64,000 bases of DNA, taken from Verrucomicrobiia bacterium. Its GTDB lineage: Bacteria; Verrucomicrobiota; Verrucomicrobiia; Palsa-1439. Made by a program: the position numbers and the translations under genes. Numbering within the stretch: position 1 is the first letter of the stretch; every line of letters begins with the position of its first letter. Location of the stretch: positions 1 to 64,000 of the forward strand of contig JAJVHY010000013.1 in NCBI GenBank assembly GCA_022072455.1, read 5' to 3'. The notes below the pieces were generated by a model that was given only the letters and a program-made list of their open reading frames with translations, was not told the DNA's origin and made no database searches. This document shows positions 1 to 64,000 of this stretch, piece after piece.

Positions 1-1
1 G

Positions 2-778
2 CATCTCGGCGCGCGTTCGGCGACCACCGAGCAAGACGCGGCGTACTTGATCCGCAACAACTACGAGTACACCAAAGACCTCGCCGCGTGGGCACTCGAA
101 AACAAAGTCCGTTTCCTCTACGCCTCCTCCGCCGCCACCTACGGCGACGGCTCGGCCGGCATGAGTGACCGTGAAACGGCACTCACGAAATTCCGCCCGT
201 TGAATATGTACGGCTACTCGAAACACCTGTTCGATCTCTATGCGCAACGCCAAGGATTCCTTGATCGCGTCATCGGCCTGAAATACTTCAACGTGTTTGG
301 CCCGAATGAAAGTCACAAGGGCGACATGCGCAGCATGGTTCACAAAGCCTACGCACAGGTCTTGCAGACGGGCCGTATCCGACTTTTCAAAAGTTATCAC
401 CCCGACTACAAAGACGGTCAGCAGCAACGCGACTTCCTCTACATCAAGGACGCCGTCGCCATGACCCTCCATCTGGCCAGCCACCCCGAAGCGCACGGCC
501 TCTACAACATCGGCAGCGGCGCAGCCCACACCTGGATCGAACTTGCAACTGCCGTGTTCGCCGCCCTCCGTCGTCCGCCACAAATCGAGTTCATCGAAAT
601 GCCCGAGAACATTCGCCCCAACTACCAGTACTTCACTCAAGCCAATATCGGAAAGCTGCGCGAAGCTGACTACGATGCCCTTGTGACTCCCTTGGAAACA
701 GCGGTCGCCGAGTACGTGACCGCCTATCTTGCCAACGGAGAAACCTTGTCGCCGGACGCGGAGGCACAATCGCTGTGA
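2..778 (+). CDS. hldD: ADP-L-glycero-D-manno-heptose 6-epimerase, partial (5' end missing)
   Basis: The reading frame is open from the window edge and ends at 778, so about 258 C-terminal residues are visible. HldD converts ADP-D-glycero- to ADP-L-glycero-manno-heptose for the lipopolysaccharide inner core, using bound NADP. The visible part carries family hallmarks: an ARSATTE segment, the LYASSAATYG strand with the catalytic Ser/Thr region, the YGYSK active-site Tyr-Lys pair, RYFNVFGPNE-like text (KYFNVFGPNE) and a C-terminal FTQA substrate-binding stretch. It overlaps the next gene through a GTGA junction. The presence of heptose synthesis implies an LPS-type outer membrane. The family assignment is confident; the true start lies outside the window. 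Confidence 0.9.
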   Translation, partial: HLGARSATTEQDAAYLIRNNYEYTKDLAAWALENKVRFLYASSAATYGDGSAGMSDRETALTKFRPLNMYGYSKHLFDLYAQRQGFLDRVIGLKYFNVFGPNESHKGDMRSMVHKAYAQVLQTGRIRLFKSYHPDYKDGQQQRDFLYIKDAVAMTLHLASHPEAHGLYNIGSGAAHTWIELATAVFAALRRPPQIEFIEMPENIRPNYQYFTQANIGKLREADYDALVTPLETAVAEYVTAYLANGETLSPDAEAQSL

Positions 779-1527
779 ACTTGCGCGTCGAGAATTTGAG
801 TTTTTCTTACCGGCCGGGTGCGCCGGTGTTGCAGGAGTTGAATCTGGAAATCGCGCCCGGCAAAGTCACCGGTTTGTTTGGGCCGAATGGCAGCGGCAAG
901 AGCACGCTGTTGCGTTGCTTGACCGGCGCATTGCGGCCGCAATCGGGCGCGTGCTGGTGCGGCGACCGGCGTGTGGACACACTCGCGCCGCGCGCCGTGG
1001 CGCAACGCATCGCGGTCGTGCCGCAAGATACGCCGCGGGGCGTGTCGTTGACCGCGCGCGAGATGGTCGCACTCGGCCGGTTTGCGTGGGGCGATGAGGA
1101 CGCGGACATCCTCGCATCGAGTCTTACACGGGTCGGGGCGCGGGAGTTGGCGGAGCGAACGTTTGATGAGTTGAGCGGCGGCGAACGGCAGCGGGTGGTG
1201 ATTGCACGGGCATTAGCACAAGCGACGCCGGTGTTATTGCTCGACGAACCGGCAACCCATCTGGACATCGCGCATCAATTGGAGTTGTACCGGCTGGCGC
1301 GGGCGTTGGCGGGCGAAGGGCGGACGGTGGTAATGGTCTGCCACGATTTACTGCTTGCGCCGTTGTTCGTGGACCAAGCCGTGCTGCTACATGCGGGACA
1401 TATTCACGCCAGCGGATCACCGGCGACACTTTTCAATCGTGAGCACTTGATCACAGTTTTTGGTGTGGATGCTGTCGTTGCGCACAGCGCCCAAGGCGTC
1501 CAAGCGCACCTCAATGCGCCGGCTTGA
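775..1527 (+). CDS. ABC transporter ATP-binding protein, iron-siderophore/cobalamin (FecE/BtuD) type
   Basis: This 250-residue protein is a complete ABC ATPase. Walker A (GPNGSGKST) lies at residues 36-44, the signature LSGGERQ near 137, Walker B (VLLLDEP) follows, and the switch histidine lies in VMVCHDL. Length and sequence style fit the ATPase of FecCD/BtuCD importers for iron chelates or cobalamin, whose permease and binding protein would be expected upstream, outside the window. The GTG start at 775 overlaps the hldD stop. No permease is visible here, so the substrate is inferred only from family resemblance and from the metal-related genes that follow. Confidence 0.8.
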   Translation: MNLRVENLSFSYRPGAPVLQELNLEIAPGKVTGLFGPNGSGKSTLLRCLTGALRPQSGACWCGDRRVDTLAPRAVAQRIAVVPQDTPRGVSLTAREMVALGRFAWGDEDADILASSLTRVGARELAERTFDELSGGERQRVVIARALAQATPVLLLDEPATHLDIAHQLELYRLARALAGEGRTVVMVCHDLLLAPLFVDQAVLLHAGHIHASGSPATLFNREHLITVFGVDAVVAHSAQGVQAHLNAPA

Positions 1528-1570
1528 CCGCAGGGTGCTGACTGTTACACTGCGCACGAGGTTTACCACC

Positions 1571-1993
1571 ATGGATACCGTGACCCGCTTCAGTGTCTCG
1601 CTCGACCGCAAACTGGCTCGCGAACTCGACCGCATGTCGCGCGAGAAAGGCTACGACAACCGCTCGCTCGCCATTGCGGACATGATTCGCGCGCAACTTG
1701 TCGAGCACCAACAGCAGCAGGGCGACCGGGACATTGCCGGCACGATTACCATCGTGTACGACCATCATAAACCGCACTTGATGGAATTGCTTACCGACAT
1801 TCAGCACGACCACGGCGAACTCATCATCGCGACGTTGCACGTGCATCTCGATCATCACAATTGTCTCGAAGTCCTCGCCGTGCGCGGTCGAGCCGACCGG
1901 ATCAAATCGGTCGCCGATGCGCTCATTGCCGCCAAAGGCGTCAAACACGGCAAACTCACCATCACCACCACCGGCCACGACCTTCCGGCTTGA
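1571..1993 (+). CDS. nikR: Nickel-responsive regulator NikR
   Basis: A 140-residue ribbon-helix-helix repressor. Residues 1-50 form the DNA-binding arm (TRFSVSLDRKLARELD) and the rest is the ACT-like nickel-binding domain. The high-affinity nickel ligands of the E. coli protein (His76, His87, His89, Cys95) align with His79, His90, His92 and Cys98 in the segment LHVHLDHHNCLE. I chose the ATG at 1571 because it gives the usual family length and the conserved N-terminus; upstream in-frame starts would add residues unlike any NikR. It lies directly before the nikMNQO genes, so nickel repression of that importer is the likely role. Confidence 0.93.
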   Translation: MDTVTRFSVSLDRKLARELDRMSREKGYDNRSLAIADMIRAQLVEHQQQQGDRDIAGTITIVYDHHKPHLMELLTDIQHDHGELIIATLHVHLDHHNCLEVLAVRGRADRIKSVADALIAAKGVKHGKLTITTTGHDLPA

Positions 1994-2030
1994 TTGTCAT
2001 TTTCGCTCTTGACGTGGCGCGGGTTAATAA

Positions 2031-2050
2031 TACGAATATGTAATATCGTA
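2031..2050. promoter_or_regulatory. Candidate NikR operator upstream of nikMNQO
   Basis: An inverted repeat TACGA-N10-TCGTA lies in the 192-bp gap between nikR and nikM, close to a weak TTGACG -35-like hexamer at 2009-2014. NikR sites in other bacteria are spaced dyads, but the half-sites differ between lineages and this one is short. The call rests on position more than on sequence. Confidence 0.3.
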
Positions 2051-2185
2051 ACATCCAATGCCATGATACATCCTGTCACCGTACTCGACATCTTCATCCC
2101 GCTTCATCGCGCCGGTCGCCCTCACCAACTGGATTGGTTTCACTTGGGCTTTTACCATCAATCGTGATAGAGAAGAGCGTAGATC

Positions 2186-3112
2186 ATGCACATCCCCGAC
2201 GGATTTCTTGATGGCAAAACGGCCGCCGCTTCCGCGGTGCTCGCGGCTGGCGGCTTGGCCGTCGCGCTCCGGCAGGTCCACCGGCATCTCCCCCGGGAAC
2301 GCGTGCCATTGCTTGGGTTGTCGGCGGCGTTCGTCTTTGCGGCGCAGATGCTCAACTTCCCGGTGGCCGGCGGCACGTCCGGGCACTTGATCGGCAGCGT
2401 GCTTACGGCAGTCTTGCTCGGTCCAAGTGCGGCGGTCATCGTCATCACGAGCGTTTTAGTTGTCCAATGTTTCCTATTTGCCGACGGCGGGGTGCTGGCG
2501 TTGGGCGCGAACATTTTTCTCATGGCCATCGTCAGCAACCTCAGTGGCTACGCGGTTTACCGGCTGGTGCATGGATGGAGTCACAGCGTGCGGAGCACGG
2601 TGTTGGCGGCGGCGTTCGCCGGGTGGTGCGGGACGGTGCTCGCAGCCATCTGTTGCGCCGGACAACTCGCACTGTCGGGCACGGTGCCGTGGACGACGGC
2701 GTTCCCGGCCATGACGGGCGTCCACATGCTCATCGGCCTCGGCGAAGGTCTGATTACCGGCTTGGTGATCGCGGTGATTGCGCGCGCGCGTCCCGATTTA
2801 CTTGATCAACCTGCCGCCGGCAATTTGACGCCGGTCCTTGGCTACGGTTTGCTGCTCGCGCTGGGTTTGGCGATTTTTGTCGCGCCGTTTGCCTCACCGT
2901 GGCCGGATGGACTGGAGAAAGTCGCCGCGACACTGGGCTTTGAACATCGCGCGGTGGCGGAGCCGGTCTTGCCGGCTCCGCTCCCGGATTACGAGATGCC
3001 CGGCATCCAATCGGCTGTCGCAGCAACCGCTGTGGCCGGCGCGGTCGGGACGTTCATTGTGTTCGGTTTGGCCGCAATCCTGGCGCGGGTCCTCGTCCCG
3101 AAATCCCGGTAA
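2186..3112 (+). CDS. nikMN: ECF-type nickel/cobalt transporter substrate-binding fusion NikMN (CbiM-CbiN type)
   Basis: A 308-residue membrane protein. The N-terminus MHIPDGFL is the hallmark of CbiM/NikM S-components, in which the amino terminus and His2 coordinate Ni(II) or Co(II). Several hydrophobic helices follow to about residue 210. A further segment (about 215-300) carries SPWPDGLEKV, the PDGLE signature of the small CbiN/NikN partner, so both parts are fused. It overlaps nikQ by one base (TAATG). NikR next door favours nickel over cobalt as substrate. Confidence 0.9.
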   Translation: MHIPDGFLDGKTAAASAVLAAGGLAVALRQVHRHLPRERVPLLGLSAAFVFAAQMLNFPVAGGTSGHLIGSVLTAVLLGPSAAVIVITSVLVVQCFLFADGGVLALGANIFLMAIVSNLSGYAVYRLVHGWSHSVRSTVLAAAFAGWCGTVLAAICCAGQLALSGTVPWTTAFPAMTGVHMLIGLGEGLITGLVIAVIARARPDLLDQPAAGNLTPVLGYGLLLALGLAIFVAPFASPWPDGLEKVAATLGFEHRAVAEPVLPAPLPDYEMPGIQSAVAATAVAGAVGTFIVFGLAAILARVLVPKSR

Positions 3113-3705
3113 TGCGCGCCGATTTTCTTGATCGGCACAGTCGCGGCACCAGTCCGATTCACCAGTTACCGGCGGGGGGCAAACTGGCCGGGGCGGTGCT
3201 GATTGTCGTGACGGTGGTGCTGACCCAGTGGCCGGTCTGGCTGGGCGTGGCCGGGTTGTTGATTGGCGTTGCGGCATTGAGTCGGGTGCCGGTGGGATTT
3301 CTGGTGAAGCGGTTGTTGTGGTTCGAGCCGGTCGTGCTGGGGATGGCGATCTTGTCGCTGTGGCAACCGGGCGGAGTGGAAAAATTCACCACTCTGGTTT
3401 GCCGGAGCACGCTGTGCGTATTCACGATGATTTTGCTGGCGAACACCACGCCTTTTTCGCGTCTGTTGCATGTCGTCCAGCAACTCCGCGTGCCGGCCAT
3501 TTTCGTGACGACGCTGGCGTTATTGTACCGGTATCTGTTCGTGTTGGTGGACGAGGCTGAGCGGATGCAGCGCGCCCGGCAAGCGCGGACCTATCGGCGC
3601 ACACGGTGGACGGTCTTGGCGACGGTGATCGGGCAGTTGTTCGTGCGTTCGACGGAACGGGCGGAACGCATCTATGCCGCCATGTGCGCGCGAGGTTGGA
3701 AATGA
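3112..3705 (+). CDS. nikQ: ECF transporter T component NikQ/CbiQ
   Basis: This 197-residue transmembrane protein has the CbiQ coupling-helix signatures: EAERMQRARQAR around residue 147 and ERAERIYAAMCARGW at the C-terminus, the Ala-Arg-Gly type motifs that contact the ATPases. It couples ATP hydrolysis by NikO to substrate movement through NikMN. It is shorter than many CbiQ proteins (usually 220-260 residues), yet both coupling motifs are present, so it is probably functional. The start codon overlaps the nikMN stop and its own stop overlaps the nikO start (ATGA), indicating translational coupling. Confidence 0.88.
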   Translation: MRADFLDRHSRGTSPIHQLPAGGKLAGAVLIVVTVVLTQWPVWLGVAGLLIGVAALSRVPVGFLVKRLLWFEPVVLGMAILSLWQPGGVEKFTTLVCRSTLCVFTMILLANTTPFSRLLHVVQQLRVPAIFVTTLALLYRYLFVLVDEAERMQRARQARTYRRTRWTVLATVIGQLFVRSTERAERIYAAMCARGWK

Positions 3706-4451
3706 TCGAAGTCCGTAACTTGAGCTACCGGTATCCCGACGGCAAAGAGGCATTGCGCGACATCAGTTTCAAGGTGGCGGACGGCGAATGCATCGGATTG
3801 ATCGGGCCGAATGGCGCCGGCAAGTCCACGTTGTTATTGCATTTGAACGGCATTTTACCGGAGCGGCTGGCGAGCGACCCGGCAGTGTTCGTGGGTGGTC
3901 AACCGATCACTGAGGCGAACTTGCCTGAAATCCGCCGGCAAGTGGGGTTGTTATTTCAAGATGCGGATGATCAGTTGTTTTGTCCGACCGTGTTGGAGGA
4001 TGTGGCATTCGGGCCGTCGCAGTTTGGGTTGGACGGCGACCGGGCGCGGCAGGCGTTGGCGGCGGTGGGGCTGGCAGGTTTCGAGGAACGGGTAACACCG
4101 CATCTAAGCCGGGGGGAGAAACGGCGGGTATGCTTGGCCGGGGTATTGGCCTGCGACCCGAAGGTATTGGTGCTGGATGAGCCGACGACCGACCTCGACC
4201 CGCGCGGGAAACGGGAGTTGAAGGATTTATTGAAGCGGATACCGGCGACGAAGATTATTGCGTCGCATGACTTGGAGTTGGTCGTCGAGTTATGCGGGCG
4301 GTCAATCCTGATTGATCGCGGCACCGTTGTTGCAGATGGGGAGACGATTGAGCTGCTTAACAATGAGCTGCTGATGCTCGAACATGGGCTGGAACGGCCC
4401 CATATTCTGATGCACCAACACCCGCACCGGCGGGTGCCCTTTTTGGCGTAA
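3702..4451 (+). CDS. nikO: ECF transporter ATPase NikO/CbiO
   Basis: A 249-residue ABC ATPase that energises the NikMNQ importer. Walker A GPNGAGKST (about 34-42), Q-loop LLFQDADDQLF, signature LSRGEKRRV, Walker B VLVLDEPTTDLD and switch IASHD are all present. The signature has Arg where most ABC proteins have Gly (LSGGE), a variation tolerated in CbiO-like ATPases. The ATG at 3702 overlaps the nikQ stop and gives the standard N-terminus. A terminator hairpin is embedded in the last 11 codons, so the transcript probably ends here. Confidence 0.9.
   Translation: MIEVRNLSYRYPDGKEALRDISFKVADGECIGLIGPNGAGKSTLLLHLNGILPERLASDPAVFVGGQPITEANLPEIRRQVGLLFQDADDQLFCPTVLEDVAFGPSQFGLDGDRARQALAAVGLAGFEERVTPHLSRGEKRRVCLAGVLACDPKVLVLDEPTTDLDPRGKRELKDLLKRIPATKIIASHDLELVVELCGRSILIDRGTVVADGETIELLNNELLMLEHGLERPHILMHQHPHRRVPFLA
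4419..4444 (+). terminator. Intrinsic terminator inside the 3' end of nikO
   Basis: Stem CACCCGC / GCGGGTG with an ACCG loop, followed by CCC and five T. It lies within the last codons of nikO and just before a consensus-like promoter for the next gene. Confidence 0.65.
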
Positions 4452-4459
4452 AAAATGAT

Positions 4460-4488
4460 TTGACAGGTAGTGACCTCTGAGGTAGAAA
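4460..4488 (+). promoter_or_regulatory. Sigma-70-like promoter of the PEP-CTERM gene
   Basis: TTGACA at 4460-4465, 17-bp spacer, TAGAAA at 4483-4488. The predicted transcript would carry a 5' leader of about 70 nt before the start codon at 4567, where GGAGAAA serves as ribosome binding site. Confidence 0.6.
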
Positions 4489-4566
4489 TTTCCCATCAGT
4501 TAAAACGCTTTACCGCGTTGCGATGAGGAAATTGAATCCGGCTTAAACGATTGGAGAAAAGCTATC

Positions 4567-5325
4567 ATGAAGTCTCTCTTCAAAACCACTCTGGCGGCAG
4601 TCGCGTTGGTTACCCTGCTCACTGCAACCTCCCACGCCGCGCTTAATGCGACGGACGATGCCGACAATTACACTGCTTGGAACAATGGTGATAATTTTGG
4701 CACCGGTTTCGGGGCTTGGATTTTGGCATCCTCTGGCACCGCCGGCTTTTTCATCGGCGACTCCACGAATTTAAACGGCGGGTCGGGCGGCGACATTAAT
4801 GTGAATGACAAGTCTTGGGGTCTGTTTGGTGCAGGTGGGAGTTTTGCCGACGCCGAGAGGTTCTTTACCGGCACGCTAGTATTAGGGCAGACCTTCACGA
4901 TTGATCTCGCCGTCAACTTCCGCAACGGAAACAAAGGTATCAATCTTCGCAACGACGGGGATGATGCCTCGATTTTCAACTTTAATATCGGCAGCGATGA
5001 CTACGTGGTAAATGACGCGACGACCGGCAACGGTAGCATTGGCAACTCTTACGATGCCAACACAGCCTTCCGCCTCCAGTTCACGCAAACATCCGCCGGT
5101 GGTGGAACTTGGTCGATCACCCGCAGCGGTGGGATTTCCGACTTTGATACCGGAACCTATACGGGCGTTCCTGCGAGCTTTAAACTCTATGTTGCCGGGA
5201 CCGACGGCGGCTCTCCGAATGATCTTTACGCGAACAATATCGCCATCATTCCCGAGCCATCCACGCTGATGTTGGTCGGCTGCGGCTTGCTCGGGGCGTG
5301 GTTTGTTCGCCGCCGCAAAGCCTGA
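4567..5325 (+). CDS. PEP-CTERM sorting domain-containing exported protein
   Basis: A 252-residue protein with a signal peptide (about residues 1-24, ending SHA-A) and a C-terminal sorting signal: IPEPSTLMLVG, a hydrophobic helix, then the basic tail RRRKA. Such proteins are handled by an exosortase (EpsH/XrtA type) and are typical of EPS-forming Gram-negative bacteria including Verrucomicrobiota. The body is rich in Gly, Asn and Asp and looks like a beta-sandwich; its function is unknown. It stands alone between its own promoter and a terminator. No exosortase is seen in the window. Confidence 0.88.
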   Translation: MKSLFKTTLAAVALVTLLTATSHAALNATDDADNYTAWNNGDNFGTGFGAWILASSGTAGFFIGDSTNLNGGSGGDINVNDKSWGLFGAGGSFADAERFFTGTLVLGQTFTIDLAVNFRNGNKGINLRNDGDDASIFNFNIGSDDYVVNDATTGNGSIGNSYDANTAFRLQFTQTSAGGGTWSITRSGGISDFDTGTYTGVPASFKLYVAGTDGGSPNDLYANNIAIIPEPSTLMLVGCGLLGAWFVRRRKA

Positions 5326-5354
5326 GTTTTCGTTAGCCCTCCGTTTCCCGACAG

Positions 5355-5381
5355 GCCCCGCAATTGCGGGGCTTGTTGTTT
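5355..5381 (+). terminator. Intrinsic terminator after the PEP-CTERM gene
   Basis: A perfect palindrome GCCCCGCAATTGCGGGGC at 5355-5372 is followed by a T-rich tail (TTGTTGTTTT). Confidence 0.75.
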
Positions 5382-5399
5382 TCCGGCATACTGCCTTCC

Positions 5400-6020
5400 A
5401 TGGTGAATGTGCTTTACCGGATGTTTCGCGGATTATCCGCATTGCTCTTTCGCGTCATCTTTCGCACCCGAATTGCCGGCCGCGAGCGCGTGCCGGCAAC
5501 GGGCGGCTTATTGCTCGTCAGCAATCACATCAGTTTCGTTGACCCTCCCCTGCTCGCGGCGGTGCTGCCCCGCCCCATTCATTTTCTGACGATGGTTGAA
5601 ATTTTCCGACACCCAGTGCTCGCCAAGTTGGCGCGGGGTATTGGGTGCATTCCGGTGGATCGCGCGAAGGTTGACCACAGCGCCGCCCGTGAAGCCATCC
5701 GCCGGCTTCGTGCCGGCCACTGCATTGGCATCTTTCCGGAAGGTGGCATTCGGTTGACGAACGAGTCCGTGCTCGGTGGTCGGCCAATCTTGCGAACCGG
5801 CTTGGAGACGATTGCCGTCCTCGGTCAGGCTGTGGTTCTGCCGGTCATTGTCCGCGATACGCGCAAACCGTATCGGTGGCAAAATTGGTTTTGCCGGCCA
5901 ACCATGAGTGTGACTTTTGGCCAGCCGTTTTGCCTCTGGCGACCGGCTCACCAGCGGGATGATGCGGCGCTGCATGCCGTCGTGCGTGACGAGCTTTTGA
6001 AAACCGTTGCGCTCGATTGA
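5400..6020 (+). CDS. 1-acyl-sn-glycerol-3-phosphate acyltransferase family protein
   Basis: A 206-residue PlsC-like acyltransferase that would transfer an acyl chain to lysophosphatidate or a related acceptor at the inner membrane. The catalytic block SNHISFVDPP provides the HX4D motif (His-Asp pair), and the acceptor-binding motif FPEGGI follows around residue 121. A hydrophobic N-terminus (LSALLFRVIF) could anchor it. I chose the ATG at 5400 because an upstream in-frame TTG falls inside the preceding terminator hairpin. Whether it is the housekeeping PlsC or a paralogue cannot be told. Confidence 0.85.
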   Translation: MVNVLYRMFRGLSALLFRVIFRTRIAGRERVPATGGLLLVSNHISFVDPPLLAAVLPRPIHFLTMVEIFRHPVLAKLARGIGCIPVDRAKVDHSAAREAIRRLRAGHCIGIFPEGGIRLTNESVLGGRPILRTGLETIAVLGQAVVLPVIVRDTRKPYRWQNWFCRPTMSVTFGQPFCLWRPAHQRDDAALHAVVRDELLKTVALD

Positions 6021-6041
6021 CCCTGTGTTAGAGTCCTCCCC

Positions 6042-6824
6042 GTGTTCCTGAAACTCTGCCTGGCTGTGATCTGCGCCGGGGCGTTGACGGCAGAAGCCGG
6101 CGGCGTCCGCGTCATCCGTGTCACCACAACGGACGACTTGGCGATCAGCGCGACCTATTACCCCGTCGAAATGCCGGCGGCGCCGGCGGTGTTGTTGGTG
6201 CATGCACTCGGCAAGAATCGGGATGAATGGGCCGCGATTGCCCCGGTCTTGCAGCGCAACGGAATTGCCGCATTGGCGCTTGATTTGCGCGGCCATGGGG
6301 ATAGTACCCGGCGATTGACGGCAGACGGTCCGCAACTGGTGGACTACCGGAGTTTCCGCGCCAAGGATTACCATGACATGCTGCTCGACATTAACGCCGC
6401 GTTTGAGTGGCTCAGTGAGCAGCCGGGCATTGCGACGGAACAGATCGGCGTGGTCGGCGCAAAATTGGGCGCGAATCTGGCCCTGCGGTACGCCGCCATC
6501 AACGAGGACATTGCCGCCATCCTCATCTTCAGCCCCACGCTGAACTCACAGGATATTCGGACCGATAAAATCATCACCAAAATCGGCAAGCGCCCATTGC
6601 GCATCGCGGTCGCCAGTGGCGATGCCAACTCATTTTTGGCTGCCAAGCAGTTGTTGAAACTGCGGAAAGACGCCGGGCAAGCGGTCACCGAAAGCGAAAT
6701 CACAGTCAGCACCGGCACGCTGCAGGGTACCGAGTTGATCACCGGTGTCGCCGGTTTGTCCGAAGCGGTCTTCAGTTGGTTGCAGCGCGCCCTCGCCGGT
6801 GAGCCGGCCATCCCGGCGCCATGA
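6042..6824 (+). CDS. Exported alpha/beta-hydrolase-fold protein, nucleophile elbow altered
   Basis: A 260-residue protein starting with GTG and an apparent signal peptide (about 1-19). The alpha/beta hydrolase fold is shown by LLVHALGKNRDEW (oxyanion-hole region), ALDLRGHGDS and the nucleophile-elbow position VVGAKLGAN. There the expected GxSxG is GAKLG: Lys141 occupies the position of the catalytic serine. Close relatives usually read GASxG, so this copy may be catalytically inactive or have a binding role. It overlaps the following rhomboid gene by ATGA, suggesting joint expression. Confidence 0.7.
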   Translation: MFLKLCLAVICAGALTAEAGGVRVIRVTTTDDLAISATYYPVEMPAAPAVLLVHALGKNRDEWAAIAPVLQRNGIAALALDLRGHGDSTRRLTADGPQLVDYRSFRAKDYHDMLLDINAAFEWLSEQPGIATEQIGVVGAKLGANLALRYAAINEDIAAILIFSPTLNSQDIRTDKIITKIGKRPLRIAVASGDANSFLAAKQLLKLRKDAGQAVTESEITVSTGTLQGTELITGVAGLSEAVFSWLQRALAGEPAIPAP

Positions 6825-7492
6825 TTCCGTTGCACGACGAAAACCCGACGCGCACCTTTCCTTTCGTCACGGTGCTGTTGATCATCGCCAACATCGCCGT
6901 CTTCGTCTACACGGTAAGCCTCCCGGGCGAGCAGGCGGTGGAAGCCTTCTTTGCTGACTTCGCCCTGGTGCCGGCCGCTCTGATGCAGACGCCGACGCCG
7001 GCAATCTACGGCACGATCTTCTCCTCCATGTTTCTTCACGGCGGCTGGCTGCATTTGATCGGCAACATGCTGTTTCTTTGGGTCTTTGGAAATAACATCG
7101 AAGACAGCGTCGGCCATCTGCGCTTCATCGGCTTCTATCTCCTCTGCGGCGTGGGCGCGGCGGCAACCCAAGTCTTCATCAACCCGGACTCAGCAATCCC
7201 GATGGTCGGCGCCAGTGGCGCAGTGTCGGGCGTGTTGGGGGCGTACTTGCTGGTTTATCCGCGCGCGCGGGTGTTGGTCTTGGTGCCGATCTGGATTTTC
7301 CTGAAATTCGTCCGGGTGCCGGCCTGGCTCGTCCTGCTCTTGTGGTTCGGCCTCCAACTCCTCAGCGGCACCCTCGCCCTGGGGACTGTGGCGAAAGGGG
7401 GCATCGCCTTTTGGGCGCACATCGGCGGTTTTGTGGCCGGGATGATCCTGCTGCCGGTCTTCAAGAAACGCCGCGTCAGGCTGTTTCAGTAA
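6821..7492 (+). CDS. Rhomboid-family intramembrane serine protease
   Basis: A 223-residue polytopic membrane protein with the rhomboid catalytic dyad: Ser132 in GASGAVSG and His199 in AHIGGF, plus the FLHGGWLHLIGNM segment of the HxxxN type in transmembrane helix 2. It cleaves single-pass membrane proteins within the bilayer. The ATG overlaps the stop of the hydrolase-like gene. Its 3' end overlaps the convergent cstA gene by 17 bp. Confidence 0.92.
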   Translation: MIPLHDENPTRTFPFVTVLLIIANIAVFVYTVSLPGEQAVEAFFADFALVPAALMQTPTPAIYGTIFSSMFLHGGWLHLIGNMLFLWVFGNNIEDSVGHLRFIGFYLLCGVGAAATQVFINPDSAIPMVGASGAVSGVLGAYLLVYPRARVLVLVPIWIFLKFVRVPAWLVLLLWFGLQLLSGTLALGTVAKGGIAFWAHIGGFVAGMILLPVFKKRRVRLFQ

Positions 7493-9191
7493 CCGCGACC
7501 GGCGTCACGCCCGCGCGCTGACGCGCCAACTTTCGCAACCGCCACCCGGCATTCACCAGCAACGCGACGGCCAGCAACCCCATCACCGCGCTCACGCCGC
7601 CGATGAAACGACTCCCCCCCGGCGTCAGCAGATTCTGATAAACCAACTGCGTCAACGCCGTCAGCGTCGTCCCGCACATGAACACCATCGGCACGAACAC
7701 GTACCACGTCTTCCGCCCGGCATGCCGCAACCACGAATACACAACCAACAACGCCAACGCCCCGAGCAACTGATTCGTCGCGCCAAATGCCGGCCAGATC
7801 GCTTTCCACGCCGGCATCGGCTGCCCAGTCGGCCCCTCGATCTGCACAAACACCATCACTGCCGGTATTGCCAAAGTCGCCGCCGTCCCCACGTAGCGCC
7901 CCACCGTCCCGGTCAATCCAAAAAACTCCTGCACGATGAACCGCCCCAGCCGTGTGCACGTATCGAGCGTCGTCAGTAAAAATGTGCTCACCGCCAGCAA
8001 CCCGAACGTCGTCGCCAACTGCGGATTGATTCCAAACACACCCAAAAACTTTCCCATCCCCAGCGCGAACACCGCGACCGGCGTCTGCCCGGCCGGTGCT
8101 TGTGCCAACACCATCACCGCCGCCAGCGCCACCACAGCCAACACCCCCTCCACCAACATCCCGCCATACGCGACCGGCCGCGCATCGCGTTCATTGGCCA
8201 ATTGCTTCGAGGTCGTGCCCGAGGCCACGATCGAATGAAACCCGCTCATCGCCCCGCAGGCCACCGTGATGAACAAAGCCGGGAACACATATCCAAGTTG
8301 CGCATCGCGCCACCCCCGGAACGCCGGATACTCCAGTGGCAAACTCCCGCTCCCGCCTCCCACCAAAATCCCGACCGCGCCCCCGACCAGACACGCGACC
8401 AACAAATACGACGACAAATAATCGCGCGGTTGCAGCAGCACCCAGACCGGCAACACCGCCGCCAGAAAGCAATAGCCGAGCAACCCGACACTCCACGTAT
8501 TCTTCGCCGACCCAAACCAGGCCGGCACCTGATCCGCCGTCCACGGCCAGACATGCCCCACCCACATCCCGACAAAGACCAACGGCACAAACACCACCGA
8601 GGCCGTGAGCAACGACAACTTCCACCGATACACCGCCACCCCGAACAACACCGCCAGCCCGATATACACCACCGACGCCGTCGCCACCGCCCCACCCTCG
8701 TGCAACAACTTCGGCGACTCCGGCGCAAAACTTGTCGCCGTCAAATCCAGAAACACAATCAACACATAAATCATCGCCAGCCAGATAAACGCCAGCAACG
8801 CGTGATACGCCAGCGGATCCAGATACCGTTTGCAGACCTGCCCGATCGTCTCGCCGCGGTGCCGCACGCTCGCCAGCAACGTCGTGAAATCATGAATCCC
8901 CCCCACCAGCACCGCGCCCACCACCACCCACAACAACGCCGGCCCCCACCCAAATGCCAACCCGGCAATGATCGGCCCCACAATCGGCCCCGCCCCGGCA
9001 ATCGAACTAAAATGATGCCCGAACAAAATCAACGGGTGCGTCGGCACGAAGTCCACCCCATCCTGGCTGGCGTGAGCCGGCGTGGGCCGGGCCGCATCCA
9101 TCTGAGTCTCACGCTCCAGAAACCGGCCGACCACCCGGTACGCGATCACAAAAACCGCCAAGACCCCAACCAGAAGCACTGCGATGTTCAT
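7476..9191 (-). CDS. cstA: CstA-family carbon starvation / peptide transporter
   Basis: About 571 residues with many transmembrane helices. Conserved CstA motifs are evident: HHFSSIAGAGPIVGPIIAG near the N-terminus and GGIHDF shortly after. Members take up peptides or pyruvate under carbon limitation. It is shorter than E. coli CstA (701 residues), as expected for the compact subfamily. I prefer the ATG at 9191 (MNIAVLLVGV) because it begins the first membrane helix; a TTG 12 codons upstream is possible. The 3' end overlaps the convergent rhomboid gene. Confidence 0.88.
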   Translation of the reverse strand: MNIAVLLVGVLAVFVIAYRVVGRFLERETQMDAARPTPAHASQDGVDFVPTHPLILFGHHFSSIAGAGPIVGPIIAGLAFGWGPALLWVVVGAVLVGGIHDFTTLLASVRHRGETIGQVCKRYLDPLAYHALLAFIWLAMIYVLIVFLDLTATSFAPESPKLLHEGGAVATASVVYIGLAVLFGVAVYRWKLSLLTASVVFVPLVFVGMWVGHVWPWTADQVPAWFGSAKNTWSVGLLGYCFLAAVLPVWVLLQPRDYLSSYLLVACLVGGAVGILVGGGSGSLPLEYPAFRGWRDAQLGYVFPALFITVACGAMSGFHSIVASGTTSKQLANERDARPVAYGGMLVEGVLAVVALAAVMVLAQAPAGQTPVAVFALGMGKFLGVFGINPQLATTFGLLAVSTFLLTTLDTCTRLGRFIVQEFFGLTGTVGRYVGTAATLAIPAVMVFVQIEGPTGQPMPAWKAIWPAFGATNQLLGALALLVVYSWLRHAGRKTWYVFVPMVFMCGTTLTALTQLVYQNLLTPGGSRFIGGVSAVMGLLAVALLVNAGWRLRKLARQRAGVTPVAVTETA

Positions 9192-9270
9192 GGCCAAGAT
9201 AGTAATCGGCTGCCGGAATAATTTCAAACGCTGACTTGCCCACGGCTGTCAAAGTCAGTACAACCTCACG

Positions 9271-10254
9271 GTGCGTAACGCCCTGTCCATCCTATTCACG
9301 CTGATTGTGCTGACCGGCTGCGGACGGGACGACATCAAAGTCTATCGCGTTCCGAAAGAACCGACTTCCGGCCTGCCCGCCGGCCATTCCCATCCCGAAC
9401 CGACTGCACAGCCCAGCCTGCCGCAACTCCGCTGGCAAACACCCGCCGGCTGGACTGAAGGCGCGCGGAGTGAGTTCCGCGTCGCCTCCTTTCGCGTCAA
9501 AGGCCCCGGCAACAAAGAAGCCGATGTCAGCGTCGTCCCGATACCCGGCAGTGCCGGCGGCGACCTCGGGAACGTCAATCGCTGGCGCGACCAAGTCAGT
9601 CAACCGCCCGTGACCGCCGCGGAACTGGCCCAAATTGCCCAGCAGATCGAAGTGGCCGGTGAACCAGCCGCGTTATATGACCAAGCTGGCGCCGGCCCGA
9701 CCGGCGATCCGACGCGCATTCTGGCGGTCATTCATCACCGCGCCGGCACCGCGTGGTTTTTCAAAATGACCGGCGACAGTCAGCATGTCGCGGAACAGAA
9801 ACCGGCCTTCATCGAATTTCTCCGCACACTCCAATTTGGCGGCAGCACTCCCCCGCCGCCCACCGCCGGTAATCCACGCTGGGCGCCGCCGGCTGATTGG
9901 ACCGAAGTTGCCGGCGGCCAGTTTTTGGTCGCGAAATTCACCATCGGCGGCACGCAGGCAGCGATCAACGTCAGTTCTTCCGTCGGTGATGGGGGTGGCT
10001 TGAGCGCGAACGTCAACCGCTGGCGCCGGCAGTTGGGACTGGGCGAACTGGCCGGCCCGGAATTGGCGAAGTCGGTGACGATGCTGCCCGGCGGAATTGC
10101 GTTTGTCGAGATGCGCGGGGAACGCGAAGCCGTCGTCGGCGCGGTTGTCACGCAACCCGGCCAGACGTGGTTCTATAAATTGGTGGGGGATCCGGCCGTG
10201 GTCGCCGCCCAGAAGGACGCGTTCACGAAATTTGTTCGGGGAGTGCAATACTGA
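9271..10254 (+). CDS. Lipoprotein of unknown function with internal duplication
   Basis: A 327-residue protein with GTG start, a lipoprotein signal (LIVLTGC, lipid-anchor Cys near residue 17) and two similar domains. The repeats begin LRWQTPAGWTEGARSEFRVA (about 55) and PRWAPPADWTEVAGGQFLVA (about 205); both continue with VNRWR and end with a WFxK/WFYK segment. It is one base upstream of the resB start, so co-transcription with cytochrome c assembly genes is likely. I do not recognise a function; periplasmic or outer-membrane location follows from the lipobox. Confidence 0.75.
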   Translation: MRNALSILFTLIVLTGCGRDDIKVYRVPKEPTSGLPAGHSHPEPTAQPSLPQLRWQTPAGWTEGARSEFRVASFRVKGPGNKEADVSVVPIPGSAGGDLGNVNRWRDQVSQPPVTAAELAQIAQQIEVAGEPAALYDQAGAGPTGDPTRILAVIHHRAGTAWFFKMTGDSQHVAEQKPAFIEFLRTLQFGGSTPPPPTAGNPRWAPPADWTEVAGGQFLVAKFTIGGTQAAINVSSSVGDGGGLSANVNRWRRQLGLGELAGPELAKSVTMLPGGIAFVEMRGEREAVVGAVVTQPGQTWFYKLVGDPAVVAAQKDAFTKFVRGVQY

Positions 10255-10255
10255 C

Positions 10256-11482
10256 ATGCTCGACCGCATTTACCGGATCATCACTTCACTGCGGCTGACA
10301 GTCGTGCTCCTGTCCTTGGGGTTGGTGCTGGTGTACTTGGGCACGGTCGCGCAAGAACCGCTGGGATTGTACGCGGCGCAACATCGCTTTTTCCGGTCGT
10401 TCTTTGTGGATGCCAGTTCGTTGTACGCGGCGGTGCACAAGTCAGTCGACATGTTGACGCAAAGCATGGGGCATCCCTTGAAGCCTTTGGAAGCCACGAA
10501 ACTCCTCAGCGCGCCGCGCCTCCCGGCTTTCCCCGGCGGGTACTTGATTGGCGTGCTGTTGTTGATCAATCTGTTCGCTGCGCACTTCCGCTATTACCAA
10601 CCCGGCAAACGGAAGATCGGTATCGCGCTGATTCACATCGGCGTCGTGCTCTTGCTTGTCGGCCAATTGCTCACGGACATTCTCGCGACCGAAAGCCTCC
10701 TCCACCTGCGCCACGGCGAAACAAAAAATTACACCGAAGCGTCGCGGCAATTCGAGCTGGTCGTGGTGGACACCACCGACCCGGTCACCGACAAGATCGT
10801 CGCGATCCCGACCGGCCGCTTGGCGCGACACCGTGAGATCCAGCATGCGGAACTCCCCTTCACGATCCGCGTCCAAACATTTTACCCCAACTCGGCGCTC
10901 GTCGAAAAGGCGGCCCCGGGGTACTCCGCAGTGGGGACCACGGCGGGTTTCGGGGCCGGCTTCTGGTGGCGCGAGGTGCCGCATGAGACGGAGATGGACA
11001 AACGCGACATGCCGTCCGCCATCGTCGAGTTACGCCCGCCGACCGGCTCGCTTGGGACATTTCTGACCTCGGCGTACCTCACCCGGCCCCAGGAATTCAC
11101 CCACGCTGGCCGCACCTATCAGTTGGGCATCCGCAATGAACGCTTCTACAAACCCTTCACGATTCACCTTCTCGAATTCAAACACGACAAATATCCCGGC
11201 ACTGAAATCCCGAAAAACTTTTCCAGTCGGGTCCGCCTCCAACGCCCCGCCACGGGCGAAGACCGGGAAGTCTTGATCTACATGAATAACCCGCTCCGGT
11301 ACGACGGCGAAACCTACTATCAAGCCAGCTTTGACCGGGACAACCAGGGTACCGTCCTCCAAGTCGTCCGCAATCCGAGTTGGCTGACCCCCTACCTCGC
11401 GTGTGTCCTCGTCAGCATCGGCTTGCTCTGGCAATTCTTCGCCCATCTCAGTGGCTTCGCCCGCAAACGCAAACCAGCATGA
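10256..11482 (+). CDS. resB: ResB-like cytochrome c biogenesis protein
   Basis: A 408-residue membrane protein of the ResB/Ccs1 family, part of the System II machinery that moves and attaches haem to apocytochromes c. It has an N-terminal helix (LRLTVVLLSLGLVLVYLGT), two further helices around 100-150, a long extracytoplasmic domain and a final C-terminal helix (LACVLVSIGLLWQFF). The arrangement matches the family. The ATG at 10256 follows the lipoprotein stop by one base and its stop overlaps the ccsA start by ATGA, so the three genes form one unit. Confidence 0.85.
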   Translation: MLDRIYRIITSLRLTVVLLSLGLVLVYLGTVAQEPLGLYAAQHRFFRSFFVDASSLYAAVHKSVDMLTQSMGHPLKPLEATKLLSAPRLPAFPGGYLIGVLLLINLFAAHFRYYQPGKRKIGIALIHIGVVLLLVGQLLTDILATESLLHLRHGETKNYTEASRQFELVVVDTTDPVTDKIVAIPTGRLARHREIQHAELPFTIRVQTFYPNSALVEKAAPGYSAVGTTAGFGAGFWWREVPHETEMDKRDMPSAIVELRPPTGSLGTFLTSAYLTRPQEFTHAGRTYQLGIRNERFYKPFTIHLLEFKHDKYPGTEIPKNFSSRVRLQRPATGEDREVLIYMNNPLRYDGETYYQASFDRDNQGTVLQVVRNPSWLTPYLACVLVSIGLLWQFFAHLSGFARKRKPA

Positions 11483-13398
11483 AAATCATTTATCGTCTCC
11501 TCCCTTGGTTGTTCCTGGCGTTGTTCGCCACGGAGATCGTTGTCGTCATGCTTCCGAAGTCGCCGGGGAAATTTCACACTGCTGAATTCGGGCGGCTGCC
11601 GGTCTTGCTGAATGGCCGGATCCAACCGTTCGACTCCGTGGGGCGCAATTCCCTGCTGCAAATCCGCAGTACCGGCGACGTCCCACTGGAAGAGGTGCCG
11701 TTCTGGAAGTTCTGGCATCACCCGGAAAAACTCCGCTCGACCGAGTGGCTGCTCGAAGTCTTTTTCAAACCGGAACAAGCCGACAACCGCCCGATTTTCC
11801 TGATTCATCACCCCGACCTGATCAGCGAACTGAAACTCACCGACAAAGGCCTCGAGAAATCCGGGTTGCGCTATTACTCATTCCAGGACCTCGGCCCCGT
11901 CCTTGCCGAAATCACCGCGCAAGGCCGCAAAGCCGGCGCCCTCGAAGACGCCAGCCGCACCACCTACCAGAAACAGGTGCTGAAACTCGCCAACGCCGTC
12001 GTCCTCTATCAACGCCTCAAAAACAGCATCCAACCGGAAGGCACGCACGACTTTGCCGAATTGTTGGAAACCTTCCGGCTCACCGTCACGCCGGGCATGG
12101 TTGCCCTGCGGGCGCAACAAGCCGGCGAAAAATTCGATGAGAAAATCTTGCGGCGGTTTTCCATGCTCGCGCAACAATTCGATGACCTCGGCAATTACGC
12201 CTATCCGCTCGTTGTCCCCCCGCTCGATCCGGCCAACAAAGACGGCTGGCAGACGATTGGCACGAGCGTGATGGAATCCATGCGGGCGGGCCAACTCGCT
12301 CCGGCCATCACCTTTTACGCGCGGATGGCGGCAGCCTATGGTCACGCTGACGCCGCCGAGTTCAACAGCGCCGTGGCCGGCTACAAGAACTGGTTGCTGA
12401 CCAATTTCTCCCGGGAAGTCAGCAAGGGGCAGTCGGAGTACTATTTCAATCGCATCAAGCTCTTCCTCCATGCGACGATCATTTACATCATGGCGTTTGT
12501 GCTGGCCTGTGGCGCGTTGTTGACCTTTGGCTTGGCGCCCAGCCTCTCCGAGTCGTTGCGACGGTCCGCGTTTTATCTCATCTGTCTGGCCTGCGTGGTA
12601 CACACCTTCGGGTTGGTCTACCGGATGGTGCTCGAAGGCCGGCCGCCGGTCACCAACCTCTACTCCTCCGCCATCTTCATCGGCTGGGGCGCATGCGTTT
12701 TGGGTCTCATCTTGGAGCGGATCTTCAAAATCGGCCTCGGCAGCGCGACGGCTGGCTTGGCCGGCTTCATCACCCTGCTCATCGCCCACAACCTCGCCCT
12801 CGGCGGCGACACCATGGAAATGCTGCGCGCCGTGCTCGACACCAATTTCTGGCTGGCGACACATGTCGTCACCATCACCCTCGGCTATTCGGCCACGTTC
12901 ATGGCCGGGGCCCTGGCGCTGGCCTACATCGTCCTCGGGGTCTTCACCCCACTGCTCGCCACGCAAACCGGCGACTCCACGCTGGGCAAGGCCCTCACCA
13001 AAATGGTCTACGCGATCATCTGCTTCGCCACGCTCTTCAGCTTTGTCGGCACCGTCCTCGGCGGCATTTGGGCTGACCAATCGTGGGGCCGTTTCTGGGG
13101 TTGGGATCCGAAAGAGAACGGCGCCTTGATCATCGTCATCTGGAACGCGATCATCCTCCACGCCCGGTGGGGCGGACTGATCCGCGACCGCGGCCTGATG
13201 AACCTAGCCATCTTCGGCAACATCGTCACCGCCTTCTCCTGGTTCGGCGTCAACATGCTCGGCATCGGCCTCCACAGCTACGGCTTCATGGACGCGGCGT
13301 TCAAATGGCTGATGCTATTCAACGTCACTCAGATCGCCCTCATCCTCCTCGGCCTCGTCCCGCTCCACCGCTGGCGCAGTTTCCGCCCGGCAACTTGA
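11479..13398 (+). CDS. ccsA: CcsA/ResC-like cytochrome c assembly protein with long N-terminal extension
   Basis: A 639-residue protein. The C-terminal 300 residues are a CcsA/ResC channel: multiple helices and the haem-binding tryptophan-rich motif WGRFWGWDPKENG followed by conserved His residues. The N-terminal half (about 30-340) is a predicted extracytoplasmic region after one helix, with no identified fold, starting LPVLLNGRIQPFDSVGRN. This extended form occurs in Bacteroidetes- and Verrucomicrobia-type System II proteins. Translationally coupled to resB. Together they attach haem to c-type cytochromes. Confidence 0.85.
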   Translation: MKIIYRLLPWLFLALFATEIVVVMLPKSPGKFHTAEFGRLPVLLNGRIQPFDSVGRNSLLQIRSTGDVPLEEVPFWKFWHHPEKLRSTEWLLEVFFKPEQADNRPIFLIHHPDLISELKLTDKGLEKSGLRYYSFQDLGPVLAEITAQGRKAGALEDASRTTYQKQVLKLANAVVLYQRLKNSIQPEGTHDFAELLETFRLTVTPGMVALRAQQAGEKFDEKILRRFSMLAQQFDDLGNYAYPLVVPPLDPANKDGWQTIGTSVMESMRAGQLAPAITFYARMAAAYGHADAAEFNSAVAGYKNWLLTNFSREVSKGQSEYYFNRIKLFLHATIIYIMAFVLACGALLTFGLAPSLSESLRRSAFYLICLACVVHTFGLVYRMVLEGRPPVTNLYSSAIFIGWGACVLGLILERIFKIGLGSATAGLAGFITLLIAHNLALGGDTMEMLRAVLDTNFWLATHVVTITLGYSATFMAGALALAYIVLGVFTPLLATQTGDSTLGKALTKMVYAIICFATLFSFVGTVLGGIWADQSWGRFWGWDPKENGALIIVIWNAIILHARWGGLIRDRGLMNLAIFGNIVTAFSWFGVNMLGIGLHSYGFMDAAFKWLMLFNVTQIALILLGLVPLHRWRSFRPAT

Positions 13399-13459
13399 TC
13401 GGCTCTGCTGCCGGCGCGGCGCTTGCCAAGCCCCGGCAAATCTTGTACTGGAAGATTCA

Positions 13460-14419
13460 ATGGTTCAACGCACCTTCGGCAAAACCGGCTGGCGGGTCTC
13501 CGAGATCGGCCTCGGCGGCTGGCAATTCGGCGGCCCCATCACCTTGGATGGGAAACCCGACGGCTGGACCGGGATTTCCGACGCCGAATCCTGCGCCGCC
13601 GTCCAACGCGCCGTCGAACTCGGCCTCAACTTCTTCGACACCTCCGACCAATACGGCTGGGGCCGCAGCGAGGAGATTCTCGGCCAGGCGCTCAAAGACT
13701 GCCGGAGCCGCGTTTTCATCGCCTCCAAGGTCGGGTTCAGCCAGACAGCCGACGGCCACCGTGTCCTCAACGAAGACCGCGGCTACATCATCACCGCCTG
13801 CGAAGCCAGCCTCCGCCGGCTCCAGACCGACCACCTCGACCTCTATCAATGCCACCTCTGGCGCACTGAACGCTGGCCGGAATTCCTCGACGCATTTGAA
13901 ACCCTCCAGCGCGCCGGCAAGATCCGCGCTTACGGAGTTTCCACCAACGATTTCGACATGGTCTTGCGCTTTGATGACCGGCGCGCCCTTGCCGCCGTTC
14001 AATGCAACTACAACATGCTTGACCGCCGCGCCGAACGCGACATCCTCCCCTACTGCCGGGCGCGCGGCATCGCCGTCATTGCCCGCGGCGTCCTCGCCAT
14101 GGGCAAACTCTCCGGCAACTACACCATAACCTCCCAGTTCGACCCGGACGACATCCGCTCCAAATGGCTCGCCCCCGCCAATCGCGAAGAGTTCGAGCGG
14201 CACCTCGACGCCGTGGAACGTCTCCGTCCCGTGGCCGCCCGCGCCGGCTACACGCTCCCGCAGTTGGCCGTGAAATTCGCCTTGAGCAACGTCGCCGTTT
14301 CCGTCGCCCTGATCGGCATGAAAAACCGGGCCCAAGTCGAGGCCAATGCCGGCACCAGCTTACTTCCGCCCATCACCCACGACGAAATGATCGCCGTGCG
14401 CGGCGCGGTCACCGGATAA
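13460..14419 (+). CDS. Aldo/keto reductase
   Basis: A 319-residue NADPH-dependent oxidoreductase of the AKR superfamily. The catalytic tetrad is visible: Asp and Tyr in FFDTSDQYGWGRSEE, Lys in IASKVGF and His in LYQCHLW. The C-terminal NADPH-binding stretch is ALIGMKNRAQVEAN. It resembles oxidoreductases acting on sugars or small carbonyls; no specific substrate can be given. Follows ccsA after 61 bp and precedes a small membrane protein. Confidence 0.88.
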   Translation: MVQRTFGKTGWRVSEIGLGGWQFGGPITLDGKPDGWTGISDAESCAAVQRAVELGLNFFDTSDQYGWGRSEEILGQALKDCRSRVFIASKVGFSQTADGHRVLNEDRGYIITACEASLRRLQTDHLDLYQCHLWRTERWPEFLDAFETLQRAGKIRAYGVSTNDFDMVLRFDDRRALAAVQCNYNMLDRRAERDILPYCRARGIAVIARGVLAMGKLSGNYTITSQFDPDDIRSKWLAPANREEFERHLDAVERLRPVAARAGYTLPQLAVKFALSNVAVSVALIGMKNRAQVEANAGTSLLPPITHDEMIAVRGAVTG

Positions 14420-14424
14420 TTTTT

Positions 14425-14934
14425 ATGCTTCAAATGGGAAAAATCTTCATCGGCATGGCCTTCTGGAATGTCGTTCTTTTTGCCGTCACAATTTACTTCG
14501 GCCTGACCCATCGCTCCGCCAACTGGCTCCACCAAGGACTGGGCGTGTTGACCGGCCTCTACACCTGCCTGACCCATTGCGTCGTCATGATGCACTTCAT
14601 GGGTTCCGGCAAAGGCATCAAAGAAGCCATCGCCACCCATCACATCCCCAACGATCCCCAGACCGGTTACACCCGCCGGATCCGCCGGCTGACTGCCCGC
14701 AGTTCCGCGATGGCGACCTTTGGCTGCCTCACGATCATCGCGGCGGTGTTGCTGGGCGGCGCGAAAGATACCGGCCTCTCGCGCGGCATGCTCCACGCGT
14801 GGGTCTCGTGGGTTGTCGTGGTGTTCAATCTCTACGCCTTCTGGGTCGAATACAAAGTCATCCGCGAAAACACCGCGATCATTCGCGAGATCAACGCGCA
14901 AATCGCCCAGCACTCACCGGCCCCCACCTCGTAA
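14425..14934 (+). CDS. Four-helix membrane protein of unknown function
   Basis: A 169-residue protein starting six bases after the aldo/keto reductase. Four hydrophobic segments are seen at about 5-25, 38-62, 96-112 and 122-145. Histidines lie in or beside helices (LTHRSANWLHQG, LTHCVVMMHFMG, LHAWVSW), a pattern that could hold a metal or haem, although this is only inference. I do not recognise the family. The position downstream of cytochrome c assembly genes fits a redox-membrane context. Confidence 0.65.
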   Translation: MLQMGKIFIGMAFWNVVLFAVTIYFGLTHRSANWLHQGLGVLTGLYTCLTHCVVMMHFMGSGKGIKEAIATHHIPNDPQTGYTRRIRRLTARSSAMATFGCLTIIAAVLLGGAKDTGLSRGMLHAWVSWVVVVFNLYAFWVEYKVIRENTAIIREINAQIAQHSPAPTS

Positions 14935-14950
14935 GCGCCTGCGCGGGTTG

Positions 14951-15013
14951 TCGGCCGACTCTGCCAGTCGGCCAGCCGCGAACAGCGACCGCGCCGAGAC
15001 GCAGTCTCGGCCT
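14951..15013. repeat. Double-hairpin intergenic element
   Basis: Two perfect stems lie side by side: GGCCGACT/AGTCGGCC (14953-14973) and GCCGAGAC/GTCTCGGC (14993-15011). This is one of several similar two-hairpin elements in the window. It occupies much of the 227-bp gap before hppA; I see nothing else in that gap. Confidence 0.6.
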
Positions 15014-15161
15014 GCAATACACCTCTTGGCTTCGTGGCGTGAGACCGCCGGGCCACAGTTCGCCGGTCCTGCGCCAGTCCAAAAATCTCTTGACCGGCAG
15101 CCGGCCACCCGATAAACACTTCGCCAGTTTCCCCCACGAAGGAGTCGAACGGATAAATACA

Positions 15162-17429
15162 ATGATAACGAAACTCATGTTGTGTCTCTTCACCCTTGGC
15201 TTGGCCCATCCGGCATGGGCGGCCATTTCCCTAAGCACGGAAAAACCTGCCATCCCGCCGATCTGGTGGGTGTCGCCGATCGGTGCGCTGGTCGCGCTGG
15301 CTGCCGCCGCGTATTTCTATACGTGGATGAAGAAACAATCCGAAGGCGACGCCACGCAAATCAAAATCGCTGGCCACGTGCGCGCGGGCGCGTTGGCCTA
15401 CCTGAAACAACAGTACAAAGTCGTCGCCATCGTGTTCGCGGTGGTGTTTGTGCTGCTGGCGATCCTCGCGTTTGGATTGGGCGTGCAGGAACCCATCGCG
15501 CCGTTCGCGTTCCTGACCGGCGGCTTGGTTTCGGGACTGACCGGCTTCATCGGGATGAAGACGGCCACGTTCGCGAACAACCGCACCGCGGCCGCCGCCA
15601 AGAATTCACTCAATGACGGCCTCAAAGTCGCGTTCCGCAGCGGCGCGGTCATGGGCTTGAACGTTGTGGGCTTTGGCGTGCTCGCGATCTCTATCTGGTT
15701 CTACTGCCTCTATACGATGACCGATTTCGGTATTCACAAAGTCACGGTCGCCCTGCTCTCCTACAGTTTCGGCGCGAGCCTCCAAGCCCTCTTCGCCCGC
15801 GTCGGCGGCGGCATCTTCACGAAAGCCGCGGACGTCGGCGCCGACCTCGTCGGCAAAGTTGAAGCCGGCATTCCGGAAGATGACCCGCGCAATCCGGCCA
15901 CCATCGCGGACAACGTTGGCGACAACGTTGGCGACGTCGCCGGCATGGGCGCGGACTTGTACGAATCGTTCTGCGGCGCAATCCTCGCGGCGGCAGCGCT
16001 CGGCGCGGCGGCGTTTATTGCCAGCAATACCGAACTGGCGGTCCGCGCGGCAGTGTTGCCCATGGTCATTGCCGGTATCGGCACGGTCTTGAGTGTCGTC
16101 GGCGTTCTGGTTGTTCGCACGAAGGAAGGCGCGACACAAAAACAACTGCTCGCGTCATTGGCGCGGGGCGTGAATCTCAGTTCGCTCCTGATCGTGGTCG
16201 CCTCGTATTTCACCGTGAAGCTGCTGTTGCCGGAACACTTCGGCGTGTTCTGGTCCATCGTCAGCGGCCTGGTCGCCGGCCTCGTCATCGCAAAAGCGAC
16301 GGAGTACTACACGGCCGCGGACTTCAAGCCGACCCAGTTCATTGCCAATCAGGCGAAGACTGGCCCGGCCACTGTCATCATCGCCGGGATCGCCGTCGGC
16401 TTCCTTTCGACCTGGATTCCAGTCATAGCAACGGTGGTCGGCATCATCGTCGCCTACGGCGTAGCGGGCGGGTTCGGCAATATGGAATACGGTCTGTATG
16501 GCATTGGCGTGGCGGCTGTCGGCATGCTCTCGACCCTCGGCATCACCCTGGCCACCGACGCGTATGGTCCGATTGCGGACAACGCCGGCGGCAACGCGGA
16601 AATGAGTCATCAACCGCCGTTCGTCCGTGAACGCACCGATGCGCTGGATTCGCTCGGCAACACAACTGCGGCGACCGGCAAAGGCTTCGCGATCGGTTCG
16701 GCGGCCTTGACGGCGCTGGCGTTGCTGGCGGCGTTCATGGAAGAAGTGCGGGTCAGCATGGCGCGCGGCATGGACGCCCTTCAGGCGCAAGCCATCGTGA
16801 AGATGCCGCTGGATAAATTTGTCGAGCAGTTCGACATCACCCTGCTCAATCCGACGGTGTTGGCCGGCATCTTCATCGGCGCGATGCTCGTCTGCGTGTT
16901 CTGCGCGTTGACGATGCTTGCCGTGGGCCGCGCGGCCGGCAAAATGGTTGAGGAAGTCCGTCGGCAATTCAAAGAAATCGTCGGCATCATGGACGGTAAG
17001 GCCGAACCCGACTACGCCTCCTGCGTCGCGATCAGCACCCAAGGCGCGCAACGGGAAATGGTCTTGCCGAGTATCCTTGCGGTCGTGGTGCCGGTCGTCA
17101 CCGGCATGATCTTCGGCGTGGCTGGCGTTCTCGGCTTGCTCGTCGGCGGTCTGAGCACCGGCTTCCTCGTCGCCGTCACCATGGCCAACGCCGGTGGCGC
17201 GTGGGACAACGCCAAGAAATACATCGAGAGCGGCCAGCTCGGCGGCAAACGCAGCGATGCACACAAGGCCGCGGTCGTTGGCGACACCGTGGGCGATCCG
17301 TTCAAGGACACCAGCGGCCCGTCGTTGAACATCCTCATCAAACTGATGAGCATCGTCAGCATCGTCGTGGCCGGCGTCGTCGTGAAAGTCTCGCCGGTCG
17401 TCGCGGGTTGGCTGCACATGACCAAGTAA
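15162..17429 (+). CDS. hppA: Membrane-bound ion-translocating pyrophosphatase, probably potassium-dependent
   Basis: A 755-residue integral membrane enzyme that hydrolyses cytoplasmic PPi and pumps H+ and/or Na+. The acidic substrate motifs are present: DVGADLVGKVEAGIPEDD and NVGDNVGDVAG, and the C-terminal GDTVGDPFKDTSGPS. The segment GNTTAAT has Ala and Thr at the positions that mark K+-dependent enzymes (GNTTKA in K+-independent ones). An N-terminal signal-like helix (MLCLFTLGLAHPAWA) precedes the first conserved helix. The start at 15162 is an ATG; an AAGGAG lies about 17 bases upstream, further than ideal. Ion specificity cannot be read by eye. Confidence 0.93.
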   Translation: MITKLMLCLFTLGLAHPAWAAISLSTEKPAIPPIWWVSPIGALVALAAAAYFYTWMKKQSEGDATQIKIAGHVRAGALAYLKQQYKVVAIVFAVVFVLLAILAFGLGVQEPIAPFAFLTGGLVSGLTGFIGMKTATFANNRTAAAAKNSLNDGLKVAFRSGAVMGLNVVGFGVLAISIWFYCLYTMTDFGIHKVTVALLSYSFGASLQALFARVGGGIFTKAADVGADLVGKVEAGIPEDDPRNPATIADNVGDNVGDVAGMGADLYESFCGAILAAAALGAAAFIASNTELAVRAAVLPMVIAGIGTVLSVVGVLVVRTKEGATQKQLLASLARGVNLSSLLIVVASYFTVKLLLPEHFGVFWSIVSGLVAGLVIAKATEYYTAADFKPTQFIANQAKTGPATVIIAGIAVGFLSTWIPVIATVVGIIVAYGVAGGFGNMEYGLYGIGVAAVGMLSTLGITLATDAYGPIADNAGGNAEMSHQPPFVRERTDALDSLGNTTAATGKGFAIGSAALTALALLAAFMEEVRVSMARGMDALQAQAIVKMPLDKFVEQFDITLLNPTVLAGIFIGAMLVCVFCALTMLAVGRAAGKMVEEVRRQFKEIVGIMDGKAEPDYASCVAISTQGAQREMVLPSILAVVVPVVTGMIFGVAGVLGLLVGGLSTGFLVAVTMANAGGAWDNAKKYIESGQLGGKRSDAHKAAVVGDTVGDPFKDTSGPSLNILIKLMSIVSIVVAGVVVKVSPVVAGWLHMTK

Positions 17430-17444
17430 GTCGGTCACGTTTCA

Positions 17445-17487
17445 CAAACGCGGTGGCTGTCGCAAGACGGCCACCGCGTTTGCTTTT
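17445..17487 (+). terminator. Strong intrinsic terminator after hppA
   Basis: Stem CAAACGCGGTGGC (17445-17457) pairs with GCCACCGCGTTTG (17470-17482); four more pairs extend it to a GCAA tetraloop. A short T run follows. Confidence 0.8.
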
Positions 17488-17541
17488 GTGCGAACGACTG
17501 AGTGCCAGAACACAGAAATTCCTTGTGGGAGCGGCGGGGAC

Positions 17542-18963
17542 CTACTGCACTGCCCGCCACACCGCCGCGACCGCGCCACACAGCAGCACCCCAAACCCGA
17601 TGGGCAACAGGGTCGCCAACGTCGTCCACTTCACGCTCTTGGTTTCCTTCCAGATTGTGTAGATCGTCGTCGAACACGGATTGTGGCACAGGCTGAACAA
17701 CATCAGACAGACCGCCGTCAACGTCGTCCATCCGCCAGTTGCTAAAAGTTTCAAAAGCGAGCCATCATCCGTCTCGAACATCACGCCCGTCCCCTGTTCG
17801 CCCACGCCGGTCATTCCCGTGCTCAAGACGGTCAACATCAGAATTGTCGGCACCACGATCTCATTGGCCGGGATCGCGATGATGTAGGCGAGTAAAATCA
17901 CGCCATTCAAACCCAACAACACCCCCACCGGATTTAAGCCGTCAATCAAATGGTGCGCGATGGTCACGCCGCCAACCGTGACATTCGAAACCAGCCAAAT
18001 CGCGACGCCCGCCGGCAACGCGAAGACAATCGCCCGCCACAACACAATCAGCGTCCGGTCGATCAATGACGTATACAACGTCCGCAAAATCCGCGGCGGC
18101 CGGTACGGCGGCAATTCGAGGCTGAACGTGGACGCCTCCCCCTTCAACACCGTCCCGGTGAGCAACCAAGCCGTCAAAAAAGTCAATCCCATCCCCAGCA
18201 GCGCCACCGCCAACACCGCTCCCGCTGCTGTCACCCCGGCCAATACCGGCGGCACCAATGATCCGAGGAATACCGTCGCGATCAGGATTTGCGTTGGCCA
18301 CCGGCCATTGCACAGCGAAAAATTGTTCGTGATGATCGCTATCAACCGCTCCCGCGGCGAATCAATGATCCGCGTCGCGACAACGCCCGCTGCGTTGCAG
18401 CCAAACCCCATGACTTGAGTCAACGCCTGTTTCCCGTGCGCGCCCGACTTGCGAAACAGATTATCGAGGTTGAACGCCACGCGCGGCAGATACCCGAAGT
18501 CTTCGAGAATCGTGAACAACGGAAAAAAGATCGCCATCGGCGGCAACATCACACTCACCACCCACGCCGTCGTCAGATACATCCCATCGAACAACAATCC
18601 GCTCAACCAGACCGGGAAATGCGCCGCCGCCGCCAACTCCTTCAACCCAAGGTAGCCCTTGTCCACCAACAACGACGCGAGCAACCCCGACGGCACATTC
18701 GCCCCGATGATCGTGATCCACAGCACCAACGCAAACAACCCGATCATCACCGGGATCCCCGTCCAGCGGCTCGTCAAAATCCAATCGAGTTTCCGCTCCC
18801 ACGGCAACCGGCGCGACTCGCCGTTCTGCATCACGTTCCGCCCGGCAATCCGCGCCGCTTCGCCGTAAACCAGTTCGACCCACCGATCGCGCGCGTTATG
18901 CGGCACCTGCCACCGCAACCGCTCCGCCGTCTCCACAATCTGTTCCGGTTCGATTGTCTTCAT
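17542..18963 (-). CDS. feoB: FeoB membrane permease domain, encoded separately from the GTPase
   Basis: A 473-residue polytopic protein matching the transmembrane half of the ferrous iron transporter FeoB: two gate-type repeats, with conserved FGYLPRVAFNLDNLF and MGFGCNAAGVVATRIIDSPRERL in the first half and IPANEIVVPTILML and FSLCHNPCSTTIYTI in the second. It lacks the N-terminal G domain, which is the preceding gene. Its ATG overlaps the GTPase stop (ATGA), so the two are translated in a coupled manner. It imports Fe(II) across the inner membrane. Confidence 0.9.
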   Translation of the reverse strand: MKTIEPEQIVETAERLRWQVPHNARDRWVELVYGEAARIAGRNVMQNGESRRLPWERKLDWILTSRWTGIPVMIGLFALVLWITIIGANVPSGLLASLLVDKGYLGLKELAAAAHFPVWLSGLLFDGMYLTTAWVVSVMLPPMAIFFPLFTILEDFGYLPRVAFNLDNLFRKSGAHGKQALTQVMGFGCNAAGVVATRIIDSPRERLIAIITNNFSLCNGRWPTQILIATVFLGSLVPPVLAGVTAAGAVLAVALLGMGLTFLTAWLLTGTVLKGEASTFSLELPPYRPPRILRTLYTSLIDRTLIVLWRAIVFALPAGVAIWLVSNVTVGGVTIAHHLIDGLNPVGVLLGLNGVILLAYIIAIPANEIVVPTILMLTVLSTGMTGVGEQGTGVMFETDDGSLLKLLATGGWTTLTAVCLMLFSLCHNPCSTTIYTIWKETKSVKWTTLATLLPIGFGVLLCGAVAAVWRAVQ

Positions 18964-19712
18964 AACGCCCGCGCCTTCACCGCGTCCACGATTCGCGCAT
19001 CACCCTCCAACAGTCGCAATGCAATCCACGACTCCTGTTTCACTGCCGGGAACGCCCGCCGCAGCATCCCGGCAAGCGTCTCAATTGCGCCGCGCAACCC
19101 CGGCACCTCGTACTTCAACTGGTACGGGTTGCAGACCGTCGCACCGCTGGCGACCGCGAACACCGCCTGCAACAAATCGTCGATACCTTCTTCCTGCCGG
19201 GCCGCCGTGCCCACGACCGGCACACCCAAATCGCGCGCCAATCCCCGGCAATCCACCGTCAACCCATGCGCCTTCGCCTCGTCCATCAAGTTCACGCAGA
19301 CCACGACCTTGTCGGTGATCTGCAACACTTGGAGCACGAGATTCAGATTCCGCTCCAATCGGGTCGCGTCCACCACCACGACCGTCACGCTCGGTTTCCC
19401 GAACAAAATAAAATCCCGCGCCACTTCTTCATCCGGCGACGCCGACAACAACGAATACGTCCCCGGCAAGTCCACCAGCTTGAACTGTTTCTCGCGAAAC
19501 GAAAACCCGCCTTCCGCCCGCGCAATCGTCTTCCCCGGCCAGTTGCCGGTGTGCTGTCGCAAGCCGGTCAACGCGTTGAAGATCGTGCTCTTGCCGGTGT
19601 TCGGATTGCCGGCGAGCGCGACCACGAAATCCCACCGGTCGGTTTTCAATCCCAACCGTTCGAGCACGGCCGGCTGACACGTCCCGCAATTTCCTGATGT
19701 GCAATCGCTCAT
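18960..19712 (-). CDS. feoB: FeoB GTPase domain as a separate protein
   Basis: A 250-residue protein with the FeoB G domain: P-loop GNPNTGKST (about 36-44), switch I region GLRQHTGNWPGKT, G3 DLPGTYSL, G4 motif NLMDEAK, and the helical regulatory domain to the C-terminus. N-terminal cysteines (CTSGNCGTC) could bind a metal. Most FeoB proteins fuse this domain to the permease; here the two are separate genes overlapping by four bases. The start overlaps the stop of the DtxR-FeoA gene (ATGA), making a three-gene operon. Confidence 0.9.
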   Translation of the reverse strand: MSDCTSGNCGTCQPAVLERLGLKTDRWDFVVALAGNPNTGKSTIFNALTGLRQHTGNWPGKTIARAEGGFSFREKQFKLVDLPGTYSLLSASPDEEVARDFILFGKPSVTVVVVDATRLERNLNLVLQVLQITDKVVVCVNLMDEAKAHGLTVDCRGLARDLGVPVVGTAARQEEGIDDLLQAVFAVASGATVCNPYQLKYEVPGLRGAIETLAGMLRRAFPAVKQESWIALRLLEGDARIVDAVKARAL

Positions 19713-20605
19713 AGTTTTTTGATGAGAATTTTGTCCGCTTGTTCGTTGCGCAGCGCGATGCTCGCGCCGCGGATAAAATACGCCACCGGGTTGCCGGCCG
19801 GACTGACGATGTCAATTTCCACCACCGTGCCTGGCACGACGCCGAGATCGAGCAACCGGTTCCGCTCCGGCCCCCGGCACGCCGGCGACAATCCGAGCAC
19901 CGACCCCCGCTCACCGACCCGCAACGTGGAAAGTCGCATCACCGTTTCATCAAACGCTTCACGCGCCTCGGCCACCGTCACGTGACCAGCCGCCAACCGC
20001 GACAGTTCGATGTGCCGGCCTTCGACATCGATGTGCACACTGCGCTCGTCCGCCATTTCAACCCGGAGTCGCGTCCCGAACGCCACCCCGGCCGCGATGA
20101 CTTCGGCATAACCGGCTTGCGGTTCATCTTCGATGTGCACCACCTGCCCCGCCCAACCGGCGGGACACTCCGTCAACGGCGCCCCGCGCAGCGGCGGCAG
20201 TTCGCCGGTCGCGGTTGGAATCGGATCGCCGTGCGGATCGAACCGCGGTTCACCGAGTTGCCGGGACAGGCGGTCGAGTTTCTCGCCGGTGATCTTGTGT
20301 TCCATCTGTTCGGCGGCGGCATGCCATTGCTCTTCCCGCCGGCCAGTCTCGGCCAGATAGGTTTCATAGAGCCGGTGCGCGCGCGTCACCCGCACCGCAT
20401 ATTCGCGTCCCCGGTCCGTCAGCCGGTACCCGCCATCCTTCGCCGTGGCCAGGCCGGTGGCTTCGAGTTCGGAGAGCACTTGGGCCGCAGTGTCGAGATT
20501 GACCCCGATCGTGCCGGCCAGGCTTTGCGCCGTGGCCGGTTGTCGCCGGTATTCGGCATCATAGAGATGCTTGAGGGAATCTTCGGTGACGATTCGAGCT
20601 TTCAT
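19709..20605 (-). CDS. DtxR/MntR-type metalloregulator fused to FeoA domain
   Basis: A 298-residue protein. Residues 1-70 form a winged helix-turn-helix with DtxR-like text (LSELEATGLATAKDGGYRLT). Residues about 70-125 are the metal-binding dimerisation domain (EEQWHAAAEQMEHKITGEKL). The region 135-205 is a first SH3-like/FeoA-like domain, and the C-terminus (about 225-298: LLDLGVVPGTVVEI, NEQADKILI) is a clear FeoA domain. It probably senses iron and also supplies the FeoA function for the adjoining FeoB proteins. First gene of the feo operon, translationally coupled to the GTPase. Confidence 0.85.
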   Translation of the reverse strand: MKARIVTEDSLKHLYDAEYRRQPATAQSLAGTIGVNLDTAAQVLSELEATGLATAKDGGYRLTDRGREYAVRVTRAHRLYETYLAETGRREEQWHAAAEQMEHKITGEKLDRLSRQLGEPRFDPHGDPIPTATGELPPLRGAPLTECPAGWAGQVVHIEDEPQAGYAEVIAAGVAFGTRLRVEMADERSVHIDVEGRHIELSRLAAGHVTVAEAREAFDETVMRLSTLRVGERGSVLGLSPACRGPERNRLLDLGVVPGTVVEIDIVSPAGNPVAYFIRGASIALRNEQADKILIKKL

Positions 20606-20611
20606 GGTTTT

Positions 20612-20631
20612 TACTTTGACTACTCAAAGTA
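20612..20631. promoter_or_regulatory. Palindromic operator between the two divergent DtxR-type genes
   Basis: Arms TACTTTGA and TCAAAGTA with four central bases form a perfect 8-bp inverted repeat. It overlaps the -10 region of the predicted feo promoter and lies about 50 bp upstream of the rightward DtxR gene, the right place for an iron- or manganese-dependent repressor site controlling both directions. Confidence 0.7.
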
Positions 20632-20658
20632 TCTAATCGGAGTCTTGAAACTTGTCAA
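20630..20658 (-). promoter_or_regulatory. Candidate promoter of the feo operon
   Basis: Reading leftward, a perfect TTGACA (20658-20653) is followed after 17 bp by TAGATA (20635-20630). The -10 hexamer touches the palindromic operator, consistent with repressor occlusion. Confidence 0.5.
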
Positions 20659-20680
20659 CACTTCGATTACGGTGCGCAGC

Positions 20681-21346
20681 ATGACTTTGTCGCCCACCGT
20701 CGAGAATTACCTGAAACACCTGTTCACCGAGCAACAGGATTCAGACGCCGAACTGCTGCCGATGGGCAAGCTTGCCGCGGCGTTGGCAGTCACGCCCGGC
20801 ACAGCGACGACCATGGTGAAAACATTGGCGGATGCCGGGCTGGTCACCTACGAACCGCGCGGCGGGGTCCGCCTGACCGCCCGCGGCGAGCAACACGCCC
20901 TCAACGTCATCCGCCGGCATCGCGTCGTGGAACTGTTCCTGGTCAAAGTGCTCGGACTCGATTGGTCCGAGGTCCACGCGGAAGCCGAGAAACTCGAACA
21001 CGCCATCTCGGAAAAAGTGCTGGAGAAATTGGACGAGTTGTTGGGCCGACCGGACTGCGACCCGCACGGCGACCCGATCCCCCGCGCCACCGGCAAGCTG
21101 GCCGTGATGCAATTCAAGAGTTTGATGGAGTGTGAACTCGGCCTGCCGCAACGAATCATGCGCGTCTTGGGACAGGACACCGGCTTTCTCCAAACCTTGC
21201 ACCGGCTCGAACTGGTGCCGGGCGCGAAGGTCACGGTGCAAACTCGGGCGGAGTTCACCGACTCCGTCAACGTGAAGACGGCCGGCGGCAAAACCACGGC
21301 GCTCGGCGCCAGTGCCGCCGCCAAGATCCTCGTCCAGCCGGCCTAG
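20681..21346 (+). CDS. DtxR/MntR-family metal-dependent transcriptional regulator
   Basis: A 221-residue regulator, divergent from the feo operon. The N-terminal winged helix (TVENYLKHLFTEQQ, VTPGTATTMVKTLADAGLV) and metal-binding/dimerisation region (HRVVELFLVKVLGLDWSEVHAEAEKLEHAISEKV) are typical, followed by DPHGDPIPR and a C-terminal SH3-like domain. The ATG at 20681 gives the standard family N-terminus; the open frame upstream is not DtxR-like. It probably binds the shared palindrome at 20612-20631. Whether the co-repressor is iron or manganese cannot be read from sequence. Confidence 0.87.
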   Translation: MTLSPTVENYLKHLFTEQQDSDAELLPMGKLAAALAVTPGTATTMVKTLADAGLVTYEPRGGVRLTARGEQHALNVIRRHRVVELFLVKVLGLDWSEVHAEAEKLEHAISEKVLEKLDELLGRPDCDPHGDPIPRATGKLAVMQFKSLMECELGLPQRIMRVLGQDTGFLQTLHRLELVPGAKVTVQTRAEFTDSVNVKTAGGKTTALGASAAAKILVQPA

Positions 21347-21355
21347 AGTTACCCG

Positions 21356-22510
21356 GTGAACCACGCCATTCTCCACGTCGACATGGACGCGTTCTATGCA
21401 TCGGTCGAGGTGCGCGACAATCCGGCCTTGGTGGGCCAGCCGGTCATTGTCGGGGCCGGACCGCACGACCGGGGCGTGGTCGCGGCGGCGTCCTACGAAG
21501 CGCGCCGGTACGGCGTTCATTCGGCAATGCCGGCGCGGACGGCGTACCAACTTTGTCCACACGGCATCTTCATCCGGCCGGACATGGCCAAATATGGCGC
21601 AGTCTCCCGGCAGATCATGACGATCCTCGAAACATTCACGCCGGCAATCGAGCCGGTCTCCATTGATGAGGCGTTTCTGGATGTGACCGGCTCGCTCGGG
21701 TTGTATGGCGACGCGCTGACCATCGCCAAACGCATCAAGGCCGAGATTCATGCCCAGACCGGGTTGACGGCATCGGTCGGCGTCGCGCCGAACAAATTTC
21801 TCGCGAAGCTGGCATCGGATTTGAACAAGCCGGATGGGTTGACGGTCCTGACCGAAGAAACCAAAGTCCAGGTGCTCGCGCCGTTGCCGGTGGCAAAACT
21901 CTGGGGCGTCGGCAAGGTGACCGAGCGCCGGTTGCAACAGCATAATCTCCGGACCATTGGCGACATCCAGCGGTTGCCGGTGGCGGAGTTGCGGCGACGA
22001 ATCGGCAATGCGGCTGAGCATTTGCACGCGTTGGCGTTGGGTGAGGATGACCGGCCAGTGGCAACTGACACCGCAACCAAGTCCATCAGCAGCGAGCACA
22101 CCTTTGACGTGGATACCGCCGACATGGCCCAGATCAAAAAGTCGCTGTTGGCGCAATGTGAGGAAGTCGGCGCGCGGTTGCGCCAGGAGAAAGTCGCGGC
22201 GCGGACCGTGCAATTGAAGTTACGCCATGCGGATTTCACCACGTTGACCCGGCGGCGCACATTACCCCAGCCGACCCAGGACGAGATGCAGCTTTACGAG
22301 GTGGCCGGCCACCTTCTGGCGGCGGAAAACATCGCCGAAAAACGCATCCGGCTGATTGGCGTTGGCGGTTCGAACCTGGTCGCGCCGGTCATCCAAGACG
22401 ATCTCTTCGACCGGGGGGACGAGAAACGGGCACGGCTGGCGAAAGCGGTTGATGAATTGCGCGACAAGCTGGGGCCGGAGGCGATCCAGCGCGGCAGTGC
22501 CATCACTTGA
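21356..22510 (+). CDS. dinB: DNA polymerase IV
   Basis: A 384-residue Y-family translesion polymerase. Catalytic motifs HVDMDAFYASVE at the N-terminus and SIDEAFLDVT around residue 102 provide the acidic residues for metal binding; AAASYEARRYGVHSAMP is the family nucleotide-binding stretch. The thumb helix-hairpin-helix and little-finger regions follow to about residue 345. GTG start, nine bases after the upstream regulator's stop. The end (LFDRG) is a plausible sliding-clamp contact. Confidence 0.95.
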   Translation: MNHAILHVDMDAFYASVEVRDNPALVGQPVIVGAGPHDRGVVAAASYEARRYGVHSAMPARTAYQLCPHGIFIRPDMAKYGAVSRQIMTILETFTPAIEPVSIDEAFLDVTGSLGLYGDALTIAKRIKAEIHAQTGLTASVGVAPNKFLAKLASDLNKPDGLTVLTEETKVQVLAPLPVAKLWGVGKVTERRLQQHNLRTIGDIQRLPVAELRRRIGNAAEHLHALALGEDDRPVATDTATKSISSEHTFDVDTADMAQIKKSLLAQCEEVGARLRQEKVAARTVQLKLRHADFTTLTRRRTLPQPTQDEMQLYEVAGHLLAAENIAEKRIRLIGVGGSNLVAPVIQDDLFDRGDEKRARLAKAVDELRDKLGPEAIQRGSAIT

Positions 22511-22574
22511 ACCGCGGTGCCGCGCCGGGCATTTTCCCATCGCATGAACCGGGCAATCATGTTAAGTGCCGGTC

Positions 22575-23753
22575 ATGAACCCGAACGAATTGCGCCACTG
22601 GCACACGCAATACCGGACCGCACTCCACGATGACGTCATCCCCTTCTGGCTCCGGCATTCCCCCGACCGCGAACACGGCGGCTACTTCACGTGTTTGAAC
22701 CGGGACGGCAGCGTGTTCGACACCGATAAGTTCATCTGGCTGCAAGCCCGGGAAGTCTGGATGTTCTCGAAATTCTACAACACGCTCGAAGCGCGGCCGG
22801 AGTTTCTCGACATGGCGACGCTCGGTGCCAACTTCCTTCGCGACCACGGCCGGGCGGCGAACGGCGATTTCTATTTCGCCGTTGACCGTACCGGCCAGCC
22901 ACTCGTGCAGCCGTATAACATTTTCTCCGACTGCTTCGCGACGATGGCGTTCGCGCAATACGGCCAAGCTGCACGCGCGCCGTGGGCCACCGACATCGCC
23001 ACGAGAACCTTTGAGCGCATCCTGCAACGCTGGGACAACCCGAAAGGCCCGTACAATAAAATCGTCCCCGGCTCGCGCCCGATGAAGTCCATGGTCTTGC
23101 CGATGATCACCGTTAATCTCGCGATGGAAGTCGGCGCGGCGTTGCCGGCGTATCCCGTGGAACAGGTCATCCGCGAAAACTTGCACGCGTTGATGGACAC
23201 GTTCGTGGACCGCAAAACCAAGTTGATCTACGAACACGTCGCGCCCGACGGCAGTCATCCCGACACGTTCGAGGGCCGGGTCATTCATCCCGGCCACGGC
23301 ATCGAGTGCATGTGGTTCGTGATGGACGCCGCGCACTCCTACGGCGAGCCGGCGTTGATCGCGCGTGCCGCCGATGCGCTCGAAGATCAACTGGCCTATG
23401 CGTGGGATGAGAAATACGGCGGCATCATCCATTTCATGGACGCACTCGGCAAACCGCCGCAGCAACTCGAATGGGACCAGAAATTCTGGTGGGCGCACAT
23501 GGAGACGCTGATCGCCTTGTTACTCGGCTGGAAACTGACCGGGCGCGACAGCCTGTTAAAGTGGTACCGGCGCGTCCACGACTACACGTGGTCGCATTTC
23601 CCCGACCCGCAGTACGGCGAATGGTTCGGCTACCTCAACCGGCAAGGCGAAGTGCTGTTACCGCTCAAAGGCGGCAAATGGAAAGGCTGCTTCCACGTCC
23701 CGCGCGGGCTGATGAAGTGCGCGACGATTCTGGATGAATTGGCGCGGCATTAA
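22575..23753 (+). CDS. AGE-family (N-acylglucosamine 2-epimerase-like) sugar epimerase
   Basis: A 392-residue protein with the (alpha/alpha)6-barrel signature of the N-acylglucosamine 2-epimerase/cellobiose epimerase family. Conserved text includes WLQAREVWMFSKFYN, HPGHGIECMWF (catalytic His region) and the C-terminal KGCFHVPRGL. The ATG at 22575 is preferred over a GTG three codons earlier. Members epimerise or isomerise free sugars at C2. It converges on the rhamnose isomerase gene, their ends overlapping by four bases, so its substrate may be a plant or polysaccharide sugar. Confidence 0.87.
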   Translation: MNPNELRHWHTQYRTALHDDVIPFWLRHSPDREHGGYFTCLNRDGSVFDTDKFIWLQAREVWMFSKFYNTLEARPEFLDMATLGANFLRDHGRAANGDFYFAVDRTGQPLVQPYNIFSDCFATMAFAQYGQAARAPWATDIATRTFERILQRWDNPKGPYNKIVPGSRPMKSMVLPMITVNLAMEVGAALPAYPVEQVIRENLHALMDTFVDRKTKLIYEHVAPDGSHPDTFEGRVIHPGHGIECMWFVMDAAHSYGEPALIARAADALEDQLAYAWDEKYGGIIHFMDALGKPPQQLEWDQKFWWAHMETLIALLLGWKLTGRDSLLKWYRRVHDYTWSHFPDPQYGEWFGYLNRQGEVLLPLKGGKWKGCFHVPRGLMKCATILDELARH

Positions 23754-24994
23754 CGCTGCGCCAGCACGCGGCGCTCGTATTGCATCACGGCATTCATCCA
23801 TTGCCGGTCGCGGGGGATGCCGGCGCGGTCGCACGCTTCGTCCCAGACGGCACCGAACGGCAGCGTCTTCACATCTTCCATCAACGCGAGGCGACCGGCA
23901 TTGTTGCCGGCGGCTTCGAGCTGCTGCAACTCGGCGCTCGGGTCGAGCAATGCAGACAGGATCGCTTTGCGCGTGGCGCGGAGGCCGATTGTGTAGGCGG
24001 CGATGCGGTTGATGCTGGCGTCGAAGTAGTCGGTCGCAACCGCGACTTTGTCCCAGGCGCGGCCGCGCTGGATTTCGAGGAAGACGTTGCGCAACGCGTC
24101 GTTGAAGATGACCACGTGGTCGCTGTCCCACCGGATCGGGCGGCTGACATGGAGGAGGAGTTTTTTGTGGAATTGGAGGTACGCGGAAATCTTGTCGTAG
24201 ATTTCCTCGGTCGGATGCCAGTGGCCCATGTCGAGGCAGTAGCCGATGCCGCGGCTGAGCGCGTAGCTGCTGTAGAACTCGGCGCTGCCGACGACGTATT
24301 CTTCACTGCCGAGGCCGAAGAGTTTGCTTTCGACGTAATCCACGCACCCCGGCAGTTTCTTTTGGAGGAGCGCATCCAGTGATTCGGCAAGCAACGCGCG
24401 GTGTGTCCACCGGTCGGCGGGATAGTCCTTCGTACCGTCCGGTATCCAATGATTGATGATCGAGGGGCCGCCCTGCTGTTTGGCAAACGCCGCTGCGATT
24501 CGCCGGCAAGCGACGGCGTGCTGAATCCAGAATTTCCGCACGGCATTGTCGGTATGGCTGAGCGTATAACCGTCGTTGGCTTTCGGATGCGCGAAGAACG
24601 TCGGGTTGAAATCGAGGTGGACGCCGTGCTGTTTTCCCCACGCCATCCAGTTGGCGAAATGTTGCGGTTCGAGCGCGTCGCGGTCGACAACCTTGCCGGC
24701 GGTTTCGGCGTACAGCGCGTGAATGTTCAGGCGCAATTTGCCGGGGACGAGTTTCAGCACTTGTTCGTAATCTTGGCGGGCTTCGGTGGCGGTGCGCGCG
24801 CGGCCGGGATAGTTGCCGGTGGCCATGATCCCACCCCCGGCGAGTCCAGCTTCTTTCACTTCAAAGCCGACGACGTCGTCCACCTGCCAGCAATGGATCG
24901 AAATCGGAACGGCAAGCGCGGCGCGAATGGCCTTGTCGGTATCGATGTGGATTGCGGCATAGGCGGATTCGGCGTGTTGGTAGGGTTTGCTCAT
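23750..24994 (-). CDS. rhaA: L-rhamnose isomerase
   Basis: A 414-residue protein close in length to E. coli RhaA (419). It interconverts L-rhamnose and L-rhamnulose with Mn(II)/Zn(II). Family motifs include ISIHCWQVDDVVGFE, LDFNPTFFAHP, INHWIPDG and GYCLDMGHWHPTEE, which together carry the metal-binding Glu, Asp and His residues. It is the last gene of a three-gene leftward operon with an aldolase and an unknown protein. A rhamnulokinase is not seen in the window. Confidence 0.92.
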   Translation of the reverse strand: MSKPYQHAESAYAAIHIDTDKAIRAALAVPISIHCWQVDDVVGFEVKEAGLAGGGIMATGNYPGRARTATEARQDYEQVLKLVPGKLRLNIHALYAETAGKVVDRDALEPQHFANWMAWGKQHGVHLDFNPTFFAHPKANDGYTLSHTDNAVRKFWIQHAVACRRIAAAFAKQQGGPSIINHWIPDGTKDYPADRWTHRALLAESLDALLQKKLPGCVDYVESKLFGLGSEEYVVGSAEFYSSYALSRGIGYCLDMGHWHPTEEIYDKISAYLQFHKKLLLHVSRPIRWDSDHVVIFNDALRNVFLEIQRGRAWDKVAVATDYFDASINRIAAYTIGLRATRKAILSALLDPSAELQQLEAAGNNAGRLALMEDVKTLPFGAVWDEACDRAGIPRDRQWMNAVMQYERRVLAQR

Positions 24995-25011
24995 TGTGGT
25001 AGTCCTTTTGC

Positions 25012-26211
25012 TTAGGGTATCGGAAAGAAAATCTTCAAGGGTTTATCGTTGACGTTGTAGGCGGACTGCAATTCAAAACCTCCGTGAATCTTCTGATAGG
25101 TGAATGGCTGCTCCGTCGATGGATCAGGATAGCGTTGCAAGGCGACAACGCCGTGAGTGACGACCGCGAGCGCGGCAGTGACCATGGCATGGTTGACGAC
25201 AGCGGTTTGGATCTTCTGAAAATACTTGTCGTAGCCGGCCATCAATTCCCTCGTGAGCGGAGTCGTGAAGTTCAAGCTGTTGTAGCGCCGCAGCCAGTCT
25301 TCAAACTGCTCCGCATCCCCCGTCGCGAGCACGCCCGCCAGTTCGCGCTGGATCGCAACAAGTGTCTTCATCTCGGCTTGAAACACCGTCCAGTCGACTG
25401 GCCCGGTCAGTTCGTGTGCGGTGAGATACTCGGTTATTTGCTCGGGAGATTTCGCAGCAATATCGCGGGCAACTTGCTCGGCGAAGTCGGCTTCCATCTG
25501 AATGGCGCGGCTCGCAGATTCTCCCGCGAACGATTCCCCCAACAGATCGAGAAACCAATCGTTCCCCACATACGCCGACAGATTCGATGCGACGCACGAC
25601 AAGGCAAGGTTCTCGATGGCGACATCAACCAGGCTGCCAATCAGCATGCAATCATCAACCTGCTGGCCGAGGCGCAACACAGCCGCGATGTCCTCGGCCG
25701 CGCCACCGCCGGCCTGACAATACTGTGCCCGCCAAACACCCAAACGCGCCAAGGCGCGAGCTTTTGCCAAATGCACAAAAGGAGTATTGGGGCGGAGGGG
25801 CTTCACAAGCCCCCAATCGCAGTTGGTCACTTGTGTTGCCGCCTGCATGAGGTCGCCAATCGGCCGGATCTTCTCACATAGTTCAGCGGCGACGGCGGCG
25901 GTGACATTCGACTGCCAATTCGCAACGGTTTCCTTGTCCGCCGCCGACAAAGCGTCGAACAACGCAAAAGCTTGCCGGTAGACGTCCGCGGCATTTGTGA
26001 TCGCACCGGCTTCCAGCGACATTGCAGCCTGCGGCACTGACTCAGCAAAGTGAACTTCCGGTTGCGTTCGGGAACGTTGGATCACCGACGCGGGCTGAGC
26101 CGAGAGCGGCGGCGTTTCAACCACCGTGTCGCGCAAGAGGTAAGTCGCAAGTCCGAGCAGCGCCAAGAGGATCGCGCCACCGCCCACCCACCACCATGCT
26201 CGACGGATCAT
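25012..26211 (-). CDS. Single-pass membrane-anchored protein of unknown function
   Basis: A 399-residue protein with one N-terminal transmembrane segment (WWWVGGGAILLALLGLATYLL) and a mostly alpha-helical extracytoplasmic remainder. I do not recognise a family; similar membrane-anchored proteins with this size and N-terminus are scattered in Verrucomicrobiota and Planctomycetota. It lies between aldolase and rhamnose isomerase genes: its ATG overlaps the aldolase stop (ATGA) and rhaA follows after 17 bp. Co-transcription suggests, but does not prove, a link to sugar use. Confidence 0.7.
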   Translation of the reverse strand: MIRRAWWWVGGGAILLALLGLATYLLRDTVVETPPLSAQPASVIQRSRTQPEVHFAESVPQAAMSLEAGAITNAADVYRQAFALFDALSAADKETVANWQSNVTAAVAAELCEKIRPIGDLMQAATQVTNCDWGLVKPLRPNTPFVHLAKARALARLGVWRAQYCQAGGGAAEDIAAVLRLGQQVDDCMLIGSLVDVAIENLALSCVASNLSAYVGNDWFLDLLGESFAGESASRAIQMEADFAEQVARDIAAKSPEQITEYLTAHELTGPVDWTVFQAEMKTLVAIQRELAGVLATGDAEQFEDWLRRYNSLNFTTPLTRELMAGYDKYFQKIQTAVVNHAMVTAALAVVTHGVVALQRYPDPSTEQPFTYQKIHGGFELQSAYNVNDKPLKIFFPIP

Positions 26212-27044
26212 GCCACCTGTTTCGACCGGTAGGCTTCGACTTCCCATTCGCGGATGAATTTCTGGGCGCGCGCGTCAAGCAGTTGGATCCCGCCAAACGC
26301 GGCGGCCAGTTGCCGGATGAGCACGCAGTCGGCAGCCATTTCGGGGCCGAGCTTGGGATGTTTCGCGTAGACCATGTGATCGGGGCTGACTGGGTCGGTT
26401 TCGTTGGGAATCGGGCCGGGCTTCAACTGCGTCGGGATACCGGCCTGCGCATACTCCGACCGGAGCGCATCCAGCACGCACCGGTAAGTGGCGCGGATTT
26501 CGTCGGCGGAATCACCGGCGACGAAGATGCCGTGGTTTTCGAGGAGAATGAGGCGGTGATTGCGAATCCGGCGCCGGACCTCCATGCAGAGGGTGAAGCC
26601 GGGGTCAATGTACGGAATCCAGAGCGCCGTCGGGAAGAGGCGCGCACACGTGGGCGCGCCGTTTCGGGCGCAGGTCAGGCCGTTGACAAGCGTGCTGTGG
26701 GTGTGGACGACGTACGTGCCCGGCATGATGTCGTGCAGTGGCGCTTCAACCGAAGGCCGGCCGCCACTGCCGCCGGTCACGGCGGCGGCCATCAAATCTT
26801 TGACGCGGGCTTCGCGGGCTTGCGTGTCCGCCGGCATTGCGGCGGTGTAAAGTTGCGCGAGCTTGGCGCGGTCGAGGGTGACAAATTTGGCGGGGGTCAG
26901 CCCGGCGAGTGTGGTGCCCGACGGTTTGACCCAGAGGGTGGTTGACGTTTTGCAGGATGTATTGCCGCCACCGCCTTTCACAAAATCGGGTGTGCCAAAT
27001 TCGTGGGAGAGTGTGGTAATGGTATTGAGCAGATCGGAATTCAT
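26208..27044 (-). CDS. Class II aldolase, probable rhamnulose-1-phosphate aldolase
   Basis: A 278-residue zinc-dependent class II aldolase/adducin-type enzyme. Features: the phosphate/N-terminal loop GGGGNTSCK (about 24-32), SGTTLAGLTP, the zinc-binding VVHTHSTLVNGL and LLENHGIFVAG. In the context of rhaA the best guess is cleavage of L-rhamnulose 1-phosphate to DHAP and lactaldehyde; other sugar phosphates remain possible. First gene of the leftward operon; divergent from the GbsR-like regulator across a 143-bp gap. Confidence 0.82.
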   Translation of the reverse strand: MNSDLLNTITTLSHEFGTPDFVKGGGGNTSCKTSTTLWVKPSGTTLAGLTPAKFVTLDRAKLAQLYTAAMPADTQAREARVKDLMAAAVTGGSGGRPSVEAPLHDIMPGTYVVHTHSTLVNGLTCARNGAPTCARLFPTALWIPYIDPGFTLCMEVRRRIRNHRLILLENHGIFVAGDSADEIRATYRCVLDALRSEYAQAGIPTQLKPGPIPNETDPVSPDHMVYAKHPKLGPEMAADCVLIRQLAAAFGGIQLLDARAQKFIREWEVEAYRSKQVA

Positions 27045-27132
27045 CGGTGCGGGAAGCGTAACAAAGTCAGCCCCGTGCGCAAGTGAGTTCTGGTTTGGCC
27101 GGCGGACGAGGTATCCACCGGAAATGTCGTGG

Positions 27133-27160
27133 TTGACGGCTGTAAAATCTTATGTTAAAT
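27133..27160 (+). promoter_or_regulatory. Candidate promoter of the GbsR-like gene
   Basis: TTGACG (27133-27138), 16-bp spacer, TTAAAT (27155-27160), immediately followed by a palindrome that could act as repressor site. Confidence 0.45.
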
Positions 27161-27161
27161 A

Positions 27162-27181
27162 CGTTCAGTTTTTACTGAACG
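27162..27181. promoter_or_regulatory. Palindromic operator just upstream of the GbsR-like start codon
   Basis: Arms CGTTCAGT and ACTGAACG separated by TTTT form a perfect 8-bp dyad ending seven bases before the ATG at 27188. It sits between the -10 hexamer and the start, where bound regulator would block its own gene. Confidence 0.6.
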
Positions 27182-27187
27182 AATCTA

Positions 27188-27700
27188 ATGAGCCCCACCC
27201 CGCAACCGCAATGGATCACCGCGCGTCGAAAGTTCATCGAGGCCGGCGGGCATACGACCCAGTCGTTTGGATTGGGACGGATGATTGGCCAGATGTACGC
27301 CCTGCTCTATTTAAGCCCCCGCCCCATGTGTCTCGATGAGATCGCCCAGGAATTGGGGATCAGCAAAGCCAGTGTGAGCACCACGATCCGGCAGTTGGAA
27401 CGGTGGACAGCAGTCAAGAGCGTGTGGGTCAAGGGCGACCGGCGGGATTTTTACGAGGCGGAGACGGATTTTCAGGCGGTATTGAAGCACGGGTTGCTGG
27501 CGACGTTGCGGAAGAAGCTCGATACGGCCGGCAAACAAATTCAAGTCGTGGAAGAATGTCTGAAGGAAGCGACCAACCAAACCAACGGTGACGACGACAA
27601 GGCGATGGAAGTGGTGGTCTCCCGGTTGGAACGCGCGAAGCATTTTCAGGGCAAGGTGAATGGGTTGTTGAGCAATCCGTTGTTGGATCACCTGCTCTAG
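27188..27700 (+). CDS. GbsR/MarR-family transcriptional regulator
   Basis: A 170-residue protein with a winged helix-turn-helix: LGRMIGQMYALLYLSPRPM, then the recognition region LDEIAQELGISKASVSTTIRQLERW and the wing VWVKGDRRDFYEAE. The C-terminal half is a coiled dimerisation region. Length and motif order fit the GbsR subgroup of MarR-like repressors. It lies between the rhamnose operon and the polysaccharide locus; the operator next to its start suggests autoregulation. Its other targets are unknown. Confidence 0.82.
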   Translation: MSPTPQPQWITARRKFIEAGGHTTQSFGLGRMIGQMYALLYLSPRPMCLDEIAQELGISKASVSTTIRQLERWTAVKSVWVKGDRRDFYEAETDFQAVLKHGLLATLRKKLDTAGKQIQVVEECLKEATNQTNGDDDKAMEVVVSRLERAKHFQGKVNGLLSNPLLDHLL

Positions 27701-27812
27701 TCGTTGGAAAGAATTGAATACCGTCCGCTTGAGCGGCAGCAGTGTGGAGACTGGCCATTCAGAAGTTGAACAGGCACCGGTCGGGCGGCAGCTTGGTTTG
27801 GCAAATCGGGGG

Positions 27813-28110
27813 TTGAGTGACAGGCAGAAATTACGCTTTGAAAAGCTGGAGGTTTGGAGAGAATCCATCCCGTACGCGAATTTGATTTATTCACTCACCA
27901 AGAACTTCCCAGCGGAAGAGCGGTATGGTTTGACGTCTCAGATGCGTCGTTCAGCAGTTTCAATTTCCGCCAACATTGCGGAAGGGATGTCGCGCACAAC
28001 TGACAAAGATTTCGCCCGAGCAGTTCCCGAACCTTCGCGACCGGGCTGATAAACTCAGCCGAATGCTGAGTGGCCTCCGCAGCTCGTTGTTGTCCCCCAA
28101 GCCCTCGACC
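27813..28110 (+). pseudogene. Four-helix-bundle (S23-type) protein gene, copy 1, internally deleted
   Basis: The first half encodes LRFEKLEVWRES, TKNFPAEERYGLTSQMRRSAVSI and ANIAEG, hallmarks of the 23S-intervening-sequence four-helix-bundle family. After ...TDKDFAR the frame reads a few unrelated codons and stops at 28049. In another frame, about 28020-28090, the family's C-terminal helix resumes (ADKLSRMLSGLRSSL). About one and a half central helices are therefore missing, together with a frame change. The likely start is the TTG at 27813. A heptanucleotide array follows immediately. Two related copies occur at 29978 and 34232. Confidence 0.75.
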
Positions 28111-28135
28111 TTCGCCCCTCATCCCTCATCCTCCC
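28101..28135 (+). repeat. Degenerate tandem 7-nt repeat array before the RfaH-like gene
   Basis: Five consecutive units read GCCCTCG, ACCTTCG, CCCCTCA, TCCCTCA, TCCTCCC; the ATG of the next gene begins one base later. No Shine-Dalgarno motif is present in this pyrimidine tract. Confidence 0.65.
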
Positions 28136-28136
28136 C

Positions 28137-28628
28137 ATGAACTGGTTCGCCATCCACACGAAACCCCGGCAGGAAGGCATCGCCGAGACCAGCCTCCAGC
28201 GCGAATCGGTGGAGACATTTTATCCCAAGCTGTGTCGGCGAAAAACGGTCCGACGTGTTCGCCGCCTGGTGACGAGTCCACTGTTTCCGTCGTACATCTT
28301 TGCGCGTTTTGATGCGCAGACGTCGCGACGCCTTGTCAAATACGCGACTGGCATCATCAACATCGTGAGTTTTGGCGGGAATCCCGCAATCGTGGATGAT
28401 TCGCTCATTGCGGCGATCAAAGCGCACGCCAAGGATGACGTTGTCAGTGTGCAACCACCGAGTTTCAAACCGGGAGACACGGTTGAAATCCAGACGGGGC
28501 CGTTCCGCGGTTTGCAGGGCATCTTCGAGCGCGAACTGAGCGATCGCGAACGCGTCATCATTCTACTCGAAGTCTTGTCCAAAGGCGCGCGCGTCGAGAT
28601 CCCCTGCACCGAGTTGGAGAAAGTCTAA
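28137..28628 (+). CDS. NusG/RfaH-family transcription antitermination protein
   Basis: A 163-residue NusG paralogue. The N-terminal NGN domain starts WFAIHTKPRQEGIAETSL and contains SPLFPSYIFARFD; the C-terminal KOW domain is FKPGDTVEIQTGPFRGLQG. Specialised NusG proteins of the RfaH/LoaP/UpxY kind sit at the head of long polysaccharide operons and prevent premature termination; the position here, directly before wzm, fits that role. The start at 28137 gives the correct NGN start despite the lack of a Shine-Dalgarno sequence. The stop abuts the wzm ATG. Confidence 0.9.
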   Translation: MNWFAIHTKPRQEGIAETSLQRESVETFYPKLCRRKTVRRVRRLVTSPLFPSYIFARFDAQTSRRLVKYATGIINIVSFGGNPAIVDDSLIAAIKAHAKDDVVSVQPPSFKPGDTVEIQTGPFRGLQGIFERELSDRERVIILLEVLSKGARVEIPCTELEKV

Positions 28629-29453
28629 ATGGATTCCAGTATTACGGTTATATCTGTGGAACGCCATGAGCGTGTCCGTCAATTGCTCAGTGATGTATGG
28701 GCTTACCGGGAACTGTTTTACACATTCTTGGAACGCGACCTGAAAGTGCGTTACAAGCAGACCGCCTTGGGCGCAATTTGGGTGGTGCTGCAGCCGCTAT
28801 TTGTCACCGGCATGTTCTCCCTGATTTTCGGCCGCATCGCCAAGATGCCGACCGATGGCCTGCCGATCGTGTTATTCTATTTTGCGGCCAACGTGCCGTG
28901 GGGTGGTTTTTCGCGTGCCGTGACGGGAGCCGCGATGAGCATCGAAAGCAATGCCGGGCTTGTCACTAAAGTCTATTTTCCGCGCATGGTCATTCCCGCT
29001 GCTTACGTCAGTGGATCATATGTGGACTTCAGTGTCGGTTGGGTGGTTCTCAATCTTGTGGCGGTTGGGATGGGGCATTGGCACTGGCAATTGGTCGCCA
29101 TCACCCCGCTGCTGCTGGTCATTCAAGGCACGTTCGCGCTTGGGATTGGCTTGGCATTGGCAGCGTTGAACGCCCAATACCGTGACGTGAAAAACGCCGT
29201 GGGATTTCTGGTCTCGATGATGATGTTACTGACCCCGGTGATCTATCCGCTGTCACGATTGCCGGACTGGGCACGGGCTTGGGCGTGGCTAAACCCGATG
29301 ACCGGCGTGATCGACTCGTATCGCACGAGTTTGCAAGGCGGGCCATTTAATTGGTTGTCTCTGACCCTGTGTTTTTTGGCCGCGCTTGTCTACCTGACGG
29401 TGGGGTTCTGGTTCTTCCGCAATCGCGAAAGCCGGTTTGCCGATGTGTTGTAA
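28629..29453 (+). CDS. wzm: ABC-2 type polysaccharide export permease (Wzm-like)
   Basis: A 274-residue permease with six predicted helices. The cytoplasmic N-terminal motif ELFYTFLERDLKVRYKQTALGAIW and the loop NAQYRDVKNAVGF are diagnostic of Wzm/KpsM/TagG permeases that pass lipid-linked polysaccharide through the inner membrane. Begins immediately after the RfaH-like gene. Its ATPase partner (wzt) is about 1.1 kb downstream, separated by an opposite-strand gene, a broken four-helix-bundle gene and repeats, an unusual interruption for a normally contiguous pair. Confidence 0.9.
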   Translation: MDSSITVISVERHERVRQLLSDVWAYRELFYTFLERDLKVRYKQTALGAIWVVLQPLFVTGMFSLIFGRIAKMPTDGLPIVLFYFAANVPWGGFSRAVTGAAMSIESNAGLVTKVYFPRMVIPAAYVSGSYVDFSVGWVVLNLVAVGMGHWHWQLVAITPLLLVIQGTFALGIGLALAALNAQYRDVKNAVGFLVSMMMLLTPVIYPLSRLPDWARAWAWLNPMTGVIDSYRTSLQGGPFNWLSLTLCFLAALVYLTVGFWFFRNRESRFADVL

Positions 29454-29461
29454 ACTCGGAA

Positions 29462-29884
29462 CTACTGACGGGGTTGGTGTTGTTCTCGCACCTGCCGGCC
29501 ACGCGGCGAATCGAGTGGAATCATCGTGGGGTGCTGACACTTCGGACAGGCTTGATATTCCGTGCTGATCCGCCAAAGTGTGCAGACCGGTCCCAACAGC
29601 AGACAAACTTTCGTCAGCAAGGAAAAAGTGCGCACCACCAAACCCGGCATGATTTTCCATGACCAAGAGTTGATCCCGTACGTGATGACATAAGCCGCAC
29701 CAAAGATGACCAATAAGCACCACAATCCCACCTCAATCACATCCTCGCCACGTCGGCGGCGTTCGGGTACGCCGGTATGGCCACACTCGGTACATATCTT
29801 TTCCGGCAACGGCGGCTTCGGGATGAAGCGATCCAGCCACCGGCTCGGCGCAATCAGTTTGCTGAAGCGATCCTTGAGGTTCAT
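29462..29884 (-). CDS. Small zinc-ribbon membrane protein of unknown function
   Basis: A 140-residue protein encoded against the polysaccharide genes. It has CTECG near residue 32 and CPKC near 113, which could form one zinc ribbon, with two hydrophobic stretches between them (LWCLLVIFGAAYVITYG and LLTKVCLLLGPVCTLW). I recognise no family. It lies between wzm and wzt with its stop eight bases from the wzm stop. It may have entered with the neighbouring repeats. Confidence 0.6.
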   Translation of the reverse strand: MNLKDRFSKLIAPSRWLDRFIPKPPLPEKICTECGHTGVPERRRRGEDVIEVGLWCLLVIFGAAYVITYGINSWSWKIMPGLVVRTFSLLTKVCLLLGPVCTLWRISTEYQACPKCQHPTMIPLDSPRGRQVREQHQPRQ

Positions 29885-29943
29885 GCCATGACTGTAAGAG
29901 CCGGCACCCTTCGCCGCAAGACAGAAGCTGGGAAATGAGACTA

Positions 29944-29964
29944 CAGACTGCAGACTGCAGACTG
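29944..29964 (+). repeat. Tandem heptamer CAGACTG x3
   Basis: Three perfect copies of CAGACTG, 13 bases upstream of the broken four-helix-bundle gene. The complementary heptamer GTCTGNN recurs five times on the other side of that gene. Confidence 0.8.
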
Positions 29965-29977
29965 CTGCGAAGAACAA

Positions 29978-30327
29978 GTGAGAGATTACCGTAAGATAAT
30001 CGCTTGGCAGAAGGCCGATGATCTTACGCTTGAGGTCTATCAGACCTCCCGCTTCTTCCCAAAGGAAGAGGTTTACGCACTGACAAGCCAGTTACGACGC
30101 GCGGCTTATTCCGTACCGCAAATATTGTTGAAGGGGCTTCGCGGAATTCGCTCAAAGTTTACCTCCAATTCCTGTATATCGCCCACGGATCGCTCAATGA
30201 GACGCGCTACTTCATTCATCTCGCCGCACGGCTCGACTACCTAGATTCAAACAACCGTGACCGCCTACTCGCGCAAGCCGAAGACGCTTCCCGAACTCTG
30301 GCCGGACTGATTCAAGCCGTTGAATAA
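29978..30327 (+). pseudogene. Four-helix-bundle (S23-type) protein gene, copy 2, single-base frameshift
   Basis: The first 47 codons (GTG start) encode YRKIIAWQKADDLTLEVYQT and LTSQLRRAAYSVP, then the frame is lost. Dropping back one base at 30118 continues the family exactly: ANIVEGASRNSLKVYLQF, LNETRYFIHLAARLDYLD, and ends EDASRTLAGLIQAVE at 30327. Inserting a single G near 30118 would restore a protein of about 117 residues. This is a very recent inactivation or a sequencing error. It lies between inverted heptanucleotide arrays, in the gap separating wzm from wzt. Confidence 0.85.
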
Positions 30328-30352
30328 AAATACATGCGTAATCCGTTTCAAA

Positions 30353-30387
30353 GTCTGTCGTCTGTAGTCTGCCGTCTGAGGTCTCTC
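30353..30387 (+). repeat. Degenerate tandem 7-nt repeat array GTCTGNN x5
   Basis: Units read GTCTGTC, GTCTGTA, GTCTGCC, GTCTGAG, GTCTCTC. These are complementary in core to the CAGACTG units upstream of the four-helix-bundle copy. The array ends seven bases before the ATG of a small remnant ORF. Confidence 0.8.
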
Positions 30388-30394
30388 TTTCACT

Positions 30395-30553
30395 ATGTCT
30401 GACATCGCCATTCAAATCGAACAACTCGGCAAGCCGAGTCAGCCGGAACCGAATCGGATGAGACGCGGTTCGCTGCAAACGCCCCATGGCATCGAGGGGC
30501 AATTCTCCTTCGCTGACCGCCAAGCTACGGCAAACAAGCCACGACAATTATGA
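30395..30553 (+). pseudogene. Remnant of a second wzt 5' end
   Basis: A 52-codon reading frame begins MSDIAIQIEQLGK, matching 10 of 13 residues at the start of the adjacent Wzt (MSDVAIKIEGLGK), then becomes unrelated, Pro/Arg/Gln-rich sequence and stops. Its stop overlaps the wzt ATG (ATGA). It looks like the leftover N-terminus of a replaced or duplicated wzt. It might still act as a leader ORF that delivers ribosomes to wzt, which lacks an obvious Shine-Dalgarno sequence. Confidence 0.6.
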
Positions 30554-31866
30554 GTGATGTTGCTATCAAAATCGAGGGGCTGGGAAAAAGGTACCGCTAC
30601 GGTGGTGTCGCCAAACTGGGTACAAATATTCGCGCCGACATTGCGGACTGGTTCCAGAACCTTCGCGGGCGACGGAGTTCTGACATGACACCCCGGACGC
30701 TCACCACTCTCAAGGACCTTCACGAGAAACGTCTGGACGCCGATCCCAACTATTTCTGGGCACTGAAAGACATCAACCTTGAAGTCAAACGGGGGGAAGT
30801 GGTCGGGATCATCGGCCGCAATGGCGCCGGCAAGAGCACGCTGTTGAAAATCCTTTCGCGCATCACCCCACCGACGACCGGGAAGATTACCTACCATGGC
30901 CATGTCGCCAGTCTCCTCGAAGTCGGCACCGGTTTTCACCGCGAACTGACCGGCCGCGAGAACGTCTTTCTCAACGGCTCCATTTTGGGAATGAAACGCA
31001 CCGAAATCACGAAGAAGTTCGACGAGATCGTGGCGTTCGCGGAGGTCGAGAAATTCATCGATACGCCGGTCAAACACTATTCGAGCGGGATGTATGTCCG
31101 TCTGGCGTTTGCCGTGGCCGCACATTTGGAGGCCGAAATCATGGTGGTGGACGAAGTCCTTGCTGTCGGCGACGCCGAATTCCAGCGGCGTTGTCTGGGA
31201 AAAATCAGTGAAGTAGCCAGCGGCGGGCGCACGATTTTATTTGTCAGCCATAATATGTCCTCCATTCGCAGCCTCTGTTCCCGGTGCGTCTGGTTGAACG
31301 CCGGCCAAGTCCAAGCCGATGCCGATCCGGCAGCCGTCATCAGCCGCTATCTTCAAAGTGGGGATAAATCCGCGGGGGGACACGAGTGCTCGTTCGCCGA
31401 AGACCCGGCAAAGGAATTCCAGCTTCTCCACGCACGGTTGTGTAATGCGGCGGGCGTTGGCGCACAGTTGTTCGAATGCGATGACCCCATTCTGATCGAG
31501 TTGGATTGCCGGGTTCATCAACGGATTCCCGGGTTGTACGGGTACCTCAGCATCTCACGCGCTGATGGCACCGTCGTTCTGGTTTCCGATAGCCACGATC
31601 TGGGGACGAATCCCCTCGACCAATTGCCACTTGGCGCGCACCGTTTTCGGATTCGCTTGCCGCACCGCACACTGGCACCGGGCAGTTACAAAGTTTATCT
31701 TAACTTCGCCAGTCCTGCCGGTGTGCGCGGGTTCAACATTGATACTCCAGGTGCTCTCTTCACTTTTCAACTCACCGATCACCGAACCCGTCGCGGCAAC
31801 TCCCGCGGTGGTTTTCTGAGCACGCTCGTGCCTTGGGAAACTCAACCACCCACTACTGCCGCCTGA
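30550..31866 (+). CDS. wzt: Polysaccharide export ATPase with C-terminal carbohydrate-recognition domain (Wzt-like)
   Basis: A 438-residue ABC ATPase. Walker A GRNGAGKST lies near 92-100, the H/Wzt-type signature YSSGMYVRLAFAVAAH near 178, Walker B IMVVDEVLAVGD and switch FVSHNMSS follow. Residues about 275-438 form an extra beta-rich domain as in Wzt proteins that recognise the modified non-reducing end of O-antigen before export. An insertion of about 35 residues between the first strand and Walker A is typical of this subfamily. It works with Wzm; the terminal modification may be made by the methyltransferases or LicD-like protein downstream. Confidence 0.9.
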   Translation: MSDVAIKIEGLGKRYRYGGVAKLGTNIRADIADWFQNLRGRRSSDMTPRTLTTLKDLHEKRLDADPNYFWALKDINLEVKRGEVVGIIGRNGAGKSTLLKILSRITPPTTGKITYHGHVASLLEVGTGFHRELTGRENVFLNGSILGMKRTEITKKFDEIVAFAEVEKFIDTPVKHYSSGMYVRLAFAVAAHLEAEIMVVDEVLAVGDAEFQRRCLGKISEVASGGRTILFVSHNMSSIRSLCSRCVWLNAGQVQADADPAAVISRYLQSGDKSAGGHECSFAEDPAKEFQLLHARLCNAAGVGAQLFECDDPILIELDCRVHQRIPGLYGYLSISRADGTVVLVSDSHDLGTNPLDQLPLGAHRFRIRLPHRTLAPGSYKVYLNFASPAGVRGFNIDTPGALFTFQLTDHRTRRGNSRGGFLSTLVPWETQPPTTAA

Positions 31867-31891
31867 AGCCCACCTACCCTGCGAGGCCACT

Positions 31892-32944
31892 ATGCTTACC
31901 CTGACCACACTCGAATTTCTCAAGAGCTCCCGCATCCTCATCACCGGCGGCACCGGCTCACTCGGCCAGAAACTCACCCGCCTGATCCTCGCCGGCAATC
32001 CGTCCGCGACAGTCATCATCTACAGCCGGGATGAGTTCAAACAATTCCAGATGCACCAAACCTTCACCGAAACCGAACGCCCCCGCCTCCGGTTCTTCCT
32101 CGGCGACGTCCGTGATGGCGACCGGCTCCGCCGCGCGACCGAAGGGGTGACTCACCTGATTCACGCCGCCGCCCTCAAACAAGTCCCGGCCGCGGAATAC
32201 AACCCGTTCGAATTCGTCAAGACCAACATCATCGGCGCCGAAAACGTCATCAACGCCGCCCTCGACAACAAGATCAAACACGTCGTCGCCCTCAGCACCG
32301 ACAAGGCCGCCAACCCGATCAACCTCTACGGCGCGACCAAACTTTGTTCTGACAAACTCTTCGTCTCCGGCAACAGCTACAGCGGCAGCCGCCCCACCCG
32401 CTTCTGCGTCGTGCGCTACGGCAACGTCGTCGGCAGTCGCGGCAGCGTCATCCCCTTCTTCCTCGCCAAACGCAAGTCCGGCGTCCTCCCCATCACCGAC
32501 GAACGGATGACCCGGTTCTGGATCACCCTCGACCAAGGCGCGGCGCTGGTGTTGAACGCCCTCCGTGAAATGCGTGGCGGCGAAATCTGGGTGCCGCGCA
32601 TCCCCAGCATGCGCGTCACCGACACCGCCCGGGTCATCGGCCCGAACTGCCAATACCCGGTCATCGGCATCCGGCCCGGTGAGAAACTCCACGAAGTCAT
32701 GATTCCAGTGGACGACGGTCGCGAGACGCTCCAGTTTGATGACCATTTTATCATCCGCCCGAGTTTCTCCTGGTGGGGCAGCACTTGGCACAAAGAAAAG
32801 GGCGGCACCCCCTGCCCTGAAGGTTTCTACTATGGCAGTGACAACAACACGCAATGGGTCACCGACGAGCAACTCACCGCGATGATCGCCGGACTCGATC
32901 TGCCGGAGGCAAAAGAATGGGCAGCCGAACGAGGACTGGCGTGA
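31892..32944 (+). CDS. pseB: UDP-N-acetylglucosamine 4,6-dehydratase (inverting), PseB-like
   Basis: A 350-residue extended SDR. The NAD-binding loop GGTGSLGQ, the YSRDEFKQFQM stretch typical of PseB, HAAALKQVPAAEYNP, the active-site STDKAANPINLYGATK (Thr-Asp-Lys and Tyr-Lys) and GIRPGEKLHE are all present. The family converts UDP-GlcNAc to the 4-keto-6-deoxy sugar with or without C5 inversion; the sequence favours PseB over the retaining LegB. First step of a nonulosonic acid pathway. It overlaps pseC by GTGA. Confidence 0.9.
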   Translation: MLTLTTLEFLKSSRILITGGTGSLGQKLTRLILAGNPSATVIIYSRDEFKQFQMHQTFTETERPRLRFFLGDVRDGDRLRRATEGVTHLIHAAALKQVPAAEYNPFEFVKTNIIGAENVINAALDNKIKHVVALSTDKAANPINLYGATKLCSDKLFVSGNSYSGSRPTRFCVVRYGNVVGSRGSVIPFFLAKRKSGVLPITDERMTRFWITLDQGAALVLNALREMRGGEIWVPRIPSMRVTDTARVIGPNCQYPVIGIRPGEKLHEVMIPVDDGRETLQFDDHFIIRPSFSWWGSTWHKEKGGTPCPEGFYYGSDNNTQWVTDEQLTAMIAGLDLPEAKEWAAERGLA

Positions 32945-34224
32945 ATTCCGATACCCATCATGGCAGCCGCATTCTGCCGTACGGCCGGCAAAGCATCACT
33001 GACGCCGACACCGCGGCAGTGATCGCCGCCTTGCAGTCTGACTTCCTCACGACTGGTCCGGCCGTGGAGAGCTTCGAGCGGGCGCTCACCGATTACTGCG
33101 GAGCCAAACACGCCATTGCCGTCGCCAACGGCACCGCCGCCTTGCACGTTGCCATGCTCGCCGCCGGCATCCAGCATGGCCAACGCGTTCTCACCAGTGC
33201 AAATACTTTCCTCGCCTCCGCCAACTGCGCCGAATTCGTCGGTGCCACCGCCGACTTTGCCGATATTGACACGCATACCTACAACGTCACCGCCGCCACA
33301 CTGCGAGCGGCGTGGAAACCGGATGTGCGCGCCGTCGTGGCCGTGGATTTCGCCGGCCAACCGTGCGACATGCCGGCCATCGCGACGCTGGCGCGGGAAC
33401 GCGGCGCCGTTGTCATCGAAGACGCCGCCCACGCCATCGGCAGCCAATTCACTCACGAAGGACAGTCCTACAAGGTCGGTGGCCATCCTTGGGCGGACCT
33501 GACCACGTTCAGTTTTCATCCCGTCAAAACCATCACCACCGGCGAGGGCGGCGCGATCCTCACCAACGATGATCGCCTCGCTGAACGGTGCCGGCTTTTC
33601 AGAAGCCATGGAATGATACGGAGGGCGGAAGGAGGAAACCTGAAACCTGAAGTCCAGCAGTCCGAAACTCAAATTTCAAGTTTCAGCCCTCATCCCTCCG
33701 AAGTTGGCCCGTGGTACTACGAGATGCACGAACTCGGCTACAACTACCGGATCACCGATTTGCAATGTGCGCTCGGTCTGAGCCAACTCAAGAAACTCGA
33801 CAACTTCATCACGCGCCGACAAGAAATCGTCGCCGCCTACAACGCCGCTTTTGCCTCACTGCCCACTGTCCATTGTCCTCTGACCGCGGATCTCGGATCT
33901 CTGACCTCTATTCGTGCTGCCTGGCATCTCTACGTTCTCCAACTCGACTTTTCCAAACTTGGCAAGACCCGCACGCAGGTGATGAACGAACTCCGGCAGC
34001 AAGGGATCGGCACCCAAGTCCACTACATCCCCGTGCACCTCCAACCGTATTACCGGAACAAATACGGGTATTCCGCCGGTAAGTGCCCCGTGGCGGAAGC
34101 CTATTACGAGCGCTGCCTGAGCTTGCCGCTGTACCCGGCGATGACCGATGCGGATGTGCAGCGGGTGATTAATGCCGTCCGAGGGCTGGGGGCTGAAGGG
34201 GTAAGTTTGAGGGCGGAGACCTGA
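32941..34224 (+). CDS. pseC: PLP-dependent 4-aminotransferase, PseC/DegT family, with two repeat-derived insertions
   Basis: A 427-residue DegT/DnrJ-type aminotransferase that aminates C4 of the UDP-4-keto-6-deoxy sugar. Motifs: VANGTAALHVAM, VIEDAAHAIGS, the PLP lysine in FSFHPVKTITTGEGG, and YNYRITDLQCALGLSQL. Relative to the usual family length (about 380) it has two extra segments: residues about 228-253, encoded by a heptanucleotide array, just before GPWYYEMHELGYNYR, and about 305-323, encoded by a second array. Both keep the frame. The GTG at 32941 overlaps the pseB stop. The stop codon lies inside another CCTGAAACCTGA tract. Confidence 0.88.
   Translation: MNSDTHHGSRILPYGRQSITDADTAAVIAALQSDFLTTGPAVESFERALTDYCGAKHAIAVANGTAALHVAMLAAGIQHGQRVLTSANTFLASANCAEFVGATADFADIDTHTYNVTAATLRAAWKPDVRAVVAVDFAGQPCDMPAIATLARERGAVVIEDAAHAIGSQFTHEGQSYKVGGHPWADLTTFSFHPVKTITTGEGGAILTNDDRLAERCRLFRSHGMIRRAEGGNLKPEVQQSETQISSFSPHPSEVGPWYYEMHELGYNYRITDLQCALGLSQLKKLDNFITRRQEIVAAYNAAFASLPTVHCPLTADLGSLTSIRAAWHLYVLQLDFSKLGKTRTQVMNELRQQGIGTQVHYIPVHLQPYYRNKYGYSAGKCPVAEAYYERCLSLPLYPAMTDADVQRVINAVRGLGAEGVSLRAET
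33624..33700 (+). repeat. Heptanucleotide array inserted in pseC (first)
   Basis: Eleven 7-nt units, including GGAGGAA, ACCTGAA, ACCTGAA, GTCCAGC, AGTCCGA, AACTCAA, ATTTCAA, GTTTCAG, CCCTCAT, CCCTCCG. Left purine-rich and right pyrimidine-rich units are partly complementary. The order resembles the start of the array at 34608-34783. Confidence 0.75.
33855..33910 (+). repeat. Heptanucleotide array inserted in pseC (second)
   Basis: Eight 7-nt units: CTCACTG, CCCACTG, TCCATTG, TCCTCTG, ACCGCGG, ATCTCGG, ATCTCTG, ACCTCTA. It encodes residues about 305-323, between the conserved FASLP and RAAWHLYV segments. Confidence 0.7.
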
Positions 34225-34231
34225 AACCTGA

Positions 34232-34609
34232 GTGAAAGACATGCCGGATTCGCGCAAAGAACAATTCCGTTTCCGAACGAAAGGCTATGCCTTGGCCGTC
34301 GTTCGTTTTTACTGTGCCCTTCCGAAGTCACGCCCCGAGGTTCAGGTTCTCGGGAAACAACTGCTACGTTCCGGTACCTCGGTCGCCGCCAATTATCGAG
34401 AGGCTTCTCGAGCGCGCAGCAACGCCGAGTTTATTTCCAAGATCGAGACGTGCGCGCAAGAAGCCGACGAAAGCCTCCTCTGGCTGGAACTATTGAACGA
34501 AGGCTGCAATATCCAGTCCGATTCCCTGCAATGGTTGTTGCAGGAAACAAACGAACTCATTGCCATTTTCGTCACCATGGCCAAGAACGCGAAGAACAAT
34601 GCGGAATGA
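34232..34609 (+). CDS. Four-helix-bundle (S23-type) protein, intact copy 3
   Basis: A protein of 125 residues (GTG 34232) or 122 (ATG 34241). Conserved family text: LLRSGTSVAANYREASRARS, ISKIETCAQEADESLLWLELL and a C-terminal helix LLQETNELIAIFVTMAKNAK. Such proteins form pentameric four-helix bundles of unknown cellular role and are named after an intervening sequence in 23S rRNA of Leptospira. It is flanked by CCTGAAACCTGAG upstream and by a long heptanucleotide array downstream. It is probably a cassette unrelated to polysaccharide synthesis. Confidence 0.82.
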   Translation: MKDMPDSRKEQFRFRTKGYALAVVRFYCALPKSRPEVQVLGKQLLRSGTSVAANYREASRARSNAEFISKIETCAQEADESLLWLELLNEGCNIQSDSLQWLLQETNELIAIFVTMAKNAKNNAE

Positions 34610-34783
34610 TGAAACCTGAAACCGGAGTCTAAGCAGCCAAACTCAGCCCTCAGGTTTCAAGTCTCAGCATTCTCCTCCGGTCTCAGGTTTCATCCCTCTC
34701 CGGTCACTCAGGTTTCAGCTTTCCCAACTCAGGTTTCAGGTTTCCCAACTCAGGTTTCAGGTTTCATCCCTCCGCCCTCTTCT
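34608..34783 (+). repeat. Long degenerate heptanucleotide array
   Basis: About 25 tandem 7-nt units. It begins GATGAAA, CCTGAAA, CCGGAGT and becomes TCAGGTT, TCAAGTC, ACTCAGG, TTTCAGG, TTTCCCA, ACTCAGG, TTTCAGG, TTTCATC, CCTCCGC, CCTCTTC, with one change of register in the middle. It fills the whole 174-bp gap and ends one base before the ATG at 34784. Left and right parts are complementary in core (CCTGAAA versus TTTCAGG). Confidence 0.85.
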
Positions 34784-36520
34784 ATGTTAGCCAAGTGCAT
34801 CCTCTTCCGCGCCGCCTGTAGCTTTCATCAAGGCACCGGCCACCTCCGCCGTTGTCTGACGTTGGCGGACGAATTGCGCACGCGGGGCCGTCGCGTTGCC
34901 GTCATCACCGACGCGAACGAATTGGCCGTGCAAGTGGCGCGGATGCACCAGCAATTTGTCACACACGTCGCGCCGGAAGTTTTTCTGCCGGCGGCGTGGT
35001 TGACGAAAATCAACCGCGTCGAAGCCCTCGTCGTGGATTTCCCGCAATCCGAAGAGTCCGCCCTCCGGCAAGGCGACGGACTGGCGACCCTGACCGCTTG
35101 GGATCGGGCCGGGGTGCCGATTGTGTCGCTGGGACACCTCGCCCATCTCTCGCACGCATTTCGCGCCGTGGTGGATCTCTACCCGAGTTCGGGCGTCCAC
35201 GCCGCCAACTACTTTGAAGGCCCGGAATTCCTGATCCTGCGTCCCGAATTCCGCGCCCCCCGCCGGTCGCGCGCGGGGCGCAACCGGGTTCTGATTTCCA
35301 TGGGCGGCACCGACCCGCACGACCTCACCCGCACGGCGCTGGTGGCCGTCCTCCAGTCCAAGTGGACCGGGCCGGTCACCGTCGTCCTCGGCGGCGGCTA
35401 CGCGGCGGAGCGTGAAGTCGAACTCCGCCGGCTCGCCACCGGCCGAAATGTCGAATTCTTCCGCGCCATTGAAAACATGGCGGCCTTGATGCGCCGGTGC
35501 CGACTCGGCATCGTCCCGTTTGGCACCACCGCCTACGAACTCATGAGCCAAGGCGTCGCCTGTCTGGCGGTCAGCCACTACCGCTGGCAGGAGCCGTCCG
35601 CTCGGTTGTTTCATGAACTCGGGGCCTGCCTCTACGTCGGCTGCGCCCAAAACAACCTGACGCCCACAGAAATCGCCAATCAGTTCGACCGACTCGCCAG
35701 CAACCCCACGCGCCTGACGAAACTCGCCCAGACCGGCCAACGCATCGTGGACGGCCGCGGCACCGAACGCGTCGCGTATCTGCTCGAACAATTCACCGTC
35801 GAGACCCGTGACCGGCAGTTGGACCGGCTCTATGTGTTAGCACATCCCGGCGATGAAGTGTTCGGCTGCGGCGGCACCATTCTCCAACAGACCCGGCGCG
35901 GCGACCGCGTCGGCCTCGTCATCCTCGGTGAAGGTCTCGGCGCGCGCAAACAAGACGTGGATACGCAGGGTGCCGTCCTCGCCGAACGCCAAAAACTCAA
36001 ATCCACCCTGCAAACCGTCATCGAAGAACTCGGCATTCGCACCTGGTACTACTATCAGTTTGCCGACAACCGCTTCGATCATCACGACCTGCTCGACCTC
36101 GTCAAGGTGGTCGAATCCGTTGTCCGCCGGCACAACCCGCACACCGTTTACACTCATCATCCCGGCGATCTGAACGTGGATCATCAACGCGCGTTTGCCG
36201 CCGTGATGACCGCCACCCGGCCGCTTGCGGGCCAACCGGTGCGTTCCGTCTTCAGCATCGAAGTCCCATCGTCATCCGACTGGGGCAACAACGCCGCCGA
36301 GAAATATCATCCCAACTGGTTCGAGAACATCGCGCCGGTGCTGGAAAAGAAACTGGCGTTGGCCGCCCGGTATGCCAGCGAAATTCGGCCCGACCCGCAC
36401 CCGCGTTCGCTGGCCGGCCTCCGCGCGCGCGCCGAGCAATGGGGCCGTGTGGCCGGCTTACCGGCCGCCGAGACCTTCGTGCTGCAACGGCACCTGCAAG
36501 ACAACAATCCGCGAACCTAA
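34784..36520 (+). CDS. PseG-like UDP-sugar hydrolase fused to PIG-L-type deacetylase
   Basis: A 578-residue two-domain protein. Residues 1-335 resemble PseG/SpsG GT-B-fold hydrolases, which remove UDP from the nonulosonate precursor: HQGTGHLRRCLTLADEL (catalytic His region), SMGGTDPHDLT and FGTTAYELMSQG. Residues about 345-575 are a PIG-L/LmbE deacetylase with zinc-site motifs HPGDE (354-358), GCGGT and THHPGDLNVDH. The usual HPDDE is HPGDE: Gly356 replaces the expected catalytic-base Asp. The fusion suggests hydrolysis and N-deacetylation of the same intermediate, but the second activity is doubtful. No Shine-Dalgarno sequence; the start follows a heptanucleotide array. Confidence 0.8.
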   Translation: MLAKCILFRAACSFHQGTGHLRRCLTLADELRTRGRRVAVITDANELAVQVARMHQQFVTHVAPEVFLPAAWLTKINRVEALVVDFPQSEESALRQGDGLATLTAWDRAGVPIVSLGHLAHLSHAFRAVVDLYPSSGVHAANYFEGPEFLILRPEFRAPRRSRAGRNRVLISMGGTDPHDLTRTALVAVLQSKWTGPVTVVLGGGYAAEREVELRRLATGRNVEFFRAIENMAALMRRCRLGIVPFGTTAYELMSQGVACLAVSHYRWQEPSARLFHELGACLYVGCAQNNLTPTEIANQFDRLASNPTRLTKLAQTGQRIVDGRGTERVAYLLEQFTVETRDRQLDRLYVLAHPGDEVFGCGGTILQQTRRGDRVGLVILGEGLGARKQDVDTQGAVLAERQKLKSTLQTVIEELGIRTWYYYQFADNRFDHHDLLDLVKVVESVVRRHNPHTVYTHHPGDLNVDHQRAFAAVMTATRPLAGQPVRSVFSIEVPSSSDWGNNAAEKYHPNWFENIAPVLEKKLALAARYASEIRPDPHPRSLAGLRARAEQWGRVAGLPAAETFVLQRHLQDNNPRT

Positions 36521-37587
36521 TGCCCGCGACCACTCCCATCCAAATCGGCCGCCGCCAGATCGGGCCGGGCTGCCCCTGCTACCTGATCGCTGAAATCGGC
36601 GCGAACCACAACGGCTCACTCGACGTCGCCCGGCAACAGACCCGCGCCGCCGCCGAAGCTGGCGTGGATGCCGTCAAATTCCAAGCCTATGTGCGCGAAA
36701 CGCTGTTCATCCACGACCTACCGGACGATGGCCGGGCCGAGACTCGCCACAACCGCGAGTTACTCGAACGGCGCTGGAACATCCTCCCGAAGTTCACCGC
36801 CCCGGATGAATGGTGGCCGGTGCTCAAGCGGGATTGCGATGAACTCGGCGTGGATTTTGTCTGCACTCCGTTCGACCTCGACCGGCTCCAGTTGCTCGAC
36901 CGGCTCGGCGTCCCGGCCCACAAAATCGCCAGTGGCGATCTCACGTGGCATGAACTGCTCCGCGCCGCCGGCGCCACCGGCAAACCAGTCGTGCTCTCGA
37001 CCGGCGCATCCACGGAGAATGAAGTCGCCCAAGCCGTCGCTGCATTTCGGACCGCCGGCGGCACCGCGCTCGTGCTCCTGCATTGCGTGTCGAATTACCC
37101 CCCGAAATGGGAGGACGCGAATCTCCGCGCGATGCTCCGACTCGGCCAAATCTTTGGCGTCCCGGTCGGATTGTCGGATCATTCGCCCGGCTCGACGCTG
37201 GCAGTCGCTGCCGTCGCATTGGGCGCTTGCGTCATCGAAAAACACATCACCCAGGATCGCCGGCAGGAAGGACTCGATCACCATTTCGCGCTGGAGCCGG
37301 CCGAGTTCGCCACCTTGGTCAAGGATGTCCGACATACGGAAGCCGCGTTGGGTAGCGGGAAAAAATCCTACGTCACCCCGGAAGAAATCGAGCGCTTCTG
37401 GGTCCGACGCGGCTTGTGGGTGGCGACCGATATTCCGAGCGGGACGATTCTACGACGGGAACACCTCACCGTCGTCCGTCCGCGAATGGGCTTGGGCGCG
37501 GAGGATCTGGCGGAAGCCGTGGGGCGACCGGTAACCAAGGCGCTGAGTAAAGGGATGCCGTTGTTGCGCGAGTATTTGGCTGACTGA
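36520..37587 (+). CDS. Nonulosonic acid synthase (NeuB/PseI/SpsE family)
   Basis: A 355-residue enzyme that condenses phosphoenolpyruvate with a six-carbon amino sugar to make a sialic-acid-like nine-carbon sugar. Motifs: AEIGANHNGSLD (8-strand barrel start), DAVKFQAY, HKIASGDLT, LSTGAS, HCVSNYPP, GLSDHSPGSTLAV and EKHIT (metal site). The C-terminal antifreeze-like SAF domain spans about 290-355. The start overlaps the preceding stop by one base. Pathway context favours pseudaminate- or legionaminate-type product over N-acetylneuraminate. Confidence 0.9.
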   Translation: MPATTPIQIGRRQIGPGCPCYLIAEIGANHNGSLDVARQQTRAAAEAGVDAVKFQAYVRETLFIHDLPDDGRAETRHNRELLERRWNILPKFTAPDEWWPVLKRDCDELGVDFVCTPFDLDRLQLLDRLGVPAHKIASGDLTWHELLRAAGATGKPVVLSTGASTENEVAQAVAAFRTAGGTALVLLHCVSNYPPKWEDANLRAMLRLGQIFGVPVGLSDHSPGSTLAVAAVALGACVIEKHITQDRRQEGLDHHFALEPAEFATLVKDVRHTEAALGSGKKSYVTPEEIERFWVRRGLWVATDIPSGTILRREHLTVVRPRMGLGAEDLAEAVGRPVTKALSKGMPLLREYLAD

Positions 37588-37650
37588 GTAGGGTACGCTA
37601 TTGCGTACCACCCCGCCGACACCCCAACGGTACGCAATAGCGTACCCTAC
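37588..37650. repeat. Palindromic element with perfect 22-bp arms
   Basis: Arms at 37588-37609 and 37629-37650 are exact reverse complements, separated by 19 bases. Each arm also contains its own small hairpin (GGTACGC/GCGTACC). It lies between the NeuB-like gene and the acetyltransferase gene, the first arm starting at the base after the stop codon. Confidence 0.9.
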
Positions 37651-37662
37651 GTACTACGAATA

Positions 37663-38163
37663 ATGGCTCAAATCGAAATCCAACCTCTCACAGCGGCCTC
37701 CGTTCCAGCAGCGGCGGCATTTTACAGCGCGCGGATGGACGACACGTTCAGCCAGACATTTCCACCGGCGGCCATCGTGAAATACCGGGAGAATTTTAAT
37801 CTGGAACGGCTGACCGCTTACGTTACCGCCGGGGATCGCGAGTTGCTTGCCGCAAGAGTGGACGAACAGATTGCCGGGATCATGTTCGGCAGTCCGCTCA
37901 ACGGCGGCGTGGCCTCTGTGGTGTGGATGGCCGTATCGCCACAGTTTCGCGGCCACGGAATCGGCCGGCAACTGATGGAAGAGACGTTCCGCCGGTACCG
38001 GCAGCGCGGAGCGCACAAGGTCGTTCTCTACACGGAAACCGATTCCGGGAAGGCGTTCTACGAGGCCGTCGGGATGACGCTCGAGGGAACGCACCCCCAA
38101 CATTGGTGGGGTCTCAAGCATTACTGTTTGGGCCGAATCCTGGAGTCGTCTGCCGGTGCATAA
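37663..38163 (+). CDS. GNAT-family N-acetyltransferase
   Basis: A 166-residue GNAT protein. The acetyl-CoA binding motif A is VVWMAVSPQFRGHGIGRQLMEETF (R-G-H-G-I-G), followed by motif B around FYEAVGM. In this cluster it probably acetylates an amino group of the nonulosonate precursor, in the place taken by PseH or SpsD in other bacteria; that role is inferred from position. The 3' end overlaps the next gene by eight bases. Confidence 0.82.
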   Translation: MAQIEIQPLTAASVPAAAAFYSARMDDTFSQTFPPAAIVKYRENFNLERLTAYVTAGDRELLAARVDEQIAGIMFGSPLNGGVASVVWMAVSPQFRGHGIGRQLMEETFRRYRQRGAHKVVLYTETDSGKAFYEAVGMTLEGTHPQHWWGLKHYCLGRILESSAGA

Positions 38164-40048
38164 GACTGTCGCCATCGTCCAAGCCCGGATGGGTTCGACC
38201 CGTCTGCCGGGCAAGATGCTGCGGCGACTGGCCGGGCGACCGCTGATTGATCATGTTCTGGCGCGACTGACGGCAAGCATCCAGCCCAAGGGGCCGCTCG
38301 ATGCCATCGTGTTGGCTACCTCAACGGCACCCGATAACGATCCGCTCGTTGACCATGTCGCCAAGCGTTGGCCAGAAATTGTCATCGTGCGCGGGTCCGA
38401 AGACGACGTGCTTGCGCGCTTCGTGACGGCACTCCGACAAATTGGCGCCACCCAGTTTGTGCGCGCAACCGGGGATTGCCCGCTCATCAATACCGACGCG
38501 ATGGCACAGATGTTAACGGCATTGGAAACGACCGGCGCCGATGTGATCAATTACCAGCCCGGCTACGAATACGTGGACAAGGGCTTGGAAGCTGTCACCG
38601 CCGCCGCGTTGTTGCGGGTGGCCGAGGATCCACAACTGACGGCCCGCGACCGCGAACACGTCACCAGCCTGCTTTACCGGCATCCCGACCGGTATCGCGT
38701 GGGCTATATCGCCAGCGACCCGGTGTTGCGGCGCGGCGATATCCGGTTGACGGTGGACACGGCGGACGATTTGCGGTTTTTTGAGACGTTGCTGGCGTTG
38801 TTGCCGGGCGATCCCCAGCACGCGCGGTTACCGGATGTGGTTAAAGTCTTGGACCAACATCCGGAAGTCATTGCCATCAATGCCAGCAGTGGCCGGAAGA
38901 GTACCCGGCACGAACGGGCGCGGCTGGGTTACCGGTGCGACGGCGGCGCGGCGTTGGGATTAGGGCACGTCGTGGGCTGTCTGCGACTGGCCAAACTCCT
39001 CGCGCGTGAACTCGGTTGGGGATCGGAATTTGTCGTCCGCGACGATCCCGCGACGGTGGCGTTGGTGAAACAAGCCGGGTTTGCCATGGAAGTGTTGTCG
39101 GCGGACACGCCACCGGAACGCGACATCGCGCGATTGATCCACAAGGCCGAAGAATCAGATTGGGCCGGCGTGGTGGTGAATTTCTGCAAGGATGACCTCG
39201 AACGCTACAGCGAATCGTTTGGCGGATTGAAGACCGCGCGGGTGCCGCTCATTTTCATGGATAATCCTTTGCCGCCCTCGTACCGGCTCGGCGATTTATT
39301 GCTGAACGCACTCCCCCACCCGGACTACGCCGGGTACGATCCGCAAGCGCACCCGCGCTGTTACGATGGCCTGGAGTATTTCATCTTGGAGGACGTATTT
39401 AGCTCTAGTCAGCGTGGGAGCGGCGTCCCCGCCGCGACCGGCACAGAATTCACCTCCTGTCGCGGCGGGGACGCCGCTCCAACAACAAGGAAGGTGGCTG
39501 AAACCGTTCAGCGAATTCTCGTCGCGATGGGCGGCGGTGATCTGGCGAATCTGACCGGCCTGGTCATTCAAGGTTTGGCAGCAGCGCAGTTTACCGGCGA
39601 AGTGGACGTGGTGCTGGGCGCGGCGTGTCCGCATCGCGCAACGGTGGAGAAGTTGCTGACGAGCACCGGCCTGCGCGGCGCGGTTGCCGTGAATGTGACC
39701 GACATGCCGGCGCGGATCCGGCGGGCCGACTTGGGATTCTCGGCGCTGGGGTTGACGACGTATGAAATGGCCGGGAGCGGATTGCCGGTGGGAATCATTG
39801 CCGGCTCGGAATTGAATGCCGGCGTGGCCCGGCAGTATGCGGAGAAGTACCGGGCGGCGGATTATTTGGGTCACGGCGCGCAGGTGCAGCCGCGCGACGT
39901 GGCCGCATGGTTGCGGCGGATGGAAGCGGATGTTGACCGCCGGCGAGCAATGAGTGCCGCCGGGAAACATATCGGCGCGCGGGTGGCGGAGATTCCCGGG
40001 TTGGTTGAAGCAGTGATCGGCCAAGCGGTCCAGTGTGGAGTTCGCTGA
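38156..40048 (+). CDS. SpsF-like cytidylyltransferase fused to PseG/SpsG-like domain, with palindrome-encoded insertion
   Basis: A 630-residue fusion (GTG start). Residues 1-240 are an SpsF-type nucleotidyltransferase: AIVQARMGSTRLPGKML, FVRATGDCPLI and RLTVDTADDLRFF. Residues about 255-625 resemble PseG/SpsG: GLGHVVGCLRLAKLL, then VAMGGGDLANLTG and GLTTYEMAGSGLP. In Bacillus spore polysaccharide loci SpsF and SpsG are separate. Residues about 421-442 are encoded by a perfect palindrome and disturb the expected strand before RILVAMGG, yet the frame is intact. The C-terminus and stop lie within another hairpin element. Confidence 0.82.
   Translation: MHKTVAIVQARMGSTRLPGKMLRRLAGRPLIDHVLARLTASIQPKGPLDAIVLATSTAPDNDPLVDHVAKRWPEIVIVRGSEDDVLARFVTALRQIGATQFVRATGDCPLINTDAMAQMLTALETTGADVINYQPGYEYVDKGLEAVTAAALLRVAEDPQLTARDREHVTSLLYRHPDRYRVGYIASDPVLRRGDIRLTVDTADDLRFFETLLALLPGDPQHARLPDVVKVLDQHPEVIAINASSGRKSTRHERARLGYRCDGGAALGLGHVVGCLRLAKLLARELGWGSEFVVRDDPATVALVKQAGFAMEVLSADTPPERDIARLIHKAEESDWAGVVVNFCKDDLERYSESFGGLKTARVPLIFMDNPLPPSYRLGDLLLNALPHPDYAGYDPQAHPRCYDGLEYFILEDVFSSSQRGSGVPAATGTEFTSCRGGDAAPTTRKVAETVQRILVAMGGGDLANLTGLVIQGLAAAQFTGEVDVVLGAACPHRATVEKLLTSTGLRGAVAVNVTDMPARIRRADLGFSALGLTTYEMAGSGLPVGIIAGSELNAGVARQYAEKYRAADYLGHGAQVQPRDVAAWLRRMEADVDRRRAMSAAGKHIGARVAEIPGLVEAVIGQAVQCGVR
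39417..39480. repeat. Palindromic element with perfect 22-bp arms inside the spsF-spsG fusion
   Basis: Arms at 39417-39438 and 39459-39480 are exact reverse complements around a 20-base loop. Very GC-rich. The element is read through in-frame, adding about 22-30 residues. Confidence 0.92.
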
Positions 40049-40120
40049 CTTGTCAGCGCTTTCGGGATTCAACGCAACGACGGGAACAAACACCAAAGCG
40101 GCGACCAGTCGCCGCACTCC
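40037..40120. repeat. Double-hairpin element at the 3' end of the spsF-spsG fusion
   Basis: Complementary ends GGAGT (40037-40041) and ACTCC (40116-40120) enclose two stems: CGCTGAC/GTCAGCG (40043-40058) and GCGGCGAC/GTCGCCGC (40098-40115). The gene's stop codon lies in the first stem. Confidence 0.7.
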
Positions 40121-40133
40121 AAAGTGAGCAAAA

Positions 40134-41306
40134 ATGAGTGCTGATCGAAAGTGTGTGATCTGCGGCGCGACGGACCGGCATCGGTTGTCGCAGGAAACCT
40201 GGGAAGTCGCGGGCTTGGGGCCGATTGACATCGGGATGGTCATCTGCACGGCGTGCGGATTCGTCTATCAACATCCAGTTGTGCCGCCGGAGAAGATGGC
40301 GGCGTGTTACACGCAGATGAGCAATTACACCAACCCCTCGCGCGCCGGGAAACCCACCGACACCAAAATCGCCATCGTGGACAGTCAGACCCGGTTCATT
40401 CGCGACCGGGTCGGCGCGTCGGGACGCGCTTTGCAAATCGGCTGCTCGGACGGCTACACATTGAGCCGCTTTCGCGCCGAGGGCTGGCAGGTCAAAGGCG
40501 TCGAGCCGTCAGGAAAGGCTGCGCAGTTGGCGCGGGAGATGTACGGGGTGGATTGTGCGGCGGAGTTTTTCGAGGCGTACACGCCTCAAGCCGACGAACG
40601 CTACGATCTGATCATCATGACGCATGTGCTGGAACACATTTACGAGCCGGGCCAGACTTTGCAGAAGTGCCACGCCCTGCTGAATCCCGGCGGCCATGTG
40701 TATATCGAGGTGCCGTCGCTGGTGGAGCCGGAACGCTGGTCGAGCAGCTACTTCAGCTTCGAGCACGTCAACTACTTCGCGCCAGTCACGATGACCAATT
40801 TACTGCTGCGCCACGGCTTCACCCCGGTCGAGCCACCGGTCACGGTCGAGTACAAGGCCAACAATCCCGCGCTGCGCTGTCTGGCGCGCCGCGCAGACAC
40901 CGTCGGCCACGCGGTGCTGACTTCCGATTTCACGCGGGCCGAATCGATCTGCCGCAGTTTTCTGGAGCGCAACCGCGCCACTTGGGCAGCCGCCGAGCAA
41001 CGCGTGCGTGACGGCGCGTCGGATGTCAACCGACTGGTCATCTGGGGCGCCGGCATTCATACGTCGCAATTGCTGTGTCGCACGCGACTGGCCGAGATCC
41101 GGCCGATTGAGTTCATTGCGGACATGGACCCGCAGAAACAGGGATTGCGCTTGGGCCGGTATCCCATCCGTTCGACCAACGAGATTCCGTTTGGCGATCC
41201 GACACTGGCGATTGTGATTTCCTCGTATGCGTCGGAAAAGGAAATTCTGAAGAGCATCCAAGCGCGTCCCAATGTGCAGGCGAAAGTGATTCCGTTGTAC
41301 ACGTAA
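40134..41306 (+). CDS. SAM-dependent sugar C-methyltransferase-like protein
   Basis: A 390-residue protein with the three-part layout of sugar C-methyltransferases: an N-terminal zinc site (CVICG and CTACG), a class I SAM domain (ALQIGCSDGYTLSRF; IMTHVLEHI) and a C-terminal Rossmann-like domain (LVIWGAGIHTSQLL ... FIADMDPQKQG). Comparable enzymes methylate keto-deoxysugars such as TDP-sugar intermediates. The substrate is probably a nucleotide sugar of this locus. First gene of a compact decoration module. Confidence 0.8.
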   Translation: MSADRKCVICGATDRHRLSQETWEVAGLGPIDIGMVICTACGFVYQHPVVPPEKMAACYTQMSNYTNPSRAGKPTDTKIAIVDSQTRFIRDRVGASGRALQIGCSDGYTLSRFRAEGWQVKGVEPSGKAAQLAREMYGVDCAAEFFEAYTPQADERYDLIIMTHVLEHIYEPGQTLQKCHALLNPGGHVYIEVPSLVEPERWSSSYFSFEHVNYFAPVTMTNLLLRHGFTPVEPPVTVEYKANNPALRCLARRADTVGHAVLTSDFTRAESICRSFLERNRATWAAAEQRVRDGASDVNRLVIWGAGIHTSQLLCRTRLAEIRPIEFIADMDPQKQGLRLGRYPIRSTNEIPFGDPTLAIVISSYASEKEILKSIQARPNVQAKVIPLYT

Positions 41307-41343
41307 GACCGCGCCGGCGAACACACACAAAGGACAACACTCC

Positions 41344-42294
41344 ATGGGCGGAATTTTGATGACGGGCATCGGGTTGGTCGGCGCCCAGATTGTGAAGCAA
41401 CTCAAACAGGAACACGGCATCCGACCGGTCGTTCTTGATCTCCATTTTCAATGGCCGTACCTCGACACGATTCTCGACCGGGGCGATTTCATCGCCGTGG
41501 AAGGCTCAATTCTCGACCAGCAACTCGTGGCCGACACGCTCCGGCAGCACGACATCGAACGCATCGTCCACACGGCCGCGGTGTTGCCGCTGCGCGTGGG
41601 GCACGCGGCGCATCCGGGGTTTTACCAGGTCAACTCGTGGGGCACCGCCAACTTGATGTTTCAGGCGCGCCAAGCCGGCGTGCGGAAATTCGTGATGTTC
41701 AGCACCAATGGCGTGTACCAATTCCGGCAGCATCCAGTGACCGCACCGGTCGCGGAGGATTTTCCGTCGGGGCTGAGTCGTCACAATTCGTACGGCAACT
41801 CGAAAGCCGTTGCGGAATTCTTGCTGCGCGAACTGGTCGAGGACGGCGCGTTTCATGCCAACATCCTCCGCCCCGGCGAGATCTACGGCCCGGTCATGGT
41901 GCGTCCCGGGGATGATCCAATCTACTGGCTGGCGATGCTGAATGCCGCCATCGCGGGGCAGTCCTATGTGTTGGAGAATCACCCGGAGCACCGACTGGAC
42001 TGGGTGTACTGCAAGGATGTGGCGGCGTTGGCGGTGCGGTTGCTGCTAGCCGACGCCACGCCGCACATCGAATATCACGCGGCCAGTGGCCGGTGCATGG
42101 GCATCTATGATTTCAAGGCGGAACTCGACCGGCAATTCTCCGGCAACCGCGTGGAATTGCGGAACTGCAAGCACGGCGGCTGGAATCATCCCTTGAGCAT
42201 GAACCGGGCAAAGACCGACTTGGATTTCGCGCCACGGTACGACCTCGCGCGCGGAATCGCGGATTTTGTGGAGTGGTTCCGCCACAGAAAGTGA
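41344..42294 (+). CDS. NAD-dependent sugar epimerase/dehydratase (extended SDR)
   Basis: A 316-residue extended SDR. The dinucleotide loop reads TGIGLVG, lacking the usual TGGxG first glycine pair, but the rest is canonical: VDxxLRQHDIERIVHTAA-like region, SVNSWGTANL-like segment, MFSTNGVYQF and the catalytic YGNSK. It probably epimerises, reduces or dehydrates a nucleotide sugar. Follows the methyltransferase by 37 bp and precedes a LicD-like gene by four bases. Confidence 0.8.
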   Translation: MGGILMTGIGLVGAQIVKQLKQEHGIRPVVLDLHFQWPYLDTILDRGDFIAVEGSILDQQLVADTLRQHDIERIVHTAAVLPLRVGHAAHPGFYQVNSWGTANLMFQARQAGVRKFVMFSTNGVYQFRQHPVTAPVAEDFPSGLSRHNSYGNSKAVAEFLLRELVEDGAFHANILRPGEIYGPVMVRPGDDPIYWLAMLNAAIAGQSYVLENHPEHRLDWVYCKDVAALAVRLLLADATPHIEYHAASGRCMGIYDFKAELDRQFSGNRVELRNCKHGGWNHPLSMNRAKTDLDFAPRYDLARGIADFVEWFRHRK

Positions 42295-42298
42295 AACC

Positions 42299-43174
42299 AT
42301 GAGCAATCGGATCATCATCTTCGGCACCGGCAAGGCGGGGCTGAACGCCCTGCAACACTTCCGGCACGAGGCTGCGACCATCGTCGCGTTCTGCGACAAC
42401 AATCCGCAGAAACACGGCACCCGCATTGACAACGTACCAGTCATCGCACCCCGGCAGTTGAAGGAATCAACGTATGACCGGCTGGTCATCGCCAGCATGT
42501 TCTTGAATGAGATTCGCACCCAACTCGTGAATGAAATCGGCATTCCCCCCGACCGCATCGAGGCGTTGCCGAGTTACATCTGCCTGATCGGGAGCAGCCC
42601 CGACCGCGATGTGGAGGAACAAACGCTGTTTCAAGTCGTCGAGATTTTCGACCGCGAAAAGATTACCTACTTCCTCGACAGTTCGGCGTTGTTGAGCATC
42701 GTCCGCAGCGGAGATTTCCTGCCGTGGCCGCATGGCGGCGTGGATTTCTCCGTCTGTGTGCCGGTGCATACCGGCGAGGAAGTGCTGGCGGTCATTCAAC
42801 GGCACTTCCCGGCCAATCGCGTCAGCGTCCAGCGCATCGGGTTTGATTTCATCGCCTGGAAGAAGGGCGACATCCGCGGCATCAAAGTGGTGGATCAGGA
42901 CAACAAATCCTTGTTCACCGCTTCGATTCGTTATCACCACGCCAACCATGTGTACTGGGTGTTTGAACCCTACGTTGTCCGCGTGCCGGCCGAACACATC
43001 TTGCGTCTGGAGCGGATGGATTTCCGCGGCAGGATGGTCAACGTCCCCAGCCGCCGGGAAGAGTATTTGGCGCTGGTGTACGGCGACGATTGGCGCACCC
43101 CCAAGAAGAACTGGCATTGGTCAGACTCCAAGCACATTTTCAAAGAGGTATCGCATGTGGAAGCCCAAGGCTGA
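42299..43174 (+). CDS. Rossmann-type domain fused to degenerate LicD-like phosphotransferase domain
   Basis: A 291-residue protein. Residues 1-95 resemble the nucleotide-binding N-domain seen in sugar-modifying enzymes (RIIIFGTGKAGLNAL, CDNNPQKHGT). From about 115 it resembles LicD (nucleotidyltransferase fold that attaches phosphocholine or other phospho-groups to glycans): FLDSSALLSIVRSGDFLPW, then HGGVDFSV where LicD has PWDDDxDI. Only one of the clustered acidic residues is kept, so activity may be altered. A LicC-like gene lies 1.3 kb downstream. Confidence 0.6.
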   Translation: MSNRIIIFGTGKAGLNALQHFRHEAATIVAFCDNNPQKHGTRIDNVPVIAPRQLKESTYDRLVIASMFLNEIRTQLVNEIGIPPDRIEALPSYICLIGSSPDRDVEEQTLFQVVEIFDREKITYFLDSSALLSIVRSGDFLPWPHGGVDFSVCVPVHTGEEVLAVIQRHFPANRVSVQRIGFDFIAWKKGDIRGIKVVDQDNKSLFTASIRYHHANHVYWVFEPYVVRVPAEHILRLERMDFRGRMVNVPSRREEYLALVYGDDWRTPKKNWHWSDSKHIFKEVSHVEAQG

Positions 43175-43189
43175 GAGGGAGGAATCCTG

Positions 43190-43936
43190 ATGAGCAATCG
43201 AATCGTTATCGAAAAAGTCGAGATTGACGAGAACGCTGTGACCAAGTTCTTCGAGGAACGGGTCACGCGCTACGACGAGAAACATCCCGTCGTCGCCATC
43301 CTGTATCAGGACTCCAATCCCGCGCTCGCCGAATCGCGCGACCAGCACGAGAAATCCGTGGCACTCCCGTTGTTGGAAATTCAACCCACCGATCGCGTCC
43401 TGGATATTGGCTGCGGCATCGGTCGCTGGGCGAACGCCCTCGCCGGGAAAGTCGCCCGCTACCACGGCACGGATCTCATCAAGGGCCTGACCGACATCGC
43501 CACCCAACGGTTTGCCGGTACTCCCCATGTCACGTTCCAAGCGCTGAAAGCCCAGGACAATCATCCCGACCGGCTCACGACCCCGCCCCCGTATGATCTG
43601 GTGATCATCGCCGGCGTGTTTGCTTACATCAATGACTGCGACTGTTTGACCGTCTTGAAAAATGTCGCGGAGTGTTGCGCGCCAAAAGCCCGGATTTTCC
43701 TGCGCGAACCGGTCGGCGTCGAGCGGCGGCTGACGCTGAAAAACATCTGGTCGGACGAACTGAAGCACGAGTACAGCGCGATCTACCGGACGGCGGCGGA
43801 GTTTTTGGAGATGATTGCCGCGACGCTGGGGCGCGCCGGATTCACCGTGGCGCAACACGCGCCGTTGTTGCCGCCGGAACTCTCCAACCGCAAAGAAACC
43901 ACCCAGCATTACTTCCTCATCAAGCGAGGTCTGTGA
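43190..43936 (+). CDS. Class I SAM-dependent methyltransferase
   Basis: A 248-residue methyltransferase with motif I RVLDIGCGIGRWANAL (about 70-85), an acidic residue after strand 2 (YHGTDL) and motif IV region DLVIIAGVFAYINDCD. Probably methylates a sugar hydroxyl or phosphate group within the decoration module. It overlaps the HAD gene by GTGA. Confidence 0.82.
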   Translation: MSNRIVIEKVEIDENAVTKFFEERVTRYDEKHPVVAILYQDSNPALAESRDQHEKSVALPLLEIQPTDRVLDIGCGIGRWANALAGKVARYHGTDLIKGLTDIATQRFAGTPHVTFQALKAQDNHPDRLTTPPPYDLVIIAGVFAYINDCDCLTVLKNVAECCAPKARIFLREPVGVERRLTLKNIWSDELKHEYSAIYRTAAEFLEMIAATLGRAGFTVAQHAPLLPPELSNRKETTQHYFLIKRGL

Positions 43937-44532
43937 AAACTGCATACTGTTTTGATTTGGACGGAACCGTCACGCGCGACGAAATCCTGCCGTTGCTCTC
44001 GCAGGAAATCGGGTTGTACGAAGAAATGAGCGCGCTGACGGAAGCGACGATCAAAGGGTTGATTCCGTTCCGGAAATCGTTCCTGCTGCGCTGCCGCCTG
44101 CTCAATGAGATACCCATCTCGCGGGTGCAGGAGATCATCGCCAAAGTCTCCCTGCACGAGACGCTGGCCGCGTTCATCCGCGACCACCGGGACAACTGCT
44201 TCATCATCACCGGCAACCTGGATGTCTGGGTCAAGCCATTGGAGCAACTCTTCGGGTGCACGTTCCATTACTCCACCGCCACCGTCGCCAATGACCGGCT
44301 CGTCTCCGTGGATCACGTCCTGAACAAGGGCGACGCCGTCAAACGCATCCGCGAGAACTTCGAGCGCATCGTGGCGGTCGGTGATGGCATGGGCGACGTG
44401 CCGATGTTCGAGGAAGCCGACGTGCGGATCGCGTTTGGCGGCACGCATCCGCCGATTCAATCCCTGATCCAATTCACCGATTATGTCACCTTCAGCGAGA
44501 AAGCCTTATGCAACCTGTTAAGTATGCAATAA
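43933..44532 (+). CDS. HAD-superfamily phosphatase (SerB-like, subfamily IB)
   Basis: A 199-residue HAD hydrolase starting with GTG. Motif I is FDLDGTVTRDE with nucleophile Asp near residue 8; motif II ITGN; motif III Lys in NKGDAVKRI; motif IV VGDGMGDVPMF. Resembles phosphoserine phosphatase-like enzymes. Placed between a methyltransferase and a LicC-like nucleotidyltransferase, so it may dephosphorylate a precursor of the activated head group. Overlaps both neighbours. Confidence 0.83.
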   Translation: MKTAYCFDLDGTVTRDEILPLLSQEIGLYEEMSALTEATIKGLIPFRKSFLLRCRLLNEIPISRVQEIIAKVSLHETLAAFIRDHRDNCFIITGNLDVWVKPLEQLFGCTFHYSTATVANDRLVSVDHVLNKGDAVKRIRENFERIVAVGDGMGDVPMFEEADVRIAFGGTHPPIQSLIQFTDYVTFSEKALCNLLSMQ

Positions 44533-45152
44533 TCAGCGCCGCCGGCATGGGCTCGCGGCTCGAACTCAACATGCCGAAGTGCATGGTCGAGATTGCCGGC
44601 CGACGCATCGTGGACTACCAACTCGACCTCCTCAAGGAAGTCGAACACGTCCGGATCGTCGTCGGCTTCATGGAGGAACAAGTCATTGACCATGTCCGCC
44701 GCCTCCGGGATGACGTGGTGTTTGTCCGGAATCCCCAATTCCAGACAACGTCGAACTCTTACAGCCTGTACCTCGCGACGCACGACCTGCGCGAAGCGTT
44801 CTTCGCCATTGACGGTGACCTGCTTATTGATCCCGCCAGTTTCCAAGGGTTTCTCGATGTGTGTGACGGTTCGCGCTCAGTCATTGGCGTCACGGACAGC
44901 AAAACCGAAGAAGCGGTCTTTGTGGAATTGGACAGCGCCGGCAAGGAGATCCGCGCTTTCTACCGCCAACCGCGCACGCCCCATGAATGGTGCGGGGTTG
45001 CCTGTCTCAAGGGTATTCGCATCAACAAAGACCAAGGCTACGTTTACAAGGAAATCGAGAAGCACCTCCCCTTGCCGGCGTACAACCTCAAGTGCTTTGA
45101 GGTGGACACGCCCGAAGACCTGAACTACGCCATCGCGCATTTCAAGGGGTGA
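44508..45152 (+). CDS. LicC-like nucleotidyltransferase (sugar/phospho-alcohol activating)
   Basis: A 214-residue MobA/GT-A type nucleotidyltransferase. The N-terminal signature AIISAAGMGSRLELNMPKCM binds the NTP; FFAIDGDLLID is the metal-binding Asp strand. It resembles CTP:phosphocholine cytidylyltransferase LicC and 2-aminoethylphosphonate cytidylyltransferases. With the LicD-like protein it could activate and transfer a phospho-group onto the polysaccharide. The start overlaps the HAD gene by 25 bases. Confidence 0.75.
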   Translation: MQPVKYAIISAAGMGSRLELNMPKCMVEIAGRRIVDYQLDLLKEVEHVRIVVGFMEEQVIDHVRRLRDDVVFVRNPQFQTTSNSYSLYLATHDLREAFFAIDGDLLIDPASFQGFLDVCDGSRSVIGVTDSKTEEAVFVELDSAGKEIRAFYRQPRTPHEWCGVACLKGIRINKDQGYVYKEIEKHLPLPAYNLKCFEVDTPEDLNYAIAHFKG

Positions 45153-45168
45153 CAAGCCGTCAATTCAT

Positions 45169-45240
45169 CGGAGGGCCACGCTTCCGCGTGGCCTCGGATG
45201 TCGAAGGTGCACCGAAGTCGCGCCGAAACGCGACGCTCCG
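45169..45240. repeat. Double-hairpin intergenic element
   Basis: Complementary ends CGGAG (45169-45173) and CTCCG (45236-45240) enclose stems GGCCACGC/GCGTGGCC (45174-45193) and GTCGCG/CGCGAC (45217-45234). A decayed relative lies at 50464-50523. Confidence 0.75.
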
Positions 45241-45279
45241 AAAAGCAGCCAGACTCCAACGAAAGCACTGATCCTCCTC

Positions 45280-46515
45280 ATGAGTTCTCCCACCAATCTC
45301 CTCATCATCGGCGCCGGCCCGAATCAAGTGCCGGCCATCCGCCTCGCCAAACAACGCGGCTACCGCGTCGTCGTCACCGACATAGACCCCAAGGCCGAAG
45401 GCTTCGCACTCGCTGACGAAACCGGGCTGGCCAGCACCCGCGACGCAGATGCCACGGTCGCATTCGCCCGGCAATCGCACGCCAAACACCCGCTCACCGG
45501 CGTCATGACCATGGCGTCCGAAAGCGCGGTGACGGTCGCCAAAGTTGCCGCGGCGCTCGGCTTGCCGGGACTCAACCCGGCCGCCGCGTGGCGGGCGACG
45601 CACAAAGTGGAACGGCAACGCTGCTGGCGGGCCGCCGGCATCGCCGCGCCCCGTTTCGATGAGGCGCGCGATCTGGCCGGCGCGCTGAAGGTGGCGGAAC
45701 AACTCGGTTGGCCGGTCGTGGTCAAACCCGTGGACAGCGCCGGGTCGCGCGGCGTGCGCAAAGTCAACAGCCCCGCCGAAATGGGCGCGGCGGTGGCGGA
45801 GATTGCCGAACACTCGAAACGGCCCGAGTTTTTGATCGAGGAGTTTCTCACCGGCAGCGAGCACAGCATCGAAGGCATCGTCATTGACGGCCAGGTCACG
45901 TGGTGCGGTTTCTCCGACCGCAACTACGATAACAAGGAAATCTACCCGCCCTACTTCCTCGAAGACGGCGATTCGATGCCCACCACATTGGCCGCTGGCC
46001 GGTTGGCGGAAGTGCAGGCGCTCTCGACTCGCGCAGTCAAAGCACTCGGCATTACCTGGGGACCAGTCAAGGGCGACATCCTCGTCGCTCAGGACGGTCC
46101 ACGCATGATTGAAATGGCGGCGCGTTTGAGCGGCGACTATTTCTGCTATGAAACCATCCCGCTGCACAATGGCATCAACCTGCTCGAAGCCGTGATGAAT
46201 CAATCAGTCGACTTACCGGTCGAGCCGGCGATGGTGCAGCCGAAGTTTCACCAAGGCGTGGCCTTACGGTACGTCTGGCCCAAACCCGGCAAGGTCAAAG
46301 CGATTACCGGTGTGGAGGCCGTCCGCAAACTGCCCGGCGTGCATTTCTTCAAGTGGGAACCGCGGTGGCGGGACATCGGCGTGGGTACCGTCATCAACCC
46401 CGCCCGGTCGATGGGCGAACGGGTCGGCTGTGTGATGACCTTCGCCCCGACGCGCGCCGAAGCCATCCGCATCGCCGAGACCGCGTGCCGGATGATCAAG
46501 ATCGAGACGGAGTAA
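45280..46515 (+). CDS. ATP-grasp carboxylate-amine ligase-like protein
   Basis: A 411-residue ATP-grasp enzyme of the carbamoyl-phosphate-synthase/biotin-carboxylase-like superfamily. An N-terminal preATP-grasp Rossmann domain (LLIIGAGPNQVPAIRLAKQRG) is followed by the central ATP-binding part: VVVKPVDSAGSRGV (phosphate lid), FLIEEFLTGSEHSIEG and MIEMAARLSGDY (metal-binding Glu). It would couple a carboxylate and an amine, for example adding an amino acid to an amino sugar or uronic acid. Substrates unknown; position in the locus supports glycan decoration. Confidence 0.82.
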   Translation: MSSPTNLLIIGAGPNQVPAIRLAKQRGYRVVVTDIDPKAEGFALADETGLASTRDADATVAFARQSHAKHPLTGVMTMASESAVTVAKVAAALGLPGLNPAAAWRATHKVERQRCWRAAGIAAPRFDEARDLAGALKVAEQLGWPVVVKPVDSAGSRGVRKVNSPAEMGAAVAEIAEHSKRPEFLIEEFLTGSEHSIEGIVIDGQVTWCGFSDRNYDNKEIYPPYFLEDGDSMPTTLAAGRLAEVQALSTRAVKALGITWGPVKGDILVAQDGPRMIEMAARLSGDYFCYETIPLHNGINLLEAVMNQSVDLPVEPAMVQPKFHQGVALRYVWPKPGKVKAITGVEAVRKLPGVHFFKWEPRWRDIGVGTVINPARSMGERVGCVMTFAPTRAEAIRIAETACRMIKIETE

Positions 46516-46540
46516 ACATACCCAAGAGAGTTCTCCTTCT

Positions 46541-46595
46541 GTAGCCGCACCCTTTAGGGTGCGTTAGAGATGCGCAGGCTGAAGCCTGCGGCTAC
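46541..46595. repeat. Double-hairpin intergenic element
   Basis: Complementary ends GTAGCCGCA (46541-46549) and TGCGGCTAC (46587-46595) enclose stems GCACCC/GGGTGC (46547-46562) and CGCAGGC/GCCTGCG (46573-46590). It fills most of the gap before the next gene, whose ATG at 46606 is therefore preferred over upstream in-frame starts. Confidence 0.8.
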
Positions 46596-46605
46596 ATCCC
46601 ACACC

Positions 46606-48318
46606 ATGCTGAAAGAACTTCTTGACCGCCTCCCGCCGTACCGGCGCATCGAACTGCGTTCGGAGCCGGACTACTACGGCGCGAGTTATCACATAGCGGA
46701 AAAACTCGGCCGGCCGTATCCGCCGCGCAGTTTCGCGAGTTGGCAACACGGTTGGATCGCGCAGAAACAGATTCCGTTTCCCGAACGACTCGCGCTCTAC
46801 GGCACCAAAGACGACTACCATCTGGTGCATAACGAGTCACACGTGCAGTACCTGCGCCAGCACGGCTACCGGCACGTTCACGCCGTCGGGATGCCGTTCC
46901 TGTATTCCACCGCGCCGGCGGTGGAAAGAATTCCCAACAGTCTGCTGGTGATGCCACCGCACACCACCAAGCACGCGACATTTAGCGCGAATGAAGCTGC
47001 TTATCTGGAAACCATAATGCCCTTGCGTTCACAGTTTCGATTCCTGGTGGCGTGCGTGTCCCAGCCCTGCGTCGAGAAAGGAATCTGGATCAAGTCACTC
47101 GACGACGCCGGCATCCCGTGGATCACCGGGGCGGCGGTGGATGACGGCAACTCGTTTCTCCGGCTGCGCGTATTGTTCGGCAGTTTCGAGCGCATGACCA
47201 CCTGTAACGTCGGCTCGCACGTGGTCTACGCCGCCGCCTGCGGCTGCAAGGTATCAATCTACGGCGAAACCCAACGCGCCCGGGTCAGCGATTTGGTCAA
47301 CGAACCGTTCTATCGCAAGCACCCGGAGCTGATTCAGGAGCGCGACAAGAAATCGGGCTCGCTGCGCAGTCAGTTTCCCCAACTCGATGTGCCTCCCGCC
47401 GAAGCGACAGTACAGACCGCGTGGGCGGCGGAGATGCTCGGCGCGCAACACCAGCGGTCAGCGGCGGAAATCGCCCGGCTTTTGGGCTGGAGTAAAAAGC
47501 GGCAATTCTTGGGGCGACACGGTCTTAGCCCCACCTTCTCCCTGCAAACGACCGGACAGATCCGACGCGCCGTGCTGCGCGCAGCCCCGGCCACCGCGAC
47601 CGGTTACTATTGGCTGCGCCACCAACTGGGGCACCCACCAGCCAACGAAACGGAAACCCTTTGGCGTCTCCGACGTGATCTCCGTCAAGTGCCCCGGTAT
47701 GTGCCCGGGAGTTACCGGTTTGCGTGGGGAACAGTTCAGTATGTGGATGCGCGGTCGCTGGAGTCGCAGTACGACGAGATTTTTGTGAAACGCAGCTACG
47801 ATTTCACTTGCCCGACAACCGCACCGCGCATTCTTGACTGCGGCGGCAACACCGGTCTCAGCGCACTCTGGTTCAAACAGCAGTACCCACAAGCGCGCGT
47901 ACGGGTCGTCGAGCTTGCGCCGAGTGTGGGATCGGCGGTTCGGAATAATTTGCGTGTGATAGCGGCGGATGTGGAAGTGTTCATGGTCACTCCCGGCGAG
48001 ATTCCGCATCTGATCACCGAACCGGTGGACTTACTCACCCTGAACGTCGCCGGGGCGGAAGCCTCAATCCTCCGCACAATAGAAGTCGCAAACAAACTAA
48101 ACATGATTCGACGGTTGACCGCTAAGATTTATCATACAAGCGTTGACTCGGTCGCGCTCTCCCGCCTGTTACACACACTCCAAGCCGCCGGTTTCCGCTG
48201 TACCTTCAATCATGCGGAGACTGCGTATGCGCTTGTCGGAGTGCCAGAGCCAACTCCGTTCACCGCAGTCACCGACGGGAAGGCGTGGCTCGATCTTTAC
48301 GCGTGGCAATCGAATTGA
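46606..48318 (+). CDS. Probable glycosyltransferase-like domain fused to FkbM-type methyltransferase
   Basis: A 570-residue protein. The first 340 residues look like a bacterial polysaccharide-processing/glycosyltransferase domain (ASWQHGWIAQKQI, MPPHTTKHATF, GSHVVYAAACGCKVSIYGE), without a firmly recognised family. Residues about 385-565 resemble FkbM methyltransferases: RILDCGGNTGLSALWFKQ (SAM-binding motif I) and VDLLTLNVAGAEASIL, which replaces the usual DVEGAE with NVAGAE. The assignment of the N-terminal half is tentative. Transfer and O-methylation of a terminal sugar would suit capping before Wzt-dependent export. Confidence 0.6.
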   Translation: MLKELLDRLPPYRRIELRSEPDYYGASYHIAEKLGRPYPPRSFASWQHGWIAQKQIPFPERLALYGTKDDYHLVHNESHVQYLRQHGYRHVHAVGMPFLYSTAPAVERIPNSLLVMPPHTTKHATFSANEAAYLETIMPLRSQFRFLVACVSQPCVEKGIWIKSLDDAGIPWITGAAVDDGNSFLRLRVLFGSFERMTTCNVGSHVVYAAACGCKVSIYGETQRARVSDLVNEPFYRKHPELIQERDKKSGSLRSQFPQLDVPPAEATVQTAWAAEMLGAQHQRSAAEIARLLGWSKKRQFLGRHGLSPTFSLQTTGQIRRAVLRAAPATATGYYWLRHQLGHPPANETETLWRLRRDLRQVPRYVPGSYRFAWGTVQYVDARSLESQYDEIFVKRSYDFTCPTTAPRILDCGGNTGLSALWFKQQYPQARVRVVELAPSVGSAVRNNLRVIAADVEVFMVTPGEIPHLITEPVDLLTLNVAGAEASILRTIEVANKLNMIRRLTAKIYHTSVDSVALSRLLHTLQAAGFRCTFNHAETAYALVGVPEPTPFTAVTDGKAWLDLYAWQSN

Positions 48319-48333
48319 CAGAGATCAATCGGC

Positions 48334-49161
48334 ATGAATTTATTGAATCTTGGCTGCGGTAAGCGTTTTCATCCCGCGTGGATCAATGTGGATTTCGTGG
48401 TCACCGGCCCCGGAGTTCGCGAGCATGACCTGCGCACGGGGATCCCGTTTGGGGCTGGAACATTTGACGTCGTGTATCACTCGCACGTACTCGAGCACTT
48501 CTCACAGGAGCAAGGCCGCTTGTTTTTGGGGGAATGTCTTCGTGTCCTTCGTCCCGGTGGACTGATTCGCGTGGCAGTACCCGACCTGGAGCGCATCGCC
48601 ACCGGGTACTTGCAGGCATTGGCAAACGCGATGGCCGGGGCGCATGCGGATTATGATTGGATGATGTTGGAACTGTACGACCAGACTGTGCGGGAGCGGC
48701 CCGGCGGGAAAATGCAGGAGTACCTCGCCCAAAATCCACTCCCGAATGAACCGTTCATCCGCGCGCGAATCGGAAAAGAAATGGATCAAATCGTCGTGCA
48801 TGCACAACGACCTGCGCCAATCCGTTCCGCAGTGCGCCCCCACGGTCTGATGAGGAAGATCCGCCACTACATCCGGCGGCCCGACCAAATTCGAGAAATG
48901 GTGCTGCGCAGAATCCTCCGGGACGAGTATCGGTTGTTGGAACTCGGTCGTTTTCGCCGACGGGGGGAGGTTCACTTGTGGATGTATGACCGTTATTCGC
49001 TACGACGCGAACTCACAGCGGCCGGCTTCATAGCCCCGCAGTCCCAGAGTGCCACCACCAGCGCCTGCGCGGGTTGGCACGAATTCCAGCTGGATACCGA
49101 TGCAACGGGCGTTGTCTATAAGCCGGACTCCCTGTTCATGGAGGCGCGAAAGCCCAACTGA
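48334..49161 (+). CDS. SAM-dependent methyltransferase of polysaccharide locus
   Basis: A 275-residue protein beginning MNLLNLGCGKRFHPAW (motif I glycine loop NLGCG), followed by VVYHSHVLEHFSQEQ and VLRPGGLIRVAVPDLE, typical of the small type-11 methyltransferases found among glycosyltransferases. The C-terminal 130 residues are basic and helical. Acceptor unknown. Starts 15 bases after the preceding gene. Confidence 0.8.
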   Translation: MNLLNLGCGKRFHPAWINVDFVVTGPGVREHDLRTGIPFGAGTFDVVYHSHVLEHFSQEQGRLFLGECLRVLRPGGLIRVAVPDLERIATGYLQALANAMAGAHADYDWMMLELYDQTVRERPGGKMQEYLAQNPLPNEPFIRARIGKEMDQIVVHAQRPAPIRSAVRPHGLMRKIRHYIRRPDQIREMVLRRILRDEYRLLELGRFRRRGEVHLWMYDRYSLRRELTAAGFIAPQSQSATTSACAGWHEFQLDTDATGVVYKPDSLFMEARKPN

Positions 49162-49173
49162 CCGGCCGCCGTT

Positions 49174-50451
49174 ATGCGAGTTGTCTTACTTTCGGATACT
49201 GAAACCAGCGGCGGCGCGGCTGTGGCGGCGAGCCGGCTTGCCACCGGATTGGCCAACGCCGGAATTGATGTCCACCGCGTAGTCGGCCGACCAGACGGGG
49301 CGGGGCACCCGTGGCAAACCCATCGACTGGATGCATCACTTCGCGACCGGCAGACGCTCCAGCGTATGTTGTGGAGCGCGGTGTCACCGGCGCGCGGGGA
49401 AGCGGTGCATCAGTCGCAATGGCGCGAGAATGCCCGCCGGCGCTTGACGATGTGGCTGGAGGAACTCCAGCCGGACGTGATAAATCTGCACAATCTCCAC
49501 GGTGCCGACTGGCCGGTCGATCTTGTCGCCATTTGCGCGCGTTTTGCACCAACGGTCTGGACCTTGCACGATCAATGGAGTTTCACCGGACGGTGCGCGT
49601 ATGCGTACGATTGCCGCAAATTTCTGACCGGCTGCGATGCAGAATGTCCGACTCCCCGCGAATATCCGGCCTTGCCGCCGCCGCAGATCCGACCCGCCTG
49701 GGAGGAACGCCGCGCGTTGCTCGACGAAGTTCCGGCACTGGTCGCGGTCGCGCCGTCCCGGTGGTTACAGACGGAAGCCGCAGCCGGGCTGTGGCGTGGA
49801 CACCGGGTCGAACATATACCCTATGGTTTGCCGCTGGCCACGTTTGCGCCGGTGGAGCGGGCGCTGGCGCGAGACGCATTGGGCATTCCGGCCACTGGGC
49901 CAGTGCTGCTGGTGGCGGCGGCCAATGTCAACGAACGCCGCAAAGGTGGCGACTTGTTGGCGGCGGCGCTCGCGCAACTCAAGGTTTCGCCACTGACGCT
50001 CGTGACTTTGGGCCGGGGCCACTTGGCGCTCCAGTTGCCCGGACTGAACCTGGTGGAGTTGGGTTTTCTCGATCATGACCGGCTGAAGGTGTTGGCGTAC
50101 AGCGCGGCGGACTTGTTTGTACATCCCGCCCCGGTCGACAATTTGCCGAATGTGATTCTGGAAGCGTTGGCGTGCGGGACGCCGTGTGTGGGATTTCCCA
50201 TCGGCGGCGTGCCGGACATGGTACGGCCCGGTGTGACCGGCTGGTTGGCGGACGCCGTGACGGCGGAAGCGTTGGCCAATGCCATCGGGACGGCGTTGGC
50301 CAGCATTCAGTCCGGTCGCGATTGGCGGGAATCCTGCCGCGCGGTGGCCATTGTCGGGTACGATGAACGTCAGCAAGCGAATCGATATCTGGAGTTGTTC
50401 AGCGAATTGACAAGGGCACGGGGAGCGAACTCAGATGCGAGTGTTCTGTAA
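49174..50451 (+). CDS. Glycosyltransferase family 4
   Basis: A 425-residue GT-B glycosyltransferase. The N-terminal half starts VVLLSDTETSGGAAVAASRLATGL and contains ITAP-like WTLHDQWSFTGRC. The C-terminal nucleotide-sugar-binding part has LLVAAANVNERRKGGDLL and the retaining GT4 E-x7-E motif in NVILEALACGTPCVGFPIGG. It resembles WcaC/colanic-acid-type transferases. Donor and acceptor unknown. Its end overlaps the repeat-derived sequence preceding the next gene. Confidence 0.85.
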   Translation: MRVVLLSDTETSGGAAVAASRLATGLANAGIDVHRVVGRPDGAGHPWQTHRLDASLRDRQTLQRMLWSAVSPARGEAVHQSQWRENARRRLTMWLEELQPDVINLHNLHGADWPVDLVAICARFAPTVWTLHDQWSFTGRCAYAYDCRKFLTGCDAECPTPREYPALPPPQIRPAWEERRALLDEVPALVAVAPSRWLQTEAAAGLWRGHRVEHIPYGLPLATFAPVERALARDALGIPATGPVLLVAAANVNERRKGGDLLAAALAQLKVSPLTLVTLGRGHLALQLPGLNLVELGFLDHDRLKVLAYSAADLFVHPAPVDNLPNVILEALACGTPCVGFPIGGVPDMVRPGVTGWLADAVTAEALANAIGTALASIQSGRDWRESCRAVAIVGYDERQQANRYLELFSELTRARGANSDASVL

Positions 50452-50463
50452 AAATTCAATCAG

Positions 50464-50523
50464 ATGGCCACGCTTCCGCGTAGCCCTCACCGGTTGGTGG
50501 TCGCGCCGAAGCACAAACGTCCG
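50464..50523. repeat. Decayed copy of the 45169-45240 element
   Basis: Shares TGGCCACGCTTCCGCGT and GTCGCGCCGAA with the intergenic element at 45169-45240, but both stems are now imperfect. It lies directly before the ATG at 50525. Confidence 0.55.
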
Positions 50524-50524
50524 A

Positions 50525-53134
50525 ATGAACTGGGGCGCTGGACTTGTGATGGCGGGCGTTGCGTTGGCCGTGAGCGGCTGCAGCATGGCTATCACTAGCA
50601 GCGGTATAGTCATTGGCCCTAGCCAACGGTCACGAGAAATTGCGCCATTACCGCCATCGGCCCCGGCCAAAATGCAGCCCAAAGTCACGCCGGTGAAAAC
50701 CAGTCCCGGCCCCAAAGAGCCGCTGCCAGTGGCCAGACAGCCCGCGCCTCCACAACCAGCAGCACGACTGCCGTCAGTGCCGGCGATTGTCGTAAAACCG
50801 CGGGTTGATCCCGCGCCAGCCGCGGGTCACTCCTTGCCGTTTCGCGCCGGGCCGCATTTGTTTGTCGCCTTGAATGGTAATGATGCGCAGGCAGGGACGG
50901 AGGAGTTGCCGTTCGCTACGGTGGTCCGCGCGCAAGCTGCGATACAGCAACTGAAACTCGCTGGCGAAACGAATGCCATCACGGTAGTGATCCGGGGTGG
51001 AATCCATGAATTGGCTGCTCCCTTGAACTTCGGGCCAGCCGATGGCGGGACTGACCAACAGGGTGTTTATTATCAAGCCTATCCCGGTGAGCGCCCAATA
51101 TTCAGTGGGGGACGACAGATTACCGGTTGGCAACGGACTGGGGCAAAAGTCTGGGAGACACAACTTCCGCCGGTTTCCGAAGGCAAATGGGATTTTCGGC
51201 AGTTGTTCGTTAACAATATGCGGGCCATTAGGGCGCGCTTTCCAAATGCCGATCCAAAATTTCTACGCGCAGGCGTCTTGGATATCACCGGTGCCGATGT
51301 CTCAACCAACGGCTGGACGATCCGTGTCAAACCCGGCAGTCTGCCCAAGTGGCAGCAAGTGAAAGATAGCGAAGTGGTGACCATCGCTTTGTGGGAAATA
51401 ATCCGAAAACGACTCGTCACAGTGGAGACGAAGTCCGGCACGCTGGTTCCGGCCCCACCTTATCTGCGGGGAAATCCAGTCATTGTTCCACAGCGTGGGC
51501 AAAAATTATTTTTGGAAAATGCGGAAGAATTTTTGGATCAACCCGGGGAGTGGTATCTGGATCGCACCGCGGGATTGCTCAAGTATCTTCCGCGAACGGG
51601 GGAGAATCTCGCGGTGCATCAGGTGGTGGCGCCAGTACTGGAGCAGTTACTCGTGGTGCGCGGCACGGCAGCAGCACCGGTGCGCAATCTGCATTTTATT
51701 GGGCTGGCATTTGTCCAAGCCCGGTGGCCACTGCCGGAGATCGGTTATTTAGGGCGGCAAGCCGGGCGGTATTGGAACGGCGTCAAAGGAATCAAGTGGG
51801 GCTGGGAATCACCGATAGCGGCGGCGCTGCTTTGGGAATATGCCCACGATTGCAGTTTTATTGATGGGATTATTCGGGATTTGGAAGGCTCGGCAGTCTG
51901 TTTCGGAGTCGGAACAAAACGCTGTCGCTTGGCCGGAACTGCGTTGGGTTGGTTGGGCGGCAACGGTGTCATGGTTGCTGACGGTCGCGACCGGCCGGAT
52001 CAGTCTGACATCGTTGAAGATATATTAATCGAGAATAATCGCATTGCGGATTGCGGCTTGGACTATTCAGGCGCGGTTGGAATATGGGTTGGGATGGCGC
52101 GCCAAGTGACGGTTCGGCACAATTTTCTCGAGCGATTGCCCTACTCCGGAATCTCTGTGGGTTGGCGCTGGGAGAGCAATCCATCGGTTGTCCGGCAAAA
52201 TGTCATCGAATCGAACCACCTGCGAGACATCATGCAGCTCTTGACTGACGGCGGCGGCATTTACGTGTTAGGCGCGCAACCTGATTCGATCATGCGCGCC
52301 AATCTACTCGACCGCATTCGCGGGCGCGGGGCGATCTATCTCGATCAGGGGACCGCAGGCTACTTGATTGAGAGCAATTTGGTTCGCGGTGCATCTAAGG
52401 CGGTCAATATCAACATGAGTCGCCGGGCAGACCAGACATGGGGTCACAATTTTTTCACTGGCCCACGGCCGGCACCAGGCAAAGTTGGTCAAGGTCTGCT
52501 GGTGAATCGTGAAGTGCAGTCCTTTGTCCGTGGCGATTATCGAAAGACCAGCGAGACCGATGCCTTTACTTTGATGGCGTGGGTGAAGCCGTCCAAATTC
52601 ACATCGCGCAGCTACATCTTCAGCAAGGGCAGTGAAGGAAAGGTTGATGAATTTGGGCTATTGTTGCAGCAAGCCAAACTGATCGGGCGGTTGAACATCG
52701 GTGGTGGCACCAACTTCTATGCCGTTGCCAGTGCTGATACCGCCATTAGCGCCAACACTTGGCAGCACGTGGCGCTGGCCCATGGTCAGCAGCATCTGAG
52801 GCTTTTCCTCAATGGTGTTCAGGTTGCAGATAAGCTCGTGAACCAACCACGCGTGCCAACCGATGCCCCAATTGCTATTGGCAGCCATAGCGCGGGCGCA
52901 GCCGGGATGTTCGACGGCGTCATTGATGAGGTGCGCTTGTACCACCGCGAGTTGTCACCGGCCGAGGTGGCCGCCCATCATCAGGGGCTGGGCCAAGAAC
53001 CGGAAGACGGGGCTGATCCAACCTTGGTCAATTTCTGGGATTTTGAGGATCTGACCGACCCAGCCCCTGAGATGGCAAAGATTGTTAATCAAGCCGGGTT
53101 GAAGGAACCGTACCGGACCCAATTCAAGGAATGA
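50525..53134 (+). CDS. Secreted lipoprotein with right-handed beta-helix and LamG-like domains
   Basis: An 869-residue protein. The ATG at 50525 gives a lipoprotein signal (VMAGVALAVSGC); an upstream in-frame start would be encoded by repeat sequence. A Pro-rich linker (about 35-100) leads to the region HLFVALNGNDAQAGTEELPFA, typical of the start of beta-helix proteins, then a long parallel beta-helix (about 110-650) and a concanavalin/LamG-type domain (about 670-830: DAFTLMAWVKPS, FDGVIDEVRLYHRELSPAE). Such proteins bind, cleave or epimerise polysaccharides; here it may act on the exported glycan. No catalytic residues assigned. Confidence 0.75.
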   Translation: MNWGAGLVMAGVALAVSGCSMAITSSGIVIGPSQRSREIAPLPPSAPAKMQPKVTPVKTSPGPKEPLPVARQPAPPQPAARLPSVPAIVVKPRVDPAPAAGHSLPFRAGPHLFVALNGNDAQAGTEELPFATVVRAQAAIQQLKLAGETNAITVVIRGGIHELAAPLNFGPADGGTDQQGVYYQAYPGERPIFSGGRQITGWQRTGAKVWETQLPPVSEGKWDFRQLFVNNMRAIRARFPNADPKFLRAGVLDITGADVSTNGWTIRVKPGSLPKWQQVKDSEVVTIALWEIIRKRLVTVETKSGTLVPAPPYLRGNPVIVPQRGQKLFLENAEEFLDQPGEWYLDRTAGLLKYLPRTGENLAVHQVVAPVLEQLLVVRGTAAAPVRNLHFIGLAFVQARWPLPEIGYLGRQAGRYWNGVKGIKWGWESPIAAALLWEYAHDCSFIDGIIRDLEGSAVCFGVGTKRCRLAGTALGWLGGNGVMVADGRDRPDQSDIVEDILIENNRIADCGLDYSGAVGIWVGMARQVTVRHNFLERLPYSGISVGWRWESNPSVVRQNVIESNHLRDIMQLLTDGGGIYVLGAQPDSIMRANLLDRIRGRGAIYLDQGTAGYLIESNLVRGASKAVNINMSRRADQTWGHNFFTGPRPAPGKVGQGLLVNREVQSFVRGDYRKTSETDAFTLMAWVKPSKFTSRSYIFSKGSEGKVDEFGLLLQQAKLIGRLNIGGGTNFYAVASADTAISANTWQHVALAHGQQHLRLFLNGVQVADKLVNQPRVPTDAPIAIGSHSAGAAGMFDGVIDEVRLYHRELSPAEVAAHHQGLGQEPEDGADPTLVNFWDFEDLTDPAPEMAKIVNQAGLKEPYRTQFKE

Positions 53135-53182
53135 GATCGATCTTGCCGCGTTAACCGATCTGACTTTCAAAATTTATACTCC

Positions 53183-54280
53183 GTGAACTGTAACCCACTC
53201 GTCAGTATCTGCCTACCCAACCTGAACACCCGGCCATACCTTGCCGAACGGATGGAGACGATTCTGGCCCAAACGATCACCGACTGGGAGCTTATTGTCT
53301 GCGATAGCTTCTCGAACGATGGATCATGGGAGTTTTTCCAACAATATAAAAGCGACCCGCGCATCCGTTTACATCAAGTGCCGCGCGCTGGCGTTTATGC
53401 AGGGTGGAATGAGTGTCTCCGACGGGCGACCGGTGAGTTCGTTTATATCGCCACCAGCGACGACACCATGGAGCCAACCTGTCTTCAAGAGCTTAGACAG
53501 TGCTTGGAATCGCATTCGGAAATCCTGATGGCCACCTGTAACTTCCGCTGTATTGACGAGCGCAGCCAGCCATTGCCTATCAACTGCAATGAGCCAACCG
53601 TCCACCGGTTAGTCTACGGTGACATCCTCGCGAAAGCACACATCCGCAATTCACTAGCCGAGTTCGTGACCACCTGTGTCGCAGGCACGGTTTGGGGCAC
53701 GATTACGGCGGCACTGTTCCGGCGGTCCTTATTGGATCAGACAGGACTATTTGCGGAAAACAAGCAATCCATTGCAGATTTTGAATGGGGGCTGCGGGCC
53801 TGCCTATGCACCGACATGGCTCACGTGCCAAAAACTCTCGCCACGTGGCGCATGCGACCGGGGCAAACGATCCGCACTCTCGATTGGGCCCGACATACAT
53901 GGCTCTATGTTACGATGATTGAAGCAACGCTGGATCAATTCCGCCACCGGCTTCCTGAATCGCTCCGGACAGCTCAAGCGCGCCGCCGACTGACCTATCC
54001 GATGGCCGTCCGAGCCTTTCAAGCGTTGAACCTTTATCCCGGCGTCTTCTGCCGTCATCCCTATCGCACCGTCGTGAACTTGTGCCGCGGATTGCATCGA
54101 TTCCCTCGCTTAACCCTGCGGCATCTCTTCCGCGGCGGACGATGGACCACACGTGAAACGGTGGATCATCGACTGTACCTCGCTGGACTGTTGGCAGAAT
54201 TTCAATTACCACCGTTGCTCCAGACGAACACAACGGCAGACAACTACTCGGTTTCACCTCCTGCCCGCGCCCCCCAATGA
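53183..54280 (+). CDS. Glycosyltransferase family 2
   Basis: A 365-residue GT-A enzyme, GTG start. The N-terminus VSICLPNLNTRPYLAERMETI is followed by the nucleotide-binding ELIVCDSFSNDGSWE and the metal-binding SDD in YIATSDDTMEP. The C-terminal 120 residues are basic and specific to this protein. Its stop overlaps the next ATG (ATGA). Sugar specificity unknown. Confidence 0.85.
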   Translation: MNCNPLVSICLPNLNTRPYLAERMETILAQTITDWELIVCDSFSNDGSWEFFQQYKSDPRIRLHQVPRAGVYAGWNECLRRATGEFVYIATSDDTMEPTCLQELRQCLESHSEILMATCNFRCIDERSQPLPINCNEPTVHRLVYGDILAKAHIRNSLAEFVTTCVAGTVWGTITAALFRRSLLDQTGLFAENKQSIADFEWGLRACLCTDMAHVPKTLATWRMRPGQTIRTLDWARHTWLYVTMIEATLDQFRHRLPESLRTAQARRRLTYPMAVRAFQALNLYPGVFCRHPYRTVVNLCRGLHRFPRLTLRHLFRGGRWTTRETVDHRLYLAGLLAEFQLPPLLQTNTTADNYSVSPPARAPQ

Positions 54281-56301
54281 TCCACCACATAAAACATCTT
54301 CTGGGTTGTGGGCAATGCCTATCTCCCCTAGAAGAACGGGGCGACTCGCTGCATTGCCCCCGCTGTGCCAGCACCCATCCAGTTCGCAATGGCGTCATCA
54401 ATCTGGCGGCAGGGGGCCCGCGTGAGTTTCAGGAAATCACCATCGACATGGAGGCGTTCTTGGCCGATGCACGCCAGCGGGGTTGGAAAAGCGCGTTTCC
54501 AGATCTGTTGCAGCGACTGTCACCCACGCACCGGGACTACATGCGTCAATACGTCCTCGATAAACGGCGCAGTGCCTGGCGATTTCTCGCCAACCTCGTG
54601 CCCACCGGGGTCGCCGTTGATTTCGGTTGCGGTTGGGGCGCCAACGCCACCGGTCTCGCACAGAATTTCGGGACCGTTTTTGCGTTTGATTTGTCGGCAA
54701 CTCGTCTGGAGGCAACGTTGCTGCGGAGCCGGGCCTCAGGGCTGACGAACTTGGTACCGCTCCTAGCCGGCGATACGCCAAAATTGCCGCTGGCCAGCGA
54801 GTCCGTTGACCTGTTCGCCCTGAACGGCGTGTTGGAGTACATCGGCCAGTTTCGTGAAGGCGAGCCCCGTGCCTGCCAGCGCGCCTTTCTTCAGGAAGTT
54901 TGGCGCGTTCTGAAACCGACCGGCCAAGTCTATGTCGGCATTGAGAACCGGTATGGTTGGCCGTTCTTCCTCGGTGCGCGGGACCACCCCGGGACAAAGT
55001 ACACATCTTTCCTCCCCCGCTGGCTGGCCAATCGAATTTGCCAGGCTCAAAAAAACGAGCCGTACCGGATTTACACGTACGGTTACCGGGCCTCCCAAAA
55101 ACTGCTCACGGAGGCCGGGTTCGCAAAGGTTGAGATGTACGCGCCCTACCCCCACTACAGTGAGTTTCATTTAATTCTACCGCTGAATCGTCCGACCGCC
55201 ATCCGGTGGGCGTTTCAGCCGCATTCACGGAAACGCCGCGCCGCACAGGCGGTTCTGAGCCGTGTCAATCTGTTGAAACATTTCACGCATTGTTTCACCA
55301 TCATCGCCTCGAAGGATCCAAGCTCTGGCTCCTTCGTCGCGGAAGTTGGTGGGCTGGTGCCGGCATCAGCCCGCTCCGCACGTCCGTTTTACGTCGAGAT
55401 TCCGCGCAATGACAAAGTCATCATTCATCTCTCCAGTGGCGCCAAGGGGCCTGCGACACACTTAGGACTATTGAGTCTGACGCCGCGCGAAGCAGAGCGC
55501 TTGTCGGCCAGCGCGGCTAGCTTGCAACAAGTCCACGCAATTCCTGGACTGCCGGATGCGGTTCGGCATTTGATTCCCACCTTGGTCAGCCACGGCACCC
55601 ATCAAGGCCAACCGTATTTCATCCAGACTTGTGCAAAAGGCGCGCCGGCTTTGCGGCATCTGCGCGAAACGACTTTTCGCACTCAGTGTCTGGATAACGC
55701 GGTTCACCTCCTCGTCACCCTAGGTCAAGCGACCAGTCAACGGCGGCCTTGCGACGAAGCGCTTTTTGCGCGCTTGGTCAGCACACCACTTCAGGCCATC
55801 GCCAACCGGTATCCAGAGCAATTGACACCGGCGCGCTGCACCCGTTTTATCAACTTCGCCCGGGGGCGCTGGCTGGAACGCGCGGTGCCACTGGTCGTCG
55901 CCCACGGCGATTTTGGGCTGCAACACATCTTCGTCGAGCATCCGAATCCAACCATCACCGGCGTAATCGATTGGGAGACGCTCCGGATTGGCGATTACCC
56001 AATGGGCGATCTTCTGAATCTGTTGGTTTTGAGTAAACTCGAATTGGGGAGCGACAACCACGCGGCGGCCACGCTGACCACAATTGATGAAATCCGTACA
56101 AACACGGCGGAACGCGCGTGGGTAACCCAATATGTCGACGCGTTGTCCCTCCCCGCTGGCACGACGCAGATCGCGGCAGTGCTGTACCTGTTACGCTTTC
56201 TTGAAGTCATGCAGGAACACGGGGAAGATCGCTGCGCACCTGTCGTTGAACAACTCGGCTCAACGGTCGATCACATTCTGAGCGCAACTAATCTTCCGTG
56301 A
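54277..56301 (+). CDS. Methyltransferase fused to aminoglycoside-phosphotransferase-like kinase domain
   Basis: A 674-residue protein with three parts: an N-terminal Trm112-like zinc ribbon (CGQC, CPRC), a class I SAM methyltransferase (VAVDFGCGWGANATGLA; about 110-300) and a C-terminal APH/choline-kinase-like domain (about 360-670). The kinase catalytic loop reads VVAHGDFGLQHIF, where the usual HGDxxxxN has His in place of the metal-binding Asn, followed by the conserved VIDWE. A single protein could methylate and phosphorylate a glycan terminus, the type of capping recognised by Wzt C-domains. Coupled to both neighbours by overlaps. Confidence 0.75.
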   Translation: MIHHIKHLLGCGQCLSPLEERGDSLHCPRCASTHPVRNGVINLAAGGPREFQEITIDMEAFLADARQRGWKSAFPDLLQRLSPTHRDYMRQYVLDKRRSAWRFLANLVPTGVAVDFGCGWGANATGLAQNFGTVFAFDLSATRLEATLLRSRASGLTNLVPLLAGDTPKLPLASESVDLFALNGVLEYIGQFREGEPRACQRAFLQEVWRVLKPTGQVYVGIENRYGWPFFLGARDHPGTKYTSFLPRWLANRICQAQKNEPYRIYTYGYRASQKLLTEAGFAKVEMYAPYPHYSEFHLILPLNRPTAIRWAFQPHSRKRRAAQAVLSRVNLLKHFTHCFTIIASKDPSSGSFVAEVGGLVPASARSARPFYVEIPRNDKVIIHLSSGAKGPATHLGLLSLTPREAERLSASAASLQQVHAIPGLPDAVRHLIPTLVSHGTHQGQPYFIQTCAKGAPALRHLRETTFRTQCLDNAVHLLVTLGQATSQRRPCDEALFARLVSTPLQAIANRYPEQLTPARCTRFINFARGRWLERAVPLVVAHGDFGLQHIFVEHPNPTITGVIDWETLRIGDYPMGDLLNLLVLSKLELGSDNHAAATLTTIDEIRTNTAERAWVTQYVDALSLPAGTTQIAAVLYLLRFLEVMQEHGEDRCAPVVEQLGSTVDHILSATNLP

Positions 56302-57488
56302 GCCGACCGGCGTTAAAATTCTGCCTCGTTACCCCCTCGTTTCCACTGGCGGAAAGGCCCACACGCGGTGGGAGCACAACTTACGCGGAACACTTGGCCA
56401 AAGTGCTCTTGCAGCACGATTTTGAAGTTCACGTTGTGCTCTATCAGGAAACCCACCTGCCAGCCGCCACGGCTTTGCTTGCCGTCAAATTGCATGTGAT
56501 TACGCTGCGGGCGATTCCCTACTTCTCCGCACTCTTGCCGGGTGTGGCCGAAGCCTGGCAGCTCGGGAGCTTTCTCCAAGAGTTAGATCAGCGGGAACAC
56601 TTCGCCGCTGTGGAAGGGGCGAATGATGAAGGCAAACTGCTGTTCGCGGTCCGGTATTTCCGCGAGCGATTCGTTATCCGTTTGCATAGTTCCCTGCGTC
56701 AACACATCACAGGCAAAAAGCAACCCCTGACTTGGGCGCGGCGTTTTTCAGTGTGGCTGGACAAACAGACTGTTCGACGTTGTCTGCGCCGAGTCACCCA
56801 TAGCCACCTCCATGCGACAGAAATGGCACACGAATATGGAATTTCAGTTGACTCGATCCAAGTGTTTCCGCACGCAGTCGAGTCTCCCAAGCCAATATTA
56901 ACTGCTCCACGACCATGCATCGAGCAACCCGTAATCATCTACATCGGAACGTTGGATCGCCGAAAAGGGATCGATATTCTTCTGGCTGCCATCCCAAGTG
57001 TTTTGAACCGTTTTCCTCAAGCCGAATTGCGAGTAATCGGACGTGATGGCGGAGACAGTCCCGCCGCAAGCTGGAAAGACTGGTTTCAGGCGACTACAAG
57101 CTCTAAAAATTCCTGCCGGAGAGTAGTGTTTACCGGACCAGTCACCGACGAAGCACTTAACGTACATTGGCAGGAAGCCTCCCTTGTCGTCATTCCCAGT
57201 CGTTATGAAAGCTTTGGCTACATATTGGCAGAAGCGTTCGCGCGCGGTGTTCCCGCGCTCGCGACACGGGGCGGAGCGCTGCCGGAAGTTGCACGGGATG
57301 GCGCACTACTGGTCGAACCGAACAACCCCAGTGCCCTTGCCGAAGGCGCAATGCAATTGCTCACAGATACTACCTTGGCTAGTAAACTAATCGCGCGCGG
57401 GCACGAATTGTATTACCAACACTATACGTTAGATCGATTTGGCAAAAACGTGATAGCGCTCCACAGGCAAGGAATCACACAGCAATGA
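56298..57488 (+). CDS. Glycosyltransferase family 4
   Basis: A 396-residue GT-B enzyme. The N-terminus LKFCLVTPSFPLAERPTRGGSTTYAEHLA contains the acceptor-side glycine loop; the C-terminal half has VIIYIGTLDRRKGIDILLAA and the E-x7-E motif in PSRYESFGYILAEAFARGVPALA. Its GTG start overlaps the stop of the methyltransferase-kinase gene. Probably adds a sugar to the lipid-linked polysaccharide. Confidence 0.87.
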   Translation: MSRPALKFCLVTPSFPLAERPTRGGSTTYAEHLAKVLLQHDFEVHVVLYQETHLPAATALLAVKLHVITLRAIPYFSALLPGVAEAWQLGSFLQELDQREHFAAVEGANDEGKLLFAVRYFRERFVIRLHSSLRQHITGKKQPLTWARRFSVWLDKQTVRRCLRRVTHSHLHATEMAHEYGISVDSIQVFPHAVESPKPILTAPRPCIEQPVIIYIGTLDRRKGIDILLAAIPSVLNRFPQAELRVIGRDGGDSPAASWKDWFQATTSSKNSCRRVVFTGPVTDEALNVHWQEASLVVIPSRYESFGYILAEAFARGVPALATRGGALPEVARDGALLVEPNNPSALAEGAMQLLTDTTLASKLIARGHELYYQHYTLDRFGKNVIALHRQGITQQ

Positions 57489-57580
57489 TAAACGACGTCG
57501 CCAACATCAAACGATTCTCAATCACGTATCTGCCCCTATTGAAGTTGCATAATAACATCCCCAGATCTTAAAAGGAGCAC

Positions 57581-58233
57581 TTGAGTACAAGTCCCCTATG
57601 TTTCGACCCTTACGTAATCAACAATGTGATTGGCCACCGTTTCCTTGATGTTGGTTGTGGATATGGTAAATGGAGATTTCTGTTGAAGGAAATACCGATG
57701 GACGGCTGCCGAGGAAGTTCCTTGCGTTGTTGGTGTGGATGCCTTCCCCCCATATTGAATCGCTTCGCCAACAGAAGGTTTATGACGAAGTTCACTTGGC
57801 CGATGCTTGACACCTGCCGTTCGAAGATAAGACCTTCGACAGCACAGTAGCGTGCGAAATCCTGGAGCATCTACCCCGTGAAGCAGGGACCGAATTGATC
57901 CGTGAACTTCAACGAGTAACCAGTGACTGTATTGTGGTTACTAACCCAAATTTTGCTTGTCTGCTAGGCGGCGGCACTACTTTGGATGGTTTCAACGAAT
58001 ATGAAGCCCACAAGTACAACTATTCGTATCGGGAGTTTTCTTCTTTGGGAGTCACCCAAGTGATCGGGCTGGGACAAATGCAACTGCCTAAATGGAAATT
58101 CGGTATCGCAACAGCCGGTTTGGGACACAATTTTCCGTCCCGAAGCCGGTACCTCATGGGATTCTGGTTCGCCGATGGAAAAAATGAAGCTTTACGCAGA
58201 GTAACTGCTCTTGAGCGACACAAGAAGTATTAA
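57581..58233 (+). pseudogene. Broken SAM-dependent methyltransferase gene
   Basis: From the TTG at 57581 (preceded by AAAGGAG) the sequence encodes DPYVINNVIGHRFLDVGCGYGKW, a methyltransferase motif I. Continuity then requires two frame changes: one between about 57690 and 57714 (resuming EVPCVVGVDAFPP) and one at a run of six C (57746-57751, resuming HIESLRQQKVYDEVHLADA). A TGA at 57808 interrupts that frame, which otherwise runs HLPFEDKTFDSTVACEILEHL through to 58233. The region is visibly richer in A and T than its neighbours. The last bases overlap the following glycosyltransferase start. Confidence 0.8.
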
Positions 58234-59371
58234 AGTCGCTGTCGCCAGTAGCGGCTTGGGTCACATCTCCCGCGGCATCGAGACGTGGGCCAACGATCTC
58301 GGCATCGCGCTCCATCAACGCGGCGTGAACGTCACCCTGTTTAAGGGCGGAGGCCAATCCCAGCAACCCTTTGAAAGGGTGGTTCGCTGTTGGCAGCGCG
58401 ACCGTTCGCGAACCAAGCTGTTAACTAAACTCTGCGTCCGCGGTGGTTGGCGATTCGGCTTGGGTTCCGCCTATCAAATTGAGCAAACCTCCTTTGCGCG
58501 GCGGCTCATCCCGCAATTGCGGACGGGGCGGTTTGATGTTGTCCACATGCAAGATCCTTGGGTAGCTTGGTTGCTGGAGCGCGCGCGGCGGAGCGGGCGT
58601 CACCAGAGCCAAGTGATTCTGGCGCACGGGACGGAAGAGCCATTCGAATTCTTACAACAATTCACGCATCTCCAAGAGCTAGCACCCTATTATTTGGAAA
58701 ATGACCAGCGTGCCGGTCTCGATGGGAAGCATTGGTATGCCATCCCGAATTTTGTGAACGTAGATCAATTCTCGCCCAACGGATCGCCGTTAAGCCGCGC
58801 TTCATTAGGCATATCGGAAGATGCATTCGTCATTCTGACGGTGGCCGCCATCAAGCGCACCCACAAACGTGTCCATGTGGCCATTGATGAAACCGTGCGG
58901 CTTCGCGCAACTCACCCGAACTGCAACATTCATTTGGTAGTCGCCGGTGCCAAAGAGCGGGAAACCGAGGAGGTCATCGCCTTTGGCCGCGAGCAACTCG
59001 GAGCAGCAGTAACCTTTCTCCCGAATTTTGATCGGGAGCGAATGCCGGAGATTTATCGGATGGCAAACGTCCTCGCGCATGCGGCGCTCGTGGAAATGAT
59101 GCCCATCGCTCTCCTCGAAGCGACCGCATCAGGACTACCGGTCGTGGCCCACCAGTGGCCAGTAATCCAATGGATCGTGGGTGCCGGCGGTACGTGCGTC
59201 AACGCCGAGCAACCTGGACAGTTAGCCCAAGCACTGGGATCATATCTTGATGAAAACCAACGCCAAACTCGGGCCGCAGCCGCCCGTGCCCGTGCCGTTG
59301 CCCTGTTCTCGGAAGAAGTTGTGCTGAAGCAGATTCTCCGCATGTACGAAGATGTTTTGTCCAAACGCTGA
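58211..59371 (+). CDS. Glycosyltransferase family 4
   Basis: A 386-residue GT-B glycosyltransferase with TTG start overlapping the end of the broken methyltransferase gene. The N-terminus KVAVASSGLGHISRGIETWANDLG contains the acceptor loop; VILTVAAIKRTHKRVHVAID and the E-x7-E type motif in VEMMPIALLEATASGLPVVAH form the donor site. Return to higher GC marks the end of the AT-rich patch. Confidence 0.85.
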   Translation: MSDTRSIKVAVASSGLGHISRGIETWANDLGIALHQRGVNVTLFKGGGQSQQPFERVVRCWQRDRSRTKLLTKLCVRGGWRFGLGSAYQIEQTSFARRLIPQLRTGRFDVVHMQDPWVAWLLERARRSGRHQSQVILAHGTEEPFEFLQQFTHLQELAPYYLENDQRAGLDGKHWYAIPNFVNVDQFSPNGSPLSRASLGISEDAFVILTVAAIKRTHKRVHVAIDETVRLRATHPNCNIHLVVAGAKERETEEVIAFGREQLGAAVTFLPNFDRERMPEIYRMANVLAHAALVEMMPIALLEATASGLPVVAHQWPVIQWIVGAGGTCVNAEQPGQLAQALGSYLDENQRQTRAAAARARAVALFSEEVVLKQILRMYEDVLSKR

Positions 59372-59417
59372 ATTACGCCGATGCGAAAACAACATCTATG
59401 CCCATTCGTGAGCAGCC

Positions 59418-60341
59418 GTGGCTAAAGAAACCCGTGCGACAGTCTCGGTTGTCATCCCCGCGTACAATTGTGCCCGCTTTTTGGCACAGGCTGTCGAGTC
59501 AGTATTGGCGCAAACTTGCCCGCCGACTGAAGTGATTGTTGTGGACGACGGTTCAACCGACGACACCGCCGAGGTTGCCGCCAGTTTTGGCACGCGAATT
59601 CACCTCATCCGCCAACCCAACCGCGGTCCCGCCGTGGCGCGAAATACTGGCATCGAAGCCGCGCAAGGCGAGTGGATTGCATTCTTGGATAGCGACGATG
59701 TGTGGTTTCCGGATAAACTGGAACGGCAGGTTGCAGCGCTCCAGCCCGGCGGACTACTGTGCGGAGAGGTACTGGTGTTTTCCGGAATGGATTTACCAAC
59801 CCCGCCAGCCAGGCAGCCGTCACCAATCACAGAAGTGCCATTTGAACGATTGCTTCAACGCAACTGGATTGCGACATCAACAGTGGTTGTCCCCCGGTCG
59901 GCGTTGGTCGAAGTGGGCGGCTTCAACAAACGGTACCGCGGACCGGAGGATTTCGATTGCTGGCTGAGTTTGGCTTACCGTGGCGTACCGGTGCGGAAAA
60001 TGATGACCCCAGTCGCGGGCTATCGAATTATCCCTCAAAGTTTGAGCCAACAAGTAGAACGAATGAGAGACCAAGAATTAGAGATCGTGAGCCATTGGTC
60101 GCGACTCAAAGGGAGATCATTGAGTACACAGATCTGCCGACAGGCTATGGCTGGTGTCCATTACCGAGCGGGAATTGGCCATGCAGAGACCAATCAGCGA
60201 TTTTCCACGATCTGCTCAGTGTTTCACTCAATCACGATTAGTCCTCGGAAATTACCAGAATACTCACAGTTTATATCTTTCCCCCGCTTGCGCCTTTTAG
60301 CTCGCTGTTTGTTGTCCCCGTCCACAATCTGCAGTGTATAG
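59418..60341 (+). CDS. Glycosyltransferase family 2
   Basis: A 307-residue GT-A enzyme, GTG start. Canonical motifs: VSVVIPAYNCARFLAQAVES, VIVVDDGSTDDTAE, NRGPAVARNTGIEAAQG and the DxD-type FLDSDDVW; the catalytic-loop equivalent is GPEDFDCWL. The final 70 residues lose similarity to the family and coincide with a drop in GC, so the C-terminus may be altered or the 3' end may have been replaced. Confidence 0.87.
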   Translation: MAKETRATVSVVIPAYNCARFLAQAVESVLAQTCPPTEVIVVDDGSTDDTAEVAASFGTRIHLIRQPNRGPAVARNTGIEAAQGEWIAFLDSDDVWFPDKLERQVAALQPGGLLCGEVLVFSGMDLPTPPARQPSPITEVPFERLLQRNWIATSTVVVPRSALVEVGGFNKRYRGPEDFDCWLSLAYRGVPVRKMMTPVAGYRIIPQSLSQQVERMRDQELEIVSHWSRLKGRSLSTQICRQAMAGVHYRAGIGHAETNQRFSTICSVFHSITISPRKLPEYSQFISFPRLRLLARCLLSPSTICSV

Positions 60342-60367
60342 TCTACTGCATCCGGCTTCTCTCCCCC

Positions 60368-61660
60368 ATGCCCGTCTATCTCCTAAGTATTTACATCGCG
60401 CTAATATTCATCCGGCCTATGGATTGGTGGGAACCAATCATGGGTTGGCAACTCGTTACTTTAGCAGCAATCTTCACGCTCTTGGCTGGTTTTCCAAAAA
60501 TCATGGACGACTTCCCTCAGGCATGGAAGGCTATTCCCTCGGTCAAGCACGGTTTCTTCTTTGTATTCGGATGTATGCTCTCGTGGGTGCCTGTCTTTTG
60601 GTTCGAGGGAATGTGGGCGTCTTTTCAAGAGATGTTCAAGATTTACATTCTCTTCGTGCTGGTAATCGTGTTTGGACGGACGGACAAAGGGTATCAACTA
60701 CTCACACGGACACTGTTGCTGTGCAGTCTGTGGATGGCGATACATGCCATCCTCCAAATCCACCGCGGTTATGGATTCGCGGATTTGCGGCCCCGCTGGC
60801 GAGTTCGTAATCCTGTCACCAAAGAGGGTGACTGGCAGGCGATCGCTTTTGGAATCTTTGAAGATCCCAATGACCTTTGTCTGATCTTCATTATGGCAGT
60901 CCCCCTATTCTATGCAGAGCTTCGGTCGAAGGATTCACCTCTGTTTCGGATGCTAGCCATGGTGGGAATTCCCGTGGTCAGCTATGGAGTCTTCTGTACA
61001 AACTCACGTGGAGGCTACCTCGGAATCTTTGCGATGGTCATAGCCTTCTTGATGTCACGAACGAAAGGCTTCAAACGTTGGTTTCTTCTCGGTTTCAGTA
61101 TTTTTTTCCTGACAACGTTTGCGCCATCCCGCTTTGCCGCTGGGATTGTCGGCCAGTCTGACCGGGCCATCCTCTGGGGGCAAGGCATTGCAGCTTGGAA
61201 AACTCACCCCATCTTCGGTGTAGGCTTCGGCGATTTTGGCTCATACTCCAACGAGCGTAAAGCAGCGCACAACACCTACGTCCACGTCCTCACTGAAACC
61301 GGTGTTGTCGGTTATCTCCCATTTTTCCTGTTGGTGTATTTTTGCTTTGTGATTCTTAAAAGAGCCATGGCACTGGGCTTTCAGCTTCGCCTTGGCGATA
61401 AGTTGTTTATGGCGGGACTCTATTCGGCAGCTGTCGGTTATTTCACGTCACTCTATTTCTTGTCCCGGCAGAAAACTCACGTACCCTACATAATCCTCGG
61501 ACTAATGATCGCCAAGGCCATTAACGTATGCCAAAATCAAGAGATGTTCGACAAGGTCACCCACTTCAAACCACAAGATTATTGGCGAGCCATTATCTTC
61601 GGCTTTGGCAGCGTCATTTTCATGTGGGTCACGATCCGCATCGTCAACGCCATAGGGTAA
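60368..61660 (+). CDS. O-antigen ligase/polymerase-like membrane protein
   Basis: A 430-residue protein with about 11 hydrophobic segments. The large periplasmic loop region contains GVFCTNSRGGYLG (Ser-Arg-Gly-Gly), AAWKTHPIFGVGFGDFG and AHNTYVHVLTETGVVGYLPFF, the pattern of the Wzy/WaaL ligase superfamily; the conserved Arg and His are in these segments. It probably polymerises or ligates the polysaccharide in the periplasm. In a Wzm/Wzt system WaaL-type ligation is the more consistent role. AT content is raised. Confidence 0.83.
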   Translation: MPVYLLSIYIALIFIRPMDWWEPIMGWQLVTLAAIFTLLAGFPKIMDDFPQAWKAIPSVKHGFFFVFGCMLSWVPVFWFEGMWASFQEMFKIYILFVLVIVFGRTDKGYQLLTRTLLLCSLWMAIHAILQIHRGYGFADLRPRWRVRNPVTKEGDWQAIAFGIFEDPNDLCLIFIMAVPLFYAELRSKDSPLFRMLAMVGIPVVSYGVFCTNSRGGYLGIFAMVIAFLMSRTKGFKRWFLLGFSIFFLTTFAPSRFAAGIVGQSDRAILWGQGIAAWKTHPIFGVGFGDFGSYSNERKAAHNTYVHVLTETGVVGYLPFFLLVYFCFVILKRAMALGFQLRLGDKLFMAGLYSAAVGYFTSLYFLSRQKTHVPYIILGLMIAKAINVCQNQEMFDKVTHFKPQDYWRAIIFGFGSVIFMWVTIRIVNAIG

Positions 61661-61729
61661 ACGCCTCCATAGTACACGCAATTGATGATTTAGATGTGCG
61701 GAATACCCACCAATACCCGCAAATATGCA

Positions 61730-61766
61730 TTCACACTCACGTGCAGCTCAAGCGTTTGAGTGTGAA
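61730..61766. other. Intergenic hairpin
   Basis: Perfect 10-bp arms TTCACACTCA / TGAGTGTGAA around a 17-base loop in the 192-bp gap after the ligase gene. No T run follows, so it is not an obvious intrinsic terminator. I see nothing else in the gap except a GGAGA ribosome binding site at 61841. Confidence 0.5.
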
Positions 61767-61852
61767 GTCTCCGCGCTTGCATACGAAATCGAACTGACCG
61801 AATTTCCTGTGCCACTCTCTCGTAAACGGTAAACTAGATCGGAGACCATCAA

Positions 61853-63022
61853 ATGAATGATCCCTACTCGCCGTCTGTTGCTCAACGCATTCGCGACCTG
61901 CCACGGGCTGGAATCCGGATCATTTTCGACGAGGCCCAGAAATATCCTGACGCGATCCATCTGGAAATCGGACAGCCGGACTTTCCGACGCCCGCTCCGA
62001 TTTGCGACGCGGCCGCTGCCGCGATGCGTGCCGGGGAAACCCGGTACACCCCTAACCCCGGCACGTTGGCCTTGCGCGCAGACATTGCCCAGGCTGTTCA
62101 CCGCGACCATCAGGTCACCATCACACCAGACGAAATCGTCGTAACAACTGGAGGCATGGGCGCACTCGCCACTGGGATCGAAGCGATTCTCAATCCGGGT
62201 GACGAAATCTTGTTACCGGATCCAGGTTGGCCCAATTATGCGATGCAGGTCATTTGTGCCGGCGGGACGCCGACCTATTACGACTTGGACGCCCGGCAAG
62301 GCTACCAACCAGACCCCGCCCAAATTGCCCAACGCATCACCCCGCGCACCAGAGCCATCCTCGTCAATTCCCCTTCGAATCCGACGGGGGGAATCTTGAC
62401 CCACCCCATCGTTGAGGAAATCCTCGCGCTCGCGGAGAAACACAATCTCCTTATTATTTCCGATGAAGTTTACGACCGCATCGTGTTTGACAACACGTTT
62501 ACCTCGTTCCTCCGTGCCGAAAATCGTGACCGGGTCATATACATCAACAGTTTCTCCAAGACCTACGCCATGACCGGCTGGCGGATCGGCTACCTCATTG
62601 CCCCCCGCGCCATTGCCAGTGAAGTCGCCAAACTGCAGGAAGTCTACTGTGCGTGCGCCTGTAGCGTCTCGCAAGCCGCCGCCCGGGCTGCACTCCGTCT
62701 TCCCCAAAGTCAGGTTAAGGAGATGGTCCAACGCTACGACACACGTCGCACTGTGCTGACCAGCATCCTGACCGCCGGTGGTGTTCCACACTTCCAACCG
62801 CGTGGAACATTCTTCCTAATGGCCGACATCAGCGGAACGCGTCTCGACTCACAGGATTTCGCCCTGCAGTTGCTCCACGAACAGAAAGTAGCCGTCGCCC
62901 CTGGCCAGACTTTTGGCCGCAATGCGCGCCAGAATATCCGCCTTGCGTTTGCTGTCCGCGACGACCTGCTCGCAACGGCCGGACAACGGCTCGTAGAATT
63001 CATCGCCAAGCACACCCACTAA
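61853..63022 (+). CDS. Class I/II PLP-dependent aminotransferase
   Basis: A 389-residue fold-type I aminotransferase related to aspartate aminotransferase. Motifs: HLEIGQPDFPTP, TRYTPNPGTLALR, VTTGGMGALATGIEAIL, LVNSPSNPTGG, ISDEVYDRIVF and the PLP lysine in NSFSKTYAMTGWRIGY; the substrate-carboxylate Arg is in RQNIRLAFA. Amino-acid specificity cannot be read. It has a good GGAGA site seven bases before the ATG. It may feed amino groups to the locus or be an ordinary metabolic gene at its edge. Confidence 0.9.
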   Translation: MNDPYSPSVAQRIRDLPRAGIRIIFDEAQKYPDAIHLEIGQPDFPTPAPICDAAAAAMRAGETRYTPNPGTLALRADIAQAVHRDHQVTITPDEIVVTTGGMGALATGIEAILNPGDEILLPDPGWPNYAMQVICAGGTPTYYDLDARQGYQPDPAQIAQRITPRTRAILVNSPSNPTGGILTHPIVEEILALAEKHNLLIISDEVYDRIVFDNTFTSFLRAENRDRVIYINSFSKTYAMTGWRIGYLIAPRAIASEVAKLQEVYCACACSVSQAAARAALRLPQSQVKEMVQRYDTRRTVLTSILTAGGVPHFQPRGTFFLMADISGTRLDSQDFALQLLHEQKVAVAPGQTFGRNARQNIRLAFAVRDDLLATAGQRLVEFIAKHTH

Positions 63023-63033
63023 CTGAGGTCATC

Positions 63034-64000
63034 ATGGGAGCATTGACAAGCTGCCGCGTCCGCACCGTGGCGCGGTTTAACCACCAGAAGCGCTACCGTC
63101 TGTTCGACCAGATTCGCAACAATCTGACCCGTCCGGCGGAACAGATTGCCGCCGACCATCTGGCCAGCCTACAAAACGTCGTCACCCATGCGTACACCAC
63201 GACGATCGGTTACCGGCGTCTGTTCGACCAAGTTGGTTTCACTCCGAGCCAACTCCAACGCCCCGAGGACATCCAGCGCATCCCCATTGTCACCAAACGC
63301 GATTTTCAGACCCATCCGCAAGACTTTCAATCAAACATCGTTGATCCTGGTCAGTGCCAGAAGAAGTCCACCAGCGGATCGACCGGCACTCCGTTCACAT
63401 TCTACCGTGACTGGGATTACTTGGAACTGGGTCACGCCGGCACGATGCGCTGCATGGCGGTGGCTGGTTGGGAACCCGGTGAAGCTCTCGGCATCATCTG
63501 GGGTTATGAAAAGGAAGTCGAAAACTCGCTGAACCGCTTCAAGCAATGGGCGAAGCAGACTTACCTGCTGAATGCCTTCAAACAGACTGAAACGCTGATG
63601 AGCCAATGGGCGGACTTCCTCCTGCGTCGACGAATCCGCTATCTGTACGGCTATCCATCATCCTTACACCAATTCGCGGAGTTTCTTCTCCGTTGCCAGC
63701 GAAGCCTGCCGCTGCGCGCGGTGTTTTGCACCGCCGAAAAATATTTTGACTTTGAGCGTAAGAGCATCGAACGGGCATTTGCGTGCAAATCATTCGATCT
63801 TTACGGCAGTTCCGAAGTCCAGAACGTCGCATTCGAATGCACTCGCGGACGAATGCACATCGCGCTGGATTTCGTGCGGCTGGAGCAGGAGCAACTTCGG
63901 ACTCACGAACCTCCCTCACTGGTGGTGACATCGCTGCATAATTCGGTCCAGCCGTTCATCCGGTACGACCTCGGAGATTTTGGGCGTGTCCTCGCAGATC
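63034..64000 (+). CDS. PaaK/CapK-like adenylate-forming enzyme, partial (3' end missing)
   Basis: The frame opens at the ATG at 63034, 11 bases after the aminotransferase stop, and is still open at the window edge (322 codons visible). ANL-superfamily motifs: the phosphate loop KKSTSGSTGTPFTFYRD (about 110-126), YGYPSSLHQFAEFL, DLYGSSEVQNVAFEC (adenine-binding YGSSE) and IRYDLGDFG near the visible end. Members related to phenylacetate-CoA ligase, often annotated CapK, occur in capsule and exopolysaccharide loci, where their role is unclear. Being next to an aminotransferase, it may activate an amino or keto acid for glycan decoration. Confidence 0.82.
   Translation, partial: MGALTSCRVRTVARFNHQKRYRLFDQIRNNLTRPAEQIAADHLASLQNVVTHAYTTTIGYRRLFDQVGFTPSQLQRPEDIQRIPIVTKRDFQTHPQDFQSNIVDPGQCQKKSTSGSTGTPFTFYRDWDYLELGHAGTMRCMAVAGWEPGEALGIIWGYEKEVENSLNRFKQWAKQTYLLNAFKQTETLMSQWADFLLRRRIRYLYGYPSSLHQFAEFLLRCQRSLPLRAVFCTAEKYFDFERKSIERAFACKSFDLYGSSEVQNVAFECTRGRMHIALDFVRLEQEQLRTHEPPSLVVTSLHNSVQPFIRYDLGDFGRVLAD

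Follow-up and report, generated by a model that had tools for sequence, protein, structure and literature searches.

A palindromic REP dimer read in frame within the PseG-like part of an spsF-spsG fusion in a Verrucomicrobiia bacterium

The long palindrome inside an spsF-spsG fusion gene of this Verrucomicrobiia genome consists of two inverted REP elements joined as a dimer (39414-39483), a REPIN/BIME-like piece of non-autonomous palindromic DNA, and it very probably inserted, in frame, into the linker of the PseG-like half of the gene. In-frame REP dimers, GTGG-tagged families and inserts in uvrA have been known since 2013, and the spsG case adds an example. Positions are those of the window, the whole 64-kb stretch of DNA that was analyzed, in which the following features are distinguished:

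38156..40048, plus strand: spsF-spsG fusion gene, 630 residues, open through the insert (open reading frame, domain matches)
39413..39484, plus strand: 24 inserted codons, RGSGVPAATGTEFTSCRGGDAAPT (linker comparison, pLDDT < 50)
39414..39483, no strand: head-to-head, REPIN-like REP dimer of the GTGG-tagged family, tags outermost (arms and fold)
39414..39441, plus strand: left REP (sequence, hairpin fold)
39414-39417, plus strand: left REP tag GTGG (sequence)
39420-39425 and 39430-39435, plus strand: left REP stem GCGGCG, loop TCCC and stem CGCCGC (fold)
39442..39455, no strand: spacer separating the two REPs (differs among copies)
39456..39483, minus strand: right REP (tag GTTG, not GTGG)
37588..37650, no strand: second REP dimer, GTAG-tagged (GTAG-GGTACGC-TATT-GCGTACC), intergenic (sequence, pattern search)

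The palindrome and its host gene

The arms at 39417-39438 and 39459-39480, described as perfect in the earlier note, are indeed 22-nt reverse complements with zero mismatches; they form the center of a longer repeat (39414-39441 and 39456-39483) with 28-nt arms that are 93% matched, with two mismatches. The tag of the right REP has one mismatch to GTGG, which is why the perfect arm ends where it does. Perfect inverted repeats of at least 14 nt, no more than 100 nt apart, occur at two sites in the window, this one and 37588-37650, and the longest perfect arm in 20 order-1 Markov shuffles of the window was 17 nt. Folding of the palindrome as DNA gave a z of -9.0, with none of 200 shuffles folding equally well. 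REPs of the GTAG superfamily carry a tetranucleotide tag (GTAG or a variant) 5' of a hairpin whose stem is mostly 6-9 bp; the same arrangement is found here, as GTGG followed by GA and GCGGCG/TCCC/CGCCGC, and the two inverse REPs lie a short distance apart, as in a REPIN doublet.

The reading frame is without a stop across the palindrome, as had been claimed, and it encodes a cytidylyltransferase domain (residues 5-181) and a PseG-like GT-B match (residues 259-549). The linker of the PseG-like half was measured from the conserved F of the LRxEF motif to the ILV strand preceding GG. Of 11 class homologues, 8 have a linker of 15 residues and the other three have 14, 19, and 27; the target has 37, which leaves 13 once the 24 REP codons are subtracted, and the 24 codons fall inside the 22-30 residues originally proposed. 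A 12-residue longer linker in G037 (L254) shows a weak stem at best and was left out of the count. A paralogue of the SpsG half within the window (34784-36520), which joins a PseG-like domain to a PIG-L deacetylase domain, has an 11-residue linker at the same place. A search of the same family turned up no close orthologue of the fusion, and the empty site is read from homologues with identities of about 22-29%. Had distant orthologues contained homologous residues here, the segment would have been marked as an ancestral part of the protein; this was looked for, and the insertion reading was not refuted.

An AlphaFold model built from 13 sequences has a mean pLDDT of 84.6. Its sole segment with pLDDT below 50, residues 164-186, is the REP peptide, which sits ahead of the strand at 198-202 and between two confidently predicted domains, with high confidence on either flank; the modeled fold resembles PseG (3hbn) and MurG-type GT-B proteins. 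The suggestion that the insert forms an exposed loop is thereby supported, in the form of a disordered linker in the model. Because the linker is 15 residues in most homologues and the REP peptide is of low pLDDT, the segment is read as an insertion and not as an ancestral part of the protein. The 24-residue peptide is in all likelihood a disordered loop that the protein tolerates, and the DNA element itself is putatively selfish. The near-perfect arms would fit a recent insertion, as the earlier note had it.

Two REP families in one genome

Searching the genome (4.8 Mb, 36 contigs) for other copies revealed a dispersed family with differing flanks. The 22-nt core returned 36 matches with up to three mismatches, against none for a reversed control; copies are often paired head to head, with spacers that vary in sequence and length, and their flanks are unrelated. 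A whole-element search of 56 relatives returned a match in G002 only. Matches to the pattern in other phyla were tallied by open frame, and many of these are Thiohalocapsa arrays that may be unrelated repeats.

In-frame dimers were found in genes for a double UvrA (three sites), a CusA/CzcA-type pump, BioF/Kbl, a DinG-like helicase, DnaX, an aldolase-SDR fusion and a double GNAT protein, and in a RAYT stretch fused behind BioF; LacZ and Ogt carry single GTGG-family REPs. Another dimer lies in a 610-residue ORF that has no family match and shows coding-like codon-position GC. At least 11 of the 16 GTGG dimer loci are inside genes (12 counting the 610-residue ORF), while two of the remainder are intergenic (C21, C14) and two lie at gene ends (C33, C3). 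The family thus departs from the mostly extragenic habit of REPs. Several of these sister insertions can be compared with orthologues or solved structures: the bioF copy corresponds to about 23-25 residues missing from seven same-family orthologues, the insert at uvrA site 3 is absent in the G006 and G008 orthologues, and the alignment of CusA to a solved pump, 4k0e, stops at query residue 415 and resumes at 454, a break that falls at the REP copy. The earlier idea of an insertion is supported by the dispersed family, by class homologues that do not have the element, and by the empty orthologous sites of the sister inserts. Genes for DNA replication and repair among the carriers of this family are uvrA, dinG, dnaX, and ogt, in line with an enrichment suggested in 2013. 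The DinG-like ORF also contains, beside its GTGG dimer, a second, different in-frame palindrome with a strong fold (residues 304-330, peptide GTGVSPVEPPTNHGRDARATT).

The GTGG consensus is free of stops in all six frames. Among the 17 copies listed, 16 read VGAASPPRP or GSGVPAAT on the left and/or a GGDAAPT-like peptide on the right, the exception being a degenerate dimer in the RAYT; the arginine-rich frame WERRPRRD is used by none of the 17. Avoidance of one frame across 12 copies has a chance probability of about 0.8%. The frame bias agrees with survival of harmless peptides. The possibility that the change from GTAG to GTGG opened a forbidden frame was considered and is not supported, given that the frame so opened, WERRPRRD, is the one that the listed copies do not use.

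The dimer at 37588-37650, also with perfect 22-nt arms, directly follows the stop codon of a neuB-like gene. It had been described as the same architecture with a different sequence; this stands, with the qualification that it represents a separate, intergenic REP family and that neither element is a copy of the other. Strict DNA comparison found no further copies of this dimer; the degenerate pattern GTAG-GGTRCGC-TATT-GCGYACC gave 28 genome matches and none in the control. None of 13 GTAG-family dimers is inside a plausible gene, in keeping with the mostly extragenic rule, and at 7 of the 13, including the one at the C9 RAYT, the coordinates make the tag's TAG the stop of the neighboring ORF. 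The difference in intragenic dimers between the families (11 of 16 vs. 0 of 13; Fisher P = 1.3e-4) is indicative only, since classes were assigned with the data already in view and one gene holds three of the copies. Elsewhere in the window, a pair of unlike REP-like hairpins (GTAGCCGCACCCTTTAGGGTGCG and GTAGCCGCAGGCTTCAGCCTGCG) occurs near a two-ORF boundary (46540-46596), and an inverted-repeat cluster around CCTGAAACCTGAAACC (34593-34783) adjoins a gene for a 23S rRNA-intervening-sequence-type protein (34232-34609).

Mobilization and alternative explanations

Five PF01797 genes were found in the genome. One, on contig C9, is a RAYT (NF047646 at 182.1 bits, cutoff 80) with GTAG-family dimers on both flanks; a stretch fused behind bioF on contig C12 also matches NF047646 (107.8 bits, cutoff 80) and has one GTGG-family dimer inside, which interrupts the RAYT gene itself, and a REP at its 3' end. 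Each family is in this way associated with a RAYT that carries or is flanked by the same REP, C12 for GTGG and C9 for GTAG, as expected of a REPIN/REPtron pair. RAYTs act on such REPs, and in one system the change from GTAG to GTGG shifts cleavage to CC (PMC8266576). From its adjacency, the C12 RAYT would be the putative mover of the GTGG family. In the C12 locus (97471-99387, minus strand), the BioF/Kbl frame continues into the RAYT stretch, and both parts contain REP dimers; none of the same-family BioF orthologues that were examined extends into such a stretch.

The spsG dimer lies where the two Rossmann-like domains of the PseG-like half are linked. These elements may have been mobilized, in the form of single-stranded hairpins, by a RAYT (TnpA-REP), a REP-associated tyrosine transposase. 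Most coding insertions would have been purged, and the survivors would be those that keep the frame, encode Gly/Ala/Pro-rich peptides, and lie in surface linkers.

Other explanations were weighed against this. A young, not yet decayed pseudogene, inactivated by the insertion, is improbable: a 24-residue insert near the nucleotide-sugar site could impair activity, and the second PseG-like gene at 34784-36520 would fit such a loss, but neither side of the insert has a stop or frameshift, codon-position GC is coding-like both upstream (0.67/0.44/0.73) and downstream (0.71/0.51/0.73), the AlphaFold model remains confident around the insert, and the likely housekeeping genes dnaX and uvrA bear the same family. 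The very stable fold raises the further prospect that the hairpin is kept for its structure, as a regulatory RNA element (an attenuator, or an RNase or translation-pausing site), and an effect of gene-end REPs on mRNA has been suggested (Di Nocera et al., PMC3733652). However, the same element occurs at arbitrary positions in functionally unrelated genes, and other class members have a linker of 14-27 residues without it; we consider a regulatory role highly unlikely.

Two readings that dispense with a mobile repeat have almost no probability. An ancestral, functional SpsG loop whose codons are palindromic by chance would account for the open frame and the nearby conserved GGGD motif, yet most homologues have a 15-residue linker and the sequence is almost identical to a dispersed repeat. 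Template switching can yield perfect arms, as would be needed for a local inverted duplication, gene conversion, or assembly artefact, but about 20 places, spread over many contigs, share these arms, with differing flanks and spacers. Insertion of a REP dimer remains the preferred reading.

Relation to known elements and the UvrA linker

In-frame REP dimers encoding 20-30 residues were reported in 2013 (Di Nocera et al., PMC3733652), and intragenic REPs are an accepted class in that study despite the mostly extragenic rule; a verrucomicrobium, Opitutus terrae, has the highest count of GTAG-type in-frame dimers; its GTAG-20 family is mostly GTGG-tagged; both of its uvrA genes carry two REP inserts each; and many REP-decorated genes are DNA repair genes. 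The present dimers resemble the GTAG-superfamily dimers of O. terrae in their in-frame insertion, GTGG tag, and uvrA targets, and differ in the genome and in the targets spsG, cusA, bioF, dinG, dnaX, lacZ, and ogt. No such pairing of a stop-free intragenic GTGG family with a gene-end GTAG family in a single genome was found in the text of PMC3733652. REPINs and BIMEs with RAYT (TnpA-REP) are alike in having inverted REPs with outer tags and a variable spacer, and in this genome, too, RAYT genes carry or are flanked by the REPs; however, REPINs and BIMEs are mostly extragenic, whereas the GTGG family is mostly coding and small, with about 16 dimers found. The Rickettsia palindromic elements (RPE) are likewise palindromic repeats lying in frame in many protein genes, but their tag is CGTC and not GTGG, and the sequences are unrelated, so that the present elements fall outside the CGTC-tagged group. 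CGTC repeats apparently have no dedicated transposase (PMC3733652).

REP inserts are a known but little-studied route from selfish DNA to protein. The spsG insert is a clear-cut example of mobile non-coding DNA that has become protein, being 72 nt long with homologues that do not have it, and its sister insertions have orthologous empty sites at the nucleotide level. With two families of differing stop content and niche in one genome, the question of why some REPs enter genes becomes testable. We tentatively propose, as a possibility that is more doubtful than not, that the GTGG family is gene-adapted (stop-free, with only Gly/Ala/Pro-rich frames used) while the GTAG family occupies gene ends, often supplying a TAG stop, and that some linkers, above all that of UvrA, are refilled across genera by different REP dimers, selfish hairpins being the usual source of the UvrA linker.

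Less expected than the spsG insert is a single UvrA linker with several unlike REP-like palindromes. The double UvrA of this genome (G000; 1761 residues, C16:117465-122747) has three in-frame REP dimers. Among the 10 closest genomes whose linker was scored, in-frame palindromes occur at the mid-UvrA junction of 7 (G000, G006, G008, G036, G013, G028, and G052) and were not found in G004, G010, and G020. These palindromes (loci L290-L298) are REP-like and of several different sequences across related genera, and in more distant genomes no UvrA-linker palindrome was clearly above shuffles. The junction may have been hit repeatedly, or an old insert may have been overwritten by resident REP families; either would fit. 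The recurrent linker bears on why DNA repair genes so often carry REPs, a question posed in 2013. The nearest published parallel is Xanthomonas recB, in which different REPs occupy about the same site (PMC3733652). At UvrA site 1, comparison of G008 (GTAGGAGC...GCTCCTAC) with this genome (GTGGGAGC...ACTCCCAC) shows that the tag and its partner changed together, and that the peptide is largely conserved.
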